From Rhodanobacter fulvus Jip2 (GTDB lineage: Bacteria > Pseudomonadota > Gammaproteobacteria > Xanthomonadales > Rhodanobacteraceae): DNA of 64,000 nucleotides. Both the position numbers and the translations under genes were made by a program. The stretch lies in the NCBI RefSeq assembly GCF_000264315.1, contig NZ_AJXU01000030.1:1-64000 (forward strand), written 5' to 3'. Within the stretch, counting starts at the first letter, position 1. Every line of letters begins with the position of its first letter. The notes under the pieces were generated by a model. It did no database searches. It was not told the DNA's origin and saw only the letters and a list, made by a program, of their open reading frames with translations. Positions 1 through 64,000 of the stretch are shown one piece after another.

Positions 1-66
1 GTGCCGAAGGCGGATGGGGGGACGCTTTTCGCCATGGCATCCACTTCTCCACCGCCCGTTCCCCGC

Positions 67-2187
67 TCACGCATGCGCATACCGCGCCGCGCCGCCGATC
101 CAGCGTTCGATCAGCTGGCTGGCCTGGCGGGGATGGTCGGTCAGCATGTTCTGGCCGACCTGCTGCACGGCAGGCAGCAGGTGGGCATCGCGCGCCAGGT
201 CGGCAATGCGAAAACTGAGCTGGCCGGTTTGGCGGGTGCCCAGCACTTCACCGGGGCCGCGCAATTCCAGATCCTTCTCGGCGATGCGGAAGCCGTCGTT
301 GCTGTCGCGCATCACCTGCAGGCGCTCGCGCGCCAGTTGCCCCAGCGGCGGTTGATAAAGCAGCACGCAGTTGGAGGCGACGGCGCCGCGACCCACGCGT
401 CCGCGCAACTGGTGCAGTTGCGCCAGGCCCAGGCGCTCGCTGTTCTCGATCACCATGACGCTGGCGTTGGGCACGTCCACACCCACTTCGATCACGGTGG
501 TGGCGACCAGCACGGCGAGCCGGCCGGTCTTGAACGCGTCCATCACCTGCTGTTTTTCCGCCGGCTTCATGCGGCCGTGGATCAGGCCAACGCGGGTTTC
601 ACCGATAGCCGCGGAGAGCTCCGCGTGCGCTACTTCCGCCGCCTGCGCGCGCAGTTGTTCGGATTCCTCGATCAGGGTGCAAACCCAGTACACCTGCCGA
701 CCTTCGGCGCAGGCGGCCTGGACCCGCTCGATCACGTCGAAACGTCTCGCGTTGGAGATGGCGATGGTTTGCACCGGCGTGCGTCCGGGCGGCAGTTCGT
801 CGATCGACGATACGTCGAGATCGGCGTAGGCGCTCATCGCCAAAGTGCGCGGTATCGGCGTGGCGGTGAGCACGAGCTGGTGCGGCACCTGCTCGGTCCC
901 GGGATCGCCCGCGTCGGTCATGCCCTTGTCGCGCAACGCCAGCCGCTGCTGTACGCCGAAGCGGTGCTGCTCGTCGACGATGACCAGACCGAGCCGCGCA
1001 AAACTCACGCCCTCCTGCATCAGCGCGTGCGTACCGACCAGTACCGGGGCGCCCTGCGCCACGCGTTCCAATGCTTGCCGCCGCGCCTTGCCGGCAACCT
1101 TGCCGGCCAGCCATTCCACCTCGATGCCCAGCGGCTGCAGCCATTGCCGGAAATTGCGCAGATGCTGTTCGGCCAGCAGTTCGGTCGGCGCCATCAAGGC
1201 CACCTGGTGACCCGACGCCACCGCGGCCAGCGCCGCCAGCGCCGCCACCACCGTCTTGCCGCTGCCGACGTCACCCTGGACCAGTCGCAGCATCGGCCTG
1301 GTCTGCGCTAGATCCTGCGCCACCTCGGCACTGACGCGTTGCTGCGCCCGTGTCAGCTTGAACGCCAGCGTGGCCAGAAAGCGGCGCTGCAGCGAGCGGT
1401 CCACGACCAGCGCCGGCGCATGCCGCAGGCGCACCGCTTCGCGCATGCGACGCAGGCTCAGATGCTGAGTCAGCAATTCCTCGAACGCCAACCGCTGCTG
1501 CGCCGGATGCCGACCCAACATGAGCTGCGCCAGCGGCGCATCCGGCGGCGGTCGATGCACGTAGAGCAGCGCTTCACGCAGCGAAGTGAGGCCATGCTCG
1601 GCGCACAGTGCGGGCGGGATCAGTTCCAGTTGCGATGCCGGCGGCAGCAGCGCCAGCGCCTTGCCGATCACGCCCGCCAGGCGCTTCTGACCGAGCCCTT
1701 CGGTGGTGGGATAGATCGGACTGAGTACGTCGTCGACGGCAACCGCGTCGTTGCCGTCCAGCCGGCGATATTGCGGATGCACCATTTCCAGCGCGTGGGC
1801 GCCGTGACGTATCTCGCCATAGCAAAGCAGCCGCGTGCCCGGCACCATTTGCTCGGCCTGGGCACGATTGAAATGGAAAAACCGCAGCAACAGCGTGTGT
1901 CCGCTGTCGTCGCCGATCGCCACCTTCAGCTGCGGGCGATAGCGGAAGCCACGCTCGACCGCCTCCACCACCCCTTCGACCTGCGCCCGCTCGCCGGCAC
2001 GCAGGTCGGCCATCGCGGTGACGCGGGTCTTGTCTTCATAGCGCAGTGGCAGGTGGAACCAGAGATCCTGCACCCGCTCCAGCCCCAACCGCGCCAGCAC
2101 TTTCACCAGCGCGGGGCCAACACCGGGCACGGTCGATACCGGCGCAAGACCAGGTTCGGCGGGGGCGGTACGTTGACGGGGAGCCAT
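67..2187 (-). CDS. recG: ATP-dependent DNA helicase RecG
   Basis: RecG remodels stalled replication forks and Holliday junctions in the cytoplasm. The 706-residue product is the usual length for the family. An N-terminal wedge/OB region is followed by the helicase core, with Walker A GDVGSGKT, a DEQH box (VDEQHRFG), and the later motifs TATPIPRT and QLRGRVGRG. The ATG at 2187 gives a start MAPRQRT; 80 bp separate it from the ridA stop. The order recG-ridA-spoT-rpoZ on one strand resembles the enterobacterial rpoZ-spoT-trmH-recG run, so co-transcription is plausible. The first 66 bases of the window, downstream of recG, show no gene I can support. Confidence 0.97.
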   Translation of the reverse strand: MAPRQRTAPAEPGLAPVSTVPGVGPALVKVLARLGLERVQDLWFHLPLRYEDKTRVTAMADLRAGERAQVEGVVEAVERGFRYRPQLKVAIGDDSGHTLLLRFFHFNRAQAEQMVPGTRLLCYGEIRHGAHALEMVHPQYRRLDGNDAVAVDDVLSPIYPTTEGLGQKRLAGVIGKALALLPPASQLELIPPALCAEHGLTSLREALLYVHRPPPDAPLAQLMLGRHPAQQRLAFEELLTQHLSLRRMREAVRLRHAPALVVDRSLQRRFLATLAFKLTRAQQRVSAEVAQDLAQTRPMLRLVQGDVGSGKTVVAALAALAAVASGHQVALMAPTELLAEQHLRNFRQWLQPLGIEVEWLAGKVAGKARRQALERVAQGAPVLVGTHALMQEGVSFARLGLVIVDEQHRFGVQQRLALRDKGMTDAGDPGTEQVPHQLVLTATPIPRTLAMSAYADLDVSSIDELPPGRTPVQTIAISNARRFDVIERVQAACAEGRQVYWVCTLIEESEQLRAQAAEVAHAELSAAIGETRVGLIHGRMKPAEKQQVMDAFKTGRLAVLVATTVIEVGVDVPNASVMVIENSERLGLAQLHQLRGRVGRGAVASNCVLLYQPPLGQLARERLQVMRDSNDGFRIAEKDLELRGPGEVLGTRQTGQLSFRIADLARDAHLLPAVQQVGQNMLTDHPRQASQLIERWIGGAARYAHA

Positions 2188-2267
2188 CTGGCAAGCCTAG
2201 CCGAGGCGGCACATCGCGCGTGGGCGGCCTGCCGGTGCCACGCGTCAGCGCAGGCCCTGGCCGGCGA

Positions 2268-2648
2268 TCAGCCCAGCACCATCACCGCGTCGACTTCCAC
2301 CTGCGCCGCCTTGGGCAGCGCCGAAACCTCGATGGTGGAACGTGCCGGATACGGCTGCTGGAAATACTCGGCCATCACCGCGTTGACGGCAGCGAAATTC
2401 GCCAGGTCGGTGACGTAGATGCCCACCCGCACGATCTGCGACAGGGAACCGCCAGCGGCCTTCGCCACCGCGACCAGGTTGTCGAACACGCGTCGCGTCT
2501 GCGCGGTAATGTCGCCCTCGACCAGCGCGCCGGTAGCCGGATCGAGCGGAATCTGGCCGGAAAAATACACGGTGCTGCCGGCACGCACGGCCTGCGAATA
2601 CGGGCCGATGGCGGCGGGCGCGTCGGTGGTGGCGATGACGTTGGGCAT
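2268..2648 (-). CDS. ridA: RidA-family enamine/imine deaminase
   Basis: RidA hydrolyses reactive enamines such as 2-aminoacrylate released by PLP-dependent enzymes, which protects other PLP enzymes. The 126-residue product matches the family (about 128). It has the early PYSQAV segment, and the conserved arginine in [12 protein letters not shown] that binds the substrate carboxylate in RidA. A longer upstream reading frame exists, but the ATG at 2648 gives the canonical N-terminus [11 protein letters not shown]. It lies between spoT and recG, as in many gammaproteobacteria. The inverted repeat at 2678-2754 lies just upstream, between this gene and spoT. Confidence 0.95.
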
Positions 2649-2677
2649 GAGAAACCTCGAAGGGGGAAACGCTTGAT

Positions 2678-2754
2678 TGTAGGAGCGCACCCTGTGCGCG
2701 AAAAGGCCGGACGTGATCGCCCGCGGGTTTTCGCGCACAAGGTGCGCTGCTACA
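2678..2754. repeat. Long inverted repeat containing the spoT stop codon
   Basis: Two 27-bp arms (2678-2704 and 2728-2754) are inverted copies of the unit starting TGTAGGAGCGCACC, with two mismatches, separated by 23 bp. The TAG stop of spoT (2752-2750) falls inside the right arm. Units of the 'GTAGGAGCGCACC' type are widespread intergenic palindromes in Pseudomonas and Xanthomonadales (family knowledge). The transcript would fold into a long hairpin between spoT and ridA, and could act as an attenuator or a 3'-end stabiliser. That role is inference. Confidence 0.85.
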
Positions 2755-4918
2755 GGGGATACCGGTAAACGCCGCTGACCACGCCGGTGCGACGCACGCG
2801 ACGGATCACGTCGGCCAGATGCTTGCGGCTTCTCACTTCGATCGCGAACACCAGGGTGGCGGCGGCGGCATCGCGCTCGACGTATTCCACGTTTTCGATA
2901 TTGGAATCGGCCGCAGCGATGGCTGCCGCGATGGTGGCCAGCACGCCGGTGCGGTTGATCACCTCGATGCGAAGTTCGGCGCGGTAATCCCCCTGCACGT
3001 CGCGGTCCCACTCGATCGCCACGCAACGCTCGGGCGACTTGCGCAACTCGACCACGTTCGGGCATTCCTCGCGATGCACCACGATGCCCTTGCCGGAGGA
3101 GAGGTAACCGATGATGTCATCGCCAGGCAGCGGGTGGCAGCAATTGGCGAAGCTCAGCACGCCACGTTCGGCGCCGGTGATGCGGATGTTCTCGTGCGCG
3201 TGCAGCACCGTGGGCAGTGCCTCGCCCTTGCGCTTGCCGCGCAACTTCAGCAGCTGGCCGGCCACCACGTCGGGCATGCGGTTGCCCAGCGCGATATCCG
3301 ACAGCAACTCCTCCAAGCGCTTCAGCTTGGACGTTTCCAGGAAGCGGTCGAGCACGGTGGCGGTGATGTCGTCCAGGCTGCTGCCGCGCGCATCGAGCGC
3401 ACGGTCGAGCATGCGGTGGCCGAAATCCACCGCGTCCTCGTGCTGCAGGTGCTTCAGGTACTGGCGGATCGCGGTGCGCGCCTTGCCGGTCACCACCGAC
3501 TCCAGCCAGGCCGGATTGGGCAAGGCCGATGGCGCGGTGATGATTTCCACCAGCTGGCCGGACTCCAGCCGCGCGCGCAGCGGCAGCAGTTTCTTGTCCA
3601 CCCGCGCGGCCACGGCGTGATCGCCCACATCGGTATGTACGGCGTAGGCGAAATCCAGCGCGGTGGCGTTGCGCGGCAGCGACAGGATGTCGCCGCGCGG
3701 CGTGAACAGATACACCTCGTCGGGGAACAGGTCGATCTTGACGTTCTCGATGAACTCCGACGACGAGGTGGTGTTCATCTGGCTGTCGGCCAGCGACGAA
3801 AGCCACTCGCGCGCCCGCGCCTGCGCACTGTTGGCGGGGCTGCTTTCGGTCTTGTAGGCCCAGTGCGCGGCCACGCCGCTTTCGGCGAACGAGTCCATCT
3901 CGGCGGTGCGCAACTGCACTTCGATCGGCGCACCGAACGGTCCCAACAGCACGGTGTGCAGCGACTGGTAGCCGTTGGCCTTGGGGATCGCGATGAAATC
4001 CTTGAAGCGCCGGTCGACCGGCTTGTACAGCGCGTGCACCACGCCCAGCGCCATGTAACAGCTCATCACGCTGTCGGTGATGACGCGGAAGCCGTAGACG
4101 TCCATCAGCTGCGCGAAGCTCTTGTGCTCGTTGCGCATCTTCGAATAGATGCTCCAAGGCGACTTGATCCGCCCCACCACGCGCACGGTGAGGTGATCGG
4201 AAGCCAGCCGCGCGGCCAGTGCCGATTCGATCTTGCCCATCGCTTCGCGGCGGTTGCCCAGCGCGGCGCGGATGCGCTCGCGGATCACCCGGTAGCGGTC
4301 GGGATACAGCGTGCGGAAACCCAGGTCCTGCAGTTCGGCCTTGAACTTGTTCATGCCCAGCCGTTGGGCAATGGGCGCGTAGATCTCCAGCGTTTCGCGC
4401 GCGATGCGGCGGCGCGAAGCGGAGTCCTTGGCGCCCAGCGTGCGCATGTTGTGCAGGCGGTCGGCCAGCTTGATCAGGATCACGCGCAGGTCTCGCGCCA
4501 TCGCCAGCAGCATCTTGCGGAAGCTTTCCGCATCGGCTTCCTGGCGGCTGCCGAAACGCATCTTGTCGAGCTTGGTGACGCCGTCGACCAGCTCGGCCAC
4601 TTCCTCGCCGAATTCACCGGCCAGCGCTTCGCGGCTGAGCTCGGTGTCCTCCAGCGTGTCGTGCAGGATCGCCGCGATGATGGTTTCGGTGTCCAGCCCC
4701 AGCTCGGCCAGGATGCCGGCTACCGCCACCGGATGGGTGATATAGGGCTCGCCGCTCTTGCGTGACTGGCCCTCGTGCGCCTTGGCGCCGATGCGGAACG
4801 CCTGCAGCACACGCTCGACTTGCGCCTCTGGCAGGTAGGCAATGCGCTCCTTCAGCGCCAGTACGTAAGGCGGCAACGTGGACACATCCACATTGTCGCG
4901 ATCGCCCAGCGCGGTCAT
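2750..4918 (-). CDS. spoT: Bifunctional (p)ppGpp synthetase/hydrolase SpoT
   Basis: SpoT makes and degrades the stringent-response alarmone (p)ppGpp. From the ATG at 4918 the protein has 722 residues, the usual size. It starts with an HD hydrolase domain (ITHPV, HDTLEDT) and continues with a RelA/SpoT nucleotidyltransferase region ([19 protein letters not shown]). A TGS domain ([15 protein letters not shown]) and a C-terminal ACT domain complete it. An in-frame ATG at 4984 would add 22 Arg/Pro-rich residues with no family resemblance, so I prefer 4918, though neither start has a strong ribosome-binding site. It lies downstream of rpoZ on the same strand. Its stop codon is supplied by an inverted repeat. 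Confidence 0.96.
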
Positions 4919-5053
4919 TGCCTGTGGCGCCGGATCAGGCGCCAGCCTCGCACGGGCGCGAGGCCATGTCGGTGGCCATGCCACGCGCGGCCTTCAACGA
5001 ACCAGCGATGCTGGTCCGGCAGGCTGCCTTCGCGTGATGGCCATCGAGGATCA

Positions 5054-5344
5054 TCAGTCTTCCCCGCCCTTGGAAAGGTCGTCGTCCACCTCGGCCGCGG
5101 CCCACTCCAGCGCTTCGCGCTCGGCGCGCTCGCGCTCGCTCTTGTCGATCTCGTCGATCGTGGCCTGGTCGATGCGGCGGTCGGCGATCTCGCGCAGCGC
5201 CAGCACGGTCGGCTTGTCGTGACCGGGGTTGACCGCCGGTTCGGCGCCCTTTTCCAGCTGACGGGCGCGCTTGGTCGCCATCAACACCAGCTCGAATCGG
5301 TTGTCGACTACCTCAAGGCAGTCTTCCACGGTAATGCGTGCCAT
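5054..5344 (-). CDS. rpoZ: RNA polymerase omega subunit
   Basis: The 96-residue omega subunit helps assemble RNA polymerase by chaperoning beta prime, and takes part in one ppGpp-binding site. The N-terminus [20 protein letters not shown] and the following MATKRARQL segment are diagnostic. The C-terminus is acidic. It precedes spoT, as in E. coli, but gmk, normally directly upstream, is about 4.7 kb away on the far side of the mla genes. The 205 bp between its start and the divergent mlaA must hold both promoters. I see no box good enough to call. Confidence 0.97.
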
Positions 5345-5549
5345 TGCTAAATCCTTAGAGAAAAAAATGACTTATCTGACCGAGCAGTGTAGGGCAGCAC
5401 GGGCGTGACTGGCAATGCGCGCACCATGTATCCTGTCGGGCGCTATCGCCGCGCGCGACCCTACGCACCGCCGCCCGGAAAACCGCGCAAAATACAAGAC
5501 TCTGCAGTACACTTATGCGCTCTCCTACCCCGTGAGCCCGGGCTCCCTC

Positions 5550-6377
5550 ATGCCTTCCCTGCTTCAATCCCCTCGATTGCGCTGGTTCGCGACGCTGATT
5601 GCCGTGGCGTTGCTGACCGGCTGCACGATTGCCAAGCCACGTACCGACGATCCGCTGGAAAAGTACAACCGCAAGGCCTACCAGTTCAACGATGCGGTGG
5701 ACCAGGCCGTGATCCGCCCGGTTGCCGCGGGCTACCGCAAGATCACCAACCCGCCCGTCCGCCGCTCGGTCAGCGATTTCTTCACCAATATCCGCATGCC
5801 GATCACGGTGGCCAACGACTTGTTGCAGGCGCGTCCGAAGCAGGCGCTGCAGAGCACCGGCCGGTTCCTGGTCAACCTGACCCTGGGCATGGGCGGCTTC
5901 CTGGACCCGGCCAGCAAGTTCGGCATTCCGCTGGAAGACAACGATTTTGGCGTGACGCTGGCGCGCTGGGGCTTGCCCGATGGCGATTACCTGGTGCTGC
6001 CGTTGCTGGGGCCGTCGACGGTGCGTGACATGTGGCGCATGCCGGTGGACAGCTATTTCTTCGATCCACTGAGCCTGTACGCCGACAACCACCATTACAA
6101 CGGACTGCAGTACCTGCCGCAGGCGATTTACCTGATCACGCTGCGCTCGCGGGCGATCGACGCGGAAAATTTCCTGAAGTCGGCCTACGACCCCTACGTT
6201 TTCATGCGCGACGCCTACCGCCAGCAGCGCTTGTACCGGATCTACGACGGCAGCCCGCCCGCCGCGGTCATCCAGCAGATGCAGGGCCTGGACGACGACA
6301 ATTTCGACCCCGAGGAATTGCTCGACCAGCAGCATCAGTGGGAAAAAGCACACCCGAAGCAGGCCACGCAGCAGTAG
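5550..6377 (+). CDS. mlaA: Outer-membrane lipoprotein MlaA (VacJ)
   Basis: MlaA sits with porins in the outer membrane and removes misplaced phospholipids from the outer leaflet, passing them to periplasmic MlaC. The 275-residue product starts at ATG 5550 with a lipoprotein signal peptide whose lipobox is LLTGC (Cys25). The VacJ body follows (DPLEKYNRKAYQFND, NFLVNLTLGMGGFLDPAS-like segments). An upstream in-frame start would add residues before the signal peptide and is unlikely. It is separate from, and convergent with, the mlaFEDCB operon, with a perfect hairpin between them. Confidence 0.95.
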   Translation: MPSLLQSPRLRWFATLIAVALLTGCTIAKPRTDDPLEKYNRKAYQFNDAVDQAVIRPVAAGYRKITNPPVRRSVSDFFTNIRMPITVANDLLQARPKQALQSTGRFLVNLTLGMGGFLDPASKFGIPLEDNDFGVTLARWGLPDGDYLVLPLLGPSTVRDMWRMPVDSYFFDPLSLYADNHHYNGLQYLPQAIYLITLRSRAIDAENFLKSAYDPYVFMRDAYRQQRLYRIYDGSPPAAVIQQMQGLDDDNFDPEELLDQQHQWEKAHPKQATQQ

Positions 6378-6392
6378 CGTGCGTCACCGCAG

Positions 6393-6426
6393 AACGACGA
6401 AGGGGCCCTGCGGCCCCTTCGTCGTT
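6393..6426. terminator. Bidirectional hairpin terminator between mlaA and mlaB
   Basis: A perfect 15-bp stem (6393-6407 with 6412-6426) and a CTGC loop lies between the convergent ends of mlaA and mlaB. The arms start with AACGACGAAGGGG and end in CCCCTTCGTCGTT. A T-rich tract (TTTC) follows on the plus side. Position and symmetry suit termination from both directions. Confidence 0.8.
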
Positions 6427-6447
6427 TCAGTCTTTGCGCATCGCCAA

Positions 6448-6747
6448 TCAGGCGATCAACTGATCCACTTCGCACACCGTTGCCAGCGCCTGCATGCCCG
6501 GCGGCATGCGCACGACGCGCAGCGTTTTACCGGGCAAGGCCGCAACCGCCAGCACGCAAGCCAGGCCCGCGCTGTCGCTGTGCTGCACCTCACCCAGATC
6601 GAGCCGGTCGAAGCTGCCGGCGGCCAAAGCCGCCTTGATGGCCTGCATTGCCGCCGCGGCGGTGCTGAAGCTCAGCACGCCGCTCACGCCCAGCGTGCCC
6701 GGCTCCGTCGTGGCGACTTGAAACGCTGGCGCAGCGGGCTCGGTCAC
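6448..6747 (-). CDS. mlaB: STAS-domain protein MlaB
   Basis: MlaB is the cytoplasmic STAS subunit that stabilises and activates the MlaFE transporter. This 99-residue protein has the STAS core with the conserved Ser in HSDSAGLACVL. Its ATG overlaps the mlaC stop by four bases (ATGA), so it is translationally coupled as the last gene of mlaFEDCB. The length matches the family. Confidence 0.92.
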   Translation of the reverse strand: MTEPAAPAFQVATTEPGTLGVSGVLSFSTAAAAMQAIKAALAAGSFDRLDLGEVQHSDSAGLACVLAVAALPGKTLRVVRMPPGMQALATVCEVDQLIA

Positions 6748-7415
6748 GAGGCGTCCTTGTTGTCCTTGGCCATCGTGTCCAGCGCTTTCTCGCCCTGGCT
6801 TTCCAGGTTGCTGATCAACTGCTCGATGCCGACCTTGCGGATTTCCGCATCGACCTGGTTGCGGTAATTGGTGACATAGGAAATGCCTTCGATGATCACG
6901 TCGTACGCTTTCCAGTCGCCACTGCGGCCCTTGCGGAAGGCGTAGTCGATCGACACCAGCTTGCCGTCGTCCAGCACCACCTGCGTGCGCACCACGGTGC
7001 GCTTGTCGTTGAGCGAGCCGTTGAACGGCAGCACCTTGACCCGGCCGCGGGTGTAGTTCAGCAGGCCTTCGGCGTAGCGATGGGTGATCGAGTTGTAGAA
7101 CGCCTTGGCGAAGCGCTCGCGCTGCTGCGGCGTCGCCTCCCGCGCGTGCCGGCCCAGCACCAGGATCGATGCGTAGTCCAGGTCGAAGTGCGGCAGGAAG
7201 ACTTCATCGATGACGCTGATGAGTTTTTCCTGGTTCTGCTTCAGCTCGTCGCGGTGGCCTTCGATGGCGCTGGCCAACTGATCGGCGATCGTCTGCACGA
7301 CCTGCACCGGGGTCTGCTGGGTGGCGGCCGCCGCCGGGGCGTCCTGGGCAAAGGCCGGCGCGGTGACGACGACACCGAAGGTGATGGCAGTGGCTAGAGC
7401 CAGTTTGCGCAACAT
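6744..7415 (-). CDS. mlaC: Periplasmic phospholipid-binding protein MlaC
   Basis: MlaC shuttles phospholipids across the periplasm between the MlaA complex and MlaFEDB. The 223-residue precursor has a clear Sec signal peptide ending AFA before QDAPAAAAT. A typical MlaC fold follows (DFDYASIVLGRH-like segment with LGRHAREATPQQRERF, and FNGSLNDKRTVVRTQV). It lies between mlaD (49 bp upstream) and mlaB (4-bp overlap). Confidence 0.94.
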   Translation of the reverse strand: MLRKLALATAITFGVVVTAPAFAQDAPAAAATQQTPVQVVQTIADQLASAIEGHRDELKQNQEKLISVIDEVFLPHFDLDYASILVLGRHAREATPQQRERFAKAFYNSITHRYAEGLLNYTRGRVKVLPFNGSLNDKRTVVRTQVVLDDGKLVSIDYAFRKGRSGDWKAYDVIIEGISYVTNYRNQVDAEIRKVGIEQLISNLESQGEKALDTMAKDNKDAS

Positions 7416-7464
7416 GGGGTTTCCTTGTTGGGGGCCGGCCGGATCGGCAGGCGGGGAGACGGGA

Positions 7465-8307
7465 TCACTTTTCGCTGGCTGGCTTCTTGTCGCTGGAGCC
7501 GTTCACCAGGAACTTCCCGATCAGATCCTCCAGTTGCATCGCGGACTGGGTCAGGATCATCTCGTCCCCATCCTTGAGCGTGTCGGGCGAGCCGCCGGGC
7601 TGGATCGCAACATACTGTGTGCCGATCAAACCGCTGGTGAATACCGCGGCGGCCGAATCGTCCGGAATCGCGTTGTAGCGCTTGTCGATCGCCAGCACCA
7701 CGCGGGCGTTCAACTGCACCGGGTCGGCGTTCACCGATTGCACGCTGCCGATCACCACACCGGCCATCTTCACCGGTGCGCCGGCGGACAGCGTGCCGAC
7801 GTTGGTGAAGTTCGCCTTCACCGTATAGCTGCCGCCCACGTTGTCGACCACGCCGCCGGCGCCGAAGAACTTGCCCAGCATCTCTTCCAGCGGCTGGGTG
7901 GACTTGGTTCGCGCCAGCGAGCCGCCGTCGGCCACGATCTGTTTGGCGCTGCCGTATTCAATGCCGACGTACTGGTCGCCGAGCAGGCCGCTGGTGAAGA
8001 TGGTGGCCACCGAATCCTGCGGGATGTGGTCGTAGTGCTTGTCGATCGAAAGCGTCACATCGGCCACGTCGTGGTCGGGTTTCAGGGTGATCGACTGCAC
8101 TTGGCCGACCCGCACGCCGGCGATCTTCACCGGGGCGCGCTCCTTCAGCTGGCCGATGTTGGTGAACTGCGCCTGCAGCGTGTAGCTGTCGCCCTGGCGG
8201 ACATTGGCCACCGAGCTGGTTTGGGTGGCCAGGTAGGCCAGCGCCGCAAAGCCGAGCACGATGAACAGGCCGGTGCCGACGGCATAGGAACTTCTCGGTT
8301 GGCTCAC
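7465..8307 (-). CDS. mlaD: MlaD with two tandem MCE domains
   Basis: MlaD is the inner-membrane-anchored MCE ring protein of the Mla transporter. One transmembrane helix (about residues 11-29) is followed by an MCE domain at about 42-120 and a second at about 161-238. Each domain is followed by a similar helix: TKSTQPLEEMLGKFF at 134-148 and TQSAMQLEDLIGKFL at 253-267. Shared core motifs are TNIGQLKERAPVKIAGV versus TNVGTLSAGAPVKMAGV, and IFTSGLLGDQYVGI versus VFTSGLIGTQYVAI. At 280 residues it is about 100 longer than E. coli MlaD (183, one domain). A hexamer would form a stacked double ring (inference by analogy with PqiB/YebT). Confidence 0.93.
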   Translation of the reverse strand: MSQPRSSYAVGTGLFIVLGFAALAYLATQTSSVANVRQGDSYTLQAQFTNIGQLKERAPVKIAGVRVGQVQSITLKPDHDVADVTLSIDKHYDHIPQDSVATIFTSGLLGDQYVGIEYGSAKQIVADGGSLARTKSTQPLEEMLGKFFGAGGVVDNVGGSYTVKANFTNVGTLSAGAPVKMAGVVIGSVQSVNADPVQLNARVVLAIDKRYNAIPDDSAAAVFTSGLIGTQYVAIQPGGSPDTLKDGDEMILTQSAMQLEDLIGKFLVNGSSDKKPASEK

Positions 8308-8341
8308 GGCAGAATCCTCGGAAAACGATAAGTCATGGCAG

Positions 8342-9118
8342 TCACATCAGGAAGGCGGTAAGCACGAAATCCAGCGCCAGAATCGCGATGGACGAAGCGA
8401 CCACGGTGCGCGTGGTGGCATACGCCACGCCCTCGCTGGTCGGTGGCGTGGTGAAGCCCTGGAACACCGCGATCAGCGACACCACCGCGCCGAACGCCAG
8501 GCTCTTCAGCAGCACGCCATTGACGATGTCGGTGCGCACGTCGACCACCGCGGTCATGTTGGACCAGAACGTGCCGTTGTCGATGCCCAGCCAGGTCACG
8601 CCGACCAGGTGACCGCCAAACACCGCCATCGCGCAGAACACGCAGCACAGCAGCGGCATCGCGATCAGCCCGGCCAGGAAGCGCGGCGTGGCGACGTAGG
8701 CGATCGGGTCCACCGCCATCATCTCCATCGCGGAGATCTGGTCGGTGGCGCGCATCAGGCCGATCTCGGCGGTGATCGCGGTGCCGGCGCGACCGGCAAA
8801 CAGCAGCGCGGTGACCACCGGACCGAGTTCACGGTAAACGGAAAGCGCCACCACCATGCCGCTGGCCGAGGTGCCGCCGAAGATCGACAGCACGTGATAC
8901 AGCTGCAGCATCAGCACCATGCCGACAAACAGACCGCAGACCATGATGATGGTCAGGCTCATCGCGCCGACGAACCACAACTGGCGCGTGGTCTCGCGCA
9001 GGTAGCGGAAACTGCGCGGGATCGCCGCCAGCAGGGTCAGCAGGAATAGGCCGCAAAGACCGATCTGCGCCAGCGACTGGGTTACCACGTTGGTGCGTAG
9101 CGGCTCGCGCGCGCTCAT
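8342..9118 (-). CDS. mlaE: Mla ABC transporter permease MlaE
   Basis: MlaE is the inner-membrane permease of the phospholipid ABC transporter. The 258-residue protein has several hydrophobic segments and the family motif RELGPVVTALLFAGRAGTAITAEIG (given here as positions about 91-115). I chose the ATG at 9118 because it overlaps the mlaF stop (ATGA) and gives MSAREPLRTNVV. The longer frame to 9220 lies inside mlaF and does not resemble the family. mlaD starts 34 bp downstream. Confidence 0.95.
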   Translation of the reverse strand: MSAREPLRTNVVTQSLAQIGLCGLFLLTLLAAIPRSFRYLRETTRQLWFVGAMSLTIIMVCGLFVGMVLMLQLYHVLSIFGGTSASGMVVALSVYRELGPVVTALLFAGRAGTAITAEIGLMRATDQISAMEMMAVDPIAYVATPRFLAGLIAMPLLCCVFCAMAVFGGHLVGVTWLGIDNGTFWSNMTAVVDVRTDIVNGVLLKSLAFGAVVSLIAVFQGFTTPPTSEGVAYATTRTVVASSIAILALDFVLTAFLM

Positions 9119-9951
9119 TTCGGTGCTCCGACAAAACCGAGCTCGGTCGCGTAGTCGCCGGCCGGGTAGCGGAACGGGATCGGTCCGTCCGCCTCGCCGC
9201 CGAAGAACTGCCGCGTCCACGGCGAGCCGTCGTCGGCGATGGTCTTTGGATCACCCTGCGCCACCACCTTGCCGTTGGACAGCAGCATCACGTGATCGGC
9301 GATCTGCTGCACCGCGGCCAGTTCGTGCGACACCAGCACGCTGGTGATGCCGAGGGTCTTGTTCAACGTGCGGATCAATTTCAATACCTGGTTCAGCGCC
9401 ACCGGATCGAGGCCCACGAACGGCTCGTCGTACAGGATCAGCTGCGGGTCGAACACGATCGCCCGCGCCAGCGCCACCCGTCGCGCCATGCCGCCGGACA
9501 GCTCGTTCGGCATCAGTCGCGCTGCGCCACGCAGGCCCACCGCCTGCAGTTTCATCAGCACCAGATTGCGGATCAGCACCTCCGGCAATTTCGTGTGCTG
9601 GCGCAGCGGGAACGCCACGTTCTCGAACACATCGAAGTCGGTCAGCAAGGCGGAATTCTGGAACAGGTAACCCACGCCCTCGCGCAGCTTGTACAGCTCT
9701 TCTCGCGACAAGCCGGCCACGTTGCGGCCGTCGACATGGATGCTGCCGGCGTCGGCGTGCATCTGCCCGGTGATGTGCTTGAGCAGAGTGGTTTTGCCGG
9801 TGCCGCTGGGGCCCATGATCGCGGTGACCTTGCCGCGCGGGATGTCCATGTCCAGCGCGTCGAAGATGGACTTGCCGTTGAGCACCGTGGTCAGCCCGCG
9901 GATCCTGACCAGGGTGCCGTCGTCAGCTGGCGGGCGAGCAGGTTGGGTCAT
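9115..9951 (-). CDS. mlaF: Mla ABC transporter ATP-binding protein MlaF
   Basis: MlaF is the ATPase of the MlaFEDB complex. The 278-residue product has Walker A GPSGTGKTT, a Q-loop (LFQNSALL), the ABC signature LSGGMARRVALARAI, Walker B LILYDEPFVGLDP and the H-loop LVSHE. The ATG at 9951 (MTQPARPP) is preferred to a TTG at 9978. It is the first gene of mlaFEDCB. The 95 bp up to the gmk stop may hold the operon promoter, but I could not identify -35/-10 boxes. Confidence 0.95.
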   Translation of the reverse strand: MTQPARPPADDGTLVRIRGLTTVLNGKSIFDALDMDIPRGKVTAIMGPSGTGKTTLLKHITGQMHADAGSIHVDGRNVAGLSREELYKLREGVGYLFQNSALLTDFDVFENVAFPLRQHTKLPEVLIRNLVLMKLQAVGLRGAARLMPNELSGGMARRVALARAIVFDPQLILYDEPFVGLDPVALNQVLKLIRTLNKTLGITSVLVSHELAAVQQIADHVMLLSNGKVVAQGDPKTIADDGSPWTRQFFGGEADGPIPFRYPAGDYATELGFVGAPK

Positions 9952-10046
9952 GGATGCATCGGCCGGAAAAGAGAACAAGGTAATGGAAGCACATCCACAA
10001 CGCCATGCAACGACGGCGCTGGATCCCGCTTCGTTGCGGCGAACCT

Positions 10047-10670
10047 CTACGGAGCAACCAACTCCGCGATCAGCGTTTCATGGCGGCGCCACTGCAGCGC
10101 ACTGCGCTGGCGCACCGCGCGCACGATGGCCTGCAGGTCGTCCAGCGCGTCACTGAAGACGTCGTTGATCAGGATGAAATCGAACTCGTGCGCATGCCCG
10201 ATTTCCTCGCGCGAATTGCGCAGCCGCCGCTCGATCACCGCGGCGCTGTCCGAACCACGACCGCGCAGGCGCCGCTCAAGTTCCGCCCGCGACGGCGGCA
10301 GGATGAACACGCTGACGCAATCGGGCTTGCTGCGACGGATCTGCTGCGCGCCCTGCCAGTCGATCTCCAGCAACACGTCGCGCCCCTGTGCCAGCAACGC
10401 CTGCACCGTGGTGCCCGACGTGCCGTAAAGGTTGCCGTGCACCTCGGCGTGCTCAAGGAAAATGCCCTCTGCGACCTGCTTCTCGAACGCGTCACGGTCG
10501 ACAAAATAGTAGTGCCGCCCGTACAACTCGCCGACGCGCGGCGGCCGCGTGGTGTGCGATATCGACAACGAAATCGTCGGCTCGCGCTCCAGCAGCGCAT
10601 TGACCAGGCTGGACTTGCCCGCACCCGAAGGCGCAGCAACGACAAACAGGGTGCCCGCTTCAATCGACAT
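10047..10670 (-). CDS. gmk: Guanylate kinase
   Basis: Guanylate kinase phosphorylates GMP to GDP. The 207-residue protein has P-loop APSGAGKSS, the GMP-binding segment SISHTTRPPRVGE with YYFVDR, and the lid/RRLRGRG region. It is normally followed directly by rpoZ and spoT. Here the mlaFEDCB operon follows 95 bp downstream instead. A CT-rich palindromic repeat (10692-10730) separates it from yicC upstream. Confidence 0.96.
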   Translation of the reverse strand: MSIEAGTLFVVAAPSGAGKSSLVNALLEREPTISLSISHTTRPPRVGELYGRHYYFVDRDAFEKQVAEGIFLEHAEVHGNLYGTSGTTVQALLAQGRDVLLEIDWQGAQQIRRSKPDCVSVFILPPSRAELERRLRGRGSDSAAVIERRLRNSREEIGHAHEFDFILINDVFSDALDDLQAIVRAVRQRSALQWRRHETLIAELVAP

Positions 10671-10691
10671 AAAGATGCGAAGCTCCTTGGC

Positions 10692-10730
10692 ACCCTCTTC
10701 CCTGCGGGGAGAGGGTTGGGGAGAGGGCCC
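10692..10730. repeat. CCCTCTCCC-family palindromic intergenic repeat, copy A
   Basis: A short imperfect hairpin of the CCCTC...GAGGG type (ACCCTCTTCCCTGCGGGGAG, then GAGGGTTGGGGAGAGGG) lies between gmk and yicC. It shares the unit seen at 12541-12585, 23354-23472 and 55493-55613. It looks like a REP-type dispersed element. Confidence 0.75.
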
Positions 10731-10786
10731 GGTGCTCGCGGCGAACCATCAACCGCGTCGGCACGGCAGAAACCGGCAAGCCTTGC

Positions 10787-11650
10787 TCATTCAATGTTCT
10801 GCACCTGCTCGCGCATCTGCTCGATCAGCACCTTCAGCTCCACCGCCGCATTGGTGCTGCGCGCATCGACCGACTTGGAGCCCAGCGTGTTCGCCTCGCG
10901 GTTGAACTCCTGCATCAGGAAATCCAGCCGGCGCCCCACCGGCTCCTTCAAGCCCAGCACGCGGCGCGTCTCGACGATATGCGTACTGAGGCGGTCCAGC
11001 TCCTCGTCCACGTCGGTGCGGGTGATCTGCAGCACCAGCTCCTGCTCCAGCCGGCCCGGCTCGACCGGTTGCTTCAGGTCGGCCAGCCGCGTTTCCAGCC
11101 GGGTGCGCAGGCCGGCGCGGATCTGCGGCATCCATCCGCGCACATCGGCCACCACACGTTCGATGGCATCGAGTTTTTCGCCAAGGATCTCGCCCAGCTT
11201 CGCGCCCTCGCGCTCGCGGGTGGCGGTGAGCGCATCCAGCGCGCGATCGAGCACGTCGAACAGCGCCGCCTGCTGCGCGGCCGGGTCCACCTCGGCCTGC
11301 TGCATCACGCCGGGGAAACGCAGCAGCTCGGTGAACTGCACCTGCAAACCGGGGAACAGCGCGGCCATGTCCAGATTCAGTTCGGACAAGCGAGTCAGCA
11401 GCACATGGTTGATCTGCAACGATTCACTGCGTGCATCGCTGCCGGTGCGGCGCACGGTGAGATCCAGCTTGCCGCGCGACAGCTTCGCCGCCACCCGCTC
11501 GCGCAGTTGCGATTCAAAGCTGCGCAGGTCGTCCGGCAGGCGCGGGCTCAATTCCAGGTAACGGTGGTTGACCGTGCGCAGCTCACAGCTGAGCGTGCCC
11601 GCGGGGCCGGTGGTTTCGGCACTGGCGTAGGCCGTCATGCTGCGGATCAT
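10787..11650 (-). CDS. yicC: YicC family endoribonuclease-like protein
   Basis: The YicC family (YicC-like N-terminal domain plus DUF1732) includes an endoribonuclease reported to act on small RNAs such as RyhB in E. coli. The 287-residue product starts at ATG 11650 with the hallmark MIRSMTAYA. It ends with the conserved DUF1732 stretch containing [10 protein letters not shown] and [15 protein letters not shown]. It is divergent from rph (90 bp apart), the same arrangement as in E. coli, and lies upstream of gmk. Confidence 0.95.
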
Positions 11651-11740
11651 TCGGTTTTTCCGGGCGTGGGTAAAGGACGCAATGGTAAACTCTCCGGTCC
11701 CGCCTTGCCCAATCCGGCCAAGCGACGCGAAGGAATCCCC

Positions 11741-12487
<747 letters not shown>

Positions 12488-12519
12488 CGCAACAACTCTC
12501 GCTTCAATCAAATACCGTG

Positions 12520-12585
12520 GTCGCGCAAAGCGCGACGGTCACTCCCCCTCTCCCGCTTGCGGGAGAGGGCAAGGGGAGAGGGTAA
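12520..12585. repeat. Hairpin plus CCCTCTCCC-family palindrome, copy B
   Basis: Between rph and rdgB a perfect 7-bp hairpin (GTCGCGC AAA GCGCGAC, 12520-12536) is followed by a palindrome built from CCCTCTCCCGC and GCGGGAGAGGG, then GGGGAGAGGG (12545-12582). The second part belongs to the same dispersed family as 10692-10730. It may also mark the rph mRNA end, although no T tract follows. Confidence 0.7.
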
Positions 12586-12657
12586 CGCCCCGCGACGCGC
12601 TAACACCATGGTCTACTCCCCGAGCACGGGAGGATCAACCAGCTCAGGAACCCACCC

Positions 12658-13254
12658 ATGCACCGCATCGTTCTGGCCAGCAGCAACCCCGGCAAACTGC
12701 GCGAGTTCAACGCGCTGTTCGCCGACAGCGGTTGCGAGGTGGTCACCCAGGCCAGCCTGGGCATCGACGATGTCGAGGAAACCGGCCTCACCTTCGTGGA
12801 GAACGCCTTGCTCAAGGCGCGCCACGCGGCACAGCTCAGCGGCCTGCCCGCGCTGGCCGACGACTCGGGCCTGTGCGTGGAAGCACTCAACGGCGCGCCC
12901 GGCCTGTACTCGGCCCGCTACGCCGGCGGCCACGGCGACAGCGCCGCCAACAACGCGAAACTGCTGCAGACGCTGGATGGCATGCCGTCCGATCAACGCC
13001 GCGCCTTCTTCATGTGCGCGCTGGTGTTGCTGCGCCACGCGGCCGACCCCACGCCGCTGATCGTCGAGGGTCGCTGGCACGGTCGCGTGCTGGAAGCGGC
13101 ACGCGGCCCGGGCGGCTTCGGCTACGACCCGCTGTTCCTGCCCGATGGCCAGACCCAAAGTGCTGCCGAACTCGACCCCGCACTGAAAAACCGCCTCAGC
13201 CACCGCGGCCAGGCGATGGCCCAACTGCAGTCGCGGTTGAAAGAGCTGACATGA
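12658..13254 (+). CDS. rdgB: dITP/XTP pyrophosphatase (RdgB/HAM1)
   Basis: This house-cleaning enzyme hydrolyses non-canonical dITP, ITP and XTP. The 198-residue protein shows LASSNPGKLREF, the catalytic ADDSGLCVEALNGAPG segment and the GFGYDPLF motif. Its stop overlaps the hemW start by four bases (ATGA). It shares an operon-like layout with hemW, as in many proteobacteria. Confidence 0.96.
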   Translation: MHRIVLASSNPGKLREFNALFADSGCEVVTQASLGIDDVEETGLTFVENALLKARHAAQLSGLPALADDSGLCVEALNGAPGLYSARYAGGHGDSAANNAKLLQTLDGMPSDQRRAFFMCALVLLRHAADPTPLIVEGRWHGRVLEAARGPGGFGYDPLFLPDGQTQSAAELDPALKNRLSHRGQAMAQLQSRLKELT

Positions 13255-14417
13255 GCCTGCTGGCGCCGCCGCTGTCGCTGTACATCCACATGCCGTGGTG
13301 CGTGAAGAAGTGCCCGTACTGCGACTTCAACTCGCACGGCCTGCGCAACACGCCGCCGCCGTACGCCGAGTACATCGATCACCTGCTGGCCGATCTGGGC
13401 GCCGACCGCGCGGATTTCGGCGCGGCGCTGGCCGGACGGCCGGTGGTCAGTATCTTCTTTGGTGGCGGCACACCCAGCTTGTTTTCGCCCGAACTGATCG
13501 AACGCCTGCTCGACGGCGTACGCGAACGGCTGCCGCTGGCGGCGGATGCCGAGATCACGCTGGAGACCAATCCCGGCACGGTCGAGCACGGCCGTTTCGA
13601 CGGCTACCTGAAGGCCGGCGTCAACCGCATCTCGTTCGGCGTGCAGAGCTTCGACGATGACAAGCTGCGCCGGCTGGGCCGCATCCATTCGGCCGCGGAG
13701 GCCGAGCGCGCGGTGAAATCGGCACAGGACGCCGGCTACGCCAACATCAACCTCGACCTGATGTACGCCCTGCCGCAGCAGATGCTGGAGGGCGCGCTGG
13801 CCGACGTGGATCGCGCCGTGGCGTTGCAGCCCACGCATATTTCGCACTACCAGCTGACGCTGGAGCCGAACACCGTATTCGCCGCCAATCCCCCGCCGCT
13901 GCCCGATGACGACCACGCCTGGGCCATGCAGGAGGCCTGCGAGGCGCGCCTGGCCGCCGCGGGTTACGGCCAGTACGAAATCTCCGCCTATGCCCAGCCC
14001 GGCCGCCGCTGCGCGCACAACCTCAATTACTGGCGCTTCGGCGACTACCTGGGCATCGGCGCCGGCGCCCACGGCAAGCTCAGCGACGCGGCCAGCGGGC
14101 AGGTGCGGCGGCGCTGGAAATCGCGCAATCCGCGCCCCTACATGGATACCGCGGGTACGCCCGCGCGTATCGGCGGCGACCAGATCGTCACGGCCGGCGA
14201 GCTGCCGTTCGAGTACATGTTGAACGCGCTGCGGCTGATCGATGGCGTGCCGCTGCAGGATTTCAGCGAGCGCACCGGCCTGCCGCTGAGCGTGATCGCA
14301 CCGCAACTGCAGGACGCGCAACAGCGCGGCTGGCTGCACCGCGACACGCAGCGGTTGCGCACCACCGCGTTGGGCCAGCGCTTTCTCAACGACGTGATCG
14401 CCAGCTTCCTGGCTTGA
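13251..14417 (+). CDS. hemW: HemW, radical-SAM heme chaperone
   Basis: HemW resembles oxygen-independent coproporphyrinogen oxidase HemN but binds and transfers heme. The 388-residue protein has the radical-SAM motif CVKKCPYC near the N-terminus (PWCVKKCPYCDFNSHG), GGGTPSLF, and a C-terminal HemN-type region (YEISAYAQPGRRCAHNLNYW). HemW, unlike HemN, lacks the N-terminal extension, and this protein starts just before the cluster motif. Its start is coupled to rdgB. Confidence 0.93.
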   Translation: MSLLAPPLSLYIHMPWCVKKCPYCDFNSHGLRNTPPPYAEYIDHLLADLGADRADFGAALAGRPVVSIFFGGGTPSLFSPELIERLLDGVRERLPLAADAEITLETNPGTVEHGRFDGYLKAGVNRISFGVQSFDDDKLRRLGRIHSAAEAERAVKSAQDAGYANINLDLMYALPQQMLEGALADVDRAVALQPTHISHYQLTLEPNTVFAANPPPLPDDDHAWAMQEACEARLAAAGYGQYEISAYAQPGRRCAHNLNYWRFGDYLGIGAGAHGKLSDAASGQVRRRWKSRNPRPYMDTAGTPARIGGDQIVTAGELPFEYMLNALRLIDGVPLQDFSERTGLPLSVIAPQLQDAQQRGWLHRDTQRLRTTALGQRFLNDVIASFLA

Positions 14418-14479
14418 GTGGCAGTGACAAAACGCTCATGGTTACATCACCACATCGGGCCTAGACTCGGCCTATCGCG

Positions 14480-16639
14480 TTGTCCGGGATCACTTTGAAG
14501 ATCGAGCTCACCGAAGACGCGCCGTCCCCTGAAAAGCCTGGCTGGCCGGCGCGCACACAACGACTGGTGGATGAAGTGCGCGGCCTGTGCGCCACCTGGC
14601 TGCACGAGCCGCTGCGCGCGTGCCTGGGCGATTTCGACCGCCGCCTGCACGACAAATCCGATCGCACACGCAGCCACGTGGACCAGCAGCGCTACCTGGC
14701 CACGCGGCAAACCCTGCTGCAGGGGCGACAGGTTTTCGAAGAGCGCTTCGTGGCCAGCATCGACCGTGCGTTTGCGCAGATCGGCACCGCCACGCCGCCC
14801 ACCGCGAAGAAACCGGGACTCACGCTGAGCCTGCTCGATGCGGTCGAGCACGAACTGACCGCCGCACTCGACCAGCTGGTGGCGCGCAATGAGGCGCGCA
14901 ACGGCCCGTTGCTGGTGGAACTGAGCTATCGCCTCGCCGTATTGGTGGCGGCGCCGCCGCTGGAGGGCGAACGGCTGCCGCTGGGGCCGCAAGCCATGGC
15001 GGCCGCATTCCGCGACGCCAGCGCCGCGCTCAACCTGCCCAGCGAACACGACGTGCTGCTGTTGCAAAGCCTGGAAAGCACCCTGGTGCCCGGGCTGGCC
15101 GGGCTGTATGAAATCATCAACCGCCACCTGCTCGCCGAAGGCCTGCTGCCGCGCCTGCGCGCGTTTCCCATGGCGCGCACGCCGGTGCGCAAGCAACCGC
15201 CCTTGTCGCTGGAAACCGCGATGCCGCCGGCGCCGGCCGCGCCACCGGGCAAAACCACCGCGTCCAGCGCACTGGATCTGCTGCGCGAGCCATTGATCCG
15301 TCGCCGGCGTGCCGGCCCGGCTCACAACGATGCCGGCCTGGTGGCCACGGAAGAGGAATGGCGCGCCGCGCTGACCGCGCTGCAACAGCGCCCCAGCCTG
15401 ATCCCCGGCCACGTCGGCGGCGCACCCGCCAGCGCGACGCAACTGCGGCGTGCGCTGCTTGATTGCCTCAACGTGGCCGGTGCCGGCATTGCCGATGCCG
15501 CCAACGTGCGTCTTGGCGACGAGCAGGACGACATCCTGGAGCTGGTGGCGCGGCTGCTGCAGTCGCTGGCCGGCGCCATGCGCCCGGTCGGCAAGGCCCG
15601 CGCCCTGCTCGGTGATCTGCAACTGCCGCTGCTGCGCCTGGCGCTCGCCGACCCGGGTTTCTTCGAGGCGGGGCACCCGGCCCAGTCGCTGCTGGGCACG
15701 TTTGCCGACGCGGCGCGCGACTGGATCGAGGACAGCGACAGCGAGGCCGATCGCGGCGTCATCGGCGCACTGCACCAGTTGGTGGACCGCGCCATCTGGG
15801 AGCCACCCGCCGCCGCGCTCTACACCGCGTTGCAGGGCCAGCTCGAGGCCTATCTGGCGCAACTGGAACGCAAATCGCAGCTGGCCGAGCGGCGTCATGT
15901 GGAAGCCATGCAAGGGCACGACCGGCTGGAGCAGGCGCGCCAGCGCGCGGCGCAGCTGATGGCCGAGCGCAAGGACCCGGCCCGCCCGGACGGTGGCCTG
16001 CGCGGGCTGATCGACCGCGCCTGGACCGACGTGCTGGCGCTCACCCTGTTGCGCCACGGTGAACAGAGCGAGGCGTTTTCCAGCCGGCTGATCATCACCG
16101 ACCAGCTCTGCGGCAAGCGCCCCGTCAGCAACCAGCACGCCCTGCGCCATGGGTTGGAAACCGGCCTGCAACAGATCGGCATGCCGGTGGAAGAAAGCGC
16201 GGAACTGGCCCAGTGGCTGTTCGCCAGCGACGCTGATCCGGCCTCGCGCGGCCCCAGCACCACCAGCCTGGCGATGCGGCTGAAACATCGCCTCGGTGAA
16301 GCGCCGGCGGCGGACGCGGCAAGCGATCGTGGCGATGGCGAAACCGACCCGCGCGTGCGCGAGGCGCTGCAGCAATTGCGGCAGAAACCCGCGGGCGACT
16401 GGTTCGAATTCGCCGCCACGCAAAGCGCGCCCGTCCGCGCACGCAAGCTCGCCTGGTACGCCCCGCATGGCGCGCGTTGCCTGCTGCTCAACCGGCGCGG
16501 CCAGCCGTGGGAAAACATCACCTTGCCGCAACTGGCGCAAAAACTGGTCACCGGCGAGGCACGGCCCTGCGCCGCCCGGAAACCGCCGACGCTACCGTCC
16601 GCCTGGCGCGCCATGACCGACGCCCTGCAGCAACCGTGA
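14480..16639 (+). CDS. DUF1631 family protein, copy 1
   Basis: This large cytoplasmic protein (up to 719 residues) is of the DUF1631 family, whose function is not established. It has no signal peptide or transmembrane segment. Conserved stretches include GLIDRAWTDVLALTLLRHGE and LETGLQQIGMP. A C-terminal segment (GDWFEF...ARKLAWYAP) resembles a PilZ-like fold. The start is uncertain. The TTG at 14480 is the longest; a TTG at 14495 has a GGGA five bases upstream and may be the true one. It is paralogous to the next gene along nearly its full length, so the pair arose by tandem duplication. Confidence 0.85.
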   Translation: MSGITLKIELTEDAPSPEKPGWPARTQRLVDEVRGLCATWLHEPLRACLGDFDRRLHDKSDRTRSHVDQQRYLATRQTLLQGRQVFEERFVASIDRAFAQIGTATPPTAKKPGLTLSLLDAVEHELTAALDQLVARNEARNGPLLVELSYRLAVLVAAPPLEGERLPLGPQAMAAAFRDASAALNLPSEHDVLLLQSLESTLVPGLAGLYEIINRHLLAEGLLPRLRAFPMARTPVRKQPPLSLETAMPPAPAAPPGKTTASSALDLLREPLIRRRRAGPAHNDAGLVATEEEWRAALTALQQRPSLIPGHVGGAPASATQLRRALLDCLNVAGAGIADAANVRLGDEQDDILELVARLLQSLAGAMRPVGKARALLGDLQLPLLRLALADPGFFEAGHPAQSLLGTFADAARDWIEDSDSEADRGVIGALHQLVDRAIWEPPAAALYTALQGQLEAYLAQLERKSQLAERRHVEAMQGHDRLEQARQRAAQLMAERKDPARPDGGLRGLIDRAWTDVLALTLLRHGEQSEAFSSRLIITDQLCGKRPVSNQHALRHGLETGLQQIGMPVEESAELAQWLFASDADPASRGPSTTSLAMRLKHRLGEAPAADAASDRGDGETDPRVREALQQLRQKPAGDWFEFAATQSAPVRARKLAWYAPHGARCLLLNRRGQPWENITLPQLAQKLVTGEARPCAARKPPTLPSAWRAMTDALQQP

Positions 16640-16749
16640 TGGCTGGTACCACGGTGCCCGTCGCGCGCGCCCCACAGCCGCTGAAACAGCATGACACGCC
16701 GACGACAACCGGCATAAACTCGTCGTTCCGGAAAACGACGGGATCTGCC

Positions 16750-18981
16750 ATGGACGCGGAGCAGCTTCGACGCGGTTCACTTGTGTCCGACCCAGCGCCA
16801 GATACCAGTCGCGGCCGCTGGCCGGCCCGGGCCCAGCGTTTGCTGGAAGACATCTGCGCCCGCTGCGTGGCCGAGCTGCACCAGCCCCTGCAACGAAGCC
16901 TTGCCGCGTTCGACCAGCACATCTTCATGCGCGCCGAAAAAGCGCATCAGGCCAGCGAGCAACAGGAATACTTCGCCACCCGCCAACAGGTGCAGCAGGA
17001 TCGCGCGGCCCTGGGCCAGCGCTTCGCGAACCGGCTGGTGGTGTCGTTCGACCGCATCGGCCATCACACGCCGGCGCCGACAAATCGCCTGGGCACCTGG
17101 GGCCAGCTCGAATTGCTCGACCCGGTCGAACACGAGCTGAGCATGACGCTGGAGCAATTGTCGGCCCGCGCCGAGGCGCGCCACGGCACCGTGCTGCATG
17201 AGCTTGGCTACCGTCTCGGCGTGCTGGTCGCCGCCTCGCCGCTGGAGGGCGAGGCGCTGCCGAACGGCCCGCGTGCGCTCATCCACGCGTTCCACCACGT
17301 CAGCAGTTCGCTCGCCCTGTCGCTGCCGCAGCAGCAGACCTTGCTGCATTGTTTCGACCAGTCCGTGCTGCGCACGCTGGGGCCACTGCTGGCTGCGGTG
17401 AACACGCGGCTGCTGGACGACGGCATCCTGCCGCGCTTGCGCGGCACGCAGCTGCCGCGCCACGTCGCCAGCCGGCCGCATGCCGTGCCCACGCCCGACG
17501 CCGACACCACGCCAGCGGCTGCCGCGCGAAACACCCCGGCGGCGCACGAGCCGATCGCCGTGCTCGAATCGCTGCGCGACCTGCTGGCGCAACAGCGTGG
17601 CATCGACGGCGCCGGTGGCGGCCAGCCCGTCGGTCGCGCCGCCAGCCCGGAAGAACTTCAAACCGCGCTCGCCGCGTTGCAGGCGCACCTGGTCGCCGTC
17701 ACCGACCACGCCAGCCGCGAGTTGCGCAGCGCGCAGCGGCTGCGCGACGAGCTTCTGGTCCACCTCAACAGCGGCAAGCCCGCCGACGCGCCGCGCACCG
17801 AACTGAGCGGCGAACAGGGCGACACGGTGGAGCTGGTGGCCATGTTGTTCGAGCAGCTGGGCGAGCAGTTGCAGCGCAACGGCAATGCCAAGGCGCTGCT
17901 CGGTGGCCTGCAGCTGCCGCTGCTGCGCATGGCGATGACCGACCACGACTTCTTCGAACGACCCGAACACCCGGCGCGGCAGTTGCTGGATACCGTCACC
18001 ACCACCGCCAACGACTGGTTCGACGGCGGCGACGAAGAAAGCAACCGGCCGCTGGCGGCCAAACTGGAACAACTGGTGTCGCGTGCCCGGCAGGAGCCGC
18101 CCAGCGCGGACTTGTATGCCAGCCTGCTGGCCGACATCAAGCGCCACGTCGAAGTACTCAGCCGCAAGGCGCAGGCCGCCGAACATCGTCATCTGGAAGC
18201 TGCGCAAGGTCGCGAGCGGCTCGACCAGGCCCGCCAGCGCGCCACCGAACTGATGGCCGAACGCTTCGCGCAGTCGCCACCGCGCGGCCTGCTGCGCGCG
18301 CTGCTGGATCGCGCCTGGTCCGACGTGCTGGCGCTGACCCTGCTTCGCCATGGCGAGGACAGCGAGGCGTTCACGGCGCAGCTGCAGGTCACCGACCAGT
18401 TGCTGGGCCGGGTGCCGACCACCGACCGGCAACAGCTGCGCCAGGATGTGGAAACCGGCCTGCAGCAGATCGGCATGCATGCGGAGGAGGCCGAGCAGGT
18501 CGCCCAACGCCTGCTGGGCATCGACAGCGTCGACCCGGCGGTGGACCTGCCCAGCGCCACCGACCTCGCCCTGCGCCTGAAGCATCACCAGCGCCTCGGC
18601 GAGCAGTCCGATCACGCCGAACCAACGGCACAGGTCCAGCCACCCGTCGACGCGCGCGAGCGCGAAATCCAGCTGCGGCTGCGGCAGATGCCGTTCGGCA
18701 GCTGGTTCGAGTTCGATGACCCCGCCACCGGCCAGATCGTCCGGCGCAAGCTCAGCTGGTACTCGCCCATGTCCGGCCGCTGCCTGATGGTGACCCGGCG
18801 CGGCCAGCGCGGCGAGGAAATGACCCTGGCCCAACTGGCTCATGACATCGCACGCGGCCACGCGCGCGAAATGCCCACGCCGCGCGAAAGCCTGCTCGAT
18901 CGCGCCTGGCACGGCCTGACCGGCGCCTTGCGCCAATCCCCCACCCCGAGCGCCGTGGCGCAGGGATACCGTCGCCCATGA
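16750..18981 (+). CDS. DUF1631 family protein, copy 2
   Basis: This second DUF1631 protein (743 residues from ATG 16750) aligns with copy 1 throughout: WPARAQRLLEDI versus WPARTQRLVDEV, LLDRAWSDVLALTLLRHGE, and METGLQQIGMH-type segments. Its C-terminal GSWFEFDD...RRKLSWYSP resembles the PilZ-like end of the family. Its stop overlaps the PilZ gene start by four bases (ATGA), so the two are translationally coupled. That supports a link to c-di-GMP signalling (inference). No function is known. Confidence 0.88.
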   Translation: MDAEQLRRGSLVSDPAPDTSRGRWPARAQRLLEDICARCVAELHQPLQRSLAAFDQHIFMRAEKAHQASEQQEYFATRQQVQQDRAALGQRFANRLVVSFDRIGHHTPAPTNRLGTWGQLELLDPVEHELSMTLEQLSARAEARHGTVLHELGYRLGVLVAASPLEGEALPNGPRALIHAFHHVSSSLALSLPQQQTLLHCFDQSVLRTLGPLLAAVNTRLLDDGILPRLRGTQLPRHVASRPHAVPTPDADTTPAAAARNTPAAHEPIAVLESLRDLLAQQRGIDGAGGGQPVGRAASPEELQTALAALQAHLVAVTDHASRELRSAQRLRDELLVHLNSGKPADAPRTELSGEQGDTVELVAMLFEQLGEQLQRNGNAKALLGGLQLPLLRMAMTDHDFFERPEHPARQLLDTVTTTANDWFDGGDEESNRPLAAKLEQLVSRARQEPPSADLYASLLADIKRHVEVLSRKAQAAEHRHLEAAQGRERLDQARQRATELMAERFAQSPPRGLLRALLDRAWSDVLALTLLRHGEDSEAFTAQLQVTDQLLGRVPTTDRQQLRQDVETGLQQIGMHAEEAEQVAQRLLGIDSVDPAVDLPSATDLALRLKHHQRLGEQSDHAEPTAQVQPPVDAREREIQLRLRQMPFGSWFEFDDPATGQIVRRKLSWYSPMSGRCLMVTRRGQRGEEMTLAQLAHDIARGHAREMPTPRESLLDRAWHGLTGALRQSPTPSAVAQGYRRP

Positions 18982-19334
18982 ATTCACCGGACAACCCCGC
19001 CAACCAGCGCCGCAGCGAGCGCAAACCGATCAACTTCACCGCCGTGGTGACCGACGTGATCAGCGGCCAGCCGCTGGGCCATCTGGGCAACCTGTCGGTG
19101 GGCGGCATGATGCTGATCAGCTCCAAGGCGCCACGCAACGAGGCGCTGTACCAGGTCAGCCTGACCCTGCCGGCGCAGCCCGGCCTGCAACCGTCGCAGC
19201 CGATCGAAGTGGGCATCCAGGAACAATGGCAGGCCCCCGCCGCCAGCCCGGGACAGATCTGGGCCGGCTATCGCATCGTGGCGATCAGCGATGCCGACGC
19301 CGGCCACCTGGACCGCTGGCTGGCGCAAGCCTGA
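18978..19334 (+). CDS. PilZ domain protein
   Basis: PilZ domains commonly bind cyclic di-GMP. This 118-residue single-domain protein has an N-terminal arginine-rich motif (RRSERKPINF) and the second motif as NLSVGG, with Asn in place of the usual Asp of DxSxxG. Binding is therefore plausible but not certain. It is coupled by a 4-bp overlap to the second DUF1631 gene. No transmembrane segment is seen. Confidence 0.85.
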   Translation: MNSPDNPANQRRSERKPINFTAVVTDVISGQPLGHLGNLSVGGMMLISSKAPRNEALYQVSLTLPAQPGLQPSQPIEVGIQEQWQAPAASPGQIWAGYRIVAISDADAGHLDRWLAQA

Positions 19335-19467
19335 CCTTCTTCACTGGCCGGCCACCCGCCACCGTCGCATCATCGGTAAACCGCTTATCGCGGCCGTACC
19401 CGCGCGACGCCGTGATGAAACCCTTCGCGCCGCCTCTGCAGCGGCCGCCTCGACGAAGGGACAAACC

Positions 19468-20778
19468 ATGCACGATCAGCTCGCCACCCTGTATCCCCAA
19501 CACCTGGCCACGCTGCGCGAACGCGCCGACAAGGCGCTGGCGCCGGGCGGTTTCGACCACCTGCTGATCGCCGCCGGCATGCCCACCGAGAAATTCCTGG
19601 ATGACCAGGATTTCCCGTTCGCCGTCAATCCGCATTTCAAGCATTGGCTGCCGCTGACCGACGCGCCGGGCAGCTGGATCGTCCACTCGCCCGGCCGCAA
19701 ACCGAAGCTGGTGTTCCTGCAGCCGCGCGATTACTGGCATGTGGTGCCGCAGGCGCCGCAGGGCTATTGGGTCGAGCATTTCGAGATCGTGATCGTGCGC
19801 AATGCGGCCGAAGCGCTGGCCGCCCTGCCCGCCGGCAACCGCGCGGTGATCGCGCCGGCGGCGGTGGATGGCGTCGAGGTGAACAACCCCGCGGCGGTGC
19901 TCGACTACCTGCACTGGCATCGCAGCTTCAAGACGCCGTATGAGCTGGCGCTGATGCGCGAAGCCAGCCGCATCGGCACGCGCGCCCATCGCGCCGCCGC
20001 CGAGGCGTTCCGCGCCGGCGCCAGCGAGTTCGACATCCACATGGCGTATCTCGACGCCGCGCGCCAGATCGACGCGGAGCTTCCCTACGCCAGCATCGTG
20101 GGCCTCAACGAACACGGCGCCGTTTTGCATTACAGCAAGTTCGACCGCACGCCGCCGTCGTCCAGCCGCTCGCTGCTGATCGACGCCGGCGCCAGCGCCG
20201 CGGGTTATGCCAGCGACATCACGCGCACCTACGCCGCGGCGGACGCGGGGGAGTTCCAGGCCCTGATCGACAGCGTCGACGTGGCCCAGCAGGGCTTCGT
20301 GTCGATGGTGCGCGCCGGCCAGAGCTACCCCGACCTGCACGTCCACGCCCATCACGTGCTGGCCGGCGTGCTGCGCGAGCACGGCATCATCCGCATGAGC
20401 GCGGAAAGCGCGGTGGAGTCCGGCGTCAGCAGCGCGTTTTTCCCGCACGGCCTGGGCCACTCGATCGGCCTGCAGGTACACGACGTGGCCGGCTTCCAGC
20501 AGGGCGAACGCGGCGGCACGATCAGCCGTCCAGACGGCCATCCCTTCCTGCGCATGACCCGCGTACTGGAACCGGGCATGGTGGTGACGATCGAACCGGG
20601 CCTGTACTTCATCGACATGCTTCTGGCCGAACTGCGCGACAAACCGGTGGCGAAGGATATCGATTGGAACAAGGTCGAAACCTTCAAACCCTACGGCGGC
20701 ATCCGCATCGAGGATGATGTCGCCTGCACCGACGACGCCCCGGAAAACCTCACCCGCGATGCGTGGGTTCGGGATTAG
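19468..20778 (+). CDS. pepQ: Xaa-Pro dipeptidase (PepQ-like, M24B)
   Basis: This cytoplasmic metallopeptidase splits Xaa-Pro dipeptides. The 436-residue product has the M24 metal ligands in order: IDAGASAAGYASDITRTY (two Asp), HGLGHSIGLQVHD (His), EPGLYF (Glu) and GIRIEDDV (Glu). E. coli PepQ has 443 residues. ATG 19468 is preceded by GAAGGGA. The last residues (VRD) and the TAG stop are encoded within the heptad repeat that follows. Confidence 0.93.
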   Translation: MHDQLATLYPQHLATLRERADKALAPGGFDHLLIAAGMPTEKFLDDQDFPFAVNPHFKHWLPLTDAPGSWIVHSPGRKPKLVFLQPRDYWHVVPQAPQGYWVEHFEIVIVRNAAEALAALPAGNRAVIAPAAVDGVEVNNPAAVLDYLHWHRSFKTPYELALMREASRIGTRAHRAAAEAFRAGASEFDIHMAYLDAARQIDAELPYASIVGLNEHGAVLHYSKFDRTPPSSSRSLLIDAGASAAGYASDITRTYAAADAGEFQALIDSVDVAQQGFVSMVRAGQSYPDLHVHAHHVLAGVLREHGIIRMSAESAVESGVSSAFFPHGLGHSIGLQVHDVAGFQQGERGGTISRPDGHPFLRMTRVLEPGMVVTIEPGLYFIDMLLAELRDKPVAKDIDWNKVETFKPYGGIRIEDDVACTDDAPENLTRDAWVRD

Positions 20779-20868
20779 AGATTCCGCATTCGGGATTCGG
20801 GATTCGCAAAAGCCGCCGACGGACGGCGCTCTTACGAATCCCGAATCCCGAATCCCAAATCCCGGCTC
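20766..20868. repeat. Heptad repeat palindrome (TTCGGGA / TCCCGAA)
   Basis: Iterated TTCGGGA units on the left (20767-20807, as in CATTCGGGATTCGGGATTCG) face inverted TCCCGAA units on the right (20836-20865). The loop of about 30 bp contains GCCGCC...GGCGGC-like symmetry. The result is a long hairpin between the convergent ends of pepQ and cydB. It includes the pepQ stop codon and ends four bases before the cydB stop. Similar 'GGGATTCGGGATT' arrays occur between genes in Xanthomonadales (recollection, not checked). Confidence 0.85.
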
Positions 20869-20871
20869 CAG

Positions 20872-21882
20872 TCAGTGATACCCCTCCTCCGCCCTTACCT
20901 TGCCGCGAAACACGCGGTACGAGTACGCGGTGTAGAACAGCACCACCGGGATCATGATCGCCGCACCGACCAGCACAAAACCCTGGCTGGACGGCGGCGA
21001 TGCGGCGTTCCAGATGCTCATGGTCGGCGGCACGATGTTGGGCCACATGCCGACCACCAGGCCCAGGAAACCCAGCGCGAAGAAGCCCAGCGCCAGCACG
21101 AACGGCGCCACCTCGCGATTGGCCAGCACGGCACGCCACAGCCATGCGGCCACCACCACGGTGAGGATCGGCAGCGGCGACAGGTACAGGAAGTTGGGCC
21201 AGGCGAACCAGCGGTCCATCAGCCGTGAATCCAGGAACGGCAGCCACGCGCTGACCATGACCATGAACGCGATCACCGCCAGCATCAGCGGCCGGGTCAG
21301 GTCGCGCGCGATGCGTTGCGGGCGACCTTCCGTCTTCAGCACCAGCCAGGTCGCGCCGAGCAGGCCGTAGCCGAACACCAGCGCCATGCCGGTGAGCACC
21401 GAGAACGGGCTGAACCAGGCGAACGCGCCGTGCAGGTACTTGCCGCCTTCCAGCGGCATGCCCTCGACGATCGCGCCCAGCATCAGGCCCTGCGCGAACG
21501 CGGCGACGACCGAGCCCAGGTGGAACCCCACGCCCCAGATGCGCCGCGAACGATGCGCGCGAAAGCGAAACTCGAACGCCACGCCGCGGAAGATCAGCGC
21601 AATCAGCATCGCCAGCACCGGCAGGTACAGGCTGGACAGGATCACCGCATAGGCGCGCGGAAACGCGGCCATCAAGCCGGCGCCGCCCATCACCAGCCAG
21701 GTCTCGTTGCCGTCCCAGATCGGCGCGGCAGTGTTCATCATCAGCTCCTGCTGCGCCTCGTCGTCGGCGAACGGCGTGAGGATGCCGATGCCGAGCACGA
21801 AGCCGTCCAGCAGCACGTACATCATGATCGCGAAACCGATGATGAGGAACCAGACCACCGGCAATGTCGTGGCAAGATCCAT
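20872..21882 (-). CDS. cydB: Cytochrome bd ubiquinol oxidase subunit II
   Basis: CydB is the structural partner of CydA in the cytochrome bd quinol oxidase, an inner-membrane enzyme that reduces O2 with quinol without pumping protons. The 336-residue protein has about eight hydrophobic segments and the family opening LPVVWFLIIGFAIMMYVLLDGF-type helix. It starts 2 bp after the cydA stop. No cydX-like small gene follows; the next bases are the heptad repeat. Confidence 0.95.
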   Translation of the reverse strand: MDLATTLPVVWFLIIGFAIMMYVLLDGFVLGIGILTPFADDEAQQELMMNTAAPIWDGNETWLVMGGAGLMAAFPRAYAVILSSLYLPVLAMLIALIFRGVAFEFRFRAHRSRRIWGVGFHLGSVVAAFAQGLMLGAIVEGMPLEGGKYLHGAFAWFSPFSVLTGMALVFGYGLLGATWLVLKTEGRPQRIARDLTRPLMLAVIAFMVMVSAWLPFLDSRLMDRWFAWPNFLYLSPLPILTVVVAAWLWRAVLANREVAPFVLALGFFALGFLGLVVGMWPNIVPPTMSIWNAASPPSSQGFVLVGAAIMIPVVLFYTAYSYRVFRGKVRAEEGYH

Positions 21883-21884
21883 GC

Positions 21885-23264
21885 TCAATCCTCCCTGCGA
21901 TCGTCGACCACGGCCAGCGGCCGCGACGCGGTGGCCTCGAAGCCGAACCGCGGCGGCGCGGTCTCCGGGCCGGTACGCAATACCTTGAACAGGTACCAGC
22001 TGCCGAAGCCGAAAAGAATCATGTAGGTCACGAAGTAGACGATCAGCGAGCTCAGCACGCTGGACGCATGCACCGGGCTGGCCGCATCGACCGTGCGCAG
22101 CACGCCGTAAACCACCCAGGGCTGGCGCCCGATCTCCGCGGTATACCAGCCGGTAAGCAGGGCGATGAAACCGGCCGGCATCATCGCCATCCAGCAACGC
22201 AGGTACCAGCGGCTGTCAAACAACCGTCGCCGCCACCACAGCAGCAGGCCGACCACCGCCAGCGCCAGCATCAGCAGGCCGAGGCCCACCATGATGCGGA
22301 AGCTGAAAAAGGGCGCCGCCACCGGTGGCCGATCTTCTGGCGCGAAGTCCTTCAGCCCCTGCACTTCGCCATCCCAGCTGTGGGTGAGGATCAGGCTGCC
22401 CAGGTGCGGCACGTCGACGGCGTAATCGTTGCGCTCGGCCTTTTCGTCCGGCCATGCAAACAAGGTCAGCGGCACGCTTTTCTCGGTGGTCCAGCGCGCC
22501 TCTATCGCCGCCAGCTTGGCCGGCTGGTACTCGCGCACCACCAGCCCCGACATGTCGCCAACCAGGATCTGCAGCGGTATCACGATGGCCACGAAGGCGA
22601 GCGCACAGCGCAGCATCAGCTGCGCCTTGTCCTGCCACACCCCGCGCAGCAGGTACCACGCCGACACGCCGCCGACCACCAGGCCGGTACTCAGGAAGCA
22701 GGCCAGCACCATGTGCACCAGCCGGGTCGGGAAGGACGGATTGAAGATCGCCGCCCACCAGTCGGTGGCCTGGATCACCCCGTCGACCATCGTGTAACCC
22801 TGCGGCGTCTGCATCCAGCTGTTCGCCGAAAGGATCCAGAAGCTGGAGATCAGCGTGCCCAGCGCCACCATGCAGGTGGCGATGAAATGGGTGCGATGAC
22901 TGACCCGGTTCCAGCCGAACAGCATCACCCCGAGGAAGGTGGCCTCGAGGAAGAACGCGGTCATCACCTCGTAGTTGAGCAGCGGCCCCAGCACGTTGCC
23001 GGCCACCGTCGACAGCCCGGCCCAGTTGGTGCCGAACTGGAAACTCATCACGATGCCGGAGACCACACCCAGGCCAAACGAGCCGGCGAACACCTTCATC
23101 CAGAAGAAATACAGGTCGCGCAACATCGCGCTGCGCTGGCGCAGCCAGAGCGCCTCAAGAAACACCAGCCAGCTCGCCAGGCCGATGGTGAATGCGGGAA
23201 ACAGGATGTGGAACGACATCACGAAACCAAACTGGATTCGCGACAGGAATTCGGCGGTCGGCAC
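21885..23264 (-). CDS. cydA: Cytochrome bd ubiquinol oxidase subunit I
   Basis: CydA carries the hemes and the quinol-oxidising Q-loop. The 459-residue protein has the early heme-ligand region (FGFVMSFHILFPAF) and the diagnostic GWYTAEIGRQPW segment. It is well below E. coli CydA (522), which indicates a short Q-loop as in the CioA/cyanide-insensitive branch (family knowledge). Upstream, a TATAGT-like box on the minus strand (23298-23293) would give a leader of about 20 nt. A GGGAG ribosome-binding site precedes the ATG. Confidence 0.94.
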   Translation of the reverse strand: MPTAEFLSRIQFGFVMSFHILFPAFTIGLASWLVFLEALWLRQRSAMLRDLYFFWMKVFAGSFGLGVVSGIVMSFQFGTNWAGLSTVAGNVLGPLLNYEVMTAFFLEATFLGVMLFGWNRVSHRTHFIATCMVALGTLISSFWILSANSWMQTPQGYTMVDGVIQATDWWAAIFNPSFPTRLVHMVLACFLSTGLVVGGVSAWYLLRGVWQDKAQLMLRCALAFVAIVIPLQILVGDMSGLVVREYQPAKLAAIEARWTTEKSVPLTLFAWPDEKAERNDYAVDVPHLGSLILTHSWDGEVQGLKDFAPEDRPPVAAPFFSFRIMVGLGLLMLALAVVGLLLWWRRRLFDSRWYLRCWMAMMPAGFIALLTGWYTAEIGRQPWVVYGVLRTVDAASPVHASSVLSSLIVYFVTYMILFGFGSWYLFKVLRTGPETAPPRFGFEATASRPLAVVDDRRED

Positions 23265-23353
23265 GGCGATCTCCCGCAGGACGAATCCGCGGACTATAGG
23301 CTTGGCGATGTGAAAGGCTCACCATCGCGACGATTCGCCACGCTCGTGATCTG

Positions 23354-23472
23354 CTCCCTTCTCCCTCTGGGAGAAGGTGGCCCGCAGGGCCGGATGAGGG
23401 TTCGGCCGCAGCGGAATGCCTCGCTCTGGCCGAACCCTCTCCCCAACCCCTCTCCCGTCGGGAGAGGGGCTT
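23354..23472. repeat. Composite CCCTCTCCC-family palindrome, copy C
   Basis: Two opposed units form a composite (BIME-like) element between cydA and pepP. The left unit has CTCCCTCTGGGAG and GAGGGTTCGG. The right has CCGAACCCTCTCCCCAACCC and CTCCCGTCGGGAG. The GGTTCGGCC/GGCCGAACC arms are complementary, so the whole can fold as one long hairpin with side arms. It has the same architecture as 55493-55613. Confidence 0.85.
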
Positions 23473-23532
23473 CCAAGCCCGACCGCAATGGAAGGTCATC
23501 CGAAAACACAGATTCCCCAAGCCCGCTGATGC

Positions 23533-24870
23533 TCAGCGCGCGGCCAACAGCGCCTCGATCTCCTCGGCCTCGCGCGGCAGCGCGGCACTGAGTACTTCGT
23601 GGCCCTCGCGCGTCACCGCCACGTCGTCCTCGATGCGGATGCCGATGCCGCGCCAACGCTCCGCCACCGAGAGATCGTCCGGTGCCACGTACAGGCCCGG
23701 CTCCACCGTCAGCACCATGCCCGGTTCCAGCAGGCGCGAGTCGCCGCCCACGCGGTAGTCGCCCACGTCGTGCACGTCCAGCCCCAGCCAATGACCGGTT
23801 TTTGCCGGGAAAAAACGCCGGTAGCTGCCGCTGGCCACCGCTGCCTCGGCGTCGCCTTTCAGCAGGCCCAGCCGGCACAAGCCTTCGGTCAGCACCTGCA
23901 CCGCCGCCGCGTGCGCCGCATTGAACGGCTGGCCTGGCCGCACGGTGGCGATGGCCGCGTGCTGCGCCGCCAGCACCACGTCGTACAGCGCGCGCTGCTC
24001 GGTGCTGTAGCGGCCATCCAGCGGAAACGTGCGGCTGATGTCGGACGCATAGCCGTCCATTTCGGCGCCGGCATCGATCAGCAATAAATCGCCATTGCAC
24101 AACGGCGCGCGGTTGGCGCGGTAGTGCATCACGCAGGCGTTGACGCCGGCGGCCACGGTGGGAGCGAACGAGGCGACCGCACCGTGGTGGCGGATCGTCC
24201 GCAGCAGCTCGGCCTCCACCTCGTATTCGTGCGCGCCGCCGCGGGCCACCTGCCACGCCGCGCGGTGCGCCTCGACCGCGATGGCGGCGGCGGTGCGCAT
24301 CAATTTCAGTTCGCCGCGCGACTTGTACAGGCGCAGGTCGTGCAGCAGATGGCCCAGCGCGGCGAATTCCTTGGGCACCACGCCACCACCGCGCAGCTGA
24401 CGCAGGCGGCGCATCCAGCCCAGCAGTTGGGCGTCGAATTCCGGCTCGCGGCCGAAGTGGCAATACACGCGGGCACGCCCTTCCATCATGCCGGGCAGGA
24501 TGTCGTCGATGTCCTCGATCGGGAACGCGTCGTCCATGCCGTAATCGGCGACGGCGCGTTCGGTGCCCACCGATTCGCCGTGCCAGCGCTCGTGTTCGGG
24601 ATCGCGTTCACGGCAGAACATCACCGCTTCGCCATGCTGGCGACCGGGCAACAAGGCCAGCACCGCAGCGGGTTCGGGCCAGCCGCACAGATAATGGAAA
24701 TCGGAATCCTGCCGGTACGGCCAGGCGGCATCGGCGTTGCGCATGCGTTCGGGCGCGGCCGCCAGCAGCAGCACCGCGTCGTCGCCGGCCATGTCCATCA
24801 GCTGCCGGCGGCGGCCGGCGAACTCGGCAGGGCTCAGCGCCAGCGACGCGTCGCGCCCGCTCGCGGCCAT
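23533..24870 (-). CDS. pepP: Xaa-Pro aminopeptidase (M24B)
   Basis: PepP removes N-terminal residues preceding proline. From ATG 24870 it has 445 residues (E. coli 441). The N-terminal creatinase-like domain is followed by the M24 core with metal ligands in LIDAGAEMDGYASDISRTF, GHWLGLDVHD, EPGLYV and GIRIEDDVAVT. The start at 24870 leaves a 17-bp gap after the UPF0149 gene stop. A longer frame to 24930 would overlap that gene. The ygfB-pepP pairing matches E. coli. Confidence 0.94.
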   Translation of the reverse strand: MAASGRDASLALSPAEFAGRRRQLMDMAGDDAVLLLAAAPERMRNADAAWPYRQDSDFHYLCGWPEPAAVLALLPGRQHGEAVMFCRERDPEHERWHGESVGTERAVADYGMDDAFPIEDIDDILPGMMEGRARVYCHFGREPEFDAQLLGWMRRLRQLRGGGVVPKEFAALGHLLHDLRLYKSRGELKLMRTAAAIAVEAHRAAWQVARGGAHEYEVEAELLRTIRHHGAVASFAPTVAAGVNACVMHYRANRAPLCNGDLLLIDAGAEMDGYASDISRTFPLDGRYSTEQRALYDVVLAAQHAAIATVRPGQPFNAAHAAAVQVLTEGLCRLGLLKGDAEAAVASGSYRRFFPAKTGHWLGLDVHDVGDYRVGGDSRLLEPGMVLTVEPGLYVAPDDLSVAERWRGIGIRIEDDVAVTREGHEVLSAALPREAEEIEALLAAR

Positions 24871-24887
24871 GCCCGTGGGCGCCAGGT

Positions 24888-25451
24888 TCAATGCAGCGTG
24901 CCGCTGGCCGGATCGCTGCCGGCGGTGCATTCGGTGTGCAGCAGCATGGCGCCCACGCGCACGAATTCCTGCACTTCGATCAGCGCATCCTCGTCTTCTT
25001 CCTCGTTCTGGAAATCGAACGCCGACCCGGCAATCGTGCCCAGATCACGCAGGATTTCCTGCGCCTCGTCCGACAGCGTGGCGTGGGCCGGCGCACCGAC
25101 CAGGCCGAAGCCGCCCAGGAATCCGCGACACCATTCCACCAGCGCCTCGGCGCGCTCGACCAGCGGGCGGTCGTCCTCCGGCAGCAGCGGCTCGAAGCCC
25201 AGCTCGGGATCGGCCAGTTCGGTTTCGCTTTGCCGCGCCAGTTGCCGCAGCAAAGCCACATCGGCCGCTTCGGGCGTCTCCACCTCGGCATCCAGGTGCA
25301 GCGCAGCCAGCACCGAGGTGCCGCGCAGCGAACCGCCACCGGCCAGGTAACCGCACAGCGAGCCGTGCAATTCGCTGGCGTCGGTGCCCAGTTGCAGGCG
25401 CATGATCACTGCGTCCAGTTGGTCATGACTGACCAGTTCGGTGTCTGCCAT
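24888..25451 (-). CDS. ygfB: UPF0149 (YgfB/YecA) family protein
   Basis: This 187-residue UPF0149 protein has the family start (LHGSLCGYLAGG), central WCRGFLGGFGL, and an acidic helix (NEEEDEDALIE). The biochemical role is poorly defined. It lies just upstream of pepP on the same strand and is divergent from the coiled-coil/zapA pair, the E. coli ygfB-zapA arrangement. A strong GAGGAG ribosome-binding site precedes ATG 25451. Confidence 0.93.
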   Translation of the reverse strand: MADTELVSHDQLDAVIMRLQLGTDASELHGSLCGYLAGGGSLRGTSVLAALHLDAEVETPEAADVALLRQLARQSETELADPELGFEPLLPEDDRPLVERAEALVEWCRGFLGGFGLVGAPAHATLSDEAQEILRDLGTIAGSAFDFQNEEEDEDALIEVQEFVRVGAMLLHTECTAGSDPASGTLH

Positions 25452-25545
25452 GGCGTACTCCTCGAAAGATTGCCGGCCAGTTTAGTGCAGGGCGCCGCGG
25501 CCGCTTCATTCGCGCCCGCGGGCCGCTGATTTCGCACGGCGTACT

Positions 25546-25553
25546 GCTATAGT
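25546..25553 (+). promoter_or_regulatory. Extended -10 promoter immediately before a start codon
   Basis: GCTATAGT, preceded by T, makes an extended -10 (TGC TATAGT, -10 hexamer 25548-25553). Transcription would begin about seven bases downstream, at or next to the ATG at 25561. No Shine-Dalgarno sequence lies between, so the transcript would be leaderless or nearly so. There is no good -35. Confidence 0.55.
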
Positions 25554-25560
25554 TTCGCGC

Positions 25561-25785
25561 ATGAATACGCCTGATGCCGTTCAACAGGAGATTGCCGCCC
25601 TGGCCCAGCAGCTCGATCGCCTGCTGGAAACCGTGCGGCGCCTGACCGAGGAAAACCGCAGCCTGCGCCATAGCCAGGAGCAGCTCACCGGCGAGCGCGC
25701 GGGCCTGATGGCACGCAACGAACTGGCCCGCAGCCGCGTCGAGGCGATGATCCAGCGGCTGAAATCCCTCGAGAGCAACGGTTGA
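25561..25785 (+). CDS. Small coiled-coil protein (TIGR02449 type)
   Basis: This 74-residue protein is almost entirely heptad-patterned helix (IAALAQQLDRLLETVRRL, then RNELARSRVEAMIQRLKSLE). It matches the small TIGR02449-type proteins found directly upstream of zapA in gammaproteobacteria. A cell-division role like that of ZapB is suggested by position and shape only. Its TGA overlaps the zapA ATG by one base (TGATG), so they are translationally coupled. Confidence 0.85.
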   Translation: MNTPDAVQQEIAALAQQLDRLLETVRRLTEENRSLRHSQEQLTGERAGLMARNELARSRVEAMIQRLKSLESNG

Positions 25786-26099
25786 TGAACACATCTGTCA
25801 GTGATCCGGTCGCGCTGCGGCTGATCGATCGGGAATTCCTGATCGCCTGTTCGCCGGAGGAGCGCGAAGGGCTGCTGGAAGCGGCGACATTCCTCGACCG
25901 CAAGATGCGCGAATTGCGCGCCAACGCACGCGCGCCCAGCTTCGAGCGCCTGGCCGTGCTGGCCGCCATCAGCGTCACCCACGAGCTGATGGCCCTGCGC
26001 AAACAGCATGAGACGCAGGAGCAGCGCCTCAGCGAAGGGCTGGCCACGCTGCGCCACAAGCTGGATGCCGCGTTCGAGGAAAATCTGGTCAAGCGCTGA
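25785..26099 (+). CDS. zapA: Cell division protein ZapA
   Basis: ZapA bundles FtsZ protofilaments at the division ring. The 104-residue product has the N-terminal ZapA globular motif (VALRLIDREFLIACSPEER) and a C-terminal coiled coil. ATG 25785 overlaps the previous stop. A TTG at 25782 is possible but less likely. The order zapA - 6S RNA - ygfA is the classic gammaproteobacterial arrangement. Confidence 0.94.
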   Translation: MNTSVSDPVALRLIDREFLIACSPEEREGLLEAATFLDRKMRELRANARAPSFERLAVLAAISVTHELMALRKQHETQEQRLSEGLATLRHKLDAAFEENLVKR

Positions 26100-26142
26100 A
26101 CCGCAGGCGCGCCGACCGCTCGCTTTCCGGCGGCCAGCCTTC

Positions 26143-26148
26143 TAGAAT
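26143..26148 (+). promoter_or_regulatory. -10 box of the 6S RNA gene
   Basis: TAGAAT lies about 10 bases before the predicted 6S RNA 5' end, a good sigma-70 -10. No clear -35 is present at 17-bp spacing. Confidence 0.5.
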
Positions 26149-26156
26149 CGACCTCG

Positions 26157-26340
26157 GCGTTTTCTGTGATGTGCGCCAGCACACTCTTACATTTGCCTTG
26201 TTCCTAAATACGGCCCCGGGTCGGCTCCACATCGGTTGTTGTGCATGTCCGCCACGTGCGGAAAGCCTTGAGACCATGTAGCCCTCCCACCTGATCCTCG
26301 TGGATCAAGGTCGTTTGGTGGGCAGCGGCATCGCGGTTGA
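26157..26340 (+). ncRNA. ssrS: 6S RNA (SsrS)
   Basis: 6S RNA mimics an open promoter and sequesters sigma-70 RNA polymerase in stationary phase. It is called from position (between zapA and the 5-formyl-THF cyclo-ligase gene) and from resemblance to E. coli 6S. The 5' end TTTCTGTGATGTGCG parallels E. coli TTTCTCTGAGATGTTCG, and an internal AAAGCCTTGAGACC resembles GAAGCCTTAAAACTG. CTGTGATG (26164-26171) pairs with CATCGCGG (26329-26336) to close the long rod. The ends are approximate. Confidence 0.85.
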
Positions 26341-26353
26341 CGCCACCCCTTTC

Positions 26354-26385
26354 GCGCCCCGTTCGTCAGCCGACGAACGGGGCGC
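26354..26385 (+). terminator. Terminator after 6S RNA
   Basis: A perfect 14-bp hairpin (GCGCCCCGTTCGTC, loop AGCC, GACGAACGGGGCGC) is followed by ATTTC. It lies between 6S RNA and the cyclo-ligase gene. Confidence 0.8.
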
Positions 26386-26409
26386 ATTTCGATCGGAGAC
26401 ACGCGACCC

Positions 26410-27023
26410 GTGGACGCCCCCGCCCAACGCCGCGAACTTCGCCAGCAACTGGCCGAGCGCCGCCGCGCACTCACACCGCTGGAACGCATCACCGCCGCGC
26501 AAGGCCTGCGGCGCACGCTGGAACAACTGCCCGAATACTTCACCGATGCCCGCGTGGCCGGCTACTGGGCCAGCAACGGCGAGTTGCCGCTGAACGTGGT
26601 GATCCCGCCGCTGGCCGCGCGAGAGCAGCAATTCCTGTTGCCGGTGATCGGCGCCGACCGGCAGTTGCGATTTGCGCCGTGGCAGGCTGGCGACGCGGTG
26701 CAACCCAACCGCCACGGCATCCCCGAGCCGGTGGCGCCGTCGACCTGGTTCGCGCCGTTCCAGCTCGACCTGGTGCTGGTACCGCTGCTGGGCTTCGACC
26801 GTCGCGGCCATCGACTCGGCTACGGCGGCGGCTACTACGACCGCAGCTTCGCCTTCCTCAAGGACCAGATCCGGCCCACCGAACCGTTGCTGGTCGGCAT
26901 CGGCTACGCGTTCCAGGAGCTGGACGCGATCGACGCCGAGCCGTGGGACGTGGCGCTGGATTTCATCGCCACCGAGCGCGAGCTGATCGACTGCAATGGC
27001 GAACCCGACAGCAAGGTGAGCGC

Positions 27024-27027
<4 letters not shown>
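26410..27027 (+). CDS. fau: 5-formyltetrahydrofolate cyclo-ligase
   Basis: The enzyme converts 5-formyl-THF to 5,10-methenyl-THF with ATP. The 205-residue product has the family motif LVPLLGFDRRGHRLGYGGGY followed by YDR. The GTG at 26410 is the likely start (VDAPAQRRELRQQLAERRRAL). It sits downstream of 6S RNA, as ygfA does in E. coli. Its stop overlaps the EVE gene start (ATGA). Confidence 0.94.
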
Positions 27028-27476
<449 letters not shown>

Positions 27477-27548
27477 GAGGCCTGCGAATGCGGTGATACT
27501 CGCCGCGCCGCCGACCCGTCGTCATAATGGGGCTTTCACCGAGACGAC

Positions 27549-28196
27549 ATGCCCATGAGCAACGCCAACGAAAAGCGCCAGGCCGGTGAGGCTGCCATCC
27601 GCTATGTGGAGGATGGCGCCATCGTGGGCGTCGGCACCGGTTCGACCGTGGCGTTTTTCATCGACGCGCTGGCCGATCTGCGCGACCGCATCCAGGGCGC
27701 CGTCTCCAGTTCGGAACAATCCACGGCGCACCTGAAGAAGCTGGGCATCCCCGTACTCGACCTCAACGCCGCCGGGCCGTTGTCGCTGTACATCGACGGC
27801 GCCGACGAATGCGACCCGCACAAGCGGTTGATCAAGGGCGGCGGGGCCGCGTTGACGCGCGAGAAGATCATCGCGGCGGCGGCGCAGAAGTTCGTCTGCA
27901 TCATCGATTCCAGCAAGCAGGTGGATCTGCTGGGCCGGTTTCCGCTGCCGATCGAGGTGATCCCGATGGCGCGCAGCCTGGTCGGCCGCGAGATCGTGAA
28001 GCTGGACGGCCAGCCGGTGTGGCGCGATGGCGTGGTCACCGACAACGGCAACTGGATCATCGACGTGCACGGCTGGCGCATCACCGATCCGGTCGAGCTG
28101 GAAGGCAAGCTCAACCAGCTGGCCGGCGTGGTTACGGTAGGGCTGTTCGCGCGACGTCCGGCGGACGTGGTGCTGGTGGGCGACCGGGAAATCTGA
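27549..28196 (+). CDS. rpiA: Ribose-5-phosphate isomerase A
   Basis: RpiA interconverts ribose-5-phosphate and ribulose-5-phosphate in the pentose phosphate pathway. The 215-residue product has [36 protein letters not shown] and the C-terminal DNGNWIIDV segment. ATG 27549 or ATG 27555 could be used; the core is unaffected. It is convergent with the ClC gene. Confidence 0.95.
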
Positions 28197-28249
28197 GGCG
28201 ACGCCCACCTGTCACCACCGGCGCGCCGTGGCACGCCGGTGGTCACCTC

Positions 28250-30175
28250 TCAGGCCGGCGACGCCGGGTGACGATGTTTGCCGAGCTTGATGTGGCGATC
28301 CTTCAGGCGTGCCTCGCGCAGGCGCCGCGCGTGCGCGGACAGGATGTCACCGCGGGTGAGGATGCCCACCAGCCGGTGCGGCGCCGTCTGGCTCACCACG
28401 ACCAGACGACCCACCTGTTCGGCCACCATGTGGTCGGCCGCTTCGCGCAGGGAGTGGCTCTCCTTCACCATTACCGGCGGGCGTGTGACCAGCTCGCCCA
28501 CGGTCAACGTGTAGTGCCACTGCGGGTCGAGCAGCGAGCGGCGCGTGAGCACGCCACACACCTTGCCGCCGGCATCCACCACCGGGAAACCCTGGTGCTG
28601 CGCCTCGGGTGCGCCCTCGCTCAGCCAGCGCCGCACTTCGGCCAGGGTCTGGTCCGCGCGCAGCGAGAACACGTCGCGGGCGCAAGCCGTGCCGACCGTC
28701 ACCTGGTCCAGATAATCGGCCGCGTATTCCGACGGCACGCGCACGCCGCGACGGGCGATCTTCTCGGTCATGATGGTGTTGCGCATCATCACCGCCGAAA
28801 TCAGGTAAGCCGCCGTGCAGCCGCCCAGCAGCGGCAGCAGCGCCGCGGGCTGGCGCGTGGTTTCGAAGGCGAACACCACGGCGGTCAGCAGCGCCCGCGA
28901 CGAGCCGGCAAAGATCGCCGCCATGCCCACCAGCGCGGCGATGCCCATGTTCACGTGGATCCCCGGCAACCAGTGATTGATGCCGATGCCGACCACGGCG
29001 CCGAGCGAGCCGCCGATCATGAACAGTGGCGCCAGCGTGCCGCCCGACGTACCACTGCCCAGCGCGATCACCCACGAGATGAATTTCAATGCGCCAAAGC
29101 TGAGCAGCACGGTGAGGCCGAAATGCCCCTGCACCAGCGCATCGATGTTGTCGTAACCCACGCCGAGCGTGCGCGGCTCGATCCAGCCGATGAAACCGGC
29201 GATCAGCGCGCCGATCGCCGGCCACCACATCCAGTGGATGGGCAGCTTGGCGAACAGATCCTCGACACCATAGACGGCCTTGGTGACCCACACGGAGGCA
29301 AAACCCACCACGGCACCGATCAGCACGAAACTGATCAGCGCCATGCCGCCCGGCTCGGCCACGTTCGGCATCGGGAACACCGGAGCGGCGCCGTAGGTGG
29401 CGTAGCGGATGCCGACCGCGGTAACCGTGGCCAGCGCCACCGGGATCAGCGAGCGCGGACGCAGCTCGAACAACAGCAACTCGACCGCCAGCACCAGCGA
29501 GGCCACCGGCGCGCCAAACACCGCTGCCATGCCTGCGGCCGCACCCGCGGCCAGCAACACCTTGCGCTCGTTGGCGGTCACATGCAGCAGCTGACCCAGC
29601 AGCGAACCCAGCGCGCCACCGGTGGAAATGATCGGACCCTCCGCACCGAACGGGCCACCCGTGCCAATCGCGAATGCCGACGACACCGGCTTCAGCCAGG
29701 TCATCCGCGCGGGAATGTTCGACTCATTGGTGAGGATCTGCTCCATCGCCTCGGGAATGCCATGGCCCTGGATCGCGCGCGAGCCCCAGCGCGCCATGAT
29801 GCCCGCCAGCAGACCGCCGATCGCCGGAATCAGGATCACCCAGGCACCCAACTGGTTGCCCGCCGGCGACAGCACGAACGAACCCTCGCGCGCCGTGGGG
29901 CCGATCACGTCGGACACGCGTCCGTAAAACGCCAGATCGGTGATCACGTTGATCATGAACATCAGCAGCTGCGCCGCCCAGGCCGCCAGGGCGCCGAGGG
30001 CGATGGCGAGCACGCTGATCAACAGGATGCGGTGCGTGACCAGGGTGGACTTGCGTGGCATCTGCGCCGCATCCAGCGACAAACCCAGCGCCGGCGCCAC
30101 CGGCAGTGCGTCGGTGCTGCCAACGGTACGTACATCGGCTTGACCCGGTGGCTTGCTTGTATCTGGGTTGGTCAT
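28250..30175 (-). CDS. ClC-family chloride channel/transporter with CBS domains
   Basis: This inner-membrane ClC protein moves chloride, probably as a Cl-/H+ antiporter. The 641-residue product has about ten hydrophobic segments. Ion-path motifs are GHGIPE (usual GSGIP; His replaces Ser), GPFGAEGP with the gating Glu, and GGTLAPLF. The C-terminal 120 residues form a pair of CBS domains (ARDVFSLRADQTLAEV, GVLTRRSLL, LVGILTRGDIL), which usually bind adenine nucleotides. The Ser-to-His change in the selectivity motif may affect anion preference (inference). Confidence 0.92.
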   Translation of the reverse strand: MTNPDTSKPPGQADVRTVGSTDALPVAPALGLSLDAAQMPRKSTLVTHRILLISVLAIALGALAAWAAQLLMFMINVITDLAFYGRVSDVIGPTAREGSFVLSPAGNQLGAWVILIPAIGGLLAGIMARWGSRAIQGHGIPEAMEQILTNESNIPARMTWLKPVSSAFAIGTGGPFGAEGPIISTGGALGSLLGQLLHVTANERKVLLAAGAAAGMAAVFGAPVASLVLAVELLLFELRPRSLIPVALATVTAVGIRYATYGAAPVFPMPNVAEPGGMALISFVLIGAVVGFASVWVTKAVYGVEDLFAKLPIHWMWWPAIGALIAGFIGWIEPRTLGVGYDNIDALVQGHFGLTVLLSFGALKFISWVIALGSGTSGGTLAPLFMIGGSLGAVVGIGINHWLPGIHVNMGIAALVGMAAIFAGSSRALLTAVVFAFETTRQPAALLPLLGGCTAAYLISAVMMRNTIMTEKIARRGVRVPSEYAADYLDQVTVGTACARDVFSLRADQTLAEVRRWLSEGAPEAQHQGFPVVDAGGKVCGVLTRRSLLDPQWHYTLTVGELVTRPPVMVKESHSLREAADHMVAEQVGRLVVVSQTAPHRLVGILTRGDILSAHARRLREARLKDRHIKLGKHRHPASPA

Positions 30176-30317
30176 GGTTTTCGGCGAGGCAAAGGAGTGA
30201 ATGTTACTTTGTTACGGGAGGGGAGCAAAGGTGAAATGGTTTTCAGAGCCGGGCGCGGGAGGGATGACACGTACGAAAAATGGATTGGATGAAGGTGGAG
30301 ATGGCTTTATTGGGAGC

Positions 30318-30463
30318 GGCCGTCGGGCCATCCTATGGAGCAATCTTGCTGCGCGGTGCCAGCTGCGGCTGTCTAGTAAATTCCAGACAAATTTGTCGAC
30401 TGCGGAGGCAGGATGCCGAAGCGAACATCGGTGCAGCCGATGGCCCGCAGGGCGAGGCACGGG
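30318..30463. repeat. Structured direct repeat, copy 1 (degraded)
   Basis: About 145 bp between the ClC gene and tRNA-Gln, similar to copy 2 at 30549-30692. The 104-bp core (30360-30463), running from CAGCTGCGGCTGTC to GGGCGAGGCACGGGA, has few differences from copy 2. Several of the copy-2 hairpins upstream of the core have lost pairing here. Confidence 0.8.
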
Positions 30464-30548
30464 AGCCGAGGGAAGTGTTCGCTCCGCGTGTCCCAGCCAA
30501 AAACTCGCCACGGAAAGAAATCCTGGTTGGCGTGGCGGCCTAGGATTG

Positions 30549-30700
30549 TTGGTCCCATCCGTGGGACCAACCCCGCTTCGCGGGGCCAGCCTTCGGCTGT
30601 CCGAATTTGTTCCAGACAAATTCGTCGACTGCGAAGGCAGGATGCCGAAGCGAACATCGGCGCAGCCGATGGCCCGAAGGGCGAGGCACGGAACGTGCCG
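30549..30700. repeat. Structured direct repeat, copy 2 (array of perfect hairpins)
   Basis: Consecutive palindromes run almost without gaps: TTGGTCCCA/TGGGACCAA (30549-30570), CCCCGC/GCGGGG (30571-30585), CAGCC/GGCTG (30587-30599), GAATTTGT/ACAAATTC (30603-30623), GCCGA/TCGGC (30644-30661), GCCC/GGGC (about 30672-30682) and GGCAC/GTGCC (30686-30700). It is a direct repeat of copy 1. No coding potential is convincing on either strand in 30176-30771, although small frames are open because the repeats lack stops. Confidence 0.85.
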
Positions 30701-30733
30701 AGTAACGTGGTTCGCCTCCTGTTTCCGCAGACC

Positions 30734-30771
30734 AAAACAAAAAACCCCGCCATGGGCGGGGTTTTTTGTTT
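30734..30771. terminator. Terminator of tRNA-Gln
   Basis: A perfect 18-bp stem, with CAAAAAACCCCGCC on one arm and GGCGGGGTTTTTTG on the other, lies directly 3' of the minus-strand tRNA gene. The T run on either strand makes it symmetric. Confidence 0.85.
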
Positions 30772-30845
30772 TGGCTGGGAGACTAGGATTCGAACCTAGA
30801 TAGACAGCGTCAGAGGCTGTTGTCCTACCGTTAGACGATCTCCCA
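30772..30845 (-). tRNA. tRNA-Gln(CUG), CCA encoded
   Basis: On the minus strand a 74-nt cloverleaf starts TGGGAGATCGTCTAACGG. The anticodon stem ACAGC/GCTGT encloses the loop CTCTGAC, giving anticodon CTG (codon CAG, Gln). The T arm is CTAGG TTCGAAT CCTAG. The acceptor stem TGGGAGA pairs with TCTCCCA, with discriminator G and an encoded CCA. The 5' T and discriminator G match bacterial tRNA-Gln. rpsI lies upstream on the same strand. Confidence 0.95.
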
Positions 30846-30908
30846 ATGACACGCGGTTCGGTGGGCTCTGACTGGTGGCACCGGACCGTGAAGCGTGGGC
30901 CTTTCGGC

Positions 30909-31301
30909 TTAGCGCTTCGAGAACTGGGTAGCGCGGCGGGCTTTGTGCAGGCCGACCTTCTTGCGTTCAACTTCGCGGGCATCGCGGGTCACGAAACCGG
31001 CTTTGCGCAGCGGCGACTTCAGGCTCTCATCGTACTCGATCAGGGCGCGGGCGATGCCCAGGCGGATCGCGCCGGCCTGGCCGGTGATGCCGCCACCAGC
31101 GACGGTGACCGTGATGTCAAACTTGCCGGTGTTCTCGGTCAGTTCGAGCGGCTGGCGCACGATCATGCACGAGGTTTCACGACCGAAGAACTGCTCAAGC
31201 GCCTTGCCGTTGACGACGATGTCGCCCTTGCCCTTGCGCAGGAACACGCGGGCGGCGGAGGTCTTGCGGCGGCCGGTGCCGTAATTCTGCTGGATTGCCA
31301 T
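30909..31301 (-). CDS. rpsI: 30S ribosomal protein S9
   Basis: The 130-residue S9 protein has the N-terminal [18 protein letters not shown] and the basic C-terminal tail ending RRATQFSKR that reaches the P-site tRNA. It follows rplM by 9 bp, the universal rplM-rpsI operon order. Confidence 0.98.
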
Positions 31302-31310
31302 AGTGATTCC

Positions 31311-31739
31311 TTAGATTTCCAGCGCCTGCGGCTGCTGTGCGGTATGCGGATGCTCGGCGCCGCCATAGACCTTGAGCTTGCGGTACATCTCGCGGCCCAG
31401 CGGGTTCTTCGGCAGCATGCCCTTGACGGCGATTTCGATCACGCGCTCCGGGTAGGTCGCCAGCAGGTCTTTCAGGCTGGTGGTCTTCAGGTTGCCGACG
31501 TAACCGGTGAAGCGGTGGTACTTCTTGTCGTCCAGCTTGGCACCGGTGACGTGCACCTTCTGCGCGTTGATCACCACGATATAATCGCCGGTGTCGCAAT
31601 GCGGGGTGTATTCCGGCTTGTGCTTGCCGCGCAGACGACGAGCGATTTCAGTCGACAGGCGACCGAGCGTCTTGCCCGCGGCATCAACCACGAACCAGTC
31701 GCGCTTGACGTTGTCTGCATTGGCGCTAAACGTTTTCAT
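31311..31739 (-). CDS. rplM: 50S ribosomal protein L13
   Basis: The 142-residue L13 protein starts at ATG 31739 ([20 protein letters not shown]) and has the conserved [18 protein letters not shown] region and [11 protein letters not shown]. Upstream in-frame codons would extend it into non-homologous residues. It heads the rplM-rpsI operon. A small hairpin (CCGCC/GGCGG, about 31755-31771) lies in its leader, too weak to call a regulator. Confidence 0.97.
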
Positions 31740-31869
31740 TTCAAATACCTGGTATGCCGCCATGGAGGCGGTACGCGTCATCGGTGGATCAAAGGCGCGA
31801 GATGATAGCGGAGCCATCACTCGTGGCGCAAGCCCACCGACCGGCGGGCTGTGAGCTGGCAATGATAGC

Positions 31870-33153
31870 ATGATGGGCATGCCGCTTGAAAAGTCCCCCA
31901 CTCTCGGTTCCGCCAGACGCATCGTCGAACTGGCCGACCAATGCGTGCAGTGCGGACTTTGTCTGCCGGTTTGCCCCACCTACCAGATGGATCGCAACGA
32001 GGCCGAATCGCCGCGCGGCCGCATCGCGATCGCCGCCGCGCTGGCGCGTGGCGAGGTCGAGCCCACGGCGGCGTTGCGCCTGCACCTGGATCACTGCCTG
32101 GGCTGCCTCGATTGCGAAAAGGTTTGCCCGGCCCACGTGCAGTACGACGAGTTGCTGATCGAAGCCCGCGCCCTGCTGGGCCCTTCCACGCGGCGGCCGC
32201 GCTGGTTGCTGAAGCTGCTCCAGCGCCCGGCATGGATGCGCGCACTGCGTCGCCTCGGCCACGTACTGGCGATGGATCGCTGGAAAGGCTGGCTGGCGCG
32301 ACGCCTGCCGCGCGACTCGACCACGCGCGCCGCCCTGCTCACCTTGCCGACCGGCGCGGTCGCTGCGCCGATGGTTGCGAAAACGGGCGAAGCCCGTGCG
32401 GGAAAGCCGACGCTGGCGCTGTTCCCCGGCTGCGTGGCCAGCGTCGAGGACGCCGACGCGCAGGCCGCCGCCGTCGTGCTGTTGCGAGCGGCCGGCTTTC
32501 AGGTGAGCGTGCTGCCGGCGTTCTGCTGTGGCGCGATGGATCTGCACGGCGGCGAAGCGCCAGCCGCGGAAAAAGCGGCACAGCGCGTGCGCGAGGCATG
32601 GCAATCCAGCGGCGCCAGCGGGCTGGTTTCGGTGACGCCCGGCTGTCTCGGCAGCTTGCGCCGCGCGTTGCCCGGCATACACGTGGCCGATCCATTCGAG
32701 CTGCTGGCTGCGCGCGCCGACACGCTGCGGTTTCGCCCGCTGGCGCGGCGGCTCGCGGTGCATCTGGCGTGCACGCAGGTCAACGTGGCGCGCAGCGAGT
32801 CGGCGATGCTGGCCCTGCTGCGACAGGTTCCGTTGCTCGACGTGCAGCCGTTGCCGCGCCCGCCGTATTGCTGCGGCGCGGCCGGTAGCCACATGCTGGA
32901 GTTCCCCGCCCGCGCCGCCGAATTGCGCGACGACACGCTGCAACAAGTCGCCCTGCTGGAGCCACAGGTCTTGCTGTCATCCAATATCGGCTGCCGCCTG
33001 CACCTGGCCACCGGGGCCGAGGGGCGGTGGCCGATGCAGCATCCGCTCACCCTGCTGGCGCAGCAGCTCGATACCGGCCATCCCGCTACCAATACCCCGG
33101 ATAATCAACCTCATGAACGTTCGCACCCTGAGCCCCTTCGATCGCCTGCTTGA
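31870..33153 (+). CDS. Glycolate-oxidase-type iron-sulfur protein (GlcF-like)
   Basis: This 427-residue protein has two ferredoxin-type [4Fe-4S] motifs, [12 protein letters not shown] and [12 protein letters not shown], followed by two CCG domains ([16 protein letters not shown]), as in GlcF and similar electron-transfer subunits. GlcF normally works with flavoprotein subunits GlcD/GlcE. None is nearby, so the partner is unknown. The 3' end overlaps coq7 by 41 bp in another frame. The last residues (about 15) lie within coq7 and may be non-essential. Confidence 0.88.
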
Positions 33154-33754
33154 CCGTTGCGAGCGCGCGCTGGAAGCGATCGCCGGCATGCCGATGGCCG
33201 AGCGCGCCTCACCGGCCAGCGGCATCGCCGAGGCCGATCTCGATGACGCCGAGCGCCGTCACAGCGCGGGGTTGATGCGCGTCAACCATACCGGCGAGGT
33301 CTGCGCGCAGGCGCTGTATTTCGGCCAGGCCGCGCTGGCCCGCGACGCCGACAACCGCGCCCATCTGCTGCACGCGGCGGCGGAGGAAACCGATCACCTG
33401 GCTTGGTGCGCGCAGCGGCTGCAACAACTGGACAGCCGCCCCAGCCTGCTCAATCCGCTGTGGTATGCGGGCAGCTACGCGATCGGCGCGGCGGCGGCCC
33501 TGGTCGGCGATCCGGTCAGCCTGGGCTTCGTGGTGGAAACCGAGCATCAGGTGGAAGCCCACCTGGCCGAGCACCTGGAAAAACTGCCCGCCGCGGACGA
33601 ACGCTCGCGCGCCGTGCTGACCCGGATGCAGGCCGACGAAATCCGCCATGCCGATGCCGCGCAGGAACGTGGCGGCATCGCCTTGCCCTTCCCGCTGCCG
33701 CAACTGATGCATGCCAGCTCGATGGTGATGAAAACCGTGGCCTACCGCATCTGA
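33113..33754 (+). CDS. coq7: Ubiquinone biosynthesis hydroxylase Coq7
   Basis: Coq7 hydroxylates 2-polyprenyl-3-methyl-6-methoxy-1,4-benzoquinol, the next-to-last step of ubiquinone synthesis. The 213-residue protein has the carboxylate-bridged di-iron ligands: [11 protein letters not shown] (Glu), EETDH (ExxH), ETEHQVEAH and DEIRH (ExxH). The start overlaps the preceding iron-sulfur gene by 41 bp. The stop overlaps the convergent extensin-like gene by 13 bp. Confidence 0.95.
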
Positions 33755-34455
33755 GCGGCGCCGCCTCCAGGGCAAAAGCCCCAGCCCGAGGCCTCGATGT
33801 GGAAATGCGTGCGGTGGGCGACGTTGTAATCCGGCCCCAGCAGCATGCCGGTGACCGCGCAGCCTCGATCATGCAGCTGGTGCAGAAATCGGCCCGCGGC
33901 CCCTGAATCGTTCCAGCCTTTGCCGATCTCGACACGCCGGCCATCGGCCAGCCGAAACCCGGTGATATCGACAGCCTGCGCGCGGGCATGCTGGCTGAGC
34001 GGCGCCTCGTTGCGGTGATAGACATTGCGGCAGGCATAGCTGCCCACGTGGTCGATGCGCACCACCGGTTGATGAAACGACGCGCGTGCCGCCGGCTGCA
34101 AGGCATCGCGGTCGAACAGCACCAGCGTGGCGGCCAGCGGGCACGACATCACCGCCGGGCTCGACAGCATGGTCACGCCGGTACCGCGCAAGCGCACCGC
34201 GTCGTGCCAGCCGCAGCCTCCCTGACCCGCGCGATCGGCCACCGGCGCGAATCGCGCGCCGGCCTGGCGCAACGCGGCCAGGCAACGCGGTGGATCGGCC
34301 GCGAGGCGGTGCATCTTGTAACGCAGGAAGCGGTCCGGTTCGGCGCGCAGGTCCAGCGGCGCCCAGGGGTTGTAGCGATCCGGCGGACGCCAGCCGCGAA
34401 TCCAGACCAGGGCGACCAGCGAACCGAGAAGCATCAGGAGCAGCCACGCACGCAT
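33742..34455 (-). CDS. Extensin-like C-terminal domain protein
   Basis: This 237-residue protein has one N-terminal hydrophobic anchor ([15 protein letters not shown]). Its periplasmic domain is of the extensin-like C-terminal family, related to metallo-endopeptidases with a D-alanyl-D-alanine-carboxypeptidase-like fold. Likely zinc-ligand segments are [14 protein letters not shown] and THFHIE. Substrate is unknown; a cell-wall target is inference from the fold. Its 3' end overlaps coq7 by 13 bp. It sits at the border between the core backbone and the sugar block. Confidence 0.85.
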
Positions 34456-34509
34456 GGCGAAAGCCTAGGGCGGCCTGCGTGAAGGTACCGGTCGCCCACC
34501 CCGACAACG

Positions 34510-35382
34510 TCAACCCGCCTTCGCCACGGCATCCAGCTCGCTTCGCACTTCGGCGCTCAACACCAGATCGGCCGCCGCCAGGTTCTCGCGCAGGTGGTCG
34601 ACCGACGACGTGCCGGGGATCGCCAGGATGTTCGGCGCGCGGGCCAGCAGCCACGCCAGCGCCACCTGCGTCGGTGTGGCGCCGAGGCGGGCAGCCACGG
34701 CGGACAGCGTCGCGGATTGCAGCGGGTTGAACCCGCCCAGCGGGAAAAACGACACATAGGCGATGCCGGCGCGGGCCAGGTCGTCGATCAGGGCGTCGTC
34801 GTCGCGGTGCACGAGGTTGTAGAGGTTCTGCACGCAGACGATCTCGCAGATGCCGCGGCCCTCCGTGACTTGCGTGGGCGTGACGTTGCTGAGGCCGACA
34901 TGGCGCACCAGGCCTTGCCGTTGCAGGTCGGCGAGCACCGAGAGGGGCTCCGCGATCGAGCCTTCGGCCGGCCCATGCGCGTCGAACATGATGCGCAGGT
35001 TGACCACGTCGAGCGCCTCCAGACCCAGGTTGCGCAGGTTGTCGTGCACGGCGGCGGTCAGCTCCTGGCGCGAAAACGCGGGCAGCCAGCCTCCCTTGTC
35101 GTCGCGCCGCGCACCGATCTTGGTGACGATGACCAGATCGTCGCGATACGGATGCAGCGCGTCGCGGATCAGCCGGTTGGTGACGTGCGGACCGTAGAAA
35201 TCGCTGGTGTCGATATGGTCGACACCGCTTTCGACCGCGGCACGCAACACGGCCAGTGCGGCGTCGCGATCGCGCGGCGGACCGAACACGCCGGGGCCGG
35301 CCAGTTGCATCGCGCCGTAGCCCATGCGGTGGACGCGGCGATCGCCGAGCTGGAAGGTGCCTGACTTCGTGATGTGGGGCAT
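34510..35382 (-). CDS. Aldo/keto reductase
   Basis: An NADPH-dependent oxidoreductase of the AKR superfamily, 290 residues. The (beta/alpha)8 core shows the catalytic tetrad context: HIDTSDFYG (Asp and Tyr) and VIVTKIGARRDD (Lys). The usual catalytic-His strand reads DVVNLRIMF here, so the substrate pocket differs. The C-terminal IPGTSSVDHLREN is the NADPH-binding loop. ATG 35382 has an AGGAG eight bases upstream. It is divergent from a LysR regulator with a dyad in the 118-bp gap, and is probably controlled by it. Confidence 0.9.
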   Translation of the reverse strand: MPHITKSGTFQLGDRRVHRMGYGAMQLAGPGVFGPPRDRDAALAVLRAAVESGVDHIDTSDFYGPHVTNRLIRDALHPYRDDLVIVTKIGARRDDKGGWLPAFSRQELTAAVHDNLRNLGLEALDVVNLRIMFDAHGPAEGSIAEPLSVLADLQRQGLVRHVGLSNVTPTQVTEGRGICEIVCVQNLYNLVHRDDDALIDDLARAGIAYVSFFPLGGFNPLQSATLSAVAARLGATPTQVALAWLLARAPNILAIPGTSSVDHLRENLAAADLVLSAEVRSELDAVAKAG

Positions 35383-35458
35383 GAGCTGTCTCCTGTCGAG
35401 GGAAACCAAAGCCTAGGACCTGTCGAATACGGCGATAAGCGGGGACAATCCGCACGAC

Positions 35459-35478
35459 TTGTGCTGTTTTCCGCACAA
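35459..35478. promoter_or_regulatory. Dyad operator in the AKR/LysR intergenic region
   Basis: TTGTGCTGTTTTCCGCACAA has perfect 6-bp arms (TTGTGC/GCACAA) around an 8-bp spacer and begins 42 bp before the LysR start. LysR regulators bind such interrupted dyads between divergent genes. It is a candidate autoregulatory site. Confidence 0.55.
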
Positions 35479-35500
35479 TGAAGATCCGGCGGAGAAGACG

Positions 35501-36400
35501 ATGAAACCCAACCTGGCCGATCTGAACGCGTTCGTGACCGTGGCGACCGCCGGCGGTTTCCGTGAAGGCGCGCGTCTCAGCGGTGGCAGTGCGTCCATGC
35601 TCAGCGAGGCGGTGCGCCGGCTCGAAACGCAGCTCGGCGTGCGCCTGCTCCACCGCACCACGCGCAGCGTGGCGCCGACCGAAGCCGGCAAGGGCTTGCT
35701 GGAGCGTCTGCGCCCCGCGCTGGCCGAGGTGGACGGCGCGCTGGACGTGGTCAACCGTTTTCGCGAGCGTCCCGCGGGCACCTTGCGACTCAACGTGCCG
35801 ATGAGCGCCTCGCGGCTGGTGTTGCCCGCCATCGTGCCACCGTTCCTGGCGGCCTATCCCGAGATCCGCCTGGAGGTGCTCACCGATGAGAGCTTCATCG
35901 ACGTGCTGGCCGCCGGCTGCGACGCGGGCATCCGCTACGACGAGCGGCTGGAGCAGGACATGATCGCGGTGCCGATCGGGCCTCGCGTGCAGCGCTTCGC
36001 CACGGCGGCATCGCCGGCCTACCTGGACCGCCACGGCCGTCCGCAGCATCCGCGCGACCTGCTCGCCCACGCCTGCCTGCGCGGCCGTTTCGCCAGCGGC
36101 AACATGCCCGCCTGGGAGTTCGAGAAGGACGGCGAAACCGTGCTGGTGGAACCGACCGGGCCGCTGGTGGTGCGCATGGGCGGCGCCTCCGACCTGGCCG
36201 TCGACGCGGCGGTCGCCGGCTGTGGCATCGTGGCCATGTTCGAGGACTGGATCCGTCCGCAGTTGGACAGCGGCGTGCTGGAGGCGGTGCTGGAGCCGTG
36301 GTGGCTGTCCTTCCCCGGCCCCTTTCTTTATTACCCCGGACGGCGACTGGTGCCGGCACCGCTGCGCGCCTTCATCGACTTCATCAAGGCGAACGGTTGA
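35501..36400 (+). CDS. LysR-family regulator (AKR-linked)
   Basis: A 299-residue LysR-type regulator. The N-terminal winged helix (DLNAFVTVATAGGFREGARL, LETQLGVRLLHRTTR) is followed by a periplasmic-binding-like effector domain. ATG 35501 has GGAG eight bases upstream. An upstream in-frame ATG at 35459 would put the start in the operator dyad and is not favoured. It is divergent from the aldo/keto reductase gene. A terminator follows directly. Confidence 0.92.
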   Translation: MKPNLADLNAFVTVATAGGFREGARLSGGSASMLSEAVRRLETQLGVRLLHRTTRSVAPTEAGKGLLERLRPALAEVDGALDVVNRFRERPAGTLRLNVPMSASRLVLPAIVPPFLAAYPEIRLEVLTDESFIDVLAAGCDAGIRYDERLEQDMIAVPIGPRVQRFATAASPAYLDRHGRPQHPRDLLAHACLRGRFASGNMPAWEFEKDGETVLVEPTGPLVVRMGGASDLAVDAAVAGCGIVAMFEDWIRPQLDSGVLEAVLEPWWLSFPGPFLYYPGRRLVPAPLRAFIDFIKANG

Positions 36401-36405
36401 CATGA

Positions 36406-36429
36406 AAAACCCCGCTTTCGCGGGGTTTT
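36406..36429. terminator. Bidirectional terminator between LysR gene and galM
   Basis: A perfect 10-bp hairpin (AAAACCCCGC, TTTC loop, GCGGGGTTTT) lies between two convergent genes, five bases after the LysR stop. A/T runs on both sides allow termination either way. Confidence 0.85.
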
Positions 36430-36454
36430 CGTCACAACGTGCGGACAGTGCGGA

Positions 36455-37603
36455 TCACTTGCCGCCCTTGTCGGTCGAGAAGCGATAGACCATGCGGTTT
36501 TCGTACACCTGCCCCGGCTTCAACACGGCGGAACCGAACTCGGGGTGGTTCGGCGTATCGGGGAACAGCTGCGGCTCCAGCACGAAGGCATCGCCCTGGC
36601 GATACGTGTGCCCGGATTTGCCCACCGTGGTGCCGTCGAGGAAGTTGCCGGAATAGAACTGCAAGCCCGGCTGATCCGAATACAGGCGCAGCACGCGGCC
36701 GCTGTCGGGCGATTCCACCTGCGCCACCAGCCGCGGCTTGGCGCTCTTCGCGTGGCTGATCACCCAGTTCATGTCATAGCCCTTGCCCGTCATCAACTGC
36801 TGCGAGCGGCCATCGCGGACGTCCTTGCCGATCGCCTTGGCCCGGCGGAAATCGTAAGGCGTGCCGGCCACGGCAAGGAAAGCACCGGTCGGGATCAACG
36901 TGTCGTTCACCGGCGTGATTTCGTCCGCCGGGATCATCAGCCGTTGATCCATCGCCGTACCCGAGCCCTCGCCGTCGAGGTTCCAGTAGGTGTGGTTGGA
37001 CAGGTTGACGATGGTCGTCTTGTCCGTGGTGGCGCGGTGGTCGATGGTCAGCTGATTGTCCTCGCTCAGCGAGTACGTGACCGTGACCGTCAGGCGGCCG
37101 GGATAGCCCTGGTCGCCGTCGGGGCTGACGTCGCTCAGCGTGACGCTGGCCGTGGGGCCCTGCTTCACGGAGGTGACCTTCCACAGCCGCGTGTCGAGAC
37201 CGCCGGTTCCCCCGTGCAGCGAGTTGGGGCCGTCGTTGAGGGTGAGCTGGTAGTGCACGCCATCAAGCGTGAACTGGCCCTTGTCGATGCGGTTGGCGAA
37301 GCGGCCGACGGTGGCACCGAAGAACTGGCGTTTGGACAGATAGCCGTCCATCGTGTTGTAGCCCAGCGCCACATCCGCCAGTTTCCCGTTGCGGTCAGGC
37401 GTGATGAGCGACTGCACCCGCGCGCCGTAGGCGATCACCGTGACGCTGGTGCCGTGCTCGTTCTGCAGATTGACCGCCTCGACCTTGCTGCCGTCGGGCA
37501 TCGAACCAAAACTGGAACGCGTGGCGGACGTGGCCAGCGCGGCACTCGGCAGCAACAGCGCGCAGGCGAGGCTCAGCATCAGATGGCGATGGGGATTCTT
37601 CAC
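36455..37603 (-). CDS. galM: Secreted aldose 1-epimerase (galactose mutarotase)
   Basis: The enzyme interconverts alpha and beta anomers of aldoses such as galactose. The 382-residue precursor begins at GTG 37603, with GGAG eight bases upstream, and has a signal peptide (LSLACALLLPSAALA). Catalytic residues lie in NHTYWNL (His) and FVLEPQLFPDTPNHPEF (Glu). Export means it acts on sugar before uptake. It lies 75 bp downstream of the sugar-porter gene on the same strand. A longer frame to ATG 37636 lacks a ribosome-binding site. Confidence 0.92.
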   Translation of the reverse strand: MKNPHRHLMLSLACALLLPSAALATSATRSSFGSMPDGSKVEAVNLQNEHGTSVTVIAYGARVQSLITPDRNGKLADVALGYNTMDGYLSKRQFFGATVGRFANRIDKGQFTLDGVHYQLTLNDGPNSLHGGTGGLDTRLWKVTSVKQGPTASVTLSDVSPDGDQGYPGRLTVTVTYSLSEDNQLTIDHRATTDKTTIVNLSNHTYWNLDGEGSGTAMDQRLMIPADEITPVNDTLIPTGAFLAVAGTPYDFRRAKAIGKDVRDGRSQQLMTGKGYDMNWVISHAKSAKPRLVAQVESPDSGRVLRLYSDQPGLQFYSGNFLDGTTVGKSGHTYRQGDAFVLEPQLFPDTPNHPEFGSAVLKPGQVYENRMVYRFSTDKGGK

Positions 37604-37678
37604 GGACAGGCTCCTCGCAGTGGAATGGAACGGCATCGTGCGCGCCTCGCGAGCCAGCCGGCCGCGAGGCGCACGCCG

Positions 37679-39109
37679 TCAGATGCCGATATCGCGCAGG
37701 CGTACACCGGACATCAGCTTGCGTTCGATGTTCTCCAGGGTCACGCCCTTGGTCTCCGGCAACAGCTGCCAGACCAGGCCGATGAACAGGAAGTTGAGCA
37801 CCGCATAGAGGGCGAACGTGGGCCCGGTACCCAGCGCCGTCAGCAGCGACAGGAAGGTGGCGCCGACGACAAAGTTGCTGACCCAGTTGGTCACCGTCGA
37901 GCAGGACACGCCGAAGTCGCGACCGTTCAGCGGCTGGATCTCCGAACACAGGATCCACACCACCGGTGCGGCGGACATCGCATAGGCGATCACGAACGCG
38001 ACCAGCAGCGCGATGGCGATGGCGGCGGAATGCCCGGACCCCAGCCCCACATGGAACAGCGCCGCCATGCCCAGCATGCACAGCCCCATGACCGAGTAGC
38101 CGATGTACAGCAACGGCTTGCGGCCCAGGCGATCGACCTGGTTGATGGCGATGAAGGTGGCCAGCACCATCAGCGCGCCGATGGCGACCGTGCCCCACAT
38201 GCGGTTGGCCCCGGTGGCGATGCCGGCCAGGCCCAGGATCTTCGGCGCGTAATACAGGATCACGTTGGCGCCGGTGAACTGCTGCATGAACTGCAGCAGC
38301 ATGCCAAGGAAGGTGGAGCGGCGGAAATTCGGATTCGTGCGGAACAACTTGAAGCCGTTGCCCTCCACCTGCAGGCTCACGCTGATGGCCGCCATCTCCG
38401 CCTCCGCCACGCCGACATCGTTTTCCCTCAGTTTCAGCAGGACGGCACGCGCTTCGTCATCCCGCTTCTTGGACATCAACCAGCGCGGGCTGGTGGGCAG
38501 GAAGAACATCGTGACCACCAGGATCGCCGCCAGCGGCGCCATCGAGCCCAGCATCAGGCGCCAGTTGCCGGAATAGCTGAGTCCCGCACCGATCAGATAG
38601 GCCAGCAGGATGCCGATCATGATCGACAACTGGTAACTGGCGATCAGCGCGCCGCGATTGCGCTCGGGCGACATCTCCGACAGGTAGATCGGTGCGATGT
38701 AGGACGAGATGCCCACCGCGATACCCAGCAGGCCGCGCATGACGATCAGCGTGTTCGCCGACATCGCCACGGCGCAACCAACCGCGCCCACCACGAAGAT
38801 CACGCCGCTGATCAGCAGGGTCACCCGGCGCCCGAAGCGATGCGACAGCCAGCCGCCGCCGATCGCACCCACCGCCGCGCCGGCCATCATCGCGGCGACG
38901 ATCATTTCCTGGACGAGGTCGGAGGCGTGAAACGCTTCGGCGATCAGCGGCAATGCACCCGAGATCACGCCGATGTCCATGCCGAACAGCAAGCCGGCAA
39001 GGGCGGCGATGGGCCCCACGATGTAGATGATGGGCAGGGGTTTCCTGCGCTGCCCCGTGGGTACATCGAGAGGCGTCACGGCGGTTGCCTCACTGTCGGA
39101 CTGATACAT
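37679..39109 (-). CDS. MFS sugar porter (GalP/AraE/XylE-like)
   Basis: A 476-residue inner-membrane sugar:H+ symporter of the MFS sugar-porter family with 12 predicted helices. Family motifs are RFGRR, PTSPRWLMSKK, the QQFTGANVILYYAP helix-7 motif for sugar binding, DRLGRKPLL and the C-terminal LPETKGVTLENIE. AAGGGGAAG precedes the ATG. It lies between araD1 and galM and probably imports the sugar the cluster oxidises. The exact pentose or hexose cannot be read from the sequence. Confidence 0.93.
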   Translation of the reverse strand: MYQSDSEATAVTPLDVPTGQRRKPLPIIYIVGPIAALAGLLFGMDIGVISGALPLIAEAFHASDLVQEMIVAAMMAGAAVGAIGGGWLSHRFGRRVTLLISGVIFVVGAVGCAVAMSANTLIVMRGLLGIAVGISSYIAPIYLSEMSPERNRGALIASYQLSIMIGILLAYLIGAGLSYSGNWRLMLGSMAPLAAILVVTMFFLPTSPRWLMSKKRDDEARAVLLKLRENDVGVAEAEMAAISVSLQVEGNGFKLFRTNPNFRRSTFLGMLLQFMQQFTGANVILYYAPKILGLAGIATGANRMWGTVAIGALMVLATFIAINQVDRLGRKPLLYIGYSVMGLCMLGMAALFHVGLGSGHSAAIAIALLVAFVIAYAMSAAPVVWILCSEIQPLNGRDFGVSCSTVTNWVSNFVVGATFLSLLTALGTGPTFALYAVLNFLFIGLVWQLLPETKGVTLENIERKLMSGVRLRDIGI

Positions 39110-39201
39110 GTTCTTCCCCTTCGAAACCGGTTATGTGGTGCTGTCGATACAGGTGCCGCCCCGCTCCCCGCGGGATGCACACGCAACTCCGATCTGCGGT
39201 A

Positions 39202-39330
39202 TCAGGCCACCGTGCAGGCCGCCTTCACCGCCGTGTAGAACTCCGCCGCGTACCGTCCGTGTTCCCTTGCGCCGTAAATCGATCCCTTGCCAGCGATGAA
39301 GTGCCGGCATGTCTTCAGGGCGTCCAACCT
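39202..39330 (-). pseudogene. 3' remnant of a lost gene, possibly aldehyde dehydrogenase
   Basis: The 219-bp gap between araD1 and the porter contains, on the minus strand, a frame ending in TGA (39204-39202). It reads ...KGSIYGAREHGRYAAEFYTAVKA (23 residues at about 39213-39284), ending CTVA. The 'GxREhGRYAaEFYTxVK' ending resembles C-termini of NAD(P)-dependent aldehyde dehydrogenases that I associate with sugar-acid clusters. This is recollection, not a search. No start codon or full domain is present, so it looks like a truncated relic. It could instead be a chance frame or a very small ORF. Confidence 0.35.
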
Positions 39331-40336
39331 ACAGCGGCTGCACGCCACCGATCGAAAAATCGTCCTCGGCGACCTGCAACGTATTGCGCAGCGGCGCGCC
39401 CATCGCCGGCAGCTCGATCTCGAACTCGTCGCCCGGCTCCACCCGGATGCCGTCGGCGAAGCTCAGCGTTGCCGTGCCCATGAAGTGCAGGTGGACGTCG
39501 CCCGGACGGCGGTGGGCGGCGTACTTGAAGTGGTGGTATTCAAGATTGTCCAGCGTGTGGCACATGTTCGCCTCGCCGGTGACGAAGGGCTTTTCCCAGA
39601 TCACCTTGCCCTGGCGGCGGATGCGGCTCTGCCCGCGCAGGTCGTCCGGCAGCTCGCCGGTCCACAATTCCGGCCCCACCGCGCACTGGCGCAGTTTCGA
39701 GTGGGCGAGATAGAGGTAGTTCTGCCGCTCGGTCACGTGGTCGGAGAACTCGTTGCCCAGCGCGAAGCCCAGGCGCCGCGGCGTACCCGTGTCGTCGACC
39801 AGATAGATGCCGACCAACTCCGGTTCCTCGCCCCCATCCAGCGCGAAGCCGGGCGACGACAGCGCCGCGCCCGTGCCCACGACGATGTGGCCATTGCCCT
39901 TGTAGAACCACTCCGGCTGCACGCCGGGACGACCGTCGGTCGGGCGGCCGCCCTCCAGGCCCCAGCGGAACATGCGCATCGAATCGGTCAGCGTTTCCTC
40001 TTCGACCTTCGGCCTGGCTTCCTGATGCATGGCATCGCGGGTGGCGGCGCTGCCGGTATGGGTCAGGCCGGTGCCGGTCACCAGGCAATGGGCGGGGTCG
40101 GGGTGCTGCAGCGGCGGCAGCACGCGGCCGTTGGCAAGCAGCTCGGCGTAGTCGAACGATTCGTCGCGCGGTCGGGCGCCGATCAGCGCGGCCAGTGACT
40201 GGCCCGAAGCCAGCGCCTCCTGCGCCAGGGCGTACAGGGTCTGCGCGCCGGCCAACGCCTTCACGGTGGCGCCGCTGGCATCGACCTCGCCCACCCGGGG
40301 CGTCCGGGCATCGTCGACGAACTGGATCAATCGCAT
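39329..40336 (-). CDS. araD1: AraD1-like fumarylacetoacetate-hydrolase family enzyme
   Basis: This 335-residue FAH-superfamily protein matches the AraD1 type found in bacterial L-arabinose/D-galactose oxidation clusters, where it is assigned to conversion of the 2-keto-3-deoxy sugar acid. Features are TGTGLTHTGSAATRDAMH, an FAH metal-binding region (GEEPELVGIYLVDDTG) and LHFMGTATLSFADG near the C-terminus. ATG 40336 gives MRLIQFVDD. The longer frame has no family similarity. It is divergent from a LysR gene and upstream of the porter. Confidence 0.87.
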   Translation of the reverse strand: MRLIQFVDDARTPRVGEVDASGATVKALAGAQTLYALAQEALASGQSLAALIGARPRDESFDYAELLANGRVLPPLQHPDPAHCLVTGTGLTHTGSAATRDAMHQEARPKVEEETLTDSMRMFRWGLEGGRPTDGRPGVQPEWFYKGNGHIVVGTGAALSSPGFALDGGEEPELVGIYLVDDTGTPRRLGFALGNEFSDHVTERQNYLYLAHSKLRQCAVGPELWTGELPDDLRGQSRIRRQGKVIWEKPFVTGEANMCHTLDNLEYHHFKYAAHRRPGDVHLHFMGTATLSFADGIRVEPGDEFEIELPAMGAPLRNTLQVAEDDFSIGGVQPL

Positions 40337-40455
40337 ACAAACATCCTGAAGCTGGGGAACGCGCCTGGCCAAGGTCGGGCGGCGGGAGCAAGCCAGGCCT
40401 GGCTGCGGATCATTGCCCATTCTGCCGGGGCCATGTATACACAACAAATATGGCT

Positions 40456-40477
40456 TTTAGGTCAAGTGATACCTAAA
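40456..40477. promoter_or_regulatory. Dyad operator between araD1 and the second LysR gene
   Basis: A perfect 7-bp inverted repeat, TTTAGGT and ACCTAAA with an 8-bp spacer, lies inside a looser outer dyad (ACAACAAATA at 40441 and TATGTTGT at 40482-40489). It lies in an AT-rich island in a GC-rich gap between divergent genes. It is the likely binding site of the adjacent LysR regulator. Confidence 0.6.
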
Positions 40478-40511
40478 CGCGTATGTTGTTTTTCGTGCAG
40501 GAGTGTCCGTT

Positions 40512-41468
40512 GTGTCCCAGGAAAAACCGTGGTTTCTGCGCGCGCGACTGAAGACGCGGCAGTTGCTGCTGCTGGTCGCCATCGATGAGCAGGGCAATAT
40601 CCACCGGGCGGCGGAGTCGCTGGACGTGTCGCAACCGGCGGCATCGAAACTGCTCAAGGACCTCGAAGACCTGATGGAGGTGCCGCTGTTCGAACGCATG
40701 CCGCGCGGCATGCGCGCCACCTTGTACGGCGAGGTGATGATCCGCCATGCGCGCATCGCGCTGGCCAGCCTCGGGGAAGCCGGCGACGAGATCGAATCGC
40801 TGAAGGAAGGCTACGCCGGCACTGTGCGCGTGGGCGCCATCCAGGGGCCGGCGGTCACGCTGATTCCCGAAGCCATCAAGCGCGCCTTGCAGGAGCGCCC
40901 CCTGCTGCGCGTCTCGATGCTGGTGGAGAGCAGCGACGTGCTGATGGAACGCCTGGCGCAACGCAAGCTGGACATCCTCGTTGCCCGGCTCTTTGCCCGC
41001 CACGACAAGAGCCAGCTGCACTACCAGGCGCTGGCCGAGGAAAAGATCTGCGCCATCGTCAGCCCCGACCACCCGATCCTGGCCCTGAAGAAACCCTCCC
41101 TGGCCGACATGGCGCGATACGGCTGGATCGTGCCGCCACCCGGCAGCGTGCTGCGGCACCGGTTCGAGCTGCTGTTCCACAATACCGGGCTGGCCTTGCC
41201 CGAGCGGCTGATCGAATCGACGGCGCTGGTGTTCGTGCTCAACATGTTGCGGCGCACGGATTACATCAGCGTGATCCCCACCGATGCGGCCGAGTACTAC
41301 GTGGCGCACGGCGTCATAGCGCAGGTGCCGGTGGAACTGGCCTGCAAGATGGACGATTTCGGCATCATCACGCGCAAGGACTGGCTGCTGTCACCGGCGG
41401 CCCGATGCATGCTGACGGCGCTGAAGCAGGCCGCCAGCGACGTCTACGGGTTGCCGCGGCTCGATTGA
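40512..41468 (+). CDS. LysR-family regulator of the sugar-oxidation cluster
   Basis: A 318-residue LysR regulator. Its N-terminal helix-turn-helix (RQLLLLVAIDEQGNIHRAAE, VSQPAASKLLKDLED) resembles GbpR-type regulators of sugar uptake and catabolism. The GTG at 40512 is chosen because AGGAG lies nine bases upstream; the GTG at 40503 abuts it. It is divergent from araD1 and convergent with the SDR gene. Position suggests control of araD1-porter-galM and perhaps the SDR/dehydratase pair. Confidence 0.9.
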   Translation: MSQEKPWFLRARLKTRQLLLLVAIDEQGNIHRAAESLDVSQPAASKLLKDLEDLMEVPLFERMPRGMRATLYGEVMIRHARIALASLGEAGDEIESLKEGYAGTVRVGAIQGPAVTLIPEAIKRALQERPLLRVSMLVESSDVLMERLAQRKLDILVARLFARHDKSQLHYQALAEEKICAIVSPDHPILALKKPSLADMARYGWIVPPPGSVLRHRFELLFHNTGLALPERLIESTALVFVLNMLRRTDYISVIPTDAAEYYVAHGVIAQVPVELACKMDDFGIITRKDWLLSPAARCMLTALKQAASDVYGLPRLD

Positions 41469-41480
41469 TCAACGCGGCGG

Positions 41481-42290
41481 TCAGGTCCAGCCCGCGTCGA
41501 CCACGAATTCCTGCGCGGTGCAGGCGCGCGAGGCGTCCGAGGCGAGAAACAGCGCCATCGACGCGATGTCCTCGGGCATCACCTTGTCGGGAAGGCACTG
41601 GTTCTTCATCAGCTCCTGCTCGCTCTCGGCATCCAGCCACTGCGTGATCTGGCGCTCCGTCATCACCCAGCCGGGGCTGAGCACGTTGATGCGGATGCGA
41701 TGCTCGCCCAGCGCCTTGGCCATGCCGCGCATCATGCCGTTCATCGACGATTTGGCGGTGGCATAGCAGGGGTAGCCCGCGTTCTTGGTCTGCCATCCGG
41801 TCGAACCCAGGTTGATGATGGAGCCGCGCCCCTGCTCGCGCATGCCCGGCACCACCGACTGGATCGCAAAAAACGCCGCGCGCTGGTTGACGCCGATGCG
41901 CTGGTCCCAATAGTCCGGCGTGACGTCCTCAAGCGCATGGCGATCGTCGCTGCCCACGTTGTTCACCAGCACGTCGAACGTGCCCAACGCCTGCGCCGCG
42001 TCGGCGATCGCCTGCTGCAACGACGGCACATCGGTCACGTCGCAGCGCCGCCACCATGGCGCGGGGCCAAGACCCTGCGCGCGCAGCCGCTCGACCAGGG
42101 CCTCGCTCACCGTGGCATTGATATCGACAAACGCCACCTGCGCACCCTGGCGCACGAACGCTTCCACCAATGCTTCACCGATGCCGCTGCCGCCGCCGGT
42201 GATGAACACCCGCCGCGAGCGCAGGTCCGGATAAAGCGTGTCGCCAAGGGTCGCGCCACTGCCCTGCTGCCGAGCGGATGATGCCTGCAT
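41481..42290 (-). CDS. SDR-family sugar 1-dehydrogenase (predicted)
   Basis: A 269-residue classical short-chain dehydrogenase. It has the dinucleotide motif ITGGGSGIG, NNVGSDD in place of NNAG, a catalytic Ser in NLGSTGW, YATAKSS (YxxxK), and SPGWVMTERQ. In this context it probably oxidises an aldose (L-arabinose, D-galactose) to the lactone. The substrate is inferred from the divergent sugar-acid dehydratase gene. ATG 42290 has GGAG nine bases upstream. The longer frame reads into the AT-rich operator region. Confidence 0.88.
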   Translation of the reverse strand: MQASSARQQGSGATLGDTLYPDLRSRRVFITGGGSGIGEALVEAFVRQGAQVAFVDINATVSEALVERLRAQGLGPAPWWRRCDVTDVPSLQQAIADAAQALGTFDVLVNNVGSDDRHALEDVTPDYWDQRIGVNQRAAFFAIQSVVPGMREQGRGSIINLGSTGWQTKNAGYPCYATAKSSMNGMMRGMAKALGEHRIRINVLSPGWVMTERQITQWLDAESEQELMKNQCLPDKVMPEDIASMALFLASDASRACTAQEFVVDAGWT

Positions 42291-42314
42291 GGGTAACGAT
42301 CTCCACCGTTCTTT

Positions 42315-42365
42315 CGATACATTTATATGTATCGATAACGCTATAAATATTATTTTATTTGTATC
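42315..42365. promoter_or_regulatory. AT-rich operator between SDR and dehydratase genes
   Basis: CGATACATTTATATGTATCG (42315-42334) is a perfect 8-bp-arm dyad with a TTAT spacer. A further TGTATC half-site lies at 42360-42365. The surrounding sequence (42311-42370) is unusually AT-rich for this genome. Position between two divergent pathway genes makes it a shared operator/promoter region. The cognate regulator is not identified; the repeated GATAC/GTATC half-site differs from the other two dyads in the cluster. Confidence 0.65.
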
Positions 42366-42457
42366 AATATGCCCTGTAGTCTGCCGCCTGTAAAGCCGGT
42401 TTTCACAGGCGCGCCAGCGGATCCACGGATCCCCCAGCAAAGGACATCGCTAACCCC

Positions 42458-44185
42458 ATGACTTCTCCCAAAGACACGAAAAGACGCAGCCAATCCTGGT
42501 TCGGCCACGAAGGCAAGAGCGGCTTCCTCTACCGAAGCTGGCTGAAAAACCAGGGCTATCCCAGCGACCTTTTCGATGGTCGGCCGGTGATCGGCATCTG
42601 CAATACCTGGTCGGAACTGACGCCGTGCAACGGGCATTTCCGCGAGCTGGCCGAATACGTGAAGCGCGGCATCTACGAAGCGGGCGGCTTTCCGCTGGAG
42701 TTTCCGGTGATGTCGCTGGGCGAGACCCAGATGCGCCCCACCGCCATGCTGTTCCGCAACCTCGCCAGCATGGATGTCGAGGAATCCATCCGCGCCAATC
42801 CGATCGATGGCGTGGTGCTGTTGATGGGCTGCGACAAGACCACACCGTCACTGATGATGGGCGCGGCCAGCTGCGACCTGCCCACCATCGGCGTGTCCGG
42901 CGGCCCGATGCTCACCGGCCGCTGGCGCGGGCAGAAGATCGGCTCGGGTACCGGCGTGTGGAAGATGTCGGAAATGGTCCGCGCCGGGGAAATGAGCCAG
43001 GACGATTTCGTCGAGGCCGAGTCGTGCATGCACCGCTCCAAGGGCGGCAGCTGCATGACCATGGGCACCGCCTCCACCATGGCCAACATGGTCGAGGCGC
43101 TGGGCATGTCGCTGCCCGAGAACGCCGCCATCCCCGCCGTGGATTCGCGCCGCTACCGGCTGGCGCAACTGAGCGGACGGCGCATCGTGCAGATGGTGCA
43201 CGAGGATCTGCGCATGTCGAAGATCATGACGCGCAACGCCTTCGAGAATGCCATCTGCGCCAATGCCGCCATCGGCGGTTCGACCAACGCGGTCATCCAC
43301 CTGCTGGCCATGGCCGGTCGCCTGGGCGTGCCGCTGACGCTGCAGGACTGGGACGACCTGGGCTCCAAACTCCCCTGCCTGGTCAACCTGCAACCGTCCG
43401 GCGAGCACCTGATGGAGGACTACTACTACGCTGGCGGCCTGCCCGCGGTGCTGCGCGAAATTTCCGCGCACCTGCACCTGGGCGCGCTGACCGTGAACGG
43501 CAAGACGCTGGGTGAAAACGTAGCCTCGGCGCCGTGCTGGAATCGCGACGTCATCATGACCACCAGCGAACCGTTCAAGCCCGAAGCCGGCATCGCCGTG
43601 CTGCGCGGCAACCTGGCGCCGGATGGCGCGGTGATCAAGCCGTCGGCGGCGTCCACGCACCTGCTGCAGCATCGCGGCCGTGCCGTGGTGTTCGAGAACA
43701 TCGAGGACCTGAATGCGCGCATCGACGACGACGCGCTGGACATCGACGAGCATTGCGTGATGGTGCTGAAGAACTGCGGCCCGCGCGGTTATCCGGGCAT
43801 GGCCGAAGTGGGCAACATGCCGCTGCCGCCCAAGCTGCTCAAGCGCGGCATCACCGACATGGTGCGCATCTCCGATGGCCGCATGAGCGGCACCGCCTAC
43901 GGCACCGTGGTGCTGCACACCTCGCCCGAAGCGGCTGCCGGCGGACCGCTGGCACTGGTGCAGAACGGCGACATGATCGAACTCGACGTGGCCGGCCGAC
44001 GCATCCATCTGGATGTCACCGACGAGGAACTGGCACGGCGGCGCGCGCTGTGGAAGGCGCCCGAGGTTCCCAAGCGCGGCTGGTACAAGCTCTACGTGGA
44101 CCACGTGCAGCAGGCCAACCTCGGTGCGGACCTGGACATCCTGGTCGGCGGCAGCGGCAGCGAGGTGCCGCGCGATTCGCACTGA
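42458..44185 (+). CDS. IlvD/Edd-family sugar-acid dehydratase (L-arabinonate dehydratase type)
   Basis: The enzyme dehydrates an aldonate (L-arabinonate, D-fuconate or D-galactonate type) to a 2-keto-3-deoxy acid. The 575-residue product matches the L-arabinonate dehydratase branch in length, and its N-terminus WFGHEGKSGFLYRSWLKNQG is typical of that branch. Candidate cluster and metal ligands are Cys57 (TPCNGH), Cys125 (GCDKTTPS) and Cys199 (GGSCMTMGTAST). It is divergent from the SDR gene. A strong terminator follows. Confidence 0.92.
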   Translation: MTSPKDTKRRSQSWFGHEGKSGFLYRSWLKNQGYPSDLFDGRPVIGICNTWSELTPCNGHFRELAEYVKRGIYEAGGFPLEFPVMSLGETQMRPTAMLFRNLASMDVEESIRANPIDGVVLLMGCDKTTPSLMMGAASCDLPTIGVSGGPMLTGRWRGQKIGSGTGVWKMSEMVRAGEMSQDDFVEAESCMHRSKGGSCMTMGTASTMANMVEALGMSLPENAAIPAVDSRRYRLAQLSGRRIVQMVHEDLRMSKIMTRNAFENAICANAAIGGSTNAVIHLLAMAGRLGVPLTLQDWDDLGSKLPCLVNLQPSGEHLMEDYYYAGGLPAVLREISAHLHLGALTVNGKTLGENVASAPCWNRDVIMTTSEPFKPEAGIAVLRGNLAPDGAVIKPSAASTHLLQHRGRAVVFENIEDLNARIDDDALDIDEHCVMVLKNCGPRGYPGMAEVGNMPLPPKLLKRGITDMVRISDGRMSGTAYGTVVLHTSPEAAAGGPLALVQNGDMIELDVAGRRIHLDVTDEELARRRALWKAPEVPKRGWYKLYVDHVQQANLGADLDILVGGSGSEVPRDSH

Positions 44186-44216
44186 GCCGGCCTGACGCCG
44201 AGCGCGACCACGCCGC

Positions 44217-44246
44217 AAAAAAAACCCGCCTTTCGGCGGGTTTTTT
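44217..44246. terminator. Bidirectional terminator between dehydratase gene and speD
   Basis: A perfect hairpin (AAAACCCGCC, TTTC, GGCGGGTTTT), extended by A and T runs, lies between two convergent genes. Confidence 0.88.
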
Positions 44247-44247
44247 G

Positions 44248-45030
44248 TCACATCAGGTTGCGGCCGTGGAACAGTTCCTCGATCTCGCGACTGACCAGCG
44301 ATTCAATCCGCTGGCGCTCCTTGAACGAGAGGTCGTCGGCATGCGACTCGAACAGGTAGGTGTCCAGGTCGAAGTCCTTGATGTGCATCTTCGTGTGGAA
44401 CATGTTTTCCTGGTACACGTTGACGTCGAACATCTCGTACTTCTGGCGGATGTGCTTGGCCAGATAGTCCTGCACCGAGTTGATCTTGTGGTCGATGAAG
44501 TGCTTCTTGCCCTTCACGTCGCGGGTGAAGCCACGCACGCGGTAGTCGCACACCACGATGTCCGACTCGAAGCTGTCGATCAGGTAGTTCAACGCCTTCA
44601 GCGGCGAGATCACGCCGCAGGTGGCCACGTCGATATCGGCGCGGAAGGTGGCGATACCGTTGTGCGGGTGCGTTTCCGGATAGGTGTGGACGGTGATGTG
44701 GCTCTTGTCCATGTGCGCCACCACGGCGCCCGCGATCGAGTCGCGGCCCAGCTTCTCCACCACCGGCTCTTCGGAAATCAGCATCGTCACCGAAGCGCCC
44801 TGCGGATCGTAATCCTGGCGTGCGATATTGAGGATGTTGGCGCCGATGATCTCGGCCACGTCGGTGAGTATCTGGGTCAGGCGGTCGGCGTCGTACTGCT
44901 CATCGATGTACTCGATGTAGCGACGGCGCTGATCCTCGGACACCGCGTAGCAGATGTCGTAGATGTTGAAGCTCAACGCCTTGGTCAGGTTGTTGAAACC
45001 CTGCAGGCGTAGGCGGGGAAGTGGTTTCAC
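44248..45030 (-). CDS. speD: S-adenosylmethionine decarboxylase proenzyme (SpeD)
   Basis: SpeD makes decarboxylated SAM for spermidine synthesis. The proenzyme self-cleaves before a serine that becomes pyruvoyl, here in [14 protein letters not shown]. The 260-residue product from GTG 45030 ([21 protein letters not shown]) matches E. coli SpeD (264), and GGAGAG precedes the GTG. The frame extends upstream to 45192, but those residues are not SpeD-like. It is divergent from clp, the conserved Xanthomonadales order. Confidence 0.95.
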
Positions 45031-45230
45031 AAGCGGCTCTCCATGACCGAAAGGCTCGGTCAGCTGTAGAGGCGGGTTAGCGACAAGGGTCCCCGCTGAA
45101 TCGTATTGAAGCGCAGGCTGAAACCTGACGCGACCCTCGCAATCGGCAGGCGCAGGCTCGGCGCCGCCGAAAGACCGCGAAGTATGGGGCAAAAGGCGGT
45201 AAAACAGAACCTCCGCAAGACGTTCTTGTT

Positions 45231-45239
45231 TGCCATAAT
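45231..45239 (+). promoter_or_regulatory. Extended -10 promoter for clp
   Basis: TGCCATAAT fits an extended -10 (TGN-TATAAT with one mismatch), about 73 bp before the clp start codon. No good -35 is present. Confidence 0.4.
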
Positions 45240-45311
45240 GTTTAGCTGGCGGCAGGGGACGGAAACGGCACCGCGACAGACGCGTGAATTTACCAGTAGG
45301 GGAAAACTGAA

Positions 45312-46007
45312 TTGGCCCAGCTCAAATATCAACTTCAGCAAGCTTTCGAAAGCTCGCAGGCGCCACTAGGTTTCGCACCCGATCCGGCCTCGATGGAGCG
45401 CTTCCTGGCGCTGTGCCATCGCCGCCGCTACCCGGGCAAGACCGCGATCATCCGCCCCGGCGACCCGGCCAACACGCTGTATTACGTGATCGAGGGTTCG
45501 CTAGCCGTCTGCACCGAGGATGAGCAGGGGCGCGAACTGATCCTGGCCTACATCAACCGTGGCCAGTTCATCGGCGAGATGGGGTTGTTCGTGGCGCAGG
45601 CGGCACGGGAATCGGTGGTGCGAACACGCACGCCCTGCGAGATGGCCGAGGTCAGCTACGAGCGGCTGTACCAGTTGATGGAAGGGCCGCTGCGCGAGGA
45701 ATGCCCCAAGATCCTCTGCGCGATCGGCTCGCAGCTCACCCACCGGCTGCTGCGCACCTCGCGCCAGGTCAGCCGCATGGCATTCATGGACGTCAACAAC
45801 CGCATCTCGCGCACGCTGCTGGACCTGTGCCAGGAGCCCGATGCGATGACCCACCCCGACGGCACCCAGATCCGCATTTCGCGCCAGGAAGTGAGCCGCA
45901 TCGTGGGTTGTTCGCGCGAGATGGTCGGGCGCGTGCTGAAGCAGCTGGAAGAGCAGCGGATGATCGACGTGTCCGGCAAGACCATCGTGGTGCGCGGCAC
46001 GCGCTGA
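45312..46007 (+). CDS. clp: Clp, CRP/FNR-family global regulator
   Basis: Clp (CAP-like protein) is a master regulator of virulence and extracellular enzymes in Xanthomonas; it is inactivated by c-di-GMP there. The 231-residue protein has a cyclic-nucleotide-binding domain (GEMGLF), then a C-terminal helix-turn-helix ([27 protein letters not shown]). At the ligand pocket it has Arg99-Glu100 where E. coli CRP has Arg82-Ser83, as in Xanthomonas Clp. The start is TTG 45312. It is divergent from speD and convergent with the HAD phosphatase gene of the trp operon. Confidence 0.92.
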
Positions 46008-46056
46008 GCGTGCCAGGCGCAATGGCTCACCGAAGCGCCTCGTCGGCAGCAGCACT

Positions 46057-46085
46057 TTTGTGGGAGCGGCTTCAGCCGCCCCCAC
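46057..46085. repeat. REP-type palindrome (GTGGGAGCGGCTTCAGCCGC)
   Basis: GTGGGAGCGGCTTCAGCCGC plus CCCCAC forms a compact hairpin between the convergent ends of clp and the HAD phosphatase gene. This unit is a common REP in Pseudomonas and Xanthomonadales (family knowledge). It may also end both transcripts. Confidence 0.8.
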
Positions 46086-46781
46086 TCAATACCAGGCCAC
46101 CCGCGTCACCGCCCGGCCCAGCGCCTTCTCCATTTTCTTGCACAGCCGCGGCGTGCCATTGACCAGCACGGCTTCGGCGGCGGGCTTCAGCATCGGCGCA
46201 TCCTGCAGCGAATCGCTGTAGGCCAGCTGCCATTCGCTGACCCCGTATTGCGCCAGCGACTTCACCTTGCGCGCGCCCACGTTGTGGCGCAGCAGGCGCA
46301 TGCCGATCGCGCTGGGGCGCAACTGCGAGGCCACGATTTCGATACCGGTCAAACCCAGTTGCGAGAGCATGCTGCTGACCAGATGGTGCTCGCAGCCGGT
46401 GACCACGATCACCCGATCGCCGGCCGCCTGGTGCTGCCGCAACGCACGCACGCCGTCGCGGCAGAACTGGCGCGGGCGACGCACCAGCACGCTGGCGAAC
46501 GCCTCCGCCTTGCGCTGGTAGGTGCGCTCGCTCATGCCCAGCAATGCAATGCGCGCCAGCAGGCGCAACGGCCAGTTCCGCGAAAACGGCAGCAGCAGGA
46601 TCAGTCCCGGCGCGCACAGCAGCGCCATCAGCTTGCAGCCCAGCGAACGCGCATAGCGCTCGCGGGCAAACAGGGCGAAGGCATCGCCATGCATCAATAC
46701 GCCGTCGAAATCGAACAGCACCACGCGCGCGAGGGCGGCGTCCGGCGGCGTCACCGGAGATGAGGTTTCATCGGGAGACAT
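46086..46781 (-). CDS. HAD-superfamily hydrolase (subfamily IB-like phosphatase)
   Basis: A 231-residue HAD phosphatase with the catalytic motif VVLFDFDGVL, motif II VIVVTGCEHH, and a late acidic motif (YSDSLQDAPML). A hydrophobic stretch (LMALLCAPGLILLLPF) lies in the cap region. It starts 5 bp after the trpC stop and so appears to be the last gene of trpG-D-C-X. The substrate is unknown. Related proteins next to trp genes or Clp in Xanthomonas suggest a conserved but uncharacterised linkage. Confidence 0.88.
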   Translation of the reverse strand: MSPDETSSPVTPPDAALARVVLFDFDGVLMHGDAFALFARERYARSLGCKLMALLCAPGLILLLPFSRNWPLRLLARIALLGMSERTYQRKAEAFASVLVRRPRQFCRDGVRALRQHQAAGDRVIVVTGCEHHLVSSMLSQLGLTGIEIVASQLRPSAIGMRLLRHNVGARKVKSLAQYGVSEWQLAYSDSLQDAPMLKPAAEAVLVNGTPRLCKKMEKALGRAVTRVAWY

Positions 46782-46786
46782 GGCGA

Positions 46787-47581
46787 TCAGGCGGTGGCGA
46801 ACAGCCGCTGCAGTTCGTTGCCGGGGTTTTCCGCCCGCATGAACGCCTCGCCGACCAGGAAGGCCTGCACGCCGCCCTCGCGCAAACGCGCCACGTCCTC
46901 CGGCGTGTGGATGCCCGACTCGGCCACCATGATGCGGTCGTACTCCATCAACGCCTGCAGCGACAGCGTGGTTTCCAGCGAGGTCTCGAAGGTGCGCAGG
47001 TTGCGGTTGTTGACGCCGATCAGCGGCACCGGCAAGGCCAGCGCGCGCTCCAGCTCGTCCTCGTCGTGCACTTCGCACAACACGTCCAAATCCAGTTCGG
47101 ACGCCAGCAGGGAAAGCTCCAGCAACACGTCGTCATCCAGCGCGGACACGATCAGCAGGATGCAGTCGGCGCCGATCGCGCGGGCTTCGTGCACCTGGTA
47201 CGGATCGATGATGAAATCCTTGCGCAGCAGCGGCAGCGAACAGTTGGCGCGCGCCTGCTGCAGGAAGGCCTCGCTGCCCTGGAAGAAATCCTTGTCGGTC
47301 AGCACGGACAGGCAGGCGGCGCCGGCGGCTTCATAGCTGCGCGCGATGGCAGCCGGATCGAAGTTGGCGCGGATCACGCCCTTGCTGGGGCTGGCCTTTT
47401 TCACCTCGGCGATCACCGCCGGCAGTCCGGCGTCGATCTTGGCCTCCATCGCCGCGGCGAAACCGCGGGTGGCAGGCAGGTCCGCGATGCGCGCCGTCAA
47501 CTCCGCCACCGACAGCTGGGCGCTGCGCTCGGCGATTTCCTCCTGCTTGCGGGCAAGGATCCGGTTGAGGATGTCGGTCAT
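46787..47581 (-). CDS. trpC: Indole-3-glycerol phosphate synthase
   Basis: TrpC closes the indole ring in tryptophan synthesis. The 264-residue monofunctional protein has the IGPS motifs [32 protein letters not shown] and VAESGI. The trpF domain is absent, as in most non-enteric bacteria. A 160-bp MITE separates it from trpD upstream, so translation coupling to trpD is broken. Confidence 0.96.
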
Positions 47582-47610
47582 GGCGTGCTCGCTATTGGGG
47601 TAAGGCGTAG

Positions 47611-47778
47611 CTAGGAGTCTGTCGGGCTTTGGTGGTCACGTCGAGAATTCGGCTGTGTGAGGACAGATTTTCGCCGATTCGCCGGTCCATAGTGGTGCTA
47701 TGGACCAAGGATCGGCGGGAATATGGACCACACAGACGGATTCGCAGACCGGCCAACCAAAGTCCGACAGACTCCTAG
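47611..47778. mobile_element. MITE with CTAG target duplication at the trpD stop codon
   Basis: A 160-bp element (47615-47774) has near-perfect terminal inverted repeats GAGTCTGTCGGGCTTTGGT / ACCAAAGTCCGACAGACTC (one mismatch). It is flanked by the 4-bp direct repeat CTAG (47611-47614 and 47775-47778). A CTAG duplication fits the YTAR target preference of IS5-group elements (family knowledge). The interior is imperfectly palindromic, centred on a CCATAGTGGTGCTATGG hairpin (47687-47703), and encodes no transposase. The trpD stop TAG is part of the right-hand CTAG. Confidence 0.85.
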
Positions 47779-48839
47779 GACAAACCGGCAAGGCGGCGGG
47801 TCGTGGCGATGAACGCGTCCATTTTCGCATGGGCGGCGCCGCTGGCAATCGCGGCCCTGGCCCGTTCGATGCCGGCGTCGATGCCGTCGGTCACACCGGC
47901 GGCGTACAGCGCCGCACCGGCATTGAGGCAGACGATGTCGTGCGGCACGCCCGGCTCGCCGGTGAGCGCCTGCAACAGCATCGCCTTCGATTCCCGCGCG
48001 TCCTCCACCTTGAGGTTGCGGCTGGAGGCCATGGCCAGGCCGAAATCCTCCGGCTCCACTTCGTACTCGCGCACCACGCCATCGCGCAGTTCGCCCACCA
48101 GCGTGCAGGCGCCCAGCGAGATCTCGTCCATGCCGTCGCGGCCCCACACCACCAGCGCCCGCTGCGCGCCCAGCGCCTGCAGCACGCGAATCTGGATACC
48201 GACCAGGTCGGGATGGAACACGCCCATCAGGATGTTGGGCGCGCCGGCCGGGTTGGTCAGCGGGCCCAGGATGTTGAACAGCGTGCGCACACCCATTTCC
48301 TTGCGCACCGGCGCCACGATTTTCATGGCCGGATGATGGTTGGGCGCGAACATGAAGCCGATGCCGGTCTCGGCCATGCACTGGGCAACCTGCGCGGGAT
48401 TCAGGTCGATCACCGCACCCAGCGCCTCCAGCACATCGGCGCTGCCGGATTTCGACGACACGCTGCGTCCGCCGTGCTTGGCCACGCGAGCGCCGGCCGC
48501 CGCGGCCACGAACATCGAAGCGGTGGAGATGTTGAAGCTGGACGCGCCGTCGCCGCCGGTGCCCACGATGTCCAGCAGGTGGCGATCATTCGTGCCCGCC
48601 AGCGGCACTTTCAGCGACAGTTCGCGCATCACCCGCGCCGCGCCGGTGATCTCGCCGATGGTTTCCTTTTTCACCCGCAGGCCGGTGATGATCGCCGCCG
48701 TCATCAGGTCGCTCACCTCGCCGCGCATGATCTGGCGCATCAGCGAGATCATCTCGTCGTGGAAAATCTCGCGGTGTTCGATCGTGCGTTGCAGCGCTTC
48801 GCGTGGCGTGATCGCCATGTCCTCGGCCGGCATGCTCAT
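47775..48839 (-). CDS. trpD: Anthranilate phosphoribosyltransferase
   Basis: TrpD attaches phosphoribose from PRPP to anthranilate. The 354-residue protein has the PRPP motif [37 protein letters not shown] and the metal site VWGRDGMDE. The ATG at 48839 overlaps the trpG stop (ATGA), so the two are coupled. Its stop codon lies in the CTAG target of the MITE. The coding sequence is intact up to the insertion. Confidence 0.96.
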
Positions 48840-49432
48840 GCCGCCAGCTTCAGCGGCAGGCCGAGGAAATTGCGCAACAGGTCGTGACCGTGCTGGGTCA
48901 GGATCGACTCGGGGTGGAACTGCACGCCTTCGATCGGCAGCGCCTTGTGGCGCAGGCCCATGATCTCGTCGATCGAGCCGTCCGCATTTTCCGTCCACGC
49001 GGTGACGTCCAGGCAATCGGGCAACGACGACTGCTCCACCACCAGCGAGTGGTAGCGCGTGGCTTCGAACGGATCAGGCAAGCCCGCGAACACACCCTGC
49101 CCGCGATGGCGCACCGGCGAAATCTTGCCGTGCATGATCTGCTTGGCGCGAATCACCTTGCCGCCGAACGCCTGCCCGATCGCCTGATGCCCCAGGCATA
49201 CGCCGAACACCGGAATCTCGCCGGCCAGACCGCGCAGCAGATCCAGCGTCACCCCGGCATCGTCCGGCGTGCCGGGCCCCGGCGAGATCATGATGTGCTC
49301 GGGCCGCAACGCCCGGATGCCGGCCACGTCCAGCGCATCGTTGCGCACCACCTTCACCTCCTGCCCCAGCTCGCCCAGGTACTGCACGAGGTTGTAGGTA
49401 AAGCTGTCGTAGTTGTCGATCATCAGCAGCAT
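48836..49432 (-). CDS. trpG: Anthranilate synthase component II (glutamine amidotransferase)
   Basis: TrpG supplies ammonia from glutamine to TrpE. The 198-residue class-I amidotransferase has the catalytic Cys in [16 protein letters not shown] and the His/Glu in [10 protein letters not shown]. The start [19 protein letters not shown] is typical. trpE is not in the window. The 177 bp upstream (49433-49609) hold no gene I recognise; a promoter there is likely but no clear boxes are seen. Confidence 0.96.
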
Positions 49433-49609
49433 TTCGCGCGCGTCCCAGTGATTGCCGGTTTATCTTTACCACGGTCTCGCCTCAGCCGCCGATCCAGCCG
49501 GGGCCGGCACGCCTGCTGATTGCCAAATCCGTGCAAGGCGGCCATTTTCGCATGCATCGGCCTTGCAGGCATCTGCCGCCGCCGAACCGCGCGGCAGCGG
49601 TGCCTGGTT

Positions 49610-51019
49610 TCACTGCACCGCCGCTGTGGGTGCGACGGGGGCGTTTGCAAACAGCACCGTGAGACCTTCGGCGATCGTCGGATGCGCGAAGATGGTGTCG
49701 CGCAACGCGGTATAAGGGAGACCGGCCAGCATCGCGGTCTGCACCACCGCGATCACTTCACCGCCGGACGCCCCCAGCGCGGTGAAGCCGAGCAGGCGAT
49801 CGCTGTCGACGGCCACCAGCGCCTTGAGAAATCCGCCCGTCTCGGACAATGTGCGGGTGCGCAGCACCGCCGCCATCGGCGTTCGGGCGACCCGATAGGC
49901 GATGCCGGCACGCTGCGCCGCCACCTCGTTCAGACCGACCCGTCCGAGTTCCGGGTCGGTGAACATGCCATACGGCACCAGTCGGTCCCGTGTCGTGCGA
50001 TCGCCACCGGCGAGGTTGTCCCTGACCACCCGGAAATCGTCGAACGCAACGTGGGTGAACTGCGGGCTGCCTGCGCAGTCGCCCATCGCCCACACTCCGG
50101 GCGCACTCGTCTCCAGCCGTTCGTTGACCTGCACGTAGCCCCGCTCATCCAGGTTCACACCTGCCGCGTCGAGGCCGATCGCCTGCGTATTTGGTGTGCG
50201 TCCGGCCGCCACCAGGATGTCGCTGCCCTCGATGATCCGCTCGCCCGTTGCGGTATGCACCTGAAAGCGGACGCTGTCACCCGAGCGCCCCTCGACCTTG
50301 ACCGGCCTGGCATTCAGCACGACATCAATGCCCTCGTCGGCAAAGCGTCGCAGCAGCAACCGGGCCACATCGGGGTCCTCGCGGCCGGCCAGTTGCGGGC
50401 CGTGTTCCACCACCGTGACGCGACTGCCGAAGCGCCGCATCGGTTGGGCGAACTCGAGGCCGACATAACCGCCGCCCAGCACGATGAGGTGCTCCGGCAC
50501 GTGATCGAGTTCGAGTGCTTCGACATGCGTGAGCGGGGAGGACTGGCGCAGGCCGGGTACATCAGGGATCGCCGCCCGCGTACCGAGATTCAGATACACG
50601 CGCTCCCCGCTCAGCAGGCGGGTGCCGCCTTGCTGCAGTTGCACCTCGATCGTCCGCGGGGCGACAAAGCGGCCCTCGCCCATGATCAGCTCCGCACCGC
50701 TGTCGGCGTAGTTCTTGCGGTGGACCGCGATCAGCTCGTCGACCATCTTGCGCTTGCGCGCGCGGACCGCCGCCATGTCGACACTGACCGGCCCCGCGGC
50801 AAGGCCAAACTCCTGGCCGCGACGAAACAGCGACGCCACGTGCCCACTGTAGATGACGTTCTTGCTCGGCAGGCAGGCGATGTTCGGGCAGGAGCCGCCG
50901 ACCCAGCGGCGCTCGACCACCGCCACACGATGGCCGGCCTTGGCCATGGTCCATGCCAGATACTTGCCGGATTCGCCGCTGCCGAGGATGAGGAAATCGT
51001 AGTGCTGCGGCTTGGACAC
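49610..51019 (-). CDS. Pyridine nucleotide-disulfide oxidoreductase, class I
   Basis: A 469-residue FAD/NAD(P) flavoprotein. The N-terminal FAD motif LILGSGESGKYLAW is followed by a redox-active disulfide CPNIAC in GGSCPNIACLPSKN. The NAD(P) motif is LGGGYVGLEFA, then GMFTDPELGRVG, and the dimerisation domain has FAHPTIAEGL. It resembles mercuric reductase/RclA-like proteins rather than lipoamide dehydrogenase or glutathione reductase. The N-terminal HMA domain of MerA and the C-terminal vicinal Cys pair are absent, so mercury reduction is unlikely. The substrate is unknown. Confidence 0.9.
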   Translation of the reverse strand: MSKPQHYDFLILGSGESGKYLAWTMAKAGHRVAVVERRWVGGSCPNIACLPSKNVIYSGHVASLFRRGQEFGLAAGPVSVDMAAVRARKRKMVDELIAVHRKNYADSGAELIMGEGRFVAPRTIEVQLQQGGTRLLSGERVYLNLGTRAAIPDVPGLRQSSPLTHVEALELDHVPEHLIVLGGGYVGLEFAQPMRRFGSRVTVVEHGPQLAGREDPDVARLLLRRFADEGIDVVLNARPVKVEGRSGDSVRFQVHTATGERIIEGSDILVAAGRTPNTQAIGLDAAGVNLDERGYVQVNERLETSAPGVWAMGDCAGSPQFTHVAFDDFRVVRDNLAGGDRTTRDRLVPYGMFTDPELGRVGLNEVAAQRAGIAYRVARTPMAAVLRTRTLSETGGFLKALVAVDSDRLLGFTALGASGGEVIAVVQTAMLAGLPYTALRDTIFAHPTIAEGLTVLFANAPVAPTAAVQ

Positions 51020-51207
51020 GGTGTCGCTCCCGGCGGGATCACATTCGAAAGAGCTTGCGCCATACGGTGTTCACTGAACGTCAGTTTGCACGGGCAGAAG
51101 GACGCTGCAGCGGGTCGGTCGAAGACGTCGCATCCGCCGCTGGCGGATTTCGTATTTCATGCACACGGAGGTAGCGCGAAGGCGCAAGCCGAGGCGCACC
51201 ACAACCT

Positions 51208-51897
51208 TCAGCGCCCCTCGTCGCGGTGCCGGCGGTGCGGCGCATCCGATGCAGGCATCGACCGTGAGGTCGGCAAATGCCAGCCATGCCGGATCGCCAT
51301 GAAACGCAGCGCGAAGCAGACGCCGCCGCCGGCCACGGCAGCCAGCATCGGCGAGAGGTGCAGCAGGTGTGCGCTCACCACCACACCGGCACCGGCCAGC
51401 GCCGCCAGCGCGTACAGGTCGGCGCGCAGCACGGTGGGGATGTCGGATACCAGCACGTCGCGCAGCATGCCGCCGCCGATACCTGTCACCATGCCCAGCA
51501 GGGCCGCCATCACCGGATCGATGCCGTGGGCCAGCGCCTTCTGCGCGCCGGCTACGGCAAAGAACGCCAGCCCGACCGCATCCAGCCACCGCACGTCATT
51601 GCGCAGGCGGTTGGTCATCGGGTACCAGAGGAAGGTGATCAACCCGGCCAGCGCGGACACGCCCGCATACGTCAGGCCGGCAATCGCCGCCGGCGGCACC
51701 GCGCCGATCATCAGGTCGCGCGTGATGCCGCCCGCATTGCCCGCCGCGAACGCCAGCACCAGCACGCCGAAGATGTCGAGCCGGTGCCTGACCGCGACCA
51801 TCGCACCGCTGATGGCGAAGACGAAGGTGCCGCCCAGATCCAACACCTGCAGCAGGATCGGCAGCATGGCCTGGGTGGCGAAGGTCGCGTGCGCCAT
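51208..51897 (-). CDS. TRIC-family (UPF0126/YadS) membrane protein
   Basis: A 229-residue protein with seven predicted helices arranged as two repeats. Each repeat carries the family glycine-rich motif (NAGGITRDLM, GIGGGMLRDVL). Prokaryotic homologues form trimeric potassium channels. The C-terminus is hydrophilic and His/Arg-rich. It starts 3 bp from the M20 gene stop in the minus-strand run. The 188 bp downstream (51020-51207) show no gene. Confidence 0.9.
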   Translation of the reverse strand: MAHATFATQAMLPILLQVLDLGGTFVFAISGAMVAVRHRLDIFGVLVLAFAAGNAGGITRDLMIGAVPPAAIAGLTYAGVSALAGLITFLWYPMTNRLRNDVRWLDAVGLAFFAVAGAQKALAHGIDPVMAALLGMVTGIGGGMLRDVLVSDIPTVLRADLYALAALAGAGVVVSAHLLHLSPMLAAVAGGGVCFALRFMAIRHGWHLPTSRSMPASDAPHRRHRDEGR

Positions 51898-51900
51898 CGT

Positions 51901-53175
51901 TCAGCGTGCTGCCGACAGCCACGCCCGCGCGGCCACCATCAGCGTTTCCACGCCGACCTCCAGGGTGGGGTGAAGTACCGGCAGGAAACGCGGGTTGTGG
52001 TTGGTCGGGATTTCATTGAGCCGGTTCTCGACCTTCGCCTTCGCGTAGGCGTCCGGGTCGGTGCCGCCGACGAACCAGAATACCGACGGCACCTTCCACT
52101 CGGCGCCGAACGAGCCGAAATCCTCGCTGGCCGAGGTGGGCCCGGTCTCGCGGATGCGCCCGGCAGGGAAGTGCTTGCGGAACGCATCGACCACCCTGGT
52201 GGTGGCGTCGTCGTCGTTGGTCACCAGCGAATAGTTGTCCAGCGGCGTGATTTCCGGCGGTTTCGTCGCACCCGAGGCCGCGGCCTCGGCGTTGACGATG
52301 CGGGTGATGGCGGCCAGTACGCGCTTGCGCACGCCCTCGTCGAAGGTGCGCACGTTGAGCTTGATGACGGCCTCGTCGGGGATCACGTTCTCCTTGGTAC
52401 CGGCCTGCAGCGAACCGATGGTGAGCACGGCCGCCTCGGTCGGCGCCAGCTCGCGGGAGACGATGGTCTGCAGCCGCAGCACCGTCGACGCCGCCATCAC
52501 CACCGGGTCGATGCTGGCCTGCGGCATCGAGCCGTGCGCGCCGCGCCCGAACAACCGAATCTGCAGGCTGTCGGCGGCGGAGGTGATCACGCCCTTGCGC
52601 CCGCCGATGGCGCCGGCCGGGCCCACCATCACGTGCTGGCCCAGTACCACGTCGGGTTTCGGAAAGCGCTGGAACAGGCCGTCGTCGATCATTGCCTGCG
52701 CGCCTTGCGCGGTTTCCTCCGCCGGCTGGAACACCGCCATCAGCGTGCCCTTCCAGCTGTCCCGATGCTGCGCCATCAGCGTGGTGGCGCCGACCAGCCA
52801 GGCAACATGCATGTCGTGGCCGCAGGCGTGCATCACCGGCACGGTGTTGCCTTCGTGGTCGACCGCCGTGACCTTGCTGGCATACGCCGCGCCCGTCGCT
52901 TCCTGCACCGGCAGTGCATCCATGTCCGCGCGCAGCATCACCACCGGCCCGTCGCCATTGCGCAACAGGCCAACCACGCCGGTCTTGCCGACGCCGGTGC
53001 TGACTTCATAGCCGGCCGCGCGCAGGTGCTCGGCGGCCAGGCCCGCGGTGCGGGTTTCCTGCATCGACAGTTCCGGATGCGCGTGGATGTCGGTGTACAG
53101 CGCCTCCAGCCGCGGCAGCAGCGCGCGGAGGTGGTCTTGCAGCGTTTCGTCGGAAGGGGTGGGTTTGTCATTCAT
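51901..53175 (-). CDS. M20-family amidohydrolase/peptidase
   Basis: A 424-residue M20D metallopeptidase of the hippurate hydrolase/aminoacylase/carboxypeptidase group. Motifs are LRADMDALPV, MHACGHDMHVAW (Cys/His/Asp metal ligands), QPAEETAQGA and SASEDFG. The TNHNPRF segment is near the C-terminus. No signal peptide is seen, so it acts in the cytoplasm. Substrates of the family are N-acyl amino acids or small peptides. The 272 bp upstream (53176-53447) hold nothing I can identify. Confidence 0.9.
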   Translation of the reverse strand: MNDKPTPSDETLQDHLRALLPRLEALYTDIHAHPELSMQETRTAGLAAEHLRAAGYEVSTGVGKTGVVGLLRNGDGPVVMLRADMDALPVQEATGAAYASKVTAVDHEGNTVPVMHACGHDMHVAWLVGATTLMAQHRDSWKGTLMAVFQPAEETAQGAQAMIDDGLFQRFPKPDVVLGQHVMVGPAGAIGGRKGVITSAADSLQIRLFGRGAHGSMPQASIDPVVMAASTVLRLQTIVSRELAPTEAAVLTIGSLQAGTKENVIPDEAVIKLNVRTFDEGVRKRVLAAITRIVNAEAAASGATKPPEITPLDNYSLVTNDDDATTRVVDAFRKHFPAGRIRETGPTSASEDFGSFGAEWKVPSVFWFVGGTDPDAYAKAKVENRLNEIPTNHNPRFLPVLHPTLEVGVETLMVAARAWLSAAR

Positions 53176-53447
53176 GCGATGGGCATTCCAGGCTCGAAAA
53201 CGTGAAGAAGCATCATGCGGCGGGCGACGGCGCGGCGCCTGCCGATAGTGGTGATGATCGGTGGGCGAGTAGCCCAGCACATAAACCTGGCATGGACGCC
53301 TTCCGGATGATGCGCCCAGCCCGCGTTTCGGATGGGTGAACATCCGCCTTCGCGCCGCTGGGCAGGCGGTACGCGTTTGCAAGCGCCGGGGGCCGCGGAT
53401 CGCGGATCGCCATCCATCGTCGACGAATGCGCCGCCGCTGAAACGCC

Positions 53448-54704
53448 CTACAACAGATCGGGCGCTGGCGCGGTGTCGTTGCGCGACTGCCGTGCCACCA
53501 CGCTGGTGGCGGTGAGGTCGCCGGTGACGTTGCCCAGCGTGGCCAGCGCATCGGGGATGGTGTCGACGGCCAGCATCAGGCCCAGCGGACTCAGTGGCAG
53601 GCCCATTGCCTGCGCCACCGGAAGGTTGGTGGCGATGAACGTGACCTGGCCCGGCAGGCCCACCGAACCCAGGCTCACCACCACCGCCAGCAGCGCACCA
53701 GCGATAAGTTGGGCGGTGGACAGATCCACGCCGTAGGCCCAGGCGATGAACGCGGCGGAGGTCATGTATTGCACCGGGCTGGTGAGGCGGAACAAGGTGA
53801 CTGCCATCGGCAGCACCAGGCCGGCTACCGCCTTCGGATACCCCAGCCGGCGATCGGCGCTTTCCAGCATCGCCGGCAGCGAGGCCAGCGACGACTGCGT
53901 GCTGATCGCCACCACCTGCGCGGGTACCAGCGCCAGCGCGAAACGGCGCCAGCGCTCGCCACCAAAACCCACCGCCAGCGGCAGCATCATCACGGTAACC
54001 GACAGGTACAGTAGGCACTCGACCAGCACGTACACGCCCAGCGCGCTGAGCATGCCCAGGCCCGACCGCGCGCACACCGACAGAATCAGCGCGAACACAC
54101 CCAGCGGCGCCGCCCACAACACCCAGCGCACGATCACGATCATCGCGTCGGCGATCGCCTGGAAGAAATCCAGCAACAGCGCGCGGCGCTCCACCGGCAG
54201 ATGGGTGAGCGCAAAACCCAGGAACAACGCGAACACCACCAGCGGCAGCATCGCGCTTTGCGCCGCGGCCATGATCGCGTTGTGCGGAACGATGGCGGTG
54301 AGCGCATCCACCCAGTCGACCGGCGCGGCTTGCGCCGCCGCGGGCAACGCGGCGTGGCCCAGCGCGGCGGTCAAGGCCGGATCGTGCGCAAACAGCGAGA
54401 ACACGAACGGCGCGGCGAACGCGGCGAACAGCGCGCCGCCGGTCAGCACCACGATGAACACCACGATGGCGCGTCGCGCGATGCGGCCTGATGCCGCCGC
54501 ATCGCTGGCGGTGTTGACGCCCAGCACCACCAGCGCCAGCACCAGCGGCACCACCGTCATCTGCAATGCGTTCAACCACAGCTTGCCGATCGGCTGCACC
54601 ACATGGGCCACCTGGATGGCCAATGCAGGATGCCAAGCCGCCAGCCCCAGGCCGATCACCGCGCCGGCGGCGAGGCCGGTCAGCACGCGGGCAGTGGCAT
54701 TCAC
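53448..54704 (-). CDS. SDF-family (GltP/DctA-like) cation symporter, divergent
   Basis: A 418-residue inner-membrane secondary transporter of the dicarboxylate/amino acid:cation symporter family. The serine-rich hairpin-1 tip is recognisable (AISTQSSLASLPAML). The C-terminal motif is DTIPDALATLGNVTGD (from residue 381). Relative to GltPh, Arg397 is replaced by Ala388, and the NMDGT motif reads FRLTS (305-309). This argues against glutamate or dicarboxylate transport as in GltP/DctA. The GTG start at 54704 overlaps the upstream L,D-transpeptidase stop (GTGA), with GGAG upstream. Confidence 0.85.
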   Translation of the reverse strand: MNATARVLTGLAAGAVIGLGLAAWHPALAIQVAHVVQPIGKLWLNALQMTVVPLVLALVVLGVNTASDAAASGRIARRAIVVFIVVLTGGALFAAFAAPFVFSLFAHDPALTAALGHAALPAAAQAAPVDWVDALTAIVPHNAIMAAAQSAMLPLVVFALFLGFALTHLPVERRALLLDFFQAIADAMIVIVRWVLWAAPLGVFALILSVCARSGLGMLSALGVYVLVECLLYLSVTVMMLPLAVGFGGERWRRFALALVPAQVVAISTQSSLASLPAMLESADRRLGYPKAVAGLVLPMAVTLFRLTSPVQYMTSAAFIAWAYGVDLSTAQLIAGALLAVVVSLGSVGLPGQVTFIATNLPVAQAMGLPLSPLGLMLAVDTIPDALATLGNVTGDLTATSVVARQSRNDTAPAPDLL

Positions 54705-55468
54705 CGCGCCTCCCCGGCGGCAAGCGCCGGCAAGCGCCAGCTTGAACGCAGACGCTGATACTCGGCCTGTGGCAGCAACACGAAGACCGGCATGTCGCGC
54801 GGCTTCAACCAGGCCAGCAACGATTGCATTACCGCCGGCGTCATCGCGGTGCAGCCGGCGGTGGACGACGTGGGCGATTTCCACAGGTGGGCGAAGATGC
54901 AGCTGCCGGCCTGCGGTATGGCATCGGGGTTGTGTTCAATCACGAAGCCGAGGCGGTAGCGCTGGTCGCCCTTGAAATGGAGGTCGCGGCGCATCGGTTC
55001 GCTGGCGCCTTTCACCGCCGCGACGCCCACCACCTTCGCGTCGACGATGCGGTTGTATTGGGGCGAACTGCTGACATCGACGCACCAATCGCTGGCGGTC
55101 AGCGCGCGGTACGGCATGGCGGTGTCGGCGTGGGCCGTGTAGCCGAAGACCTCTCCGATGCGGAACACACCGGCCGGGCTGCGGTTGTCGCCCTCGCGCT
55201 TGGATGGGCCGGCTGTTTGTTCCGGATGCAGGCCGATGCCCCAGCCCGCGCCAGCCTTGCCGATGGTCACCGGTACGCCGGTATTCACCGGTTGCCACTG
55301 GCTGCCCTTGCGTTCGAAGGTGCGCAGCGTGCCGTGGTCGGCGTTCCAGTCGGCGGTGGTCACCACGATCATCTGGCGGGCGTCATGCCAGGGAACGCGC
55401 GACGTGTCGGCATGACCCGCACCGATGAGGGCGAACGCAAGAACGACCGGCAGGGAAAAGTGGCGCAT
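54701..55468 (-). CDS. YkuD-family L,D-transpeptidase-like protein
   Basis: A 255-residue exported protein with signal peptide LPVVLAFALIGAGHA. The YkuD catalytic motif is present as HLWKSPTSSTAGC, with His194 and the nucleophile Cys206. Family members cross-link or cleave murein stem peptides in the periplasm. It is translationally coupled to the SDF transporter gene. The REP composite at 55493-55613 lies directly upstream. Confidence 0.88.
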   Translation of the reverse strand: MRHFSLPVVLAFALIGAGHADTSRVPWHDARQMIVVTTADWNADHGTLRTFERKGSQWQPVNTGVPVTIGKAGAGWGIGLHPEQTAGPSKREGDNRSPAGVFRIGEVFGYTAHADTAMPYRALTASDWCVDVSSSPQYNRIVDAKVVGVAAVKGASEPMRRDLHFKGDQRYRLGFVIEHNPDAIPQAGSCIFAHLWKSPTSSTAGCTAMTPAVMQSLLAWLKPRDMPVFVLLPQAEYQRLRSSWRLPALAAGEAR

Positions 55469-55492
55469 GGGCTACGGGGACCTCGCACGAAG

Positions 55493-55613
55493 GAACCCCT
55501 CTCCCTCTGGGAGAGGGGCAGGGGTGAGGGTTCGGTGATTCCGCGCATTCGGCTCCGCCCGAACCCTCTCCCCAACCCCTCTCCCGGAGGGAGAGGGGCT
55601 CAAGCGGAGGGTT
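55493..55613. repeat. Composite CCCTCTCCC-family palindrome, copy D
   Basis: The left unit CTCCCTCTGGGAG ... GAGGGTTCGG faces the right unit CCGAACCCTCTCCCCAACCC ... CTCCCGGAGGGAG around a 22-bp centre, with the same composite design as 23354-23472. It separates the L,D-transpeptidase gene from the RpiR gene, both on minus. Confidence 0.85.
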
Positions 55614-55637
55614 CGCGGGGATATATGGACGGCCAAA

Positions 55638-56495
55638 TCAAGGCTCCAGCATCAACTGGATGCGATCCAGGTTGGCCAGCAATTGCGCGTGGCGGTCATC
55701 GTGGCCTTCGCACAGCAAGACGAACAAGCCATCGAGCAGATGCTGCAGCGCCGACTGGTACAGCAGCGGCTGGATGTACGGCAGCTCGTCATGCGCCGAC
55801 ACCACCAGCGCGATGTCGGCCAGCGTGCGCAGCGGGTTGGCGGTGTGCCGCGTCACCGTGATTACCTGACCGCGGCGCTCACGGAAGTAGCGCGCGATCT
55901 TGCACAGTGCCGGATGGTTGCCGTGCTCGGAGAACACCAGCAGCACGTCGCCCGCGGTGGCAGCCGAAATGTTGGCGGTCATACGCGCGGTGTCGAAGTT
56001 GTGCACGGTGAGGATGCCCAGCAGCGACAATTTCAGCGCGAAGCCGCGCGCGTAGATGTCGTCCTCGCCCAGACCGATGATGAACACCTTGCCGCTCTGG
56101 CCGGCCTGGCCGATGGCGGCGGCGACGGCCTCGATGGTCTCGGCCGGATTGATCAGCCGGGTGGCCTCCTCGGCTTCCGACTTGCGCCGCCACAGGTTGC
56201 CGGCGAAGGCGCCGGGCGACCCGCCATCGGGCGATGCAGCATGTTCCGGTGCATCGCCATTGTCGGCGCGGGCGTTGGCCTCGCCCACGGAATACTTCAG
56301 GTCGGGATAGCCCTTGAAGCCCAGCTTCTGGGTGAACTTCACCACGCTGGACTGGCTGATGCCCAGGGCATTGGCCAGTTGCTGCGAGGAGTAATCGCGC
56401 AGCAGCTGCGCGTTCTCCAGGATGAAGTCGGCAATGCGCCGCTCCACCGCCGACATCCGGTCGCGTTCGGAGCGGATTTTCACCAGCGGCGACAT
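55638..56495 (-). CDS. MurR/RpiR-family regulator with altered SIS site
   Basis: A 285-residue transcription factor. The N-terminal RpiR helix-turn-helix (SAVERRIADFILENA, LGISQSSVVKFTQKLGFKGY) is followed by a SIS domain from about 120. In SIS proteins that bind phosphosugars, Ser/Thr lines two loops; here they read GLGEDD (141-146) and FSEHGN (188-193). A phosphosugar ligand is therefore doubtful. Its ATG overlaps the epimerase stop by one base, so it is co-translated with epimerase and probably responds to murein peptides (inference). Confidence 0.88.
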   Translation of the reverse strand: MSPLVKIRSERDRMSAVERRIADFILENAQLLRDYSSQQLANALGISQSSVVKFTQKLGFKGYPDLKYSVGEANARADNGDAPEHAASPDGGSPGAFAGNLWRRKSEAEEATRLINPAETIEAVAAAIGQAGQSGKVFIIGLGEDDIYARGFALKLSLLGILTVHNFDTARMTANISAATAGDVLLVFSEHGNHPALCKIARYFRERRGQVITVTRHTANPLRTLADIALVVSAHDELPYIQPLLYQSALQHLLDGLFVLLCEGHDDRHAQLLANLDRIQLMLEP

Positions 56496-57592
56496 CAGGC
56501 TTCGATCTCCTCCAATCCCCTGATCTCGCGGATACCCAGGCCGGGCGCGTCCGTCACCGAGATCTCCGATTCGTTGAAGATTACCCCACCGTCGACCGGG
56601 TTGAACTGCGACAGCGATGGCCCGTCCAGGTCGATCTTGGTGATCACGCTGGACTTGGCTACCGCCACGTGCACGGCGGCGGCCACGCTGATGCTGCTTT
56701 CCAGCATGCAGCCGATCATGCATTCCACGCCGTACATCGCGGCGATGTCGGCGATCTTCACCGCGTTGGAGATGCCGCCGGTTTTCATCAGCTTGATGTT
56801 GATGATGTCGGCCGCGCGCAGCCGGATCAGCTCGATCACTTCCATCGGGCCGAACACGCTTTCGTCGGCCATCACCGGCGTGTGCACGCGCTCGGTCACG
56901 TAGCGCATGCCGGCCAGGTCGCGCGCCTTCACCGGCTGCTCGATCAGCTCCAGCTTGATGCCGGCGTCCTCCAGCGTCTGCAGCGCGTAGACCGCCTGTT
57001 TGGCCGTCCATCCCTGATTCGCATCCAGACGCAGCAGGGCGCGCCCTTCCACCGCCGCGTAGATCGCCTTGACCCGGTCGATGTCGACGCCGATGTCCTT
57101 GCCGACCTTGATCTTCAGCGACTCGAAGCCGCGCTCCACCGCCTCCACGGAGTCGGCCACCATCTTGTCGATGTAGTCCACGCTGATGGTGATGTCGGTG
57201 GTGATCACCGGGTCGCCGCCGCCCAGCAGCTTGTACAGCGGCGCGCCGTAGAGCTGGCCCCACAGGTCGTACACGGCGATTTCCACCGCCGCCTTGGCGC
57301 TGGTGTTCTTCTCCATCGCGCCCTGGATCAGCTGGGTGAGGTGGTTGAGGTCGGCGATGTCCTGGCCGATCAGGCGCGGCGAGATGTAGTGGCGGATTGC
57401 GTCGATGATCGAGCCGTGCGTGTCGCCGGTGATCACCGCGGTGGCCGGTGCTTCGCCGTAACCGACGTTGCCGCTGTCGGTGTGCACCATCACCACGATG
57501 TCCTCGACCATGTTGACGGTGCGCAACGCGGTCTTGAACGGTGTTTTCAGCGGCACCCGCAACATGCCGAACCGGATGTCGGTGATTTTCAT
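56495..57592 (-). CDS. L-Ala-D/L-Glu epimerase (dipeptide epimerase)
   Basis: An enolase-superfamily enzyme of the muconate-lactonizing subgroup, 365 residues. Catalytic Lys residues are K160/K162 (LKIKVG) and K267 (NIKLMK). Metal ligands are D190 (LRLDANQG), E218 (LIEQP) and D243 (MADES). It matches AEE/YkfB enzymes, which epimerise L-Ala-D-Glu released from murein to L-Ala-L-Glu. The neighbouring NlpC/P60 peptidase 49 bp upstream supports this. Other dipeptide specificities are possible. Confidence 0.88.
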   Translation of the reverse strand: MKITDIRFGMLRVPLKTPFKTALRTVNMVEDIVVMVHTDSGNVGYGEAPATAVITGDTHGSIIDAIRHYISPRLIGQDIADLNHLTQLIQGAMEKNTSAKAAVEIAVYDLWGQLYGAPLYKLLGGGDPVITTDITISVDYIDKMVADSVEAVERGFESLKIKVGKDIGVDIDRVKAIYAAVEGRALLRLDANQGWTAKQAVYALQTLEDAGIKLELIEQPVKARDLAGMRYVTERVHTPVMADESVFGPMEVIELIRLRAADIINIKLMKTGGISNAVKIADIAAMYGVECMIGCMLESSISVAAAVHVAVAKSSVITKIDLDGPSLSQFNPVDGGVIFNESEISVTDAPGLGIREIRGLEEIEA

Positions 57593-57641
57593 GGGAGAGC
57601 CTTCATGGGAATCCGTGTCCTTCTTTCTTCTTGCGGGTAGT

Positions 57642-59045
57642 TCAATCGCGGATACGCACGATGCTGGTCATGCGGTCGACGAAGGTCTGCTTGTCGTTGA
57701 ACAGCAGCGGCAGCAGCGGCGTCACCGATACCGCGTTGAGCTTGACGCGCACCTTGCTGCCGTCGGCCTTGCGGTAGCTCATGCCGCCCACGTCGTGGAT
57801 CACGTACGGCTGGCCGTTGAACTGGCCCAGCACCATCATCACGTGGCCGGGGATGTAGACCAGGTCGCCCGTCTGCAGCGCGTACGCCGCGGCGATGCGC
57901 TCCTGGCGGCTGTCCTTGTCGGTGAACACGCGATGCGCCAACGCCGGGCTGATCGCCTGCTTGCTGGTGTTGCGCGGCATCTGCACGCCCATGCTGCGAT
58001 AGACGTCCGACACGAAACCGCTGCAGTCGCGGCCATCGTAGGCGTGGCCCCAGCCGTAGCGCTCGCCAAGGAATTTGAACGCCTGGCGGATCAGGTTGGC
58101 GCGGGTCAACGGCAGATAGTCGGCGGCGGTATCGGTGTTCTTCTGCAGCAGCGCGGGAGCGAATTGCAGCTTGCCGGCGGCGTCGCGCAGCGGCAGTTCC
58201 AGCACGTGCGAGGTGTACGGCGTCTGCCCGTTCACCGGCTGGTCCGGCGGCAGGTCGGTCTGCAGCGGCACGCGCGTGCCCATGTCCAGTTGCAGTTGCG
58301 ACAGCGCGGGCTGTTCGCGGGTGAATACGGTGCGCACGCTGGCGCCCGTCACCACGCGATACGGTTTCTTGTCGGCATAACCGAACACTTGCGCCGCGCT
58401 GCCTTCGGCCACGTTCTCCTTCTCGGTCCACGCCGCATAGCGGGGGCTGACCACGAACAGCCACTGGCCGTCCGCGCTGGTGTGCGCGATCACCAGCGGC
58501 GTGCCGGGAAACTCCGCAGTCTCCTGGAAGCGGTCGATATCGGTGTCGTCGTCAGAACTGAACACCCGCAACGTGGTGGGGAAGCCGCGCAACGCGGCGC
58601 GGCGCACCACCAGCCCGTAGCGGGTTTTCTGTTGCGGGGGAATCGCCCCCAGCGCCGCGTTATCGGCCACCGCCTGCAGCGTGGCGGCGGACACCGGCTT
58701 GCCGTGCACGTCGTACAGCGGATGCGTGGGCAGGGTGGACAACGGCTTGATCCAGCCGAGCACGCGATCGCGATCCAGCGTGGGCGGCAGCGCACGCAGG
58801 TCGTGCATCGACGGATCGAGCTGCAGCAGCTTCGCGTTCTGCGCCGCGATCGCTGCGGGATCGAGAATCACGCGGTCCGGTTGCGCCTGCAGGCCGATCC
58901 AGAACGCGGGCGTCAGTTGCGCCTCGCCCACGTCCAGCACGCCCGAGGGCGGCACGGCGAGAGTGGCCGGCGCCTGGCGCGCCGGCGCGGGCGCAGCGGC
59001 CAAGGCAAGCGTCAGCAGCGAGGCAAAAATGAAGGTCAATCGCAT
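57642..59045 (-). CDS. Exported NlpC/P60 peptidase with SH3-like domains
   Basis: A 467-residue protein with signal peptide (FIFASLLTLALAAAPAPA). About 270 residues of SH3-type wall-binding region follow, then a C-terminal NlpC/P60 catalytic domain: Cys341 (DCSGF), His401 (PGHVMMVLG) and His417 (VIHDVGG). It resembles YkfC-type gamma-D-glutamyl-L-diamino-acid endopeptidases, which release L-Ala-D-Glu. Here it is exported, so cleavage would be periplasmic. It lies between the DUF819 gene and the epimerase gene on minus. Confidence 0.88.
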   Translation of the reverse strand: MRLTFIFASLLTLALAAAPAPARQAPATLAVPPSGVLDVGEAQLTPAFWIGLQAQPDRVILDPAAIAAQNAKLLQLDPSMHDLRALPPTLDRDRVLGWIKPLSTLPTHPLYDVHGKPVSAATLQAVADNAALGAIPPQQKTRYGLVVRRAALRGFPTTLRVFSSDDDTDIDRFQETAEFPGTPLVIAHTSADGQWLFVVSPRYAAWTEKENVAEGSAAQVFGYADKKPYRVVTGASVRTVFTREQPALSQLQLDMGTRVPLQTDLPPDQPVNGQTPYTSHVLELPLRDAAGKLQFAPALLQKNTDTAADYLPLTRANLIRQAFKFLGERYGWGHAYDGRDCSGFVSDVYRSMGVQMPRNTSKQAISPALAHRVFTDKDSRQERIAAAYALQTGDLVYIPGHVMMVLGQFNGQPYVIHDVGGMSYRKADGSKVRVKLNAVSVTPLLPLLFNDKQTFVDRMTSIVRIRD

Positions 59046-59066
59046 GATCCGGGTCCTCTACAACGT

Positions 59067-60218
59067 TCAACCGAGCGCCATCATCGACATCAGGTGCGCC
59101 ACCACGATGCCGAAGCCGGTGCCGAGGATATAGCCCAGCAAGGCCAGCAAAATTCCCACCGGCACCAGCGATTTCGAATAGCTGGCCGCAAGGATCGGCG
59201 TGGCCGCTACGCCGCCAATATGCGCCAGCGAGGCGATGCCGCACAGGAACAGATCGAAGCGGAACAGCTTGGCGAAACCCACCAGCAGCACCGCGTGGAT
59301 CGCGATGACGGTGACGCCGCACAGCAGATACAACGGCGCGGCGCCGATGCCATGGAAATTGCTCTGCGAGGCCAGCACCGCCACCACGCTGATCAGCAGC
59401 GCGCCGGAAATCGTGCCCGCGCCGGGGTAGCGCGCCAGCGGCGTATGCGCCACCACCAGGCCTGCCGCGGTGGCCAGCAGAATCGTCCAGGTGGTGGCGC
59501 TGAGCATGCTCGACACCGGCAGTTTCGTGGCCAGCCAGCCGGCCAGCGCCGCAGCCAGCAAGGCCATGCCCAGCCACAGCAGCACGCTCTCCGGCGTGGT
59601 CGGCCCGGTCGGCTTCGCCTCGGCCACCACCAGATCGCCGCTGGATTTGGCGCGCGTCCAGCGGTTGAATGCGGGCGCCAGCCGCGCCACCGAAAACAGC
59701 ACCACCACCCACATCGAGTAGCACAGCGCATCGGTCAGCAGCGACATCGCCAGCAGCGCGTCCGACATGCCGATCGCCTGCTTCACCGCGATCATGTTGG
59801 CGGTCCCGCCCACCCAACTGCCACTGAGCGCGCCCAGCGGTTGCCAGGTGTCACCCGGAAGCCAGCCGCGATAGATCAGGAAGGTGCCGATGAAGGCCAC
59901 GAACAGGCTCACCGAGGTGCAGGCGAACACGGCCAGCACGCGCGGCCCCAATGCCCAGATGGCCCGCAGATCGCAATTGATCATCAGCAGAAACAGCAGC
60001 GCCGGCACCAGCCGCGACACCAGCATTGATTGCGCCGCATGGATCTGCGCGTTGACCTGCCACAGCCCCGACACCGCCAGCGCGGTCACCAACAAATAGG
60101 TCAGCACGATCGGCGGCAGCACCGAGAAAACCTTCCAGCCCGTGCGCCGTTCGATCGCCGGAAACAGGCCGGCAGCCAACAGCATCACCGCCAGGTAGGG
60201 CCAGACCGTCTGGATCAC
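59067..60218 (-). CDS. DUF819 family membrane protein
   Basis: A 383-residue integral membrane protein with about ten hydrophobic segments. It matches DUF819 (YjcL-like), for which no transport substrate is established. Glycine-rich motifs (GSWVGGTANMIAVKQAIG; ASLAHIGGVAATPILA) in the two halves suggest an inverted-repeat transporter. It heads the minus-strand run DUF819-NlpC/P60-epimerase-RpiR and is a candidate importer of L-Ala-D-Glu or a similar peptide (inference). Confidence 0.85.
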   Translation of the reverse strand: MIQTVWPYLAVMLLAAGLFPAIERRTGWKVFSVLPPIVLTYLLVTALAVSGLWQVNAQIHAAQSMLVSRLVPALLFLLMINCDLRAIWALGPRVLAVFACTSVSLFVAFIGTFLIYRGWLPGDTWQPLGALSGSWVGGTANMIAVKQAIGMSDALLAMSLLTDALCYSMWVVVLFSVARLAPAFNRWTRAKSSGDLVVAEAKPTGPTTPESVLLWLGMALLAAALAGWLATKLPVSSMLSATTWTILLATAAGLVVAHTPLARYPGAGTISGALLISVVAVLASQSNFHGIGAAPLYLLCGVTVIAIHAVLLVGFAKLFRFDLFLCGIASLAHIGGVAATPILAASYSKSLVPVGILLALLGYILGTGFGIVVAHLMSMMALG

Positions 60219-60384
60219 ATGCGTCCCCTTGTGGACCGTTCGCCGATGCGCGGCAACGGGCCGGTTTGCGCCGCCAAGGAATAGGTGATTCTTTTCAATT
60301 GCAATCGAAGCATAAATTATTGACCAGCATTTGCAAGCGTGTTACACAGCCGCATCTGGGGTCTTCATGGCGGGGGATGGCGCG

Positions 60385-61980
60385 ATGCACTCACGGTTAC
60401 CTGTCGCAGTGAAATCACGTGGGCGGCGTCTGGCGCTGGCGCTGCTGGCGCTATTGTTCGCCGGCCCGCTGCAGGCCGGCTCGCAGGATGACAACCGCGC
60501 CGTGGCGCCCATCATCGCGCAGATCGACGCCGGGCATTTCCACGAGGCGCAGGCGGCGATCGACCGCGCGCTGGCCCAGCCGCAGCTTTCCGCCGACGCG
60601 CGGCGCGCGCTGGCGTTCCAGCGCGAACGCATGCGCCGCATCCTGCTCGATTTCACCCTCGACGCCGACGACGTCGAGGCGCGCGTGCGCAAGCAGATCC
60701 CCGACCTCACCGACGCCGAGTTCGCCAGGTGGAACGCGGCCGGACTGTTCGAGCACCAGGTCATCGACGGCCGCACGCTGTACTTCAAGCGCTCGCCGGG
60801 CAACCTGTTCCACCTCAGCGACGAGGCGGTGGCGCGGCGCGCGGTGCAGGCGCCGAGCACCGATGGCCCGATGGAATCGCTGAACGACGCGCAGCGGGCG
60901 ATCTACCACGCCGCGCTGGCCGAACACCGCAGCAGCGTGCTGCCGCGCCGCGTGCGGATGACGCAAACGCTTACCGTGGATGCCGACGCCGTGCCCGCCG
61001 GTGAAACCGTGCGGGCGTGGATTCCCTACCCGCAGGCGGTGCCGGGCCAGCAGCAGGACATCCGCTACATCGCCAGCGTGCCGGCGCAGCATCGCATCGC
61101 GCCCGCGTCCGCCCTGCAGCGCACGGTGTACCTGGAGCAGCCCGCGGTGGCGGGCAAGAAGACCGAGTTCTCGGTGACCTACGAGTTGACCCTGTTTGCC
61201 CAGTACCACGCCATCGACCCGGCCAGGGTAACGCCGCTCTCCGCCGCCAGCGCGGAAGCCGTGCAGTGCCGTGATGGTCACGACGATGCGGCGCCCTGCT
61301 CCATCTTCCCCGTCCACGGCACGACCCACGCGGAGACCGAACTGGCGCCGTACCTGGCCGAGCGTCCGCCGCACATCGTGTTCACCGACGCGATGCGCGC
61401 GTTCTCGCGCAAGGTCGTTGGCGACGAGAAGAACCCGTACCACATCGCGCAGAAACTGTTCGCGGCGGTCGACAGGATTCCCTGGGCCGGCGCGCGCGAG
61501 TACTTCACCATCAGCAACATCAGCGACTACGCGCTGCACGCCGGCCACGCCGATTGCGGCCAGCAGACCCTGCTGCTGATGACCCTGCTGCGGCTCAACG
61601 GCATCCCCACGCGCTGGCAGTCGGGCATGGTGTTTTCCGACGACGGCAGCTACAGCAACATCCACGACTGGGGCTACCTGTACCTGGCGCCGTACGGCTG
61701 GGTGCCGATGGACGTGACCACCGGCCAGCTGCAGCCGGGCCCCGCCGACGACCAGGCGCTGGCGTGGTTCTACCTCGGCGGGCTCGATGCCAACCGCATC
61801 GCCTTCAACAACGATTACGGCCGCACGTTCGTGCCGCCGAAGCAGCATTTCCGTTCCGACAATGTGGATTCCCAGCGCGGCGAAGTGGAGTGGGACGGGG
61901 GCAACCTCTACTACGGCCAGTGGGATTACGGCTTCGATTGGCAGATCCAGGCAGCGACGCAGGGACGCAGAAGCAACTAA
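60385..61980 (+). CDS. Exported transglutaminase-like domain protein
   Basis: A 531-residue protein with signal peptide (LALALLALLFAGPLQA). Its transglutaminase-like core has the triad Cys391 (HADCGQQT), His427 (SNIHDWG) and Asp443 (PMDVTTG). ATG 60385 has GGGGGA upstream; an ATG at 60367 is also possible. Such domains are often proteases or peptide-modifying enzymes. It is divergent from the DUF819 gene and 50 bp before the TonB-dependent receptor gene, likely in one transcript. The target is unknown. Confidence 0.85.
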   Translation: MHSRLPVAVKSRGRRLALALLALLFAGPLQAGSQDDNRAVAPIIAQIDAGHFHEAQAAIDRALAQPQLSADARRALAFQRERMRRILLDFTLDADDVEARVRKQIPDLTDAEFARWNAAGLFEHQVIDGRTLYFKRSPGNLFHLSDEAVARRAVQAPSTDGPMESLNDAQRAIYHAALAEHRSSVLPRRVRMTQTLTVDADAVPAGETVRAWIPYPQAVPGQQQDIRYIASVPAQHRIAPASALQRTVYLEQPAVAGKKTEFSVTYELTLFAQYHAIDPARVTPLSAASAEAVQCRDGHDDAAPCSIFPVHGTTHAETELAPYLAERPPHIVFTDAMRAFSRKVVGDEKNPYHIAQKLFAAVDRIPWAGAREYFTISNISDYALHAGHADCGQQTLLLMTLLRLNGIPTRWQSGMVFSDDGSYSNIHDWGYLYLAPYGWVPMDVTTGQLQPGPADDQALAWFYLGGLDANRIAFNNDYGRTFVPPKQHFRSDNVDSQRGEVEWDGGNLYYGQWDYGFDWQIQAATQGRRSN

Positions 61981-62030
61981 CCAGCAGCTTTCATAAAGAG
62001 GCATCGACGGCGTCGATGGGGAGAAGGGGT

Positions 62031-64000
62031 ATGAACAGCAACAACCGCAAGCTACGCAGGACCGTGCTGTGCATGGCGCTGGGCCTTGGCCTGGCGTCGC
62101 TGGCCGTGCCGGCCGCCTTTGCCGGCAGCAACGACGGTTCCGTGGTGGGCCATACCGCCGCCGGTGCCGTGATCACGGTGAACAACACCGCCACCGGCTT
62201 CACCCGCTCGGTCACCGCCGACGCCAAGGGCAACTACCGCTTCCCGTTCCTGCCGGTGGGCACCTATACGCTGGAGAGCAGCAAGGACGGCGCACCGGTG
62301 GGGCACGCGGTGAATGTCACCGTGAGCCTGGGCAATGCCACCACCGTCAACGTGGGCGGCGCGAGCGACGCGACGGCGCTGGAAGCGATCAGCGTCAGCG
62401 GCACCATCCTGCCCGGGGTGGACGTGAGTTCCACCGAATCGGCCACCAATGTCACCCGCGAGCAGTTGAGCCGTATCCCGGTGGACCAGAACATCACCTC
62501 GGTGGCGATCCTGGCGCCGGGCGTGAACCGTGGCGTGGCTGGTTTCGGCGGCATCTCCTTCGGCGGCTCGTCGGTGGCGGAGAACTCGTTCTACGTCAAC
62601 GGCCTCAATGTCACCGACTTCTACAACCGCAACGGCTTCTCCTCGGCGCCGTTCGCGTTCTACCAGGAGTTCCAGGTCAAGACCGGCGGCTACTCGGTGG
62701 AGTTCGGCCGCACCACCGGCGGCGTGATCAACGCGGTGACGCGCACGGGCACCAACGACTTCCACTTCGGCACCGAGACGACGCTGGAGCCCGGCAACTG
62801 GCACTCGCGCGCCGACGACCACTACCGCGCCGACGGCACCCGCTACCTCACCGCCGGCAAGGACCGCGACTCGCTGGTCAAGCTCAACGGCTATGTGTCC
62901 GGCCCGATCGTCAAGGACAAGCTGTTCTTCTTCGCGATGTACGAGGCGCGCGGCGCCACCCCGCGCAACACCAACGACGACGGCACCGTGCTCACCAGCA
63001 ACGGCTCGGACACCGGCTTCTGGGGCGCCACCATCGACTGGCACGTCAACGACAGCAACCTGCTCAGCGCCATGGCGTTCTCCGACAAGGACAAGAACGT
63101 CGGCGACGTCTACGACTACGACTACGAAAACCAGCAGCTGGGCGGCAAGACCAACGAGATCTATACCGACACCGGCGGCAAGAACTGGGCCCTCACTTGG
63201 ACCAGCTACCTCACCAACGACTTGTCGATGAAGCTGATGTACGGCCGCAACAACCGCGAATCGTTCAACCGCGGCCTCAGCGATCTGGAGTGCAACCGCG
63301 TGGCCACTGACGGCGACATCCCGCTGCCGGGCATCGGCCTGGGCTGCACCACCAATTCCCTGGTGAGCAAGCGCAACGACGTGCGCAAGCAGGCGCGCGC
63401 CGATTTCGAATGGACGCTGGGTGACCACCTGCTGCGCTTCGGCTACGACAGCGAGAAGAACACCTCCGACTACGACCGCTATTACCCGGGCCCCGGCGCG
63501 CTCTACTACAACGTCTACCAGGCGGCGCCCGGCTCATCGATCTCCAACCCCAGCGGCGGCGTGGTGCCGGCCGGCTACACCGGCTACGTGCGCGCCCGCC
63601 GCTACGAAATCTCCGGCACGTTCGAAACCACCAACTCCGCCTACTACATCGAGGACAACTGGCAGGTCACGCCCAACGTGCTGTTGAACCTGGGCCTGCG
63701 CCGCGACGGCTTCGACAACAAGACCGGCGACGGCGACAGCTACATCAAGATGGACAACATGATCGCGCCGCGGCTGGGCTTTTCATGGGACATGCACGGC
63801 GACGGCACCACCAAGCTGTTCGGCAACCTGGGCCGTTACTACCTGCCGGTGGCCAACGTGATCAACATCAAGCAGGCCGGCGGCCTGCTGGACGAGCGCA
63901 CGTACTACGCGTTCGACGGCTGGCAAACACTGGACCGCAACGGCTCGCCCTACGCGATGCCGATCCTGGGCCCGCAACTGGGCGGCGTGGATGTGTCGCA
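62031..64000 (+). CDS. TonB-dependent receptor with carboxypeptidase-like domain (Oar-like), partial
   Basis: The open frame from ATG 62031 (AGAAGG upstream) runs off the window at 656 codons. A signal peptide (LGLGLASLAVPAAFA) is followed by a CarboxypepD_reg-like beta-sandwich (GAVITVNNTATGFTRSVTAD, YRFPFLPVGTYTLE). A plug domain follows (LSRIPVDQNITSVAILAPGV, YSVEFGRTTGGVINAVTRTG), then barrel strands. This is the Oar-like architecture common in Xanthomonadales. It imports an unknown ligand across the outer membrane. The gene pairs with the transglutaminase gene and faces the murein-peptide genes. Confidence 0.93.
   Translation, partial: MNSNNRKLRRTVLCMALGLGLASLAVPAAFAGSNDGSVVGHTAAGAVITVNNTATGFTRSVTADAKGNYRFPFLPVGTYTLESSKDGAPVGHAVNVTVSLGNATTVNVGGASDATALEAISVSGTILPGVDVSSTESATNVTREQLSRIPVDQNITSVAILAPGVNRGVAGFGGISFGGSSVAENSFYVNGLNVTDFYNRNGFSSAPFAFYQEFQVKTGGYSVEFGRTTGGVINAVTRTGTNDFHFGTETTLEPGNWHSRADDHYRADGTRYLTAGKDRDSLVKLNGYVSGPIVKDKLFFFAMYEARGATPRNTNDDGTVLTSNGSDTGFWGATIDWHVNDSNLLSAMAFSDKDKNVGDVYDYDYENQQLGGKTNEIYTDTGGKNWALTWTSYLTNDLSMKLMYGRNNRESFNRGLSDLECNRVATDGDIPLPGIGLGCTTNSLVSKRNDVRKQARADFEWTLGDHLLRFGYDSEKNTSDYDRYYPGPGALYYNVYQAAPGSSISNPSGGVVPAGYTGYVRARRYEISGTFETTNSAYYIEDNWQVTPNVLLNLGLRRDGFDNKTGDGDSYIKMDNMIAPRLGFSWDMHGDGTTKLFGNLGRYYLPVANVINIKQAGGLLDERTYYAFDGWQTLDRNGSPYAMPILGPQLGGVDVS

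Follow-up and report, generated by a model that had tools for sequence, protein, structure and literature searches.

A conserved gene cluster of Rhodanobacter and related soil bacteria as a probable pathway for scavenging murein peptides

What is served by a gene cluster in which a putative dipeptide epimerase and an NlpC/P60 peptidase stand beside DUF819 and SDF transporters, back to back with a TonB-dependent receptor? The cluster lies at the end of the window, that is, the whole 64,000-nucleotide stretch of Rhodanobacter fulvus Jip2 DNA analysed here, and an earlier note had read it as a candidate locus for murein-peptide salvage, a reading that our results partly support. All cluster families named in that note (SDF, YkuD, RpiR, MR_MLE, NLPC_P60, DUF819 and Transglut_core) were recovered by Pfam, and the divergent genes for a transglutaminase and a TonB receptor are present, the latter running past the window end (Table 1). 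The order on the minus strand is DUF819–NlpC/P60–epimerase–RpiR–YkuD–SDF, and beyond the window the divergent arm continues with genes for an M19 dipeptidase, a serine hydrolase, a VanX-like M15 protein and then an amidase. The genes past the window end, the diaminopimelate (DAP) decarboxylase of relatives and the shared promoter element lay beyond the view of the earlier note.

The cluster genes adjoin one another as in an operon: 21 bases separate the DUF819 gene from that of NlpC/P60 (counted from the ATG at 59045) and 49 bases the latter from the epimerase gene, the epimerase and RpiR genes have one base in common, and 169 bases lie between RpiR and YkuD. The SDF gene likely starts at 54704 rather than at 54884, overlapping the YkuD gene by 4 bases, and 60409 is the likely start of the transglutaminase gene. 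By eye, not by a signal-peptide program, signal-peptide-like N-termini were seen in NlpC/P60, YkuD and the transglutaminase, and none in the epimerase.

Table 1. Features of the cluster and of its divergent promoter region (window coordinates)
Feature	Coordinates	Strand	Basis
SDF-family amino-acid transporter	53448..54704	-	PF00375, 267 bits
YkuD-type protein, predicted exported	54701..55468	-	PF03734, 29.7 bits
RpiR-family regulator	55638..56495	-	HTH_6 and SIS domains
Predicted cytosolic L-Ala-D/L-Glu (dipeptide) epimerase, enolase superfamily	56495..57592	-	MR_MLE N/C; similarity to 1jpm
SH3b–NlpC/P60 cysteine peptidase, predicted exported	57642..59045	-	SH3_6 and NLPC_P60
DUF819 permease, first gene of the operon	59067..60218	-	PF05684, 256 bits
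Promoter/operator element, site 2, GAAT-N5-ATTC	60279..60291	-	position read from the sequence
Promoter/operator element, site 1, core GTCAATAATTTAT	60312..60324	-	conserved 13-mer
Transglutaminase-like cysteine protease, predicted exported	60409..61980	+	PF01841 (Transglut_core)
Oar-type TonB-dependent receptor	62031..64000, on to contig position 65087	+	plug, barrel, CarboxypepD_reg

The gene clustering is far above chance. Among 80 named loci, the NlpC/P60 gene immediately precedes that of the epimerase in 77 and the RpiR gene immediately follows it in 76, and the order of the DUF819, NlpC/P60, epimerase, RpiR, SDF and transglutaminase genes is identical in all 19 congeneric loci fetched, in 18 of which the TonB gene adjoins the transglutaminase gene; in these and the other counts related species are non-independent samples, and the genome searches covered the phylum of the window. 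A lack of conserved clustering, which the earlier note had named as counting against its reading, is not what we found, and the conserved context strongly supports murein-peptide salvage. The cluster is shared by the group of soil bacteria around Rhodanobacter, Lysobacter and Stenotrophomonas and is patchy within the genus (21 of 36 genomes). Two downstream genes, of the M20 and Gly_transporter types, were ruled out as members, each occurring in 1 of the 80 named loci.

The region between the two arms holds a two-site promoter element tied to the cluster locus. Within the genus, the core 13-mer of site 1 occurs once in every one of the 21 genomes that have the cluster and in 0 of the 15 that do not, and its inner 10-mer is found, in one orientation, in 86 of 90 intergenic regions. 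Site 2 lies 30 bases after site 1 and is present in 50 of the 90 regions, in all 50 at the same spacing, against approximately 0.16 expected. RpiR has the domains of its family and scores 85 bits against the MurR cut-off of 408 bits (NCBIfam NF012026); it probably regulates the divergent promoter by way of these two sites.

The epimerase is 49% identical to the Bacillus subtilis enzyme 1jpm, with similarity over its full length, and its R24, K160, K162, D321 and D323 are invariant, as in that enzyme; the active-site Lys/Asp/Glu residues, Arg24 and the DxD motif have what we take to be the residue roles of YkfB-type enzymes, and the active-site residues of that type are in place. Scores fall below the NCBIfam equivalog cut-offs (253 of 500 bits for NF041118 and 106 of 343 for NF011708), and we infer an L-Ala-D/L-Glu epimerase of the YkfB type. 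The NlpC/P60 peptidase, whose best solved relative is 3m1u, carries Y330, W332, D340, C341 and H401 in all 85 aligned sequences and S342 in 79 (Thr in 6), that is, the catalytic Cys/His, Tyr, Trp and DCS motif that mark the YkfC subfamily in the portion of PMC2954226 on which we draw. In YkfC, Asp256 binds the free L-Ala amine (PMC2954226), and its equivalent is absent from the window protein, which has Asn359 at the corresponding position, assigned from its equal distance to the catalytic motif; 84 of the 85 aligned sequences have Asn there (Asp in 1). As for SH3b1 Tyr118, an SH3_6 domain was found, but the YkfC match stops short of that part. We propose that this peptidase may act as a γ-D-Glu–diamino acid endopeptidase, and that YkuD, whose His194 and Gly205–Cys206 are kept in at least 95% of 73 sequences, may perform an L,D-carboxypeptidase/transpeptidase-like step.

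In the divergent arm, Cys383, His419 and Asp435 of the transglutaminase are invariant in 42 sequences, and Foldseek matched it to a protease-like fold (3isr, Z 19.9, the N-terminal helical part being barely covered), the matches pointing to no substrate. The enzymes of this arm stay below the NCBIfam equivalog cut-offs for AmpH, VanX and AmpD; the VanX-like protein, which belongs to Pfam M15, scores 182.5 bits on one VanX/DdpX model (cut-off 320) and 104.6 bits on another (cut-off 176).

The SDF protein departs from acidic amino-acid transporters, in which, presumably, an Arg equivalent to GltPh Arg397 binds the side-chain carboxylate and the NMDGT motif is present. In residue columns placed by eye on the GltPh motif, this Arg is replaced by Ala in 57 of 59 sequences and by Cys in 2, the window protein has FRLTS where NMDGT is expected, and the backbone-site Asp and Asn are retained in all 59. 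Import of DAP, D-Ala or a neutral amino acid is proposed as a candidate function. A standalone DAP decarboxylase, LysA, is encoded in 33 of the 80 named loci; within the genus it is found, at 70% identity or more, in 19 of the 21 cluster genomes and in 1 of the 15 others (Fisher p 4e-7). As 34 of the 36 genomes hold a second DAP-decarboxylase-like match (36%–41%), the cluster LysA looks accessory. The sole copy scanned, that of L033, scored 473.8 bits on TIGR01048 (cut-off 297.9); the window's own genome has no LysA of the cluster type (best match 38%). SDF is present in all 32 examined loci with LysA and in 17 of 32 without it, and in some other species an APC permease stands where SDF does here.

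The DUF819 permease is the main candidate for import of the dipeptide. PF05684 recognizes it at 256 bits (cut-off 27), and its predicted model (pLDDT 90.4) matches CitS (Z 26.4) and AspT (Z 25.3) over the full length, but at a sequence identity of 11%–12%; this fold of carboxylate and amino-acid transporters leaves the substrate unfixed. The searched text of the literature naming DUF819 assigns it no substrate. In the tree, the cluster-type proteins form one murein-linked clade of 30 rows, none of them unlinked. Outside the order, murein genes surround the cluster-type gene in 6 of 7 freshly fetched loci by tblastn, and the seventh has an Amidase_2 gene by Pfam, a look that was taken after the count, did not extend to the control loci and found Amidase_2 in L192 and L195. 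The same tblastn search found murein genes in 0 of 27 control loci of the general type, 23 placed by the tree and 4 by best match (L057, L058, L064 and L151), which rules out a murein link for DUF819 as a whole. The control had at first included L056 as one of 28 loci, later moved to the L052 branch where it belongs, and L054 stands outside it; the count had been repeated by tblastn because a gene-call version missed DUF819 in four loci. In that version, the L052-type branch (L052, L053 and L056) showed none of the murein set; an M19 gene, outside the set searched, lies near L053. In a distant clade, 4 of 8 loci score by tblastn, L154 with an epimerase-like gene and three with DgcA-like genes. 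The role of DUF819 as an odd transporter in salvage, raised in the earlier note, is thus supported by clade-specific context and by the fold.

Its co-occurrence with the epimerase gene, part of a check suggested in that note, was counted across the phylum. Of 398 genomes, 11 have the epimerase (E at most 1e-60), and each of these also holds DUF819, which is over cut-off in 33 of the 398; the two genes lie together in 3 of the 11 (G000, G269 and G404), and in the other 8 they are on separate contigs or hundreds of kilobases from each other. This phylum-wide association is weak for that reason and because 6 of the 11 genomes belong to one family. DUF819 is present in 28 and missing from 52 of the 80 named loci, so that the order as a whole must have some other means of import as well. 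A search for four types of transporter found none in 10 of the 80 loci, of which 5 are short and cut by contig ends and 5 are not, which leaves import in such loci unexplained. Plasmid relatives of DUF819 and NlpC/P60 amounted to 5 and 25 records, respectively, all below 60% identity; of three plasmid regions inspected, neither H6 nor H4 has an epimerase among its listed genes, and H1 is unannotated.

Taken together, the locus probably represents a regulated pathway for scavenging bacterial murein peptides, most likely from other bacteria; its activities, substrates, cellular locations and regulatory link are deduced from sequence-derived gene content, order, conservation, promoter element and folds. 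On the divergent side, the TonB receptor and a set of predicted exported enzymes (AmiD/AmpD-like amidase, VanX-like M15 protein, AmpH-like serine hydrolase, M19 dipeptidase and transglutaminase-like protease) would bring in and trim murein fragments. In the periplasm, YkuD, as an L,D-carboxypeptidase-like enzyme, and NlpC/P60 would cleave the D-Glu–meso-DAP bond of the stem peptide, yielding L-Ala-D-Glu, DAP and D-Ala. L-Ala-D-Glu, or a related D-Glu compound, would be imported by DUF819 as an elevator-type transporter, converted to L-Ala-L-Glu by the cytosolic epimerase and split by ordinary dipeptidases. SDF (or the APC permease) would take up one of the amino acids set free, probably DAP or D-Ala; LysA, where present, would turn DAP into lysine, and RpiR would govern the divergent promoter.

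Several other readings have to be weighed against this one. It is somewhat unlikely that DUF819 carries, in place of the dipeptide, some other product or free D-Glu, which an exported dipeptidase (M19, for instance) would release outside, and that a different dipeptide importer feeds the epimerase. Such a role would suit the three distant-clade loci in which DUF819 lies near DgcN/DgcA, enzymes of D-Glu itself, the exported-type signal seen by eye at the start of the cluster's M19 protein, and the fact that the epimerase–NlpC/P60 pair comes without DUF819 in the majority of the 80 loci; however, the epimerase requires a cytosolic dipeptide, and in L119, L143 and L198 DUF819 directly precedes the epimerase gene. 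That the cluster serves to recycle what the cell's own turnover sets free, and not to feed on other bacteria, seems quite improbable: all of the chemistry suits the cell's own murein too, and a periplasmic peptidase with an inner-membrane importer would be enough, but the TonB receptor, the many exported-type hydrolases and the accessory LysA, suggestive of catabolism, argue otherwise. Moreover, the cluster is patchy in the genus although AmpG matches occur in all 36 genomes (35 over cut-off), whether or not the cluster is there, so that scavenging on top of ordinary recycling is the best reading.

Digestion of ordinary dipeptides or poly-γ-glutamate, with the epimerase acting on other dipeptides, is very unlikely. 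The dipeptide epimerase fold covers several specificities; against this reading are the residues of the enzyme, which match those of the B. subtilis enzyme, the company of the amidase, VanX-like M15 and NlpC/P60, and MurQ, NamZ, kinase and S66 genes alongside in other genomes. Least of all do we expect that the neighbours are unrelated operons held together by descent, an extremely improbable case: order-wide synteny may be inherited and gene presence tracks related species, but another family has related gene sets that are arranged differently (L155, L193, L196 and L198), and the parts are present or absent jointly within one genus. An alternative murein synthesis route (MurD2/MurL), as outlined in the available part of PMC8788868, was left aside as the reason for the epimerase; in the accessible Xanthomonas and Lysobacter literature, the studies concern other genes (XAC4296 and mltB).

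Returning to scavenging of murein peptides, its scope may extend beyond this locus. The cluster-type DUF819 clade occurs both in the RpiR-bearing cluster of Lysobacterales and, in a second gammaproteobacterial family, in MurNAc/murein operons. We put forward tentatively, our doubts slightly outweighing our confidence, that DUF819 is a family of elevator transporters whose clades serve D-glutamate-bearing murein products, one importing L-Ala-D-Glu after periplasmic digestion and the distant one D-Glu for DgcN–DgcA. If so, DUF819 would be an importer specialized in a murein dipeptide yet neither of the ABC type nor an AmpG, of which we know no earlier example, and digestion of murein peptides in the periplasm followed by dipeptide import would run in parallel with AmpG and might be important where bacteria feed on other bacteria. 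A testable function is thereby offered for a transporter family without an assigned one, and soil Gram-negatives, including Lysobacter and Stenotrophomonas, seemingly hold a large conserved murein-peptide regulon.

The transporter, the regulon and the promoter element appear new, whereas the exported YkfC with a cytosolic YkfB has already been proposed for Bacillus cereus. In B. subtilis, ykfABC(D) and dppB-E serve the use of murein tripeptide, with an epimerase gene beside that of an NlpC/P60 peptidase (PMC2954226); the pairing is the same here, but the peptidase is predicted to be exported, YkuD is nearby instead of the LD-carboxypeptidase YkfA, DUF819 and SDF replace the ABC transporter, and the TonB arm and RpiR are extra. 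The earlier note had taken the exported peptidase for a departure from ykfB–ykfC; the signal-like N-terminus agrees with export, but the arrangement is not new, as breakdown outside the cell and import of L-Ala-D-Glu were already proposed for B. cereus YkfC (PMC2954226). The predicted division between exported peptidase and cytosolic epimerase is the same, whereas the window peptidase lacks the Asp256 equivalent and the consulted portion of PMC2954226 describes for B. cereus an OppA-like gene close by but not a cluster of this kind. In Escherichia coli, MpaA cuts the tripeptide, and L-Ala-D-Glu is then epimerized by YcjG and split (PMC2954226), which reaches the same chemical end by a peptidase unrelated to NlpC/P60. 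AmpG recycling exists in these bacteria as well, encoded apart from the cluster. In MurNAc catabolic operons of the second family, cluster-type DUF819 stands beside SSF, BcrAD kinase, MurQ and NamZ genes (the L155 kinase scoring below its NCBIfam cut-off), whereas MurQ, NamZ, kinase and SSF queries had no tblastn match in the window or in contig positions 60.0–79.9 kb. The DgcN–DgcA pathway of D-glutamate, finally, uses different enzymes and is associated, in three loci, with a different DUF819 clade.

A codon-based gene call, with families assigned from Pfam and NCBIfam profiles, recovered every cluster member named in the earlier note from this part of the 3.88 Mb source genome. The minus strand encodes a DUF819 permease, an NlpC/P60 peptidase with an SH3_6 domain, an enolase-superfamily epimerase, an RpiR regulator, a YkuD protein and an SDF transporter, joined by short gaps or overlaps except for 169 bases between the RpiR and YkuD genes; the divergent plus-strand genes encode a protein with a transglutaminase core and a TonB receptor of the Oar type. 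The RpiR-YkuD gap (window 55469-55637) holds a REP-like inverted repeat, CCCCTCTCCC/GGGAGAGGGG, pieces of which recur in a few other loci. Downstream of the SDF gene lie genes for an M20 amidohydrolase and a Gly_transporter-domain protein (window 51208-53175), common only to locus L070 among the best 80 of at least 387 epimerase relatives. Further candidate murein enzymes follow beyond the window end (see table); signal-like N-termini were judged by eye.

Features of the cluster beyond the window end and in its divergent promoter region
Feature	Coordinates	Strand	Remarks
Site 1, 13-mer core	window 60312-60324	-	
Site 2, GAAT-N5-ATTC	window 60279-60291	-	
M19 dipeptidase	contig 65227-66429		
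Serine hydrolase	contig 66548-68107		top NCBIfam model AmpH, score below cut-off
VanX-like M15	contig 68263-68967		Pfam passed; NCBIfam cut-offs missed
Amidase_2 protein	contig 69027-69797		lipobox-like N-terminus; top NCBIfam model AmpD, below cut-off

The order of the DUF819, NlpC/P60, epimerase, RpiR, SDF and transglutaminase-like genes is identical in all 19 congeneric loci fetched around DUF819, and the TonB receptor adjoins the transglutaminase-like gene in 18 of them; the closest named locus among the matches listed is that of Rhodanobacter sp. Root480, whose epimerase is 99% identical. When named genomes were searched for the epimerase, at least 387 relatives were confirmed among at least 596 pattern matches. 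The best 80 were used for all counts per 80 below; they share at least four genomes with the congener set, and they belong mostly to genera of Lysobacterales; four lie outside that order, one each in Pseudidiomarina and Alkalimonas and two in Lacimicrobium. The epimerase gene is directly preceded by NlpC/P60 in 77 of these 80 and directly followed by RpiR in 76. Locus-wide, YkuD is present in 66, the transglutaminase-like protein and TonB receptor in 65 each, SDF in 54, the serine hydrolase in 48, LysA in 33, M15 in 31, DUF819 in 28, DAO in 16, M19 in 15, APC and the amidase in 11 each and NhaC in 3, the counts of outer genes being lower bounds because flanks span at most 9 kb and certain contigs stop sooner.

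Sequence identity between the epimerase and the B. subtilis enzyme is 49%, and Arg24, both KxK lysines and the DxD motif, residues with functional roles in such enzymes, are retained. The NlpC/P60 peptidase, whose best solved relative is 3m1u, possesses the catalytic residues and, in the gamma-D-Glu site, both Tyr and Trp. According to PMC2954226, Asp256 of the YkfC subfamily neutralises the free L-Ala amine; Asn359 stands in its place in 84 of 85 sequences, so that we rejected membership of that subfamily and regard the peptidase as a relative only. YkuD retains its His and Cys, and a putative L,D-carboxypeptidase role suits the S66 L,D-carboxypeptidase-type gene found by Pfam after the epimerase in L177, with an equal-length protein, known by length and position, in the same slot of L178. 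L177 also carries a pair of small membrane proteins of the ‘Gate’ (nucleoside recognition) type, an alanine racemase and an APC-like permease; no DUF819 was called within the fetched stretch. The Cys-His-Asp set of the transglutaminase-like protein is invariant in 42 sequences, and its fold is that of the putative cysteine protease 3isr (Z 19.9).

Among the divergent intergenic regions extracted from 90 loci, including the window's, the 10-mer AATAATTTAT occurs in either orientation in 86, with near variants in the remaining four; GTGTA[A/G]CA lies upstream in 75, and GAAT-N5-ATTC follows 30 bases past site 1, at constant spacing, in 50 (approximately 0.16 expected from the loci's background). 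The exact 13-mer GTCAATAATTTAT is present once per genome in 21/21 cluster genomes of the genus and in 0/15 others. It also occurs in three genomes of another family, about 2 kb or less from the epimerase, and once elsewhere (G043); its backward control gave one match in 60 genomes. One congeneric locus, L174 (genome G003), keeps the 13-mer and the epimerase and is without DUF819, NlpC/P60 and the TonB receptor, so that the epimerase now directly follows the promoter. Since GTAACA-18-AATAAT is promoter-like by score, in a scan that gave 2 against 1.1 expected, the element may combine promoter and operator; RpiR is its putative ligand.

The DUF819 structure predicted from 63 sequences (pLDDT 90.4, pTM 0.86) matches CitS (Z 26.4, rmsd 4.2, 362 residues) and AspT (Z 25.3, rmsd 3.8, 350 residues) over the full length, NHA2 scoring far lower (Z 13.5; best Foldseek E 1.9e-5). 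DUF819 was also modelled on CitS (5a1s) in PMC8396727, in passages that assign no substrate. A tree of 64 rows places 30 in one clade (support 100/98) with zero unlinked rows: 28 cluster or DUF819-epimerase rows, L155, ordered DUF819-NlpC/P60-epimerase-YkuD-SSF-kinase-MurQ-NamZ, and L168, with NamZ, a MurQ-like gene, SSF and alanine racemase nearby. In a fresh test, the L155 DUF819 gave 8 matches, 7 of them new, in 59 genomes of the second family, that of L155; tblastn placed murein genes within the fetched stretch of 6 of the 7 new loci (S66 and LysA only in L195), against 0/27 control loci with general-type DUF819. In the seventh, L192, where the contig stops close by, tblastn with the murein queries found no match, and Pfam detects an Amidase_2 gene. 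A distant clade, with long branches and an unsure inner branching order, includes L154, with M19, a serine hydrolase and an epimerase-like gene, and three loci (L068, L069, L172) with DgcN (430-454 of 480) and DgcA (392.5-400.2 of 400) near or at cut-offs; DgcN and DgcA are enzymes of D-Glu breakdown. In the literature, an M15-DUF819 pair is reported from 75/128 Neisseria meningitidis genomes (PMC12671195), DUF819 is named in a cotton paper, and L-Ala-D/L-Glu epimerases of land plants derive from bacteria (PMC3605383).

The transporter slot is variable: among the best 80 of at least 387 loci, SDF alone occurs in 29, APC alone in 10, DUF819 alone in 3, DUF819 with SDF in 24, NhaC in 3 and APC, DUF819 and SDF together in 1, and all four types are absent from 10, five of them contig-cut and shorter than 12 kb. 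Outside the order, some epimerase or DUF819 loci (L131, L147, L148, L195, L199) contain or adjoin a gene for an NhaC-family antiporter-like permease, perhaps another murein-product transporter. The SDF protein, with residues placed by eye and roles as in GltPh, keeps the backbone-binding Asp and Asn in 59/59 sequences; the arginine responsible for binding acidic side chains is replaced by Ala in 57 and by Cys in 2, and FRLTS stands in place of NMDGT. A transglutaminase-like or TonB gene precedes the epimerase in 70 of the 80 loci (ten have neither), and dropping six with cut flanks left 64. In these, SDF is present in 32/32 loci with LysA vs 17/32 without (p 7e-6, kinship ignored), which suggests that SDF may carry DAP; DUF819 shows the same tendency (21/32 vs 5/32), so shared descent may account for part of both associations. 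The L033 LysA exceeds the TIGR01048 cut-off, and across 36 genus genomes LysA at 70% identity or more occurs in 19/21 cluster genomes (not G000, the window's own, or G001) vs 1/15 others (p 4e-7). A second match, at 36-41% identity, occurs in 34/36 (the other two genomes are 89% complete), in open frames of 810-1382 aa in 33 of the 34; it is probably a bifunctional aspartate kinase-DAP decarboxylase, whose model also matches the LysA query, and on that reading the cluster LysA looks accessory and catabolic.

The distribution of the cluster bears on whether it serves recycling of the cell's own murein or scavenging. AmpG (TIGR00901) is matched in all 36 genus genomes, 35 above cut-off and one as a partial gene from a genome that is 79% complete, and G000 has an S66 gene away from the cluster; the cluster epimerase is found in 21/36 and DUF819 in 20/36, which indicates that classical recycling is independent of the cluster. 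Together with the exported-type enzymes and the TonB receptor, this favours scavenging.

The literature titles and abstract openings covered, mostly of open-access articles, describe neither the cluster, a DUF819 substrate nor the promoter element. The YkfB-YkfC pairing is already published, as is the proposal of an exported YkfC with import of L-Ala-D-Glu (PMC2954226), and the putatively exported NlpC/P60 paired here with the epimerase resembles that arrangement, to which the cluster possibly brings one new transporter function, that of DUF819.
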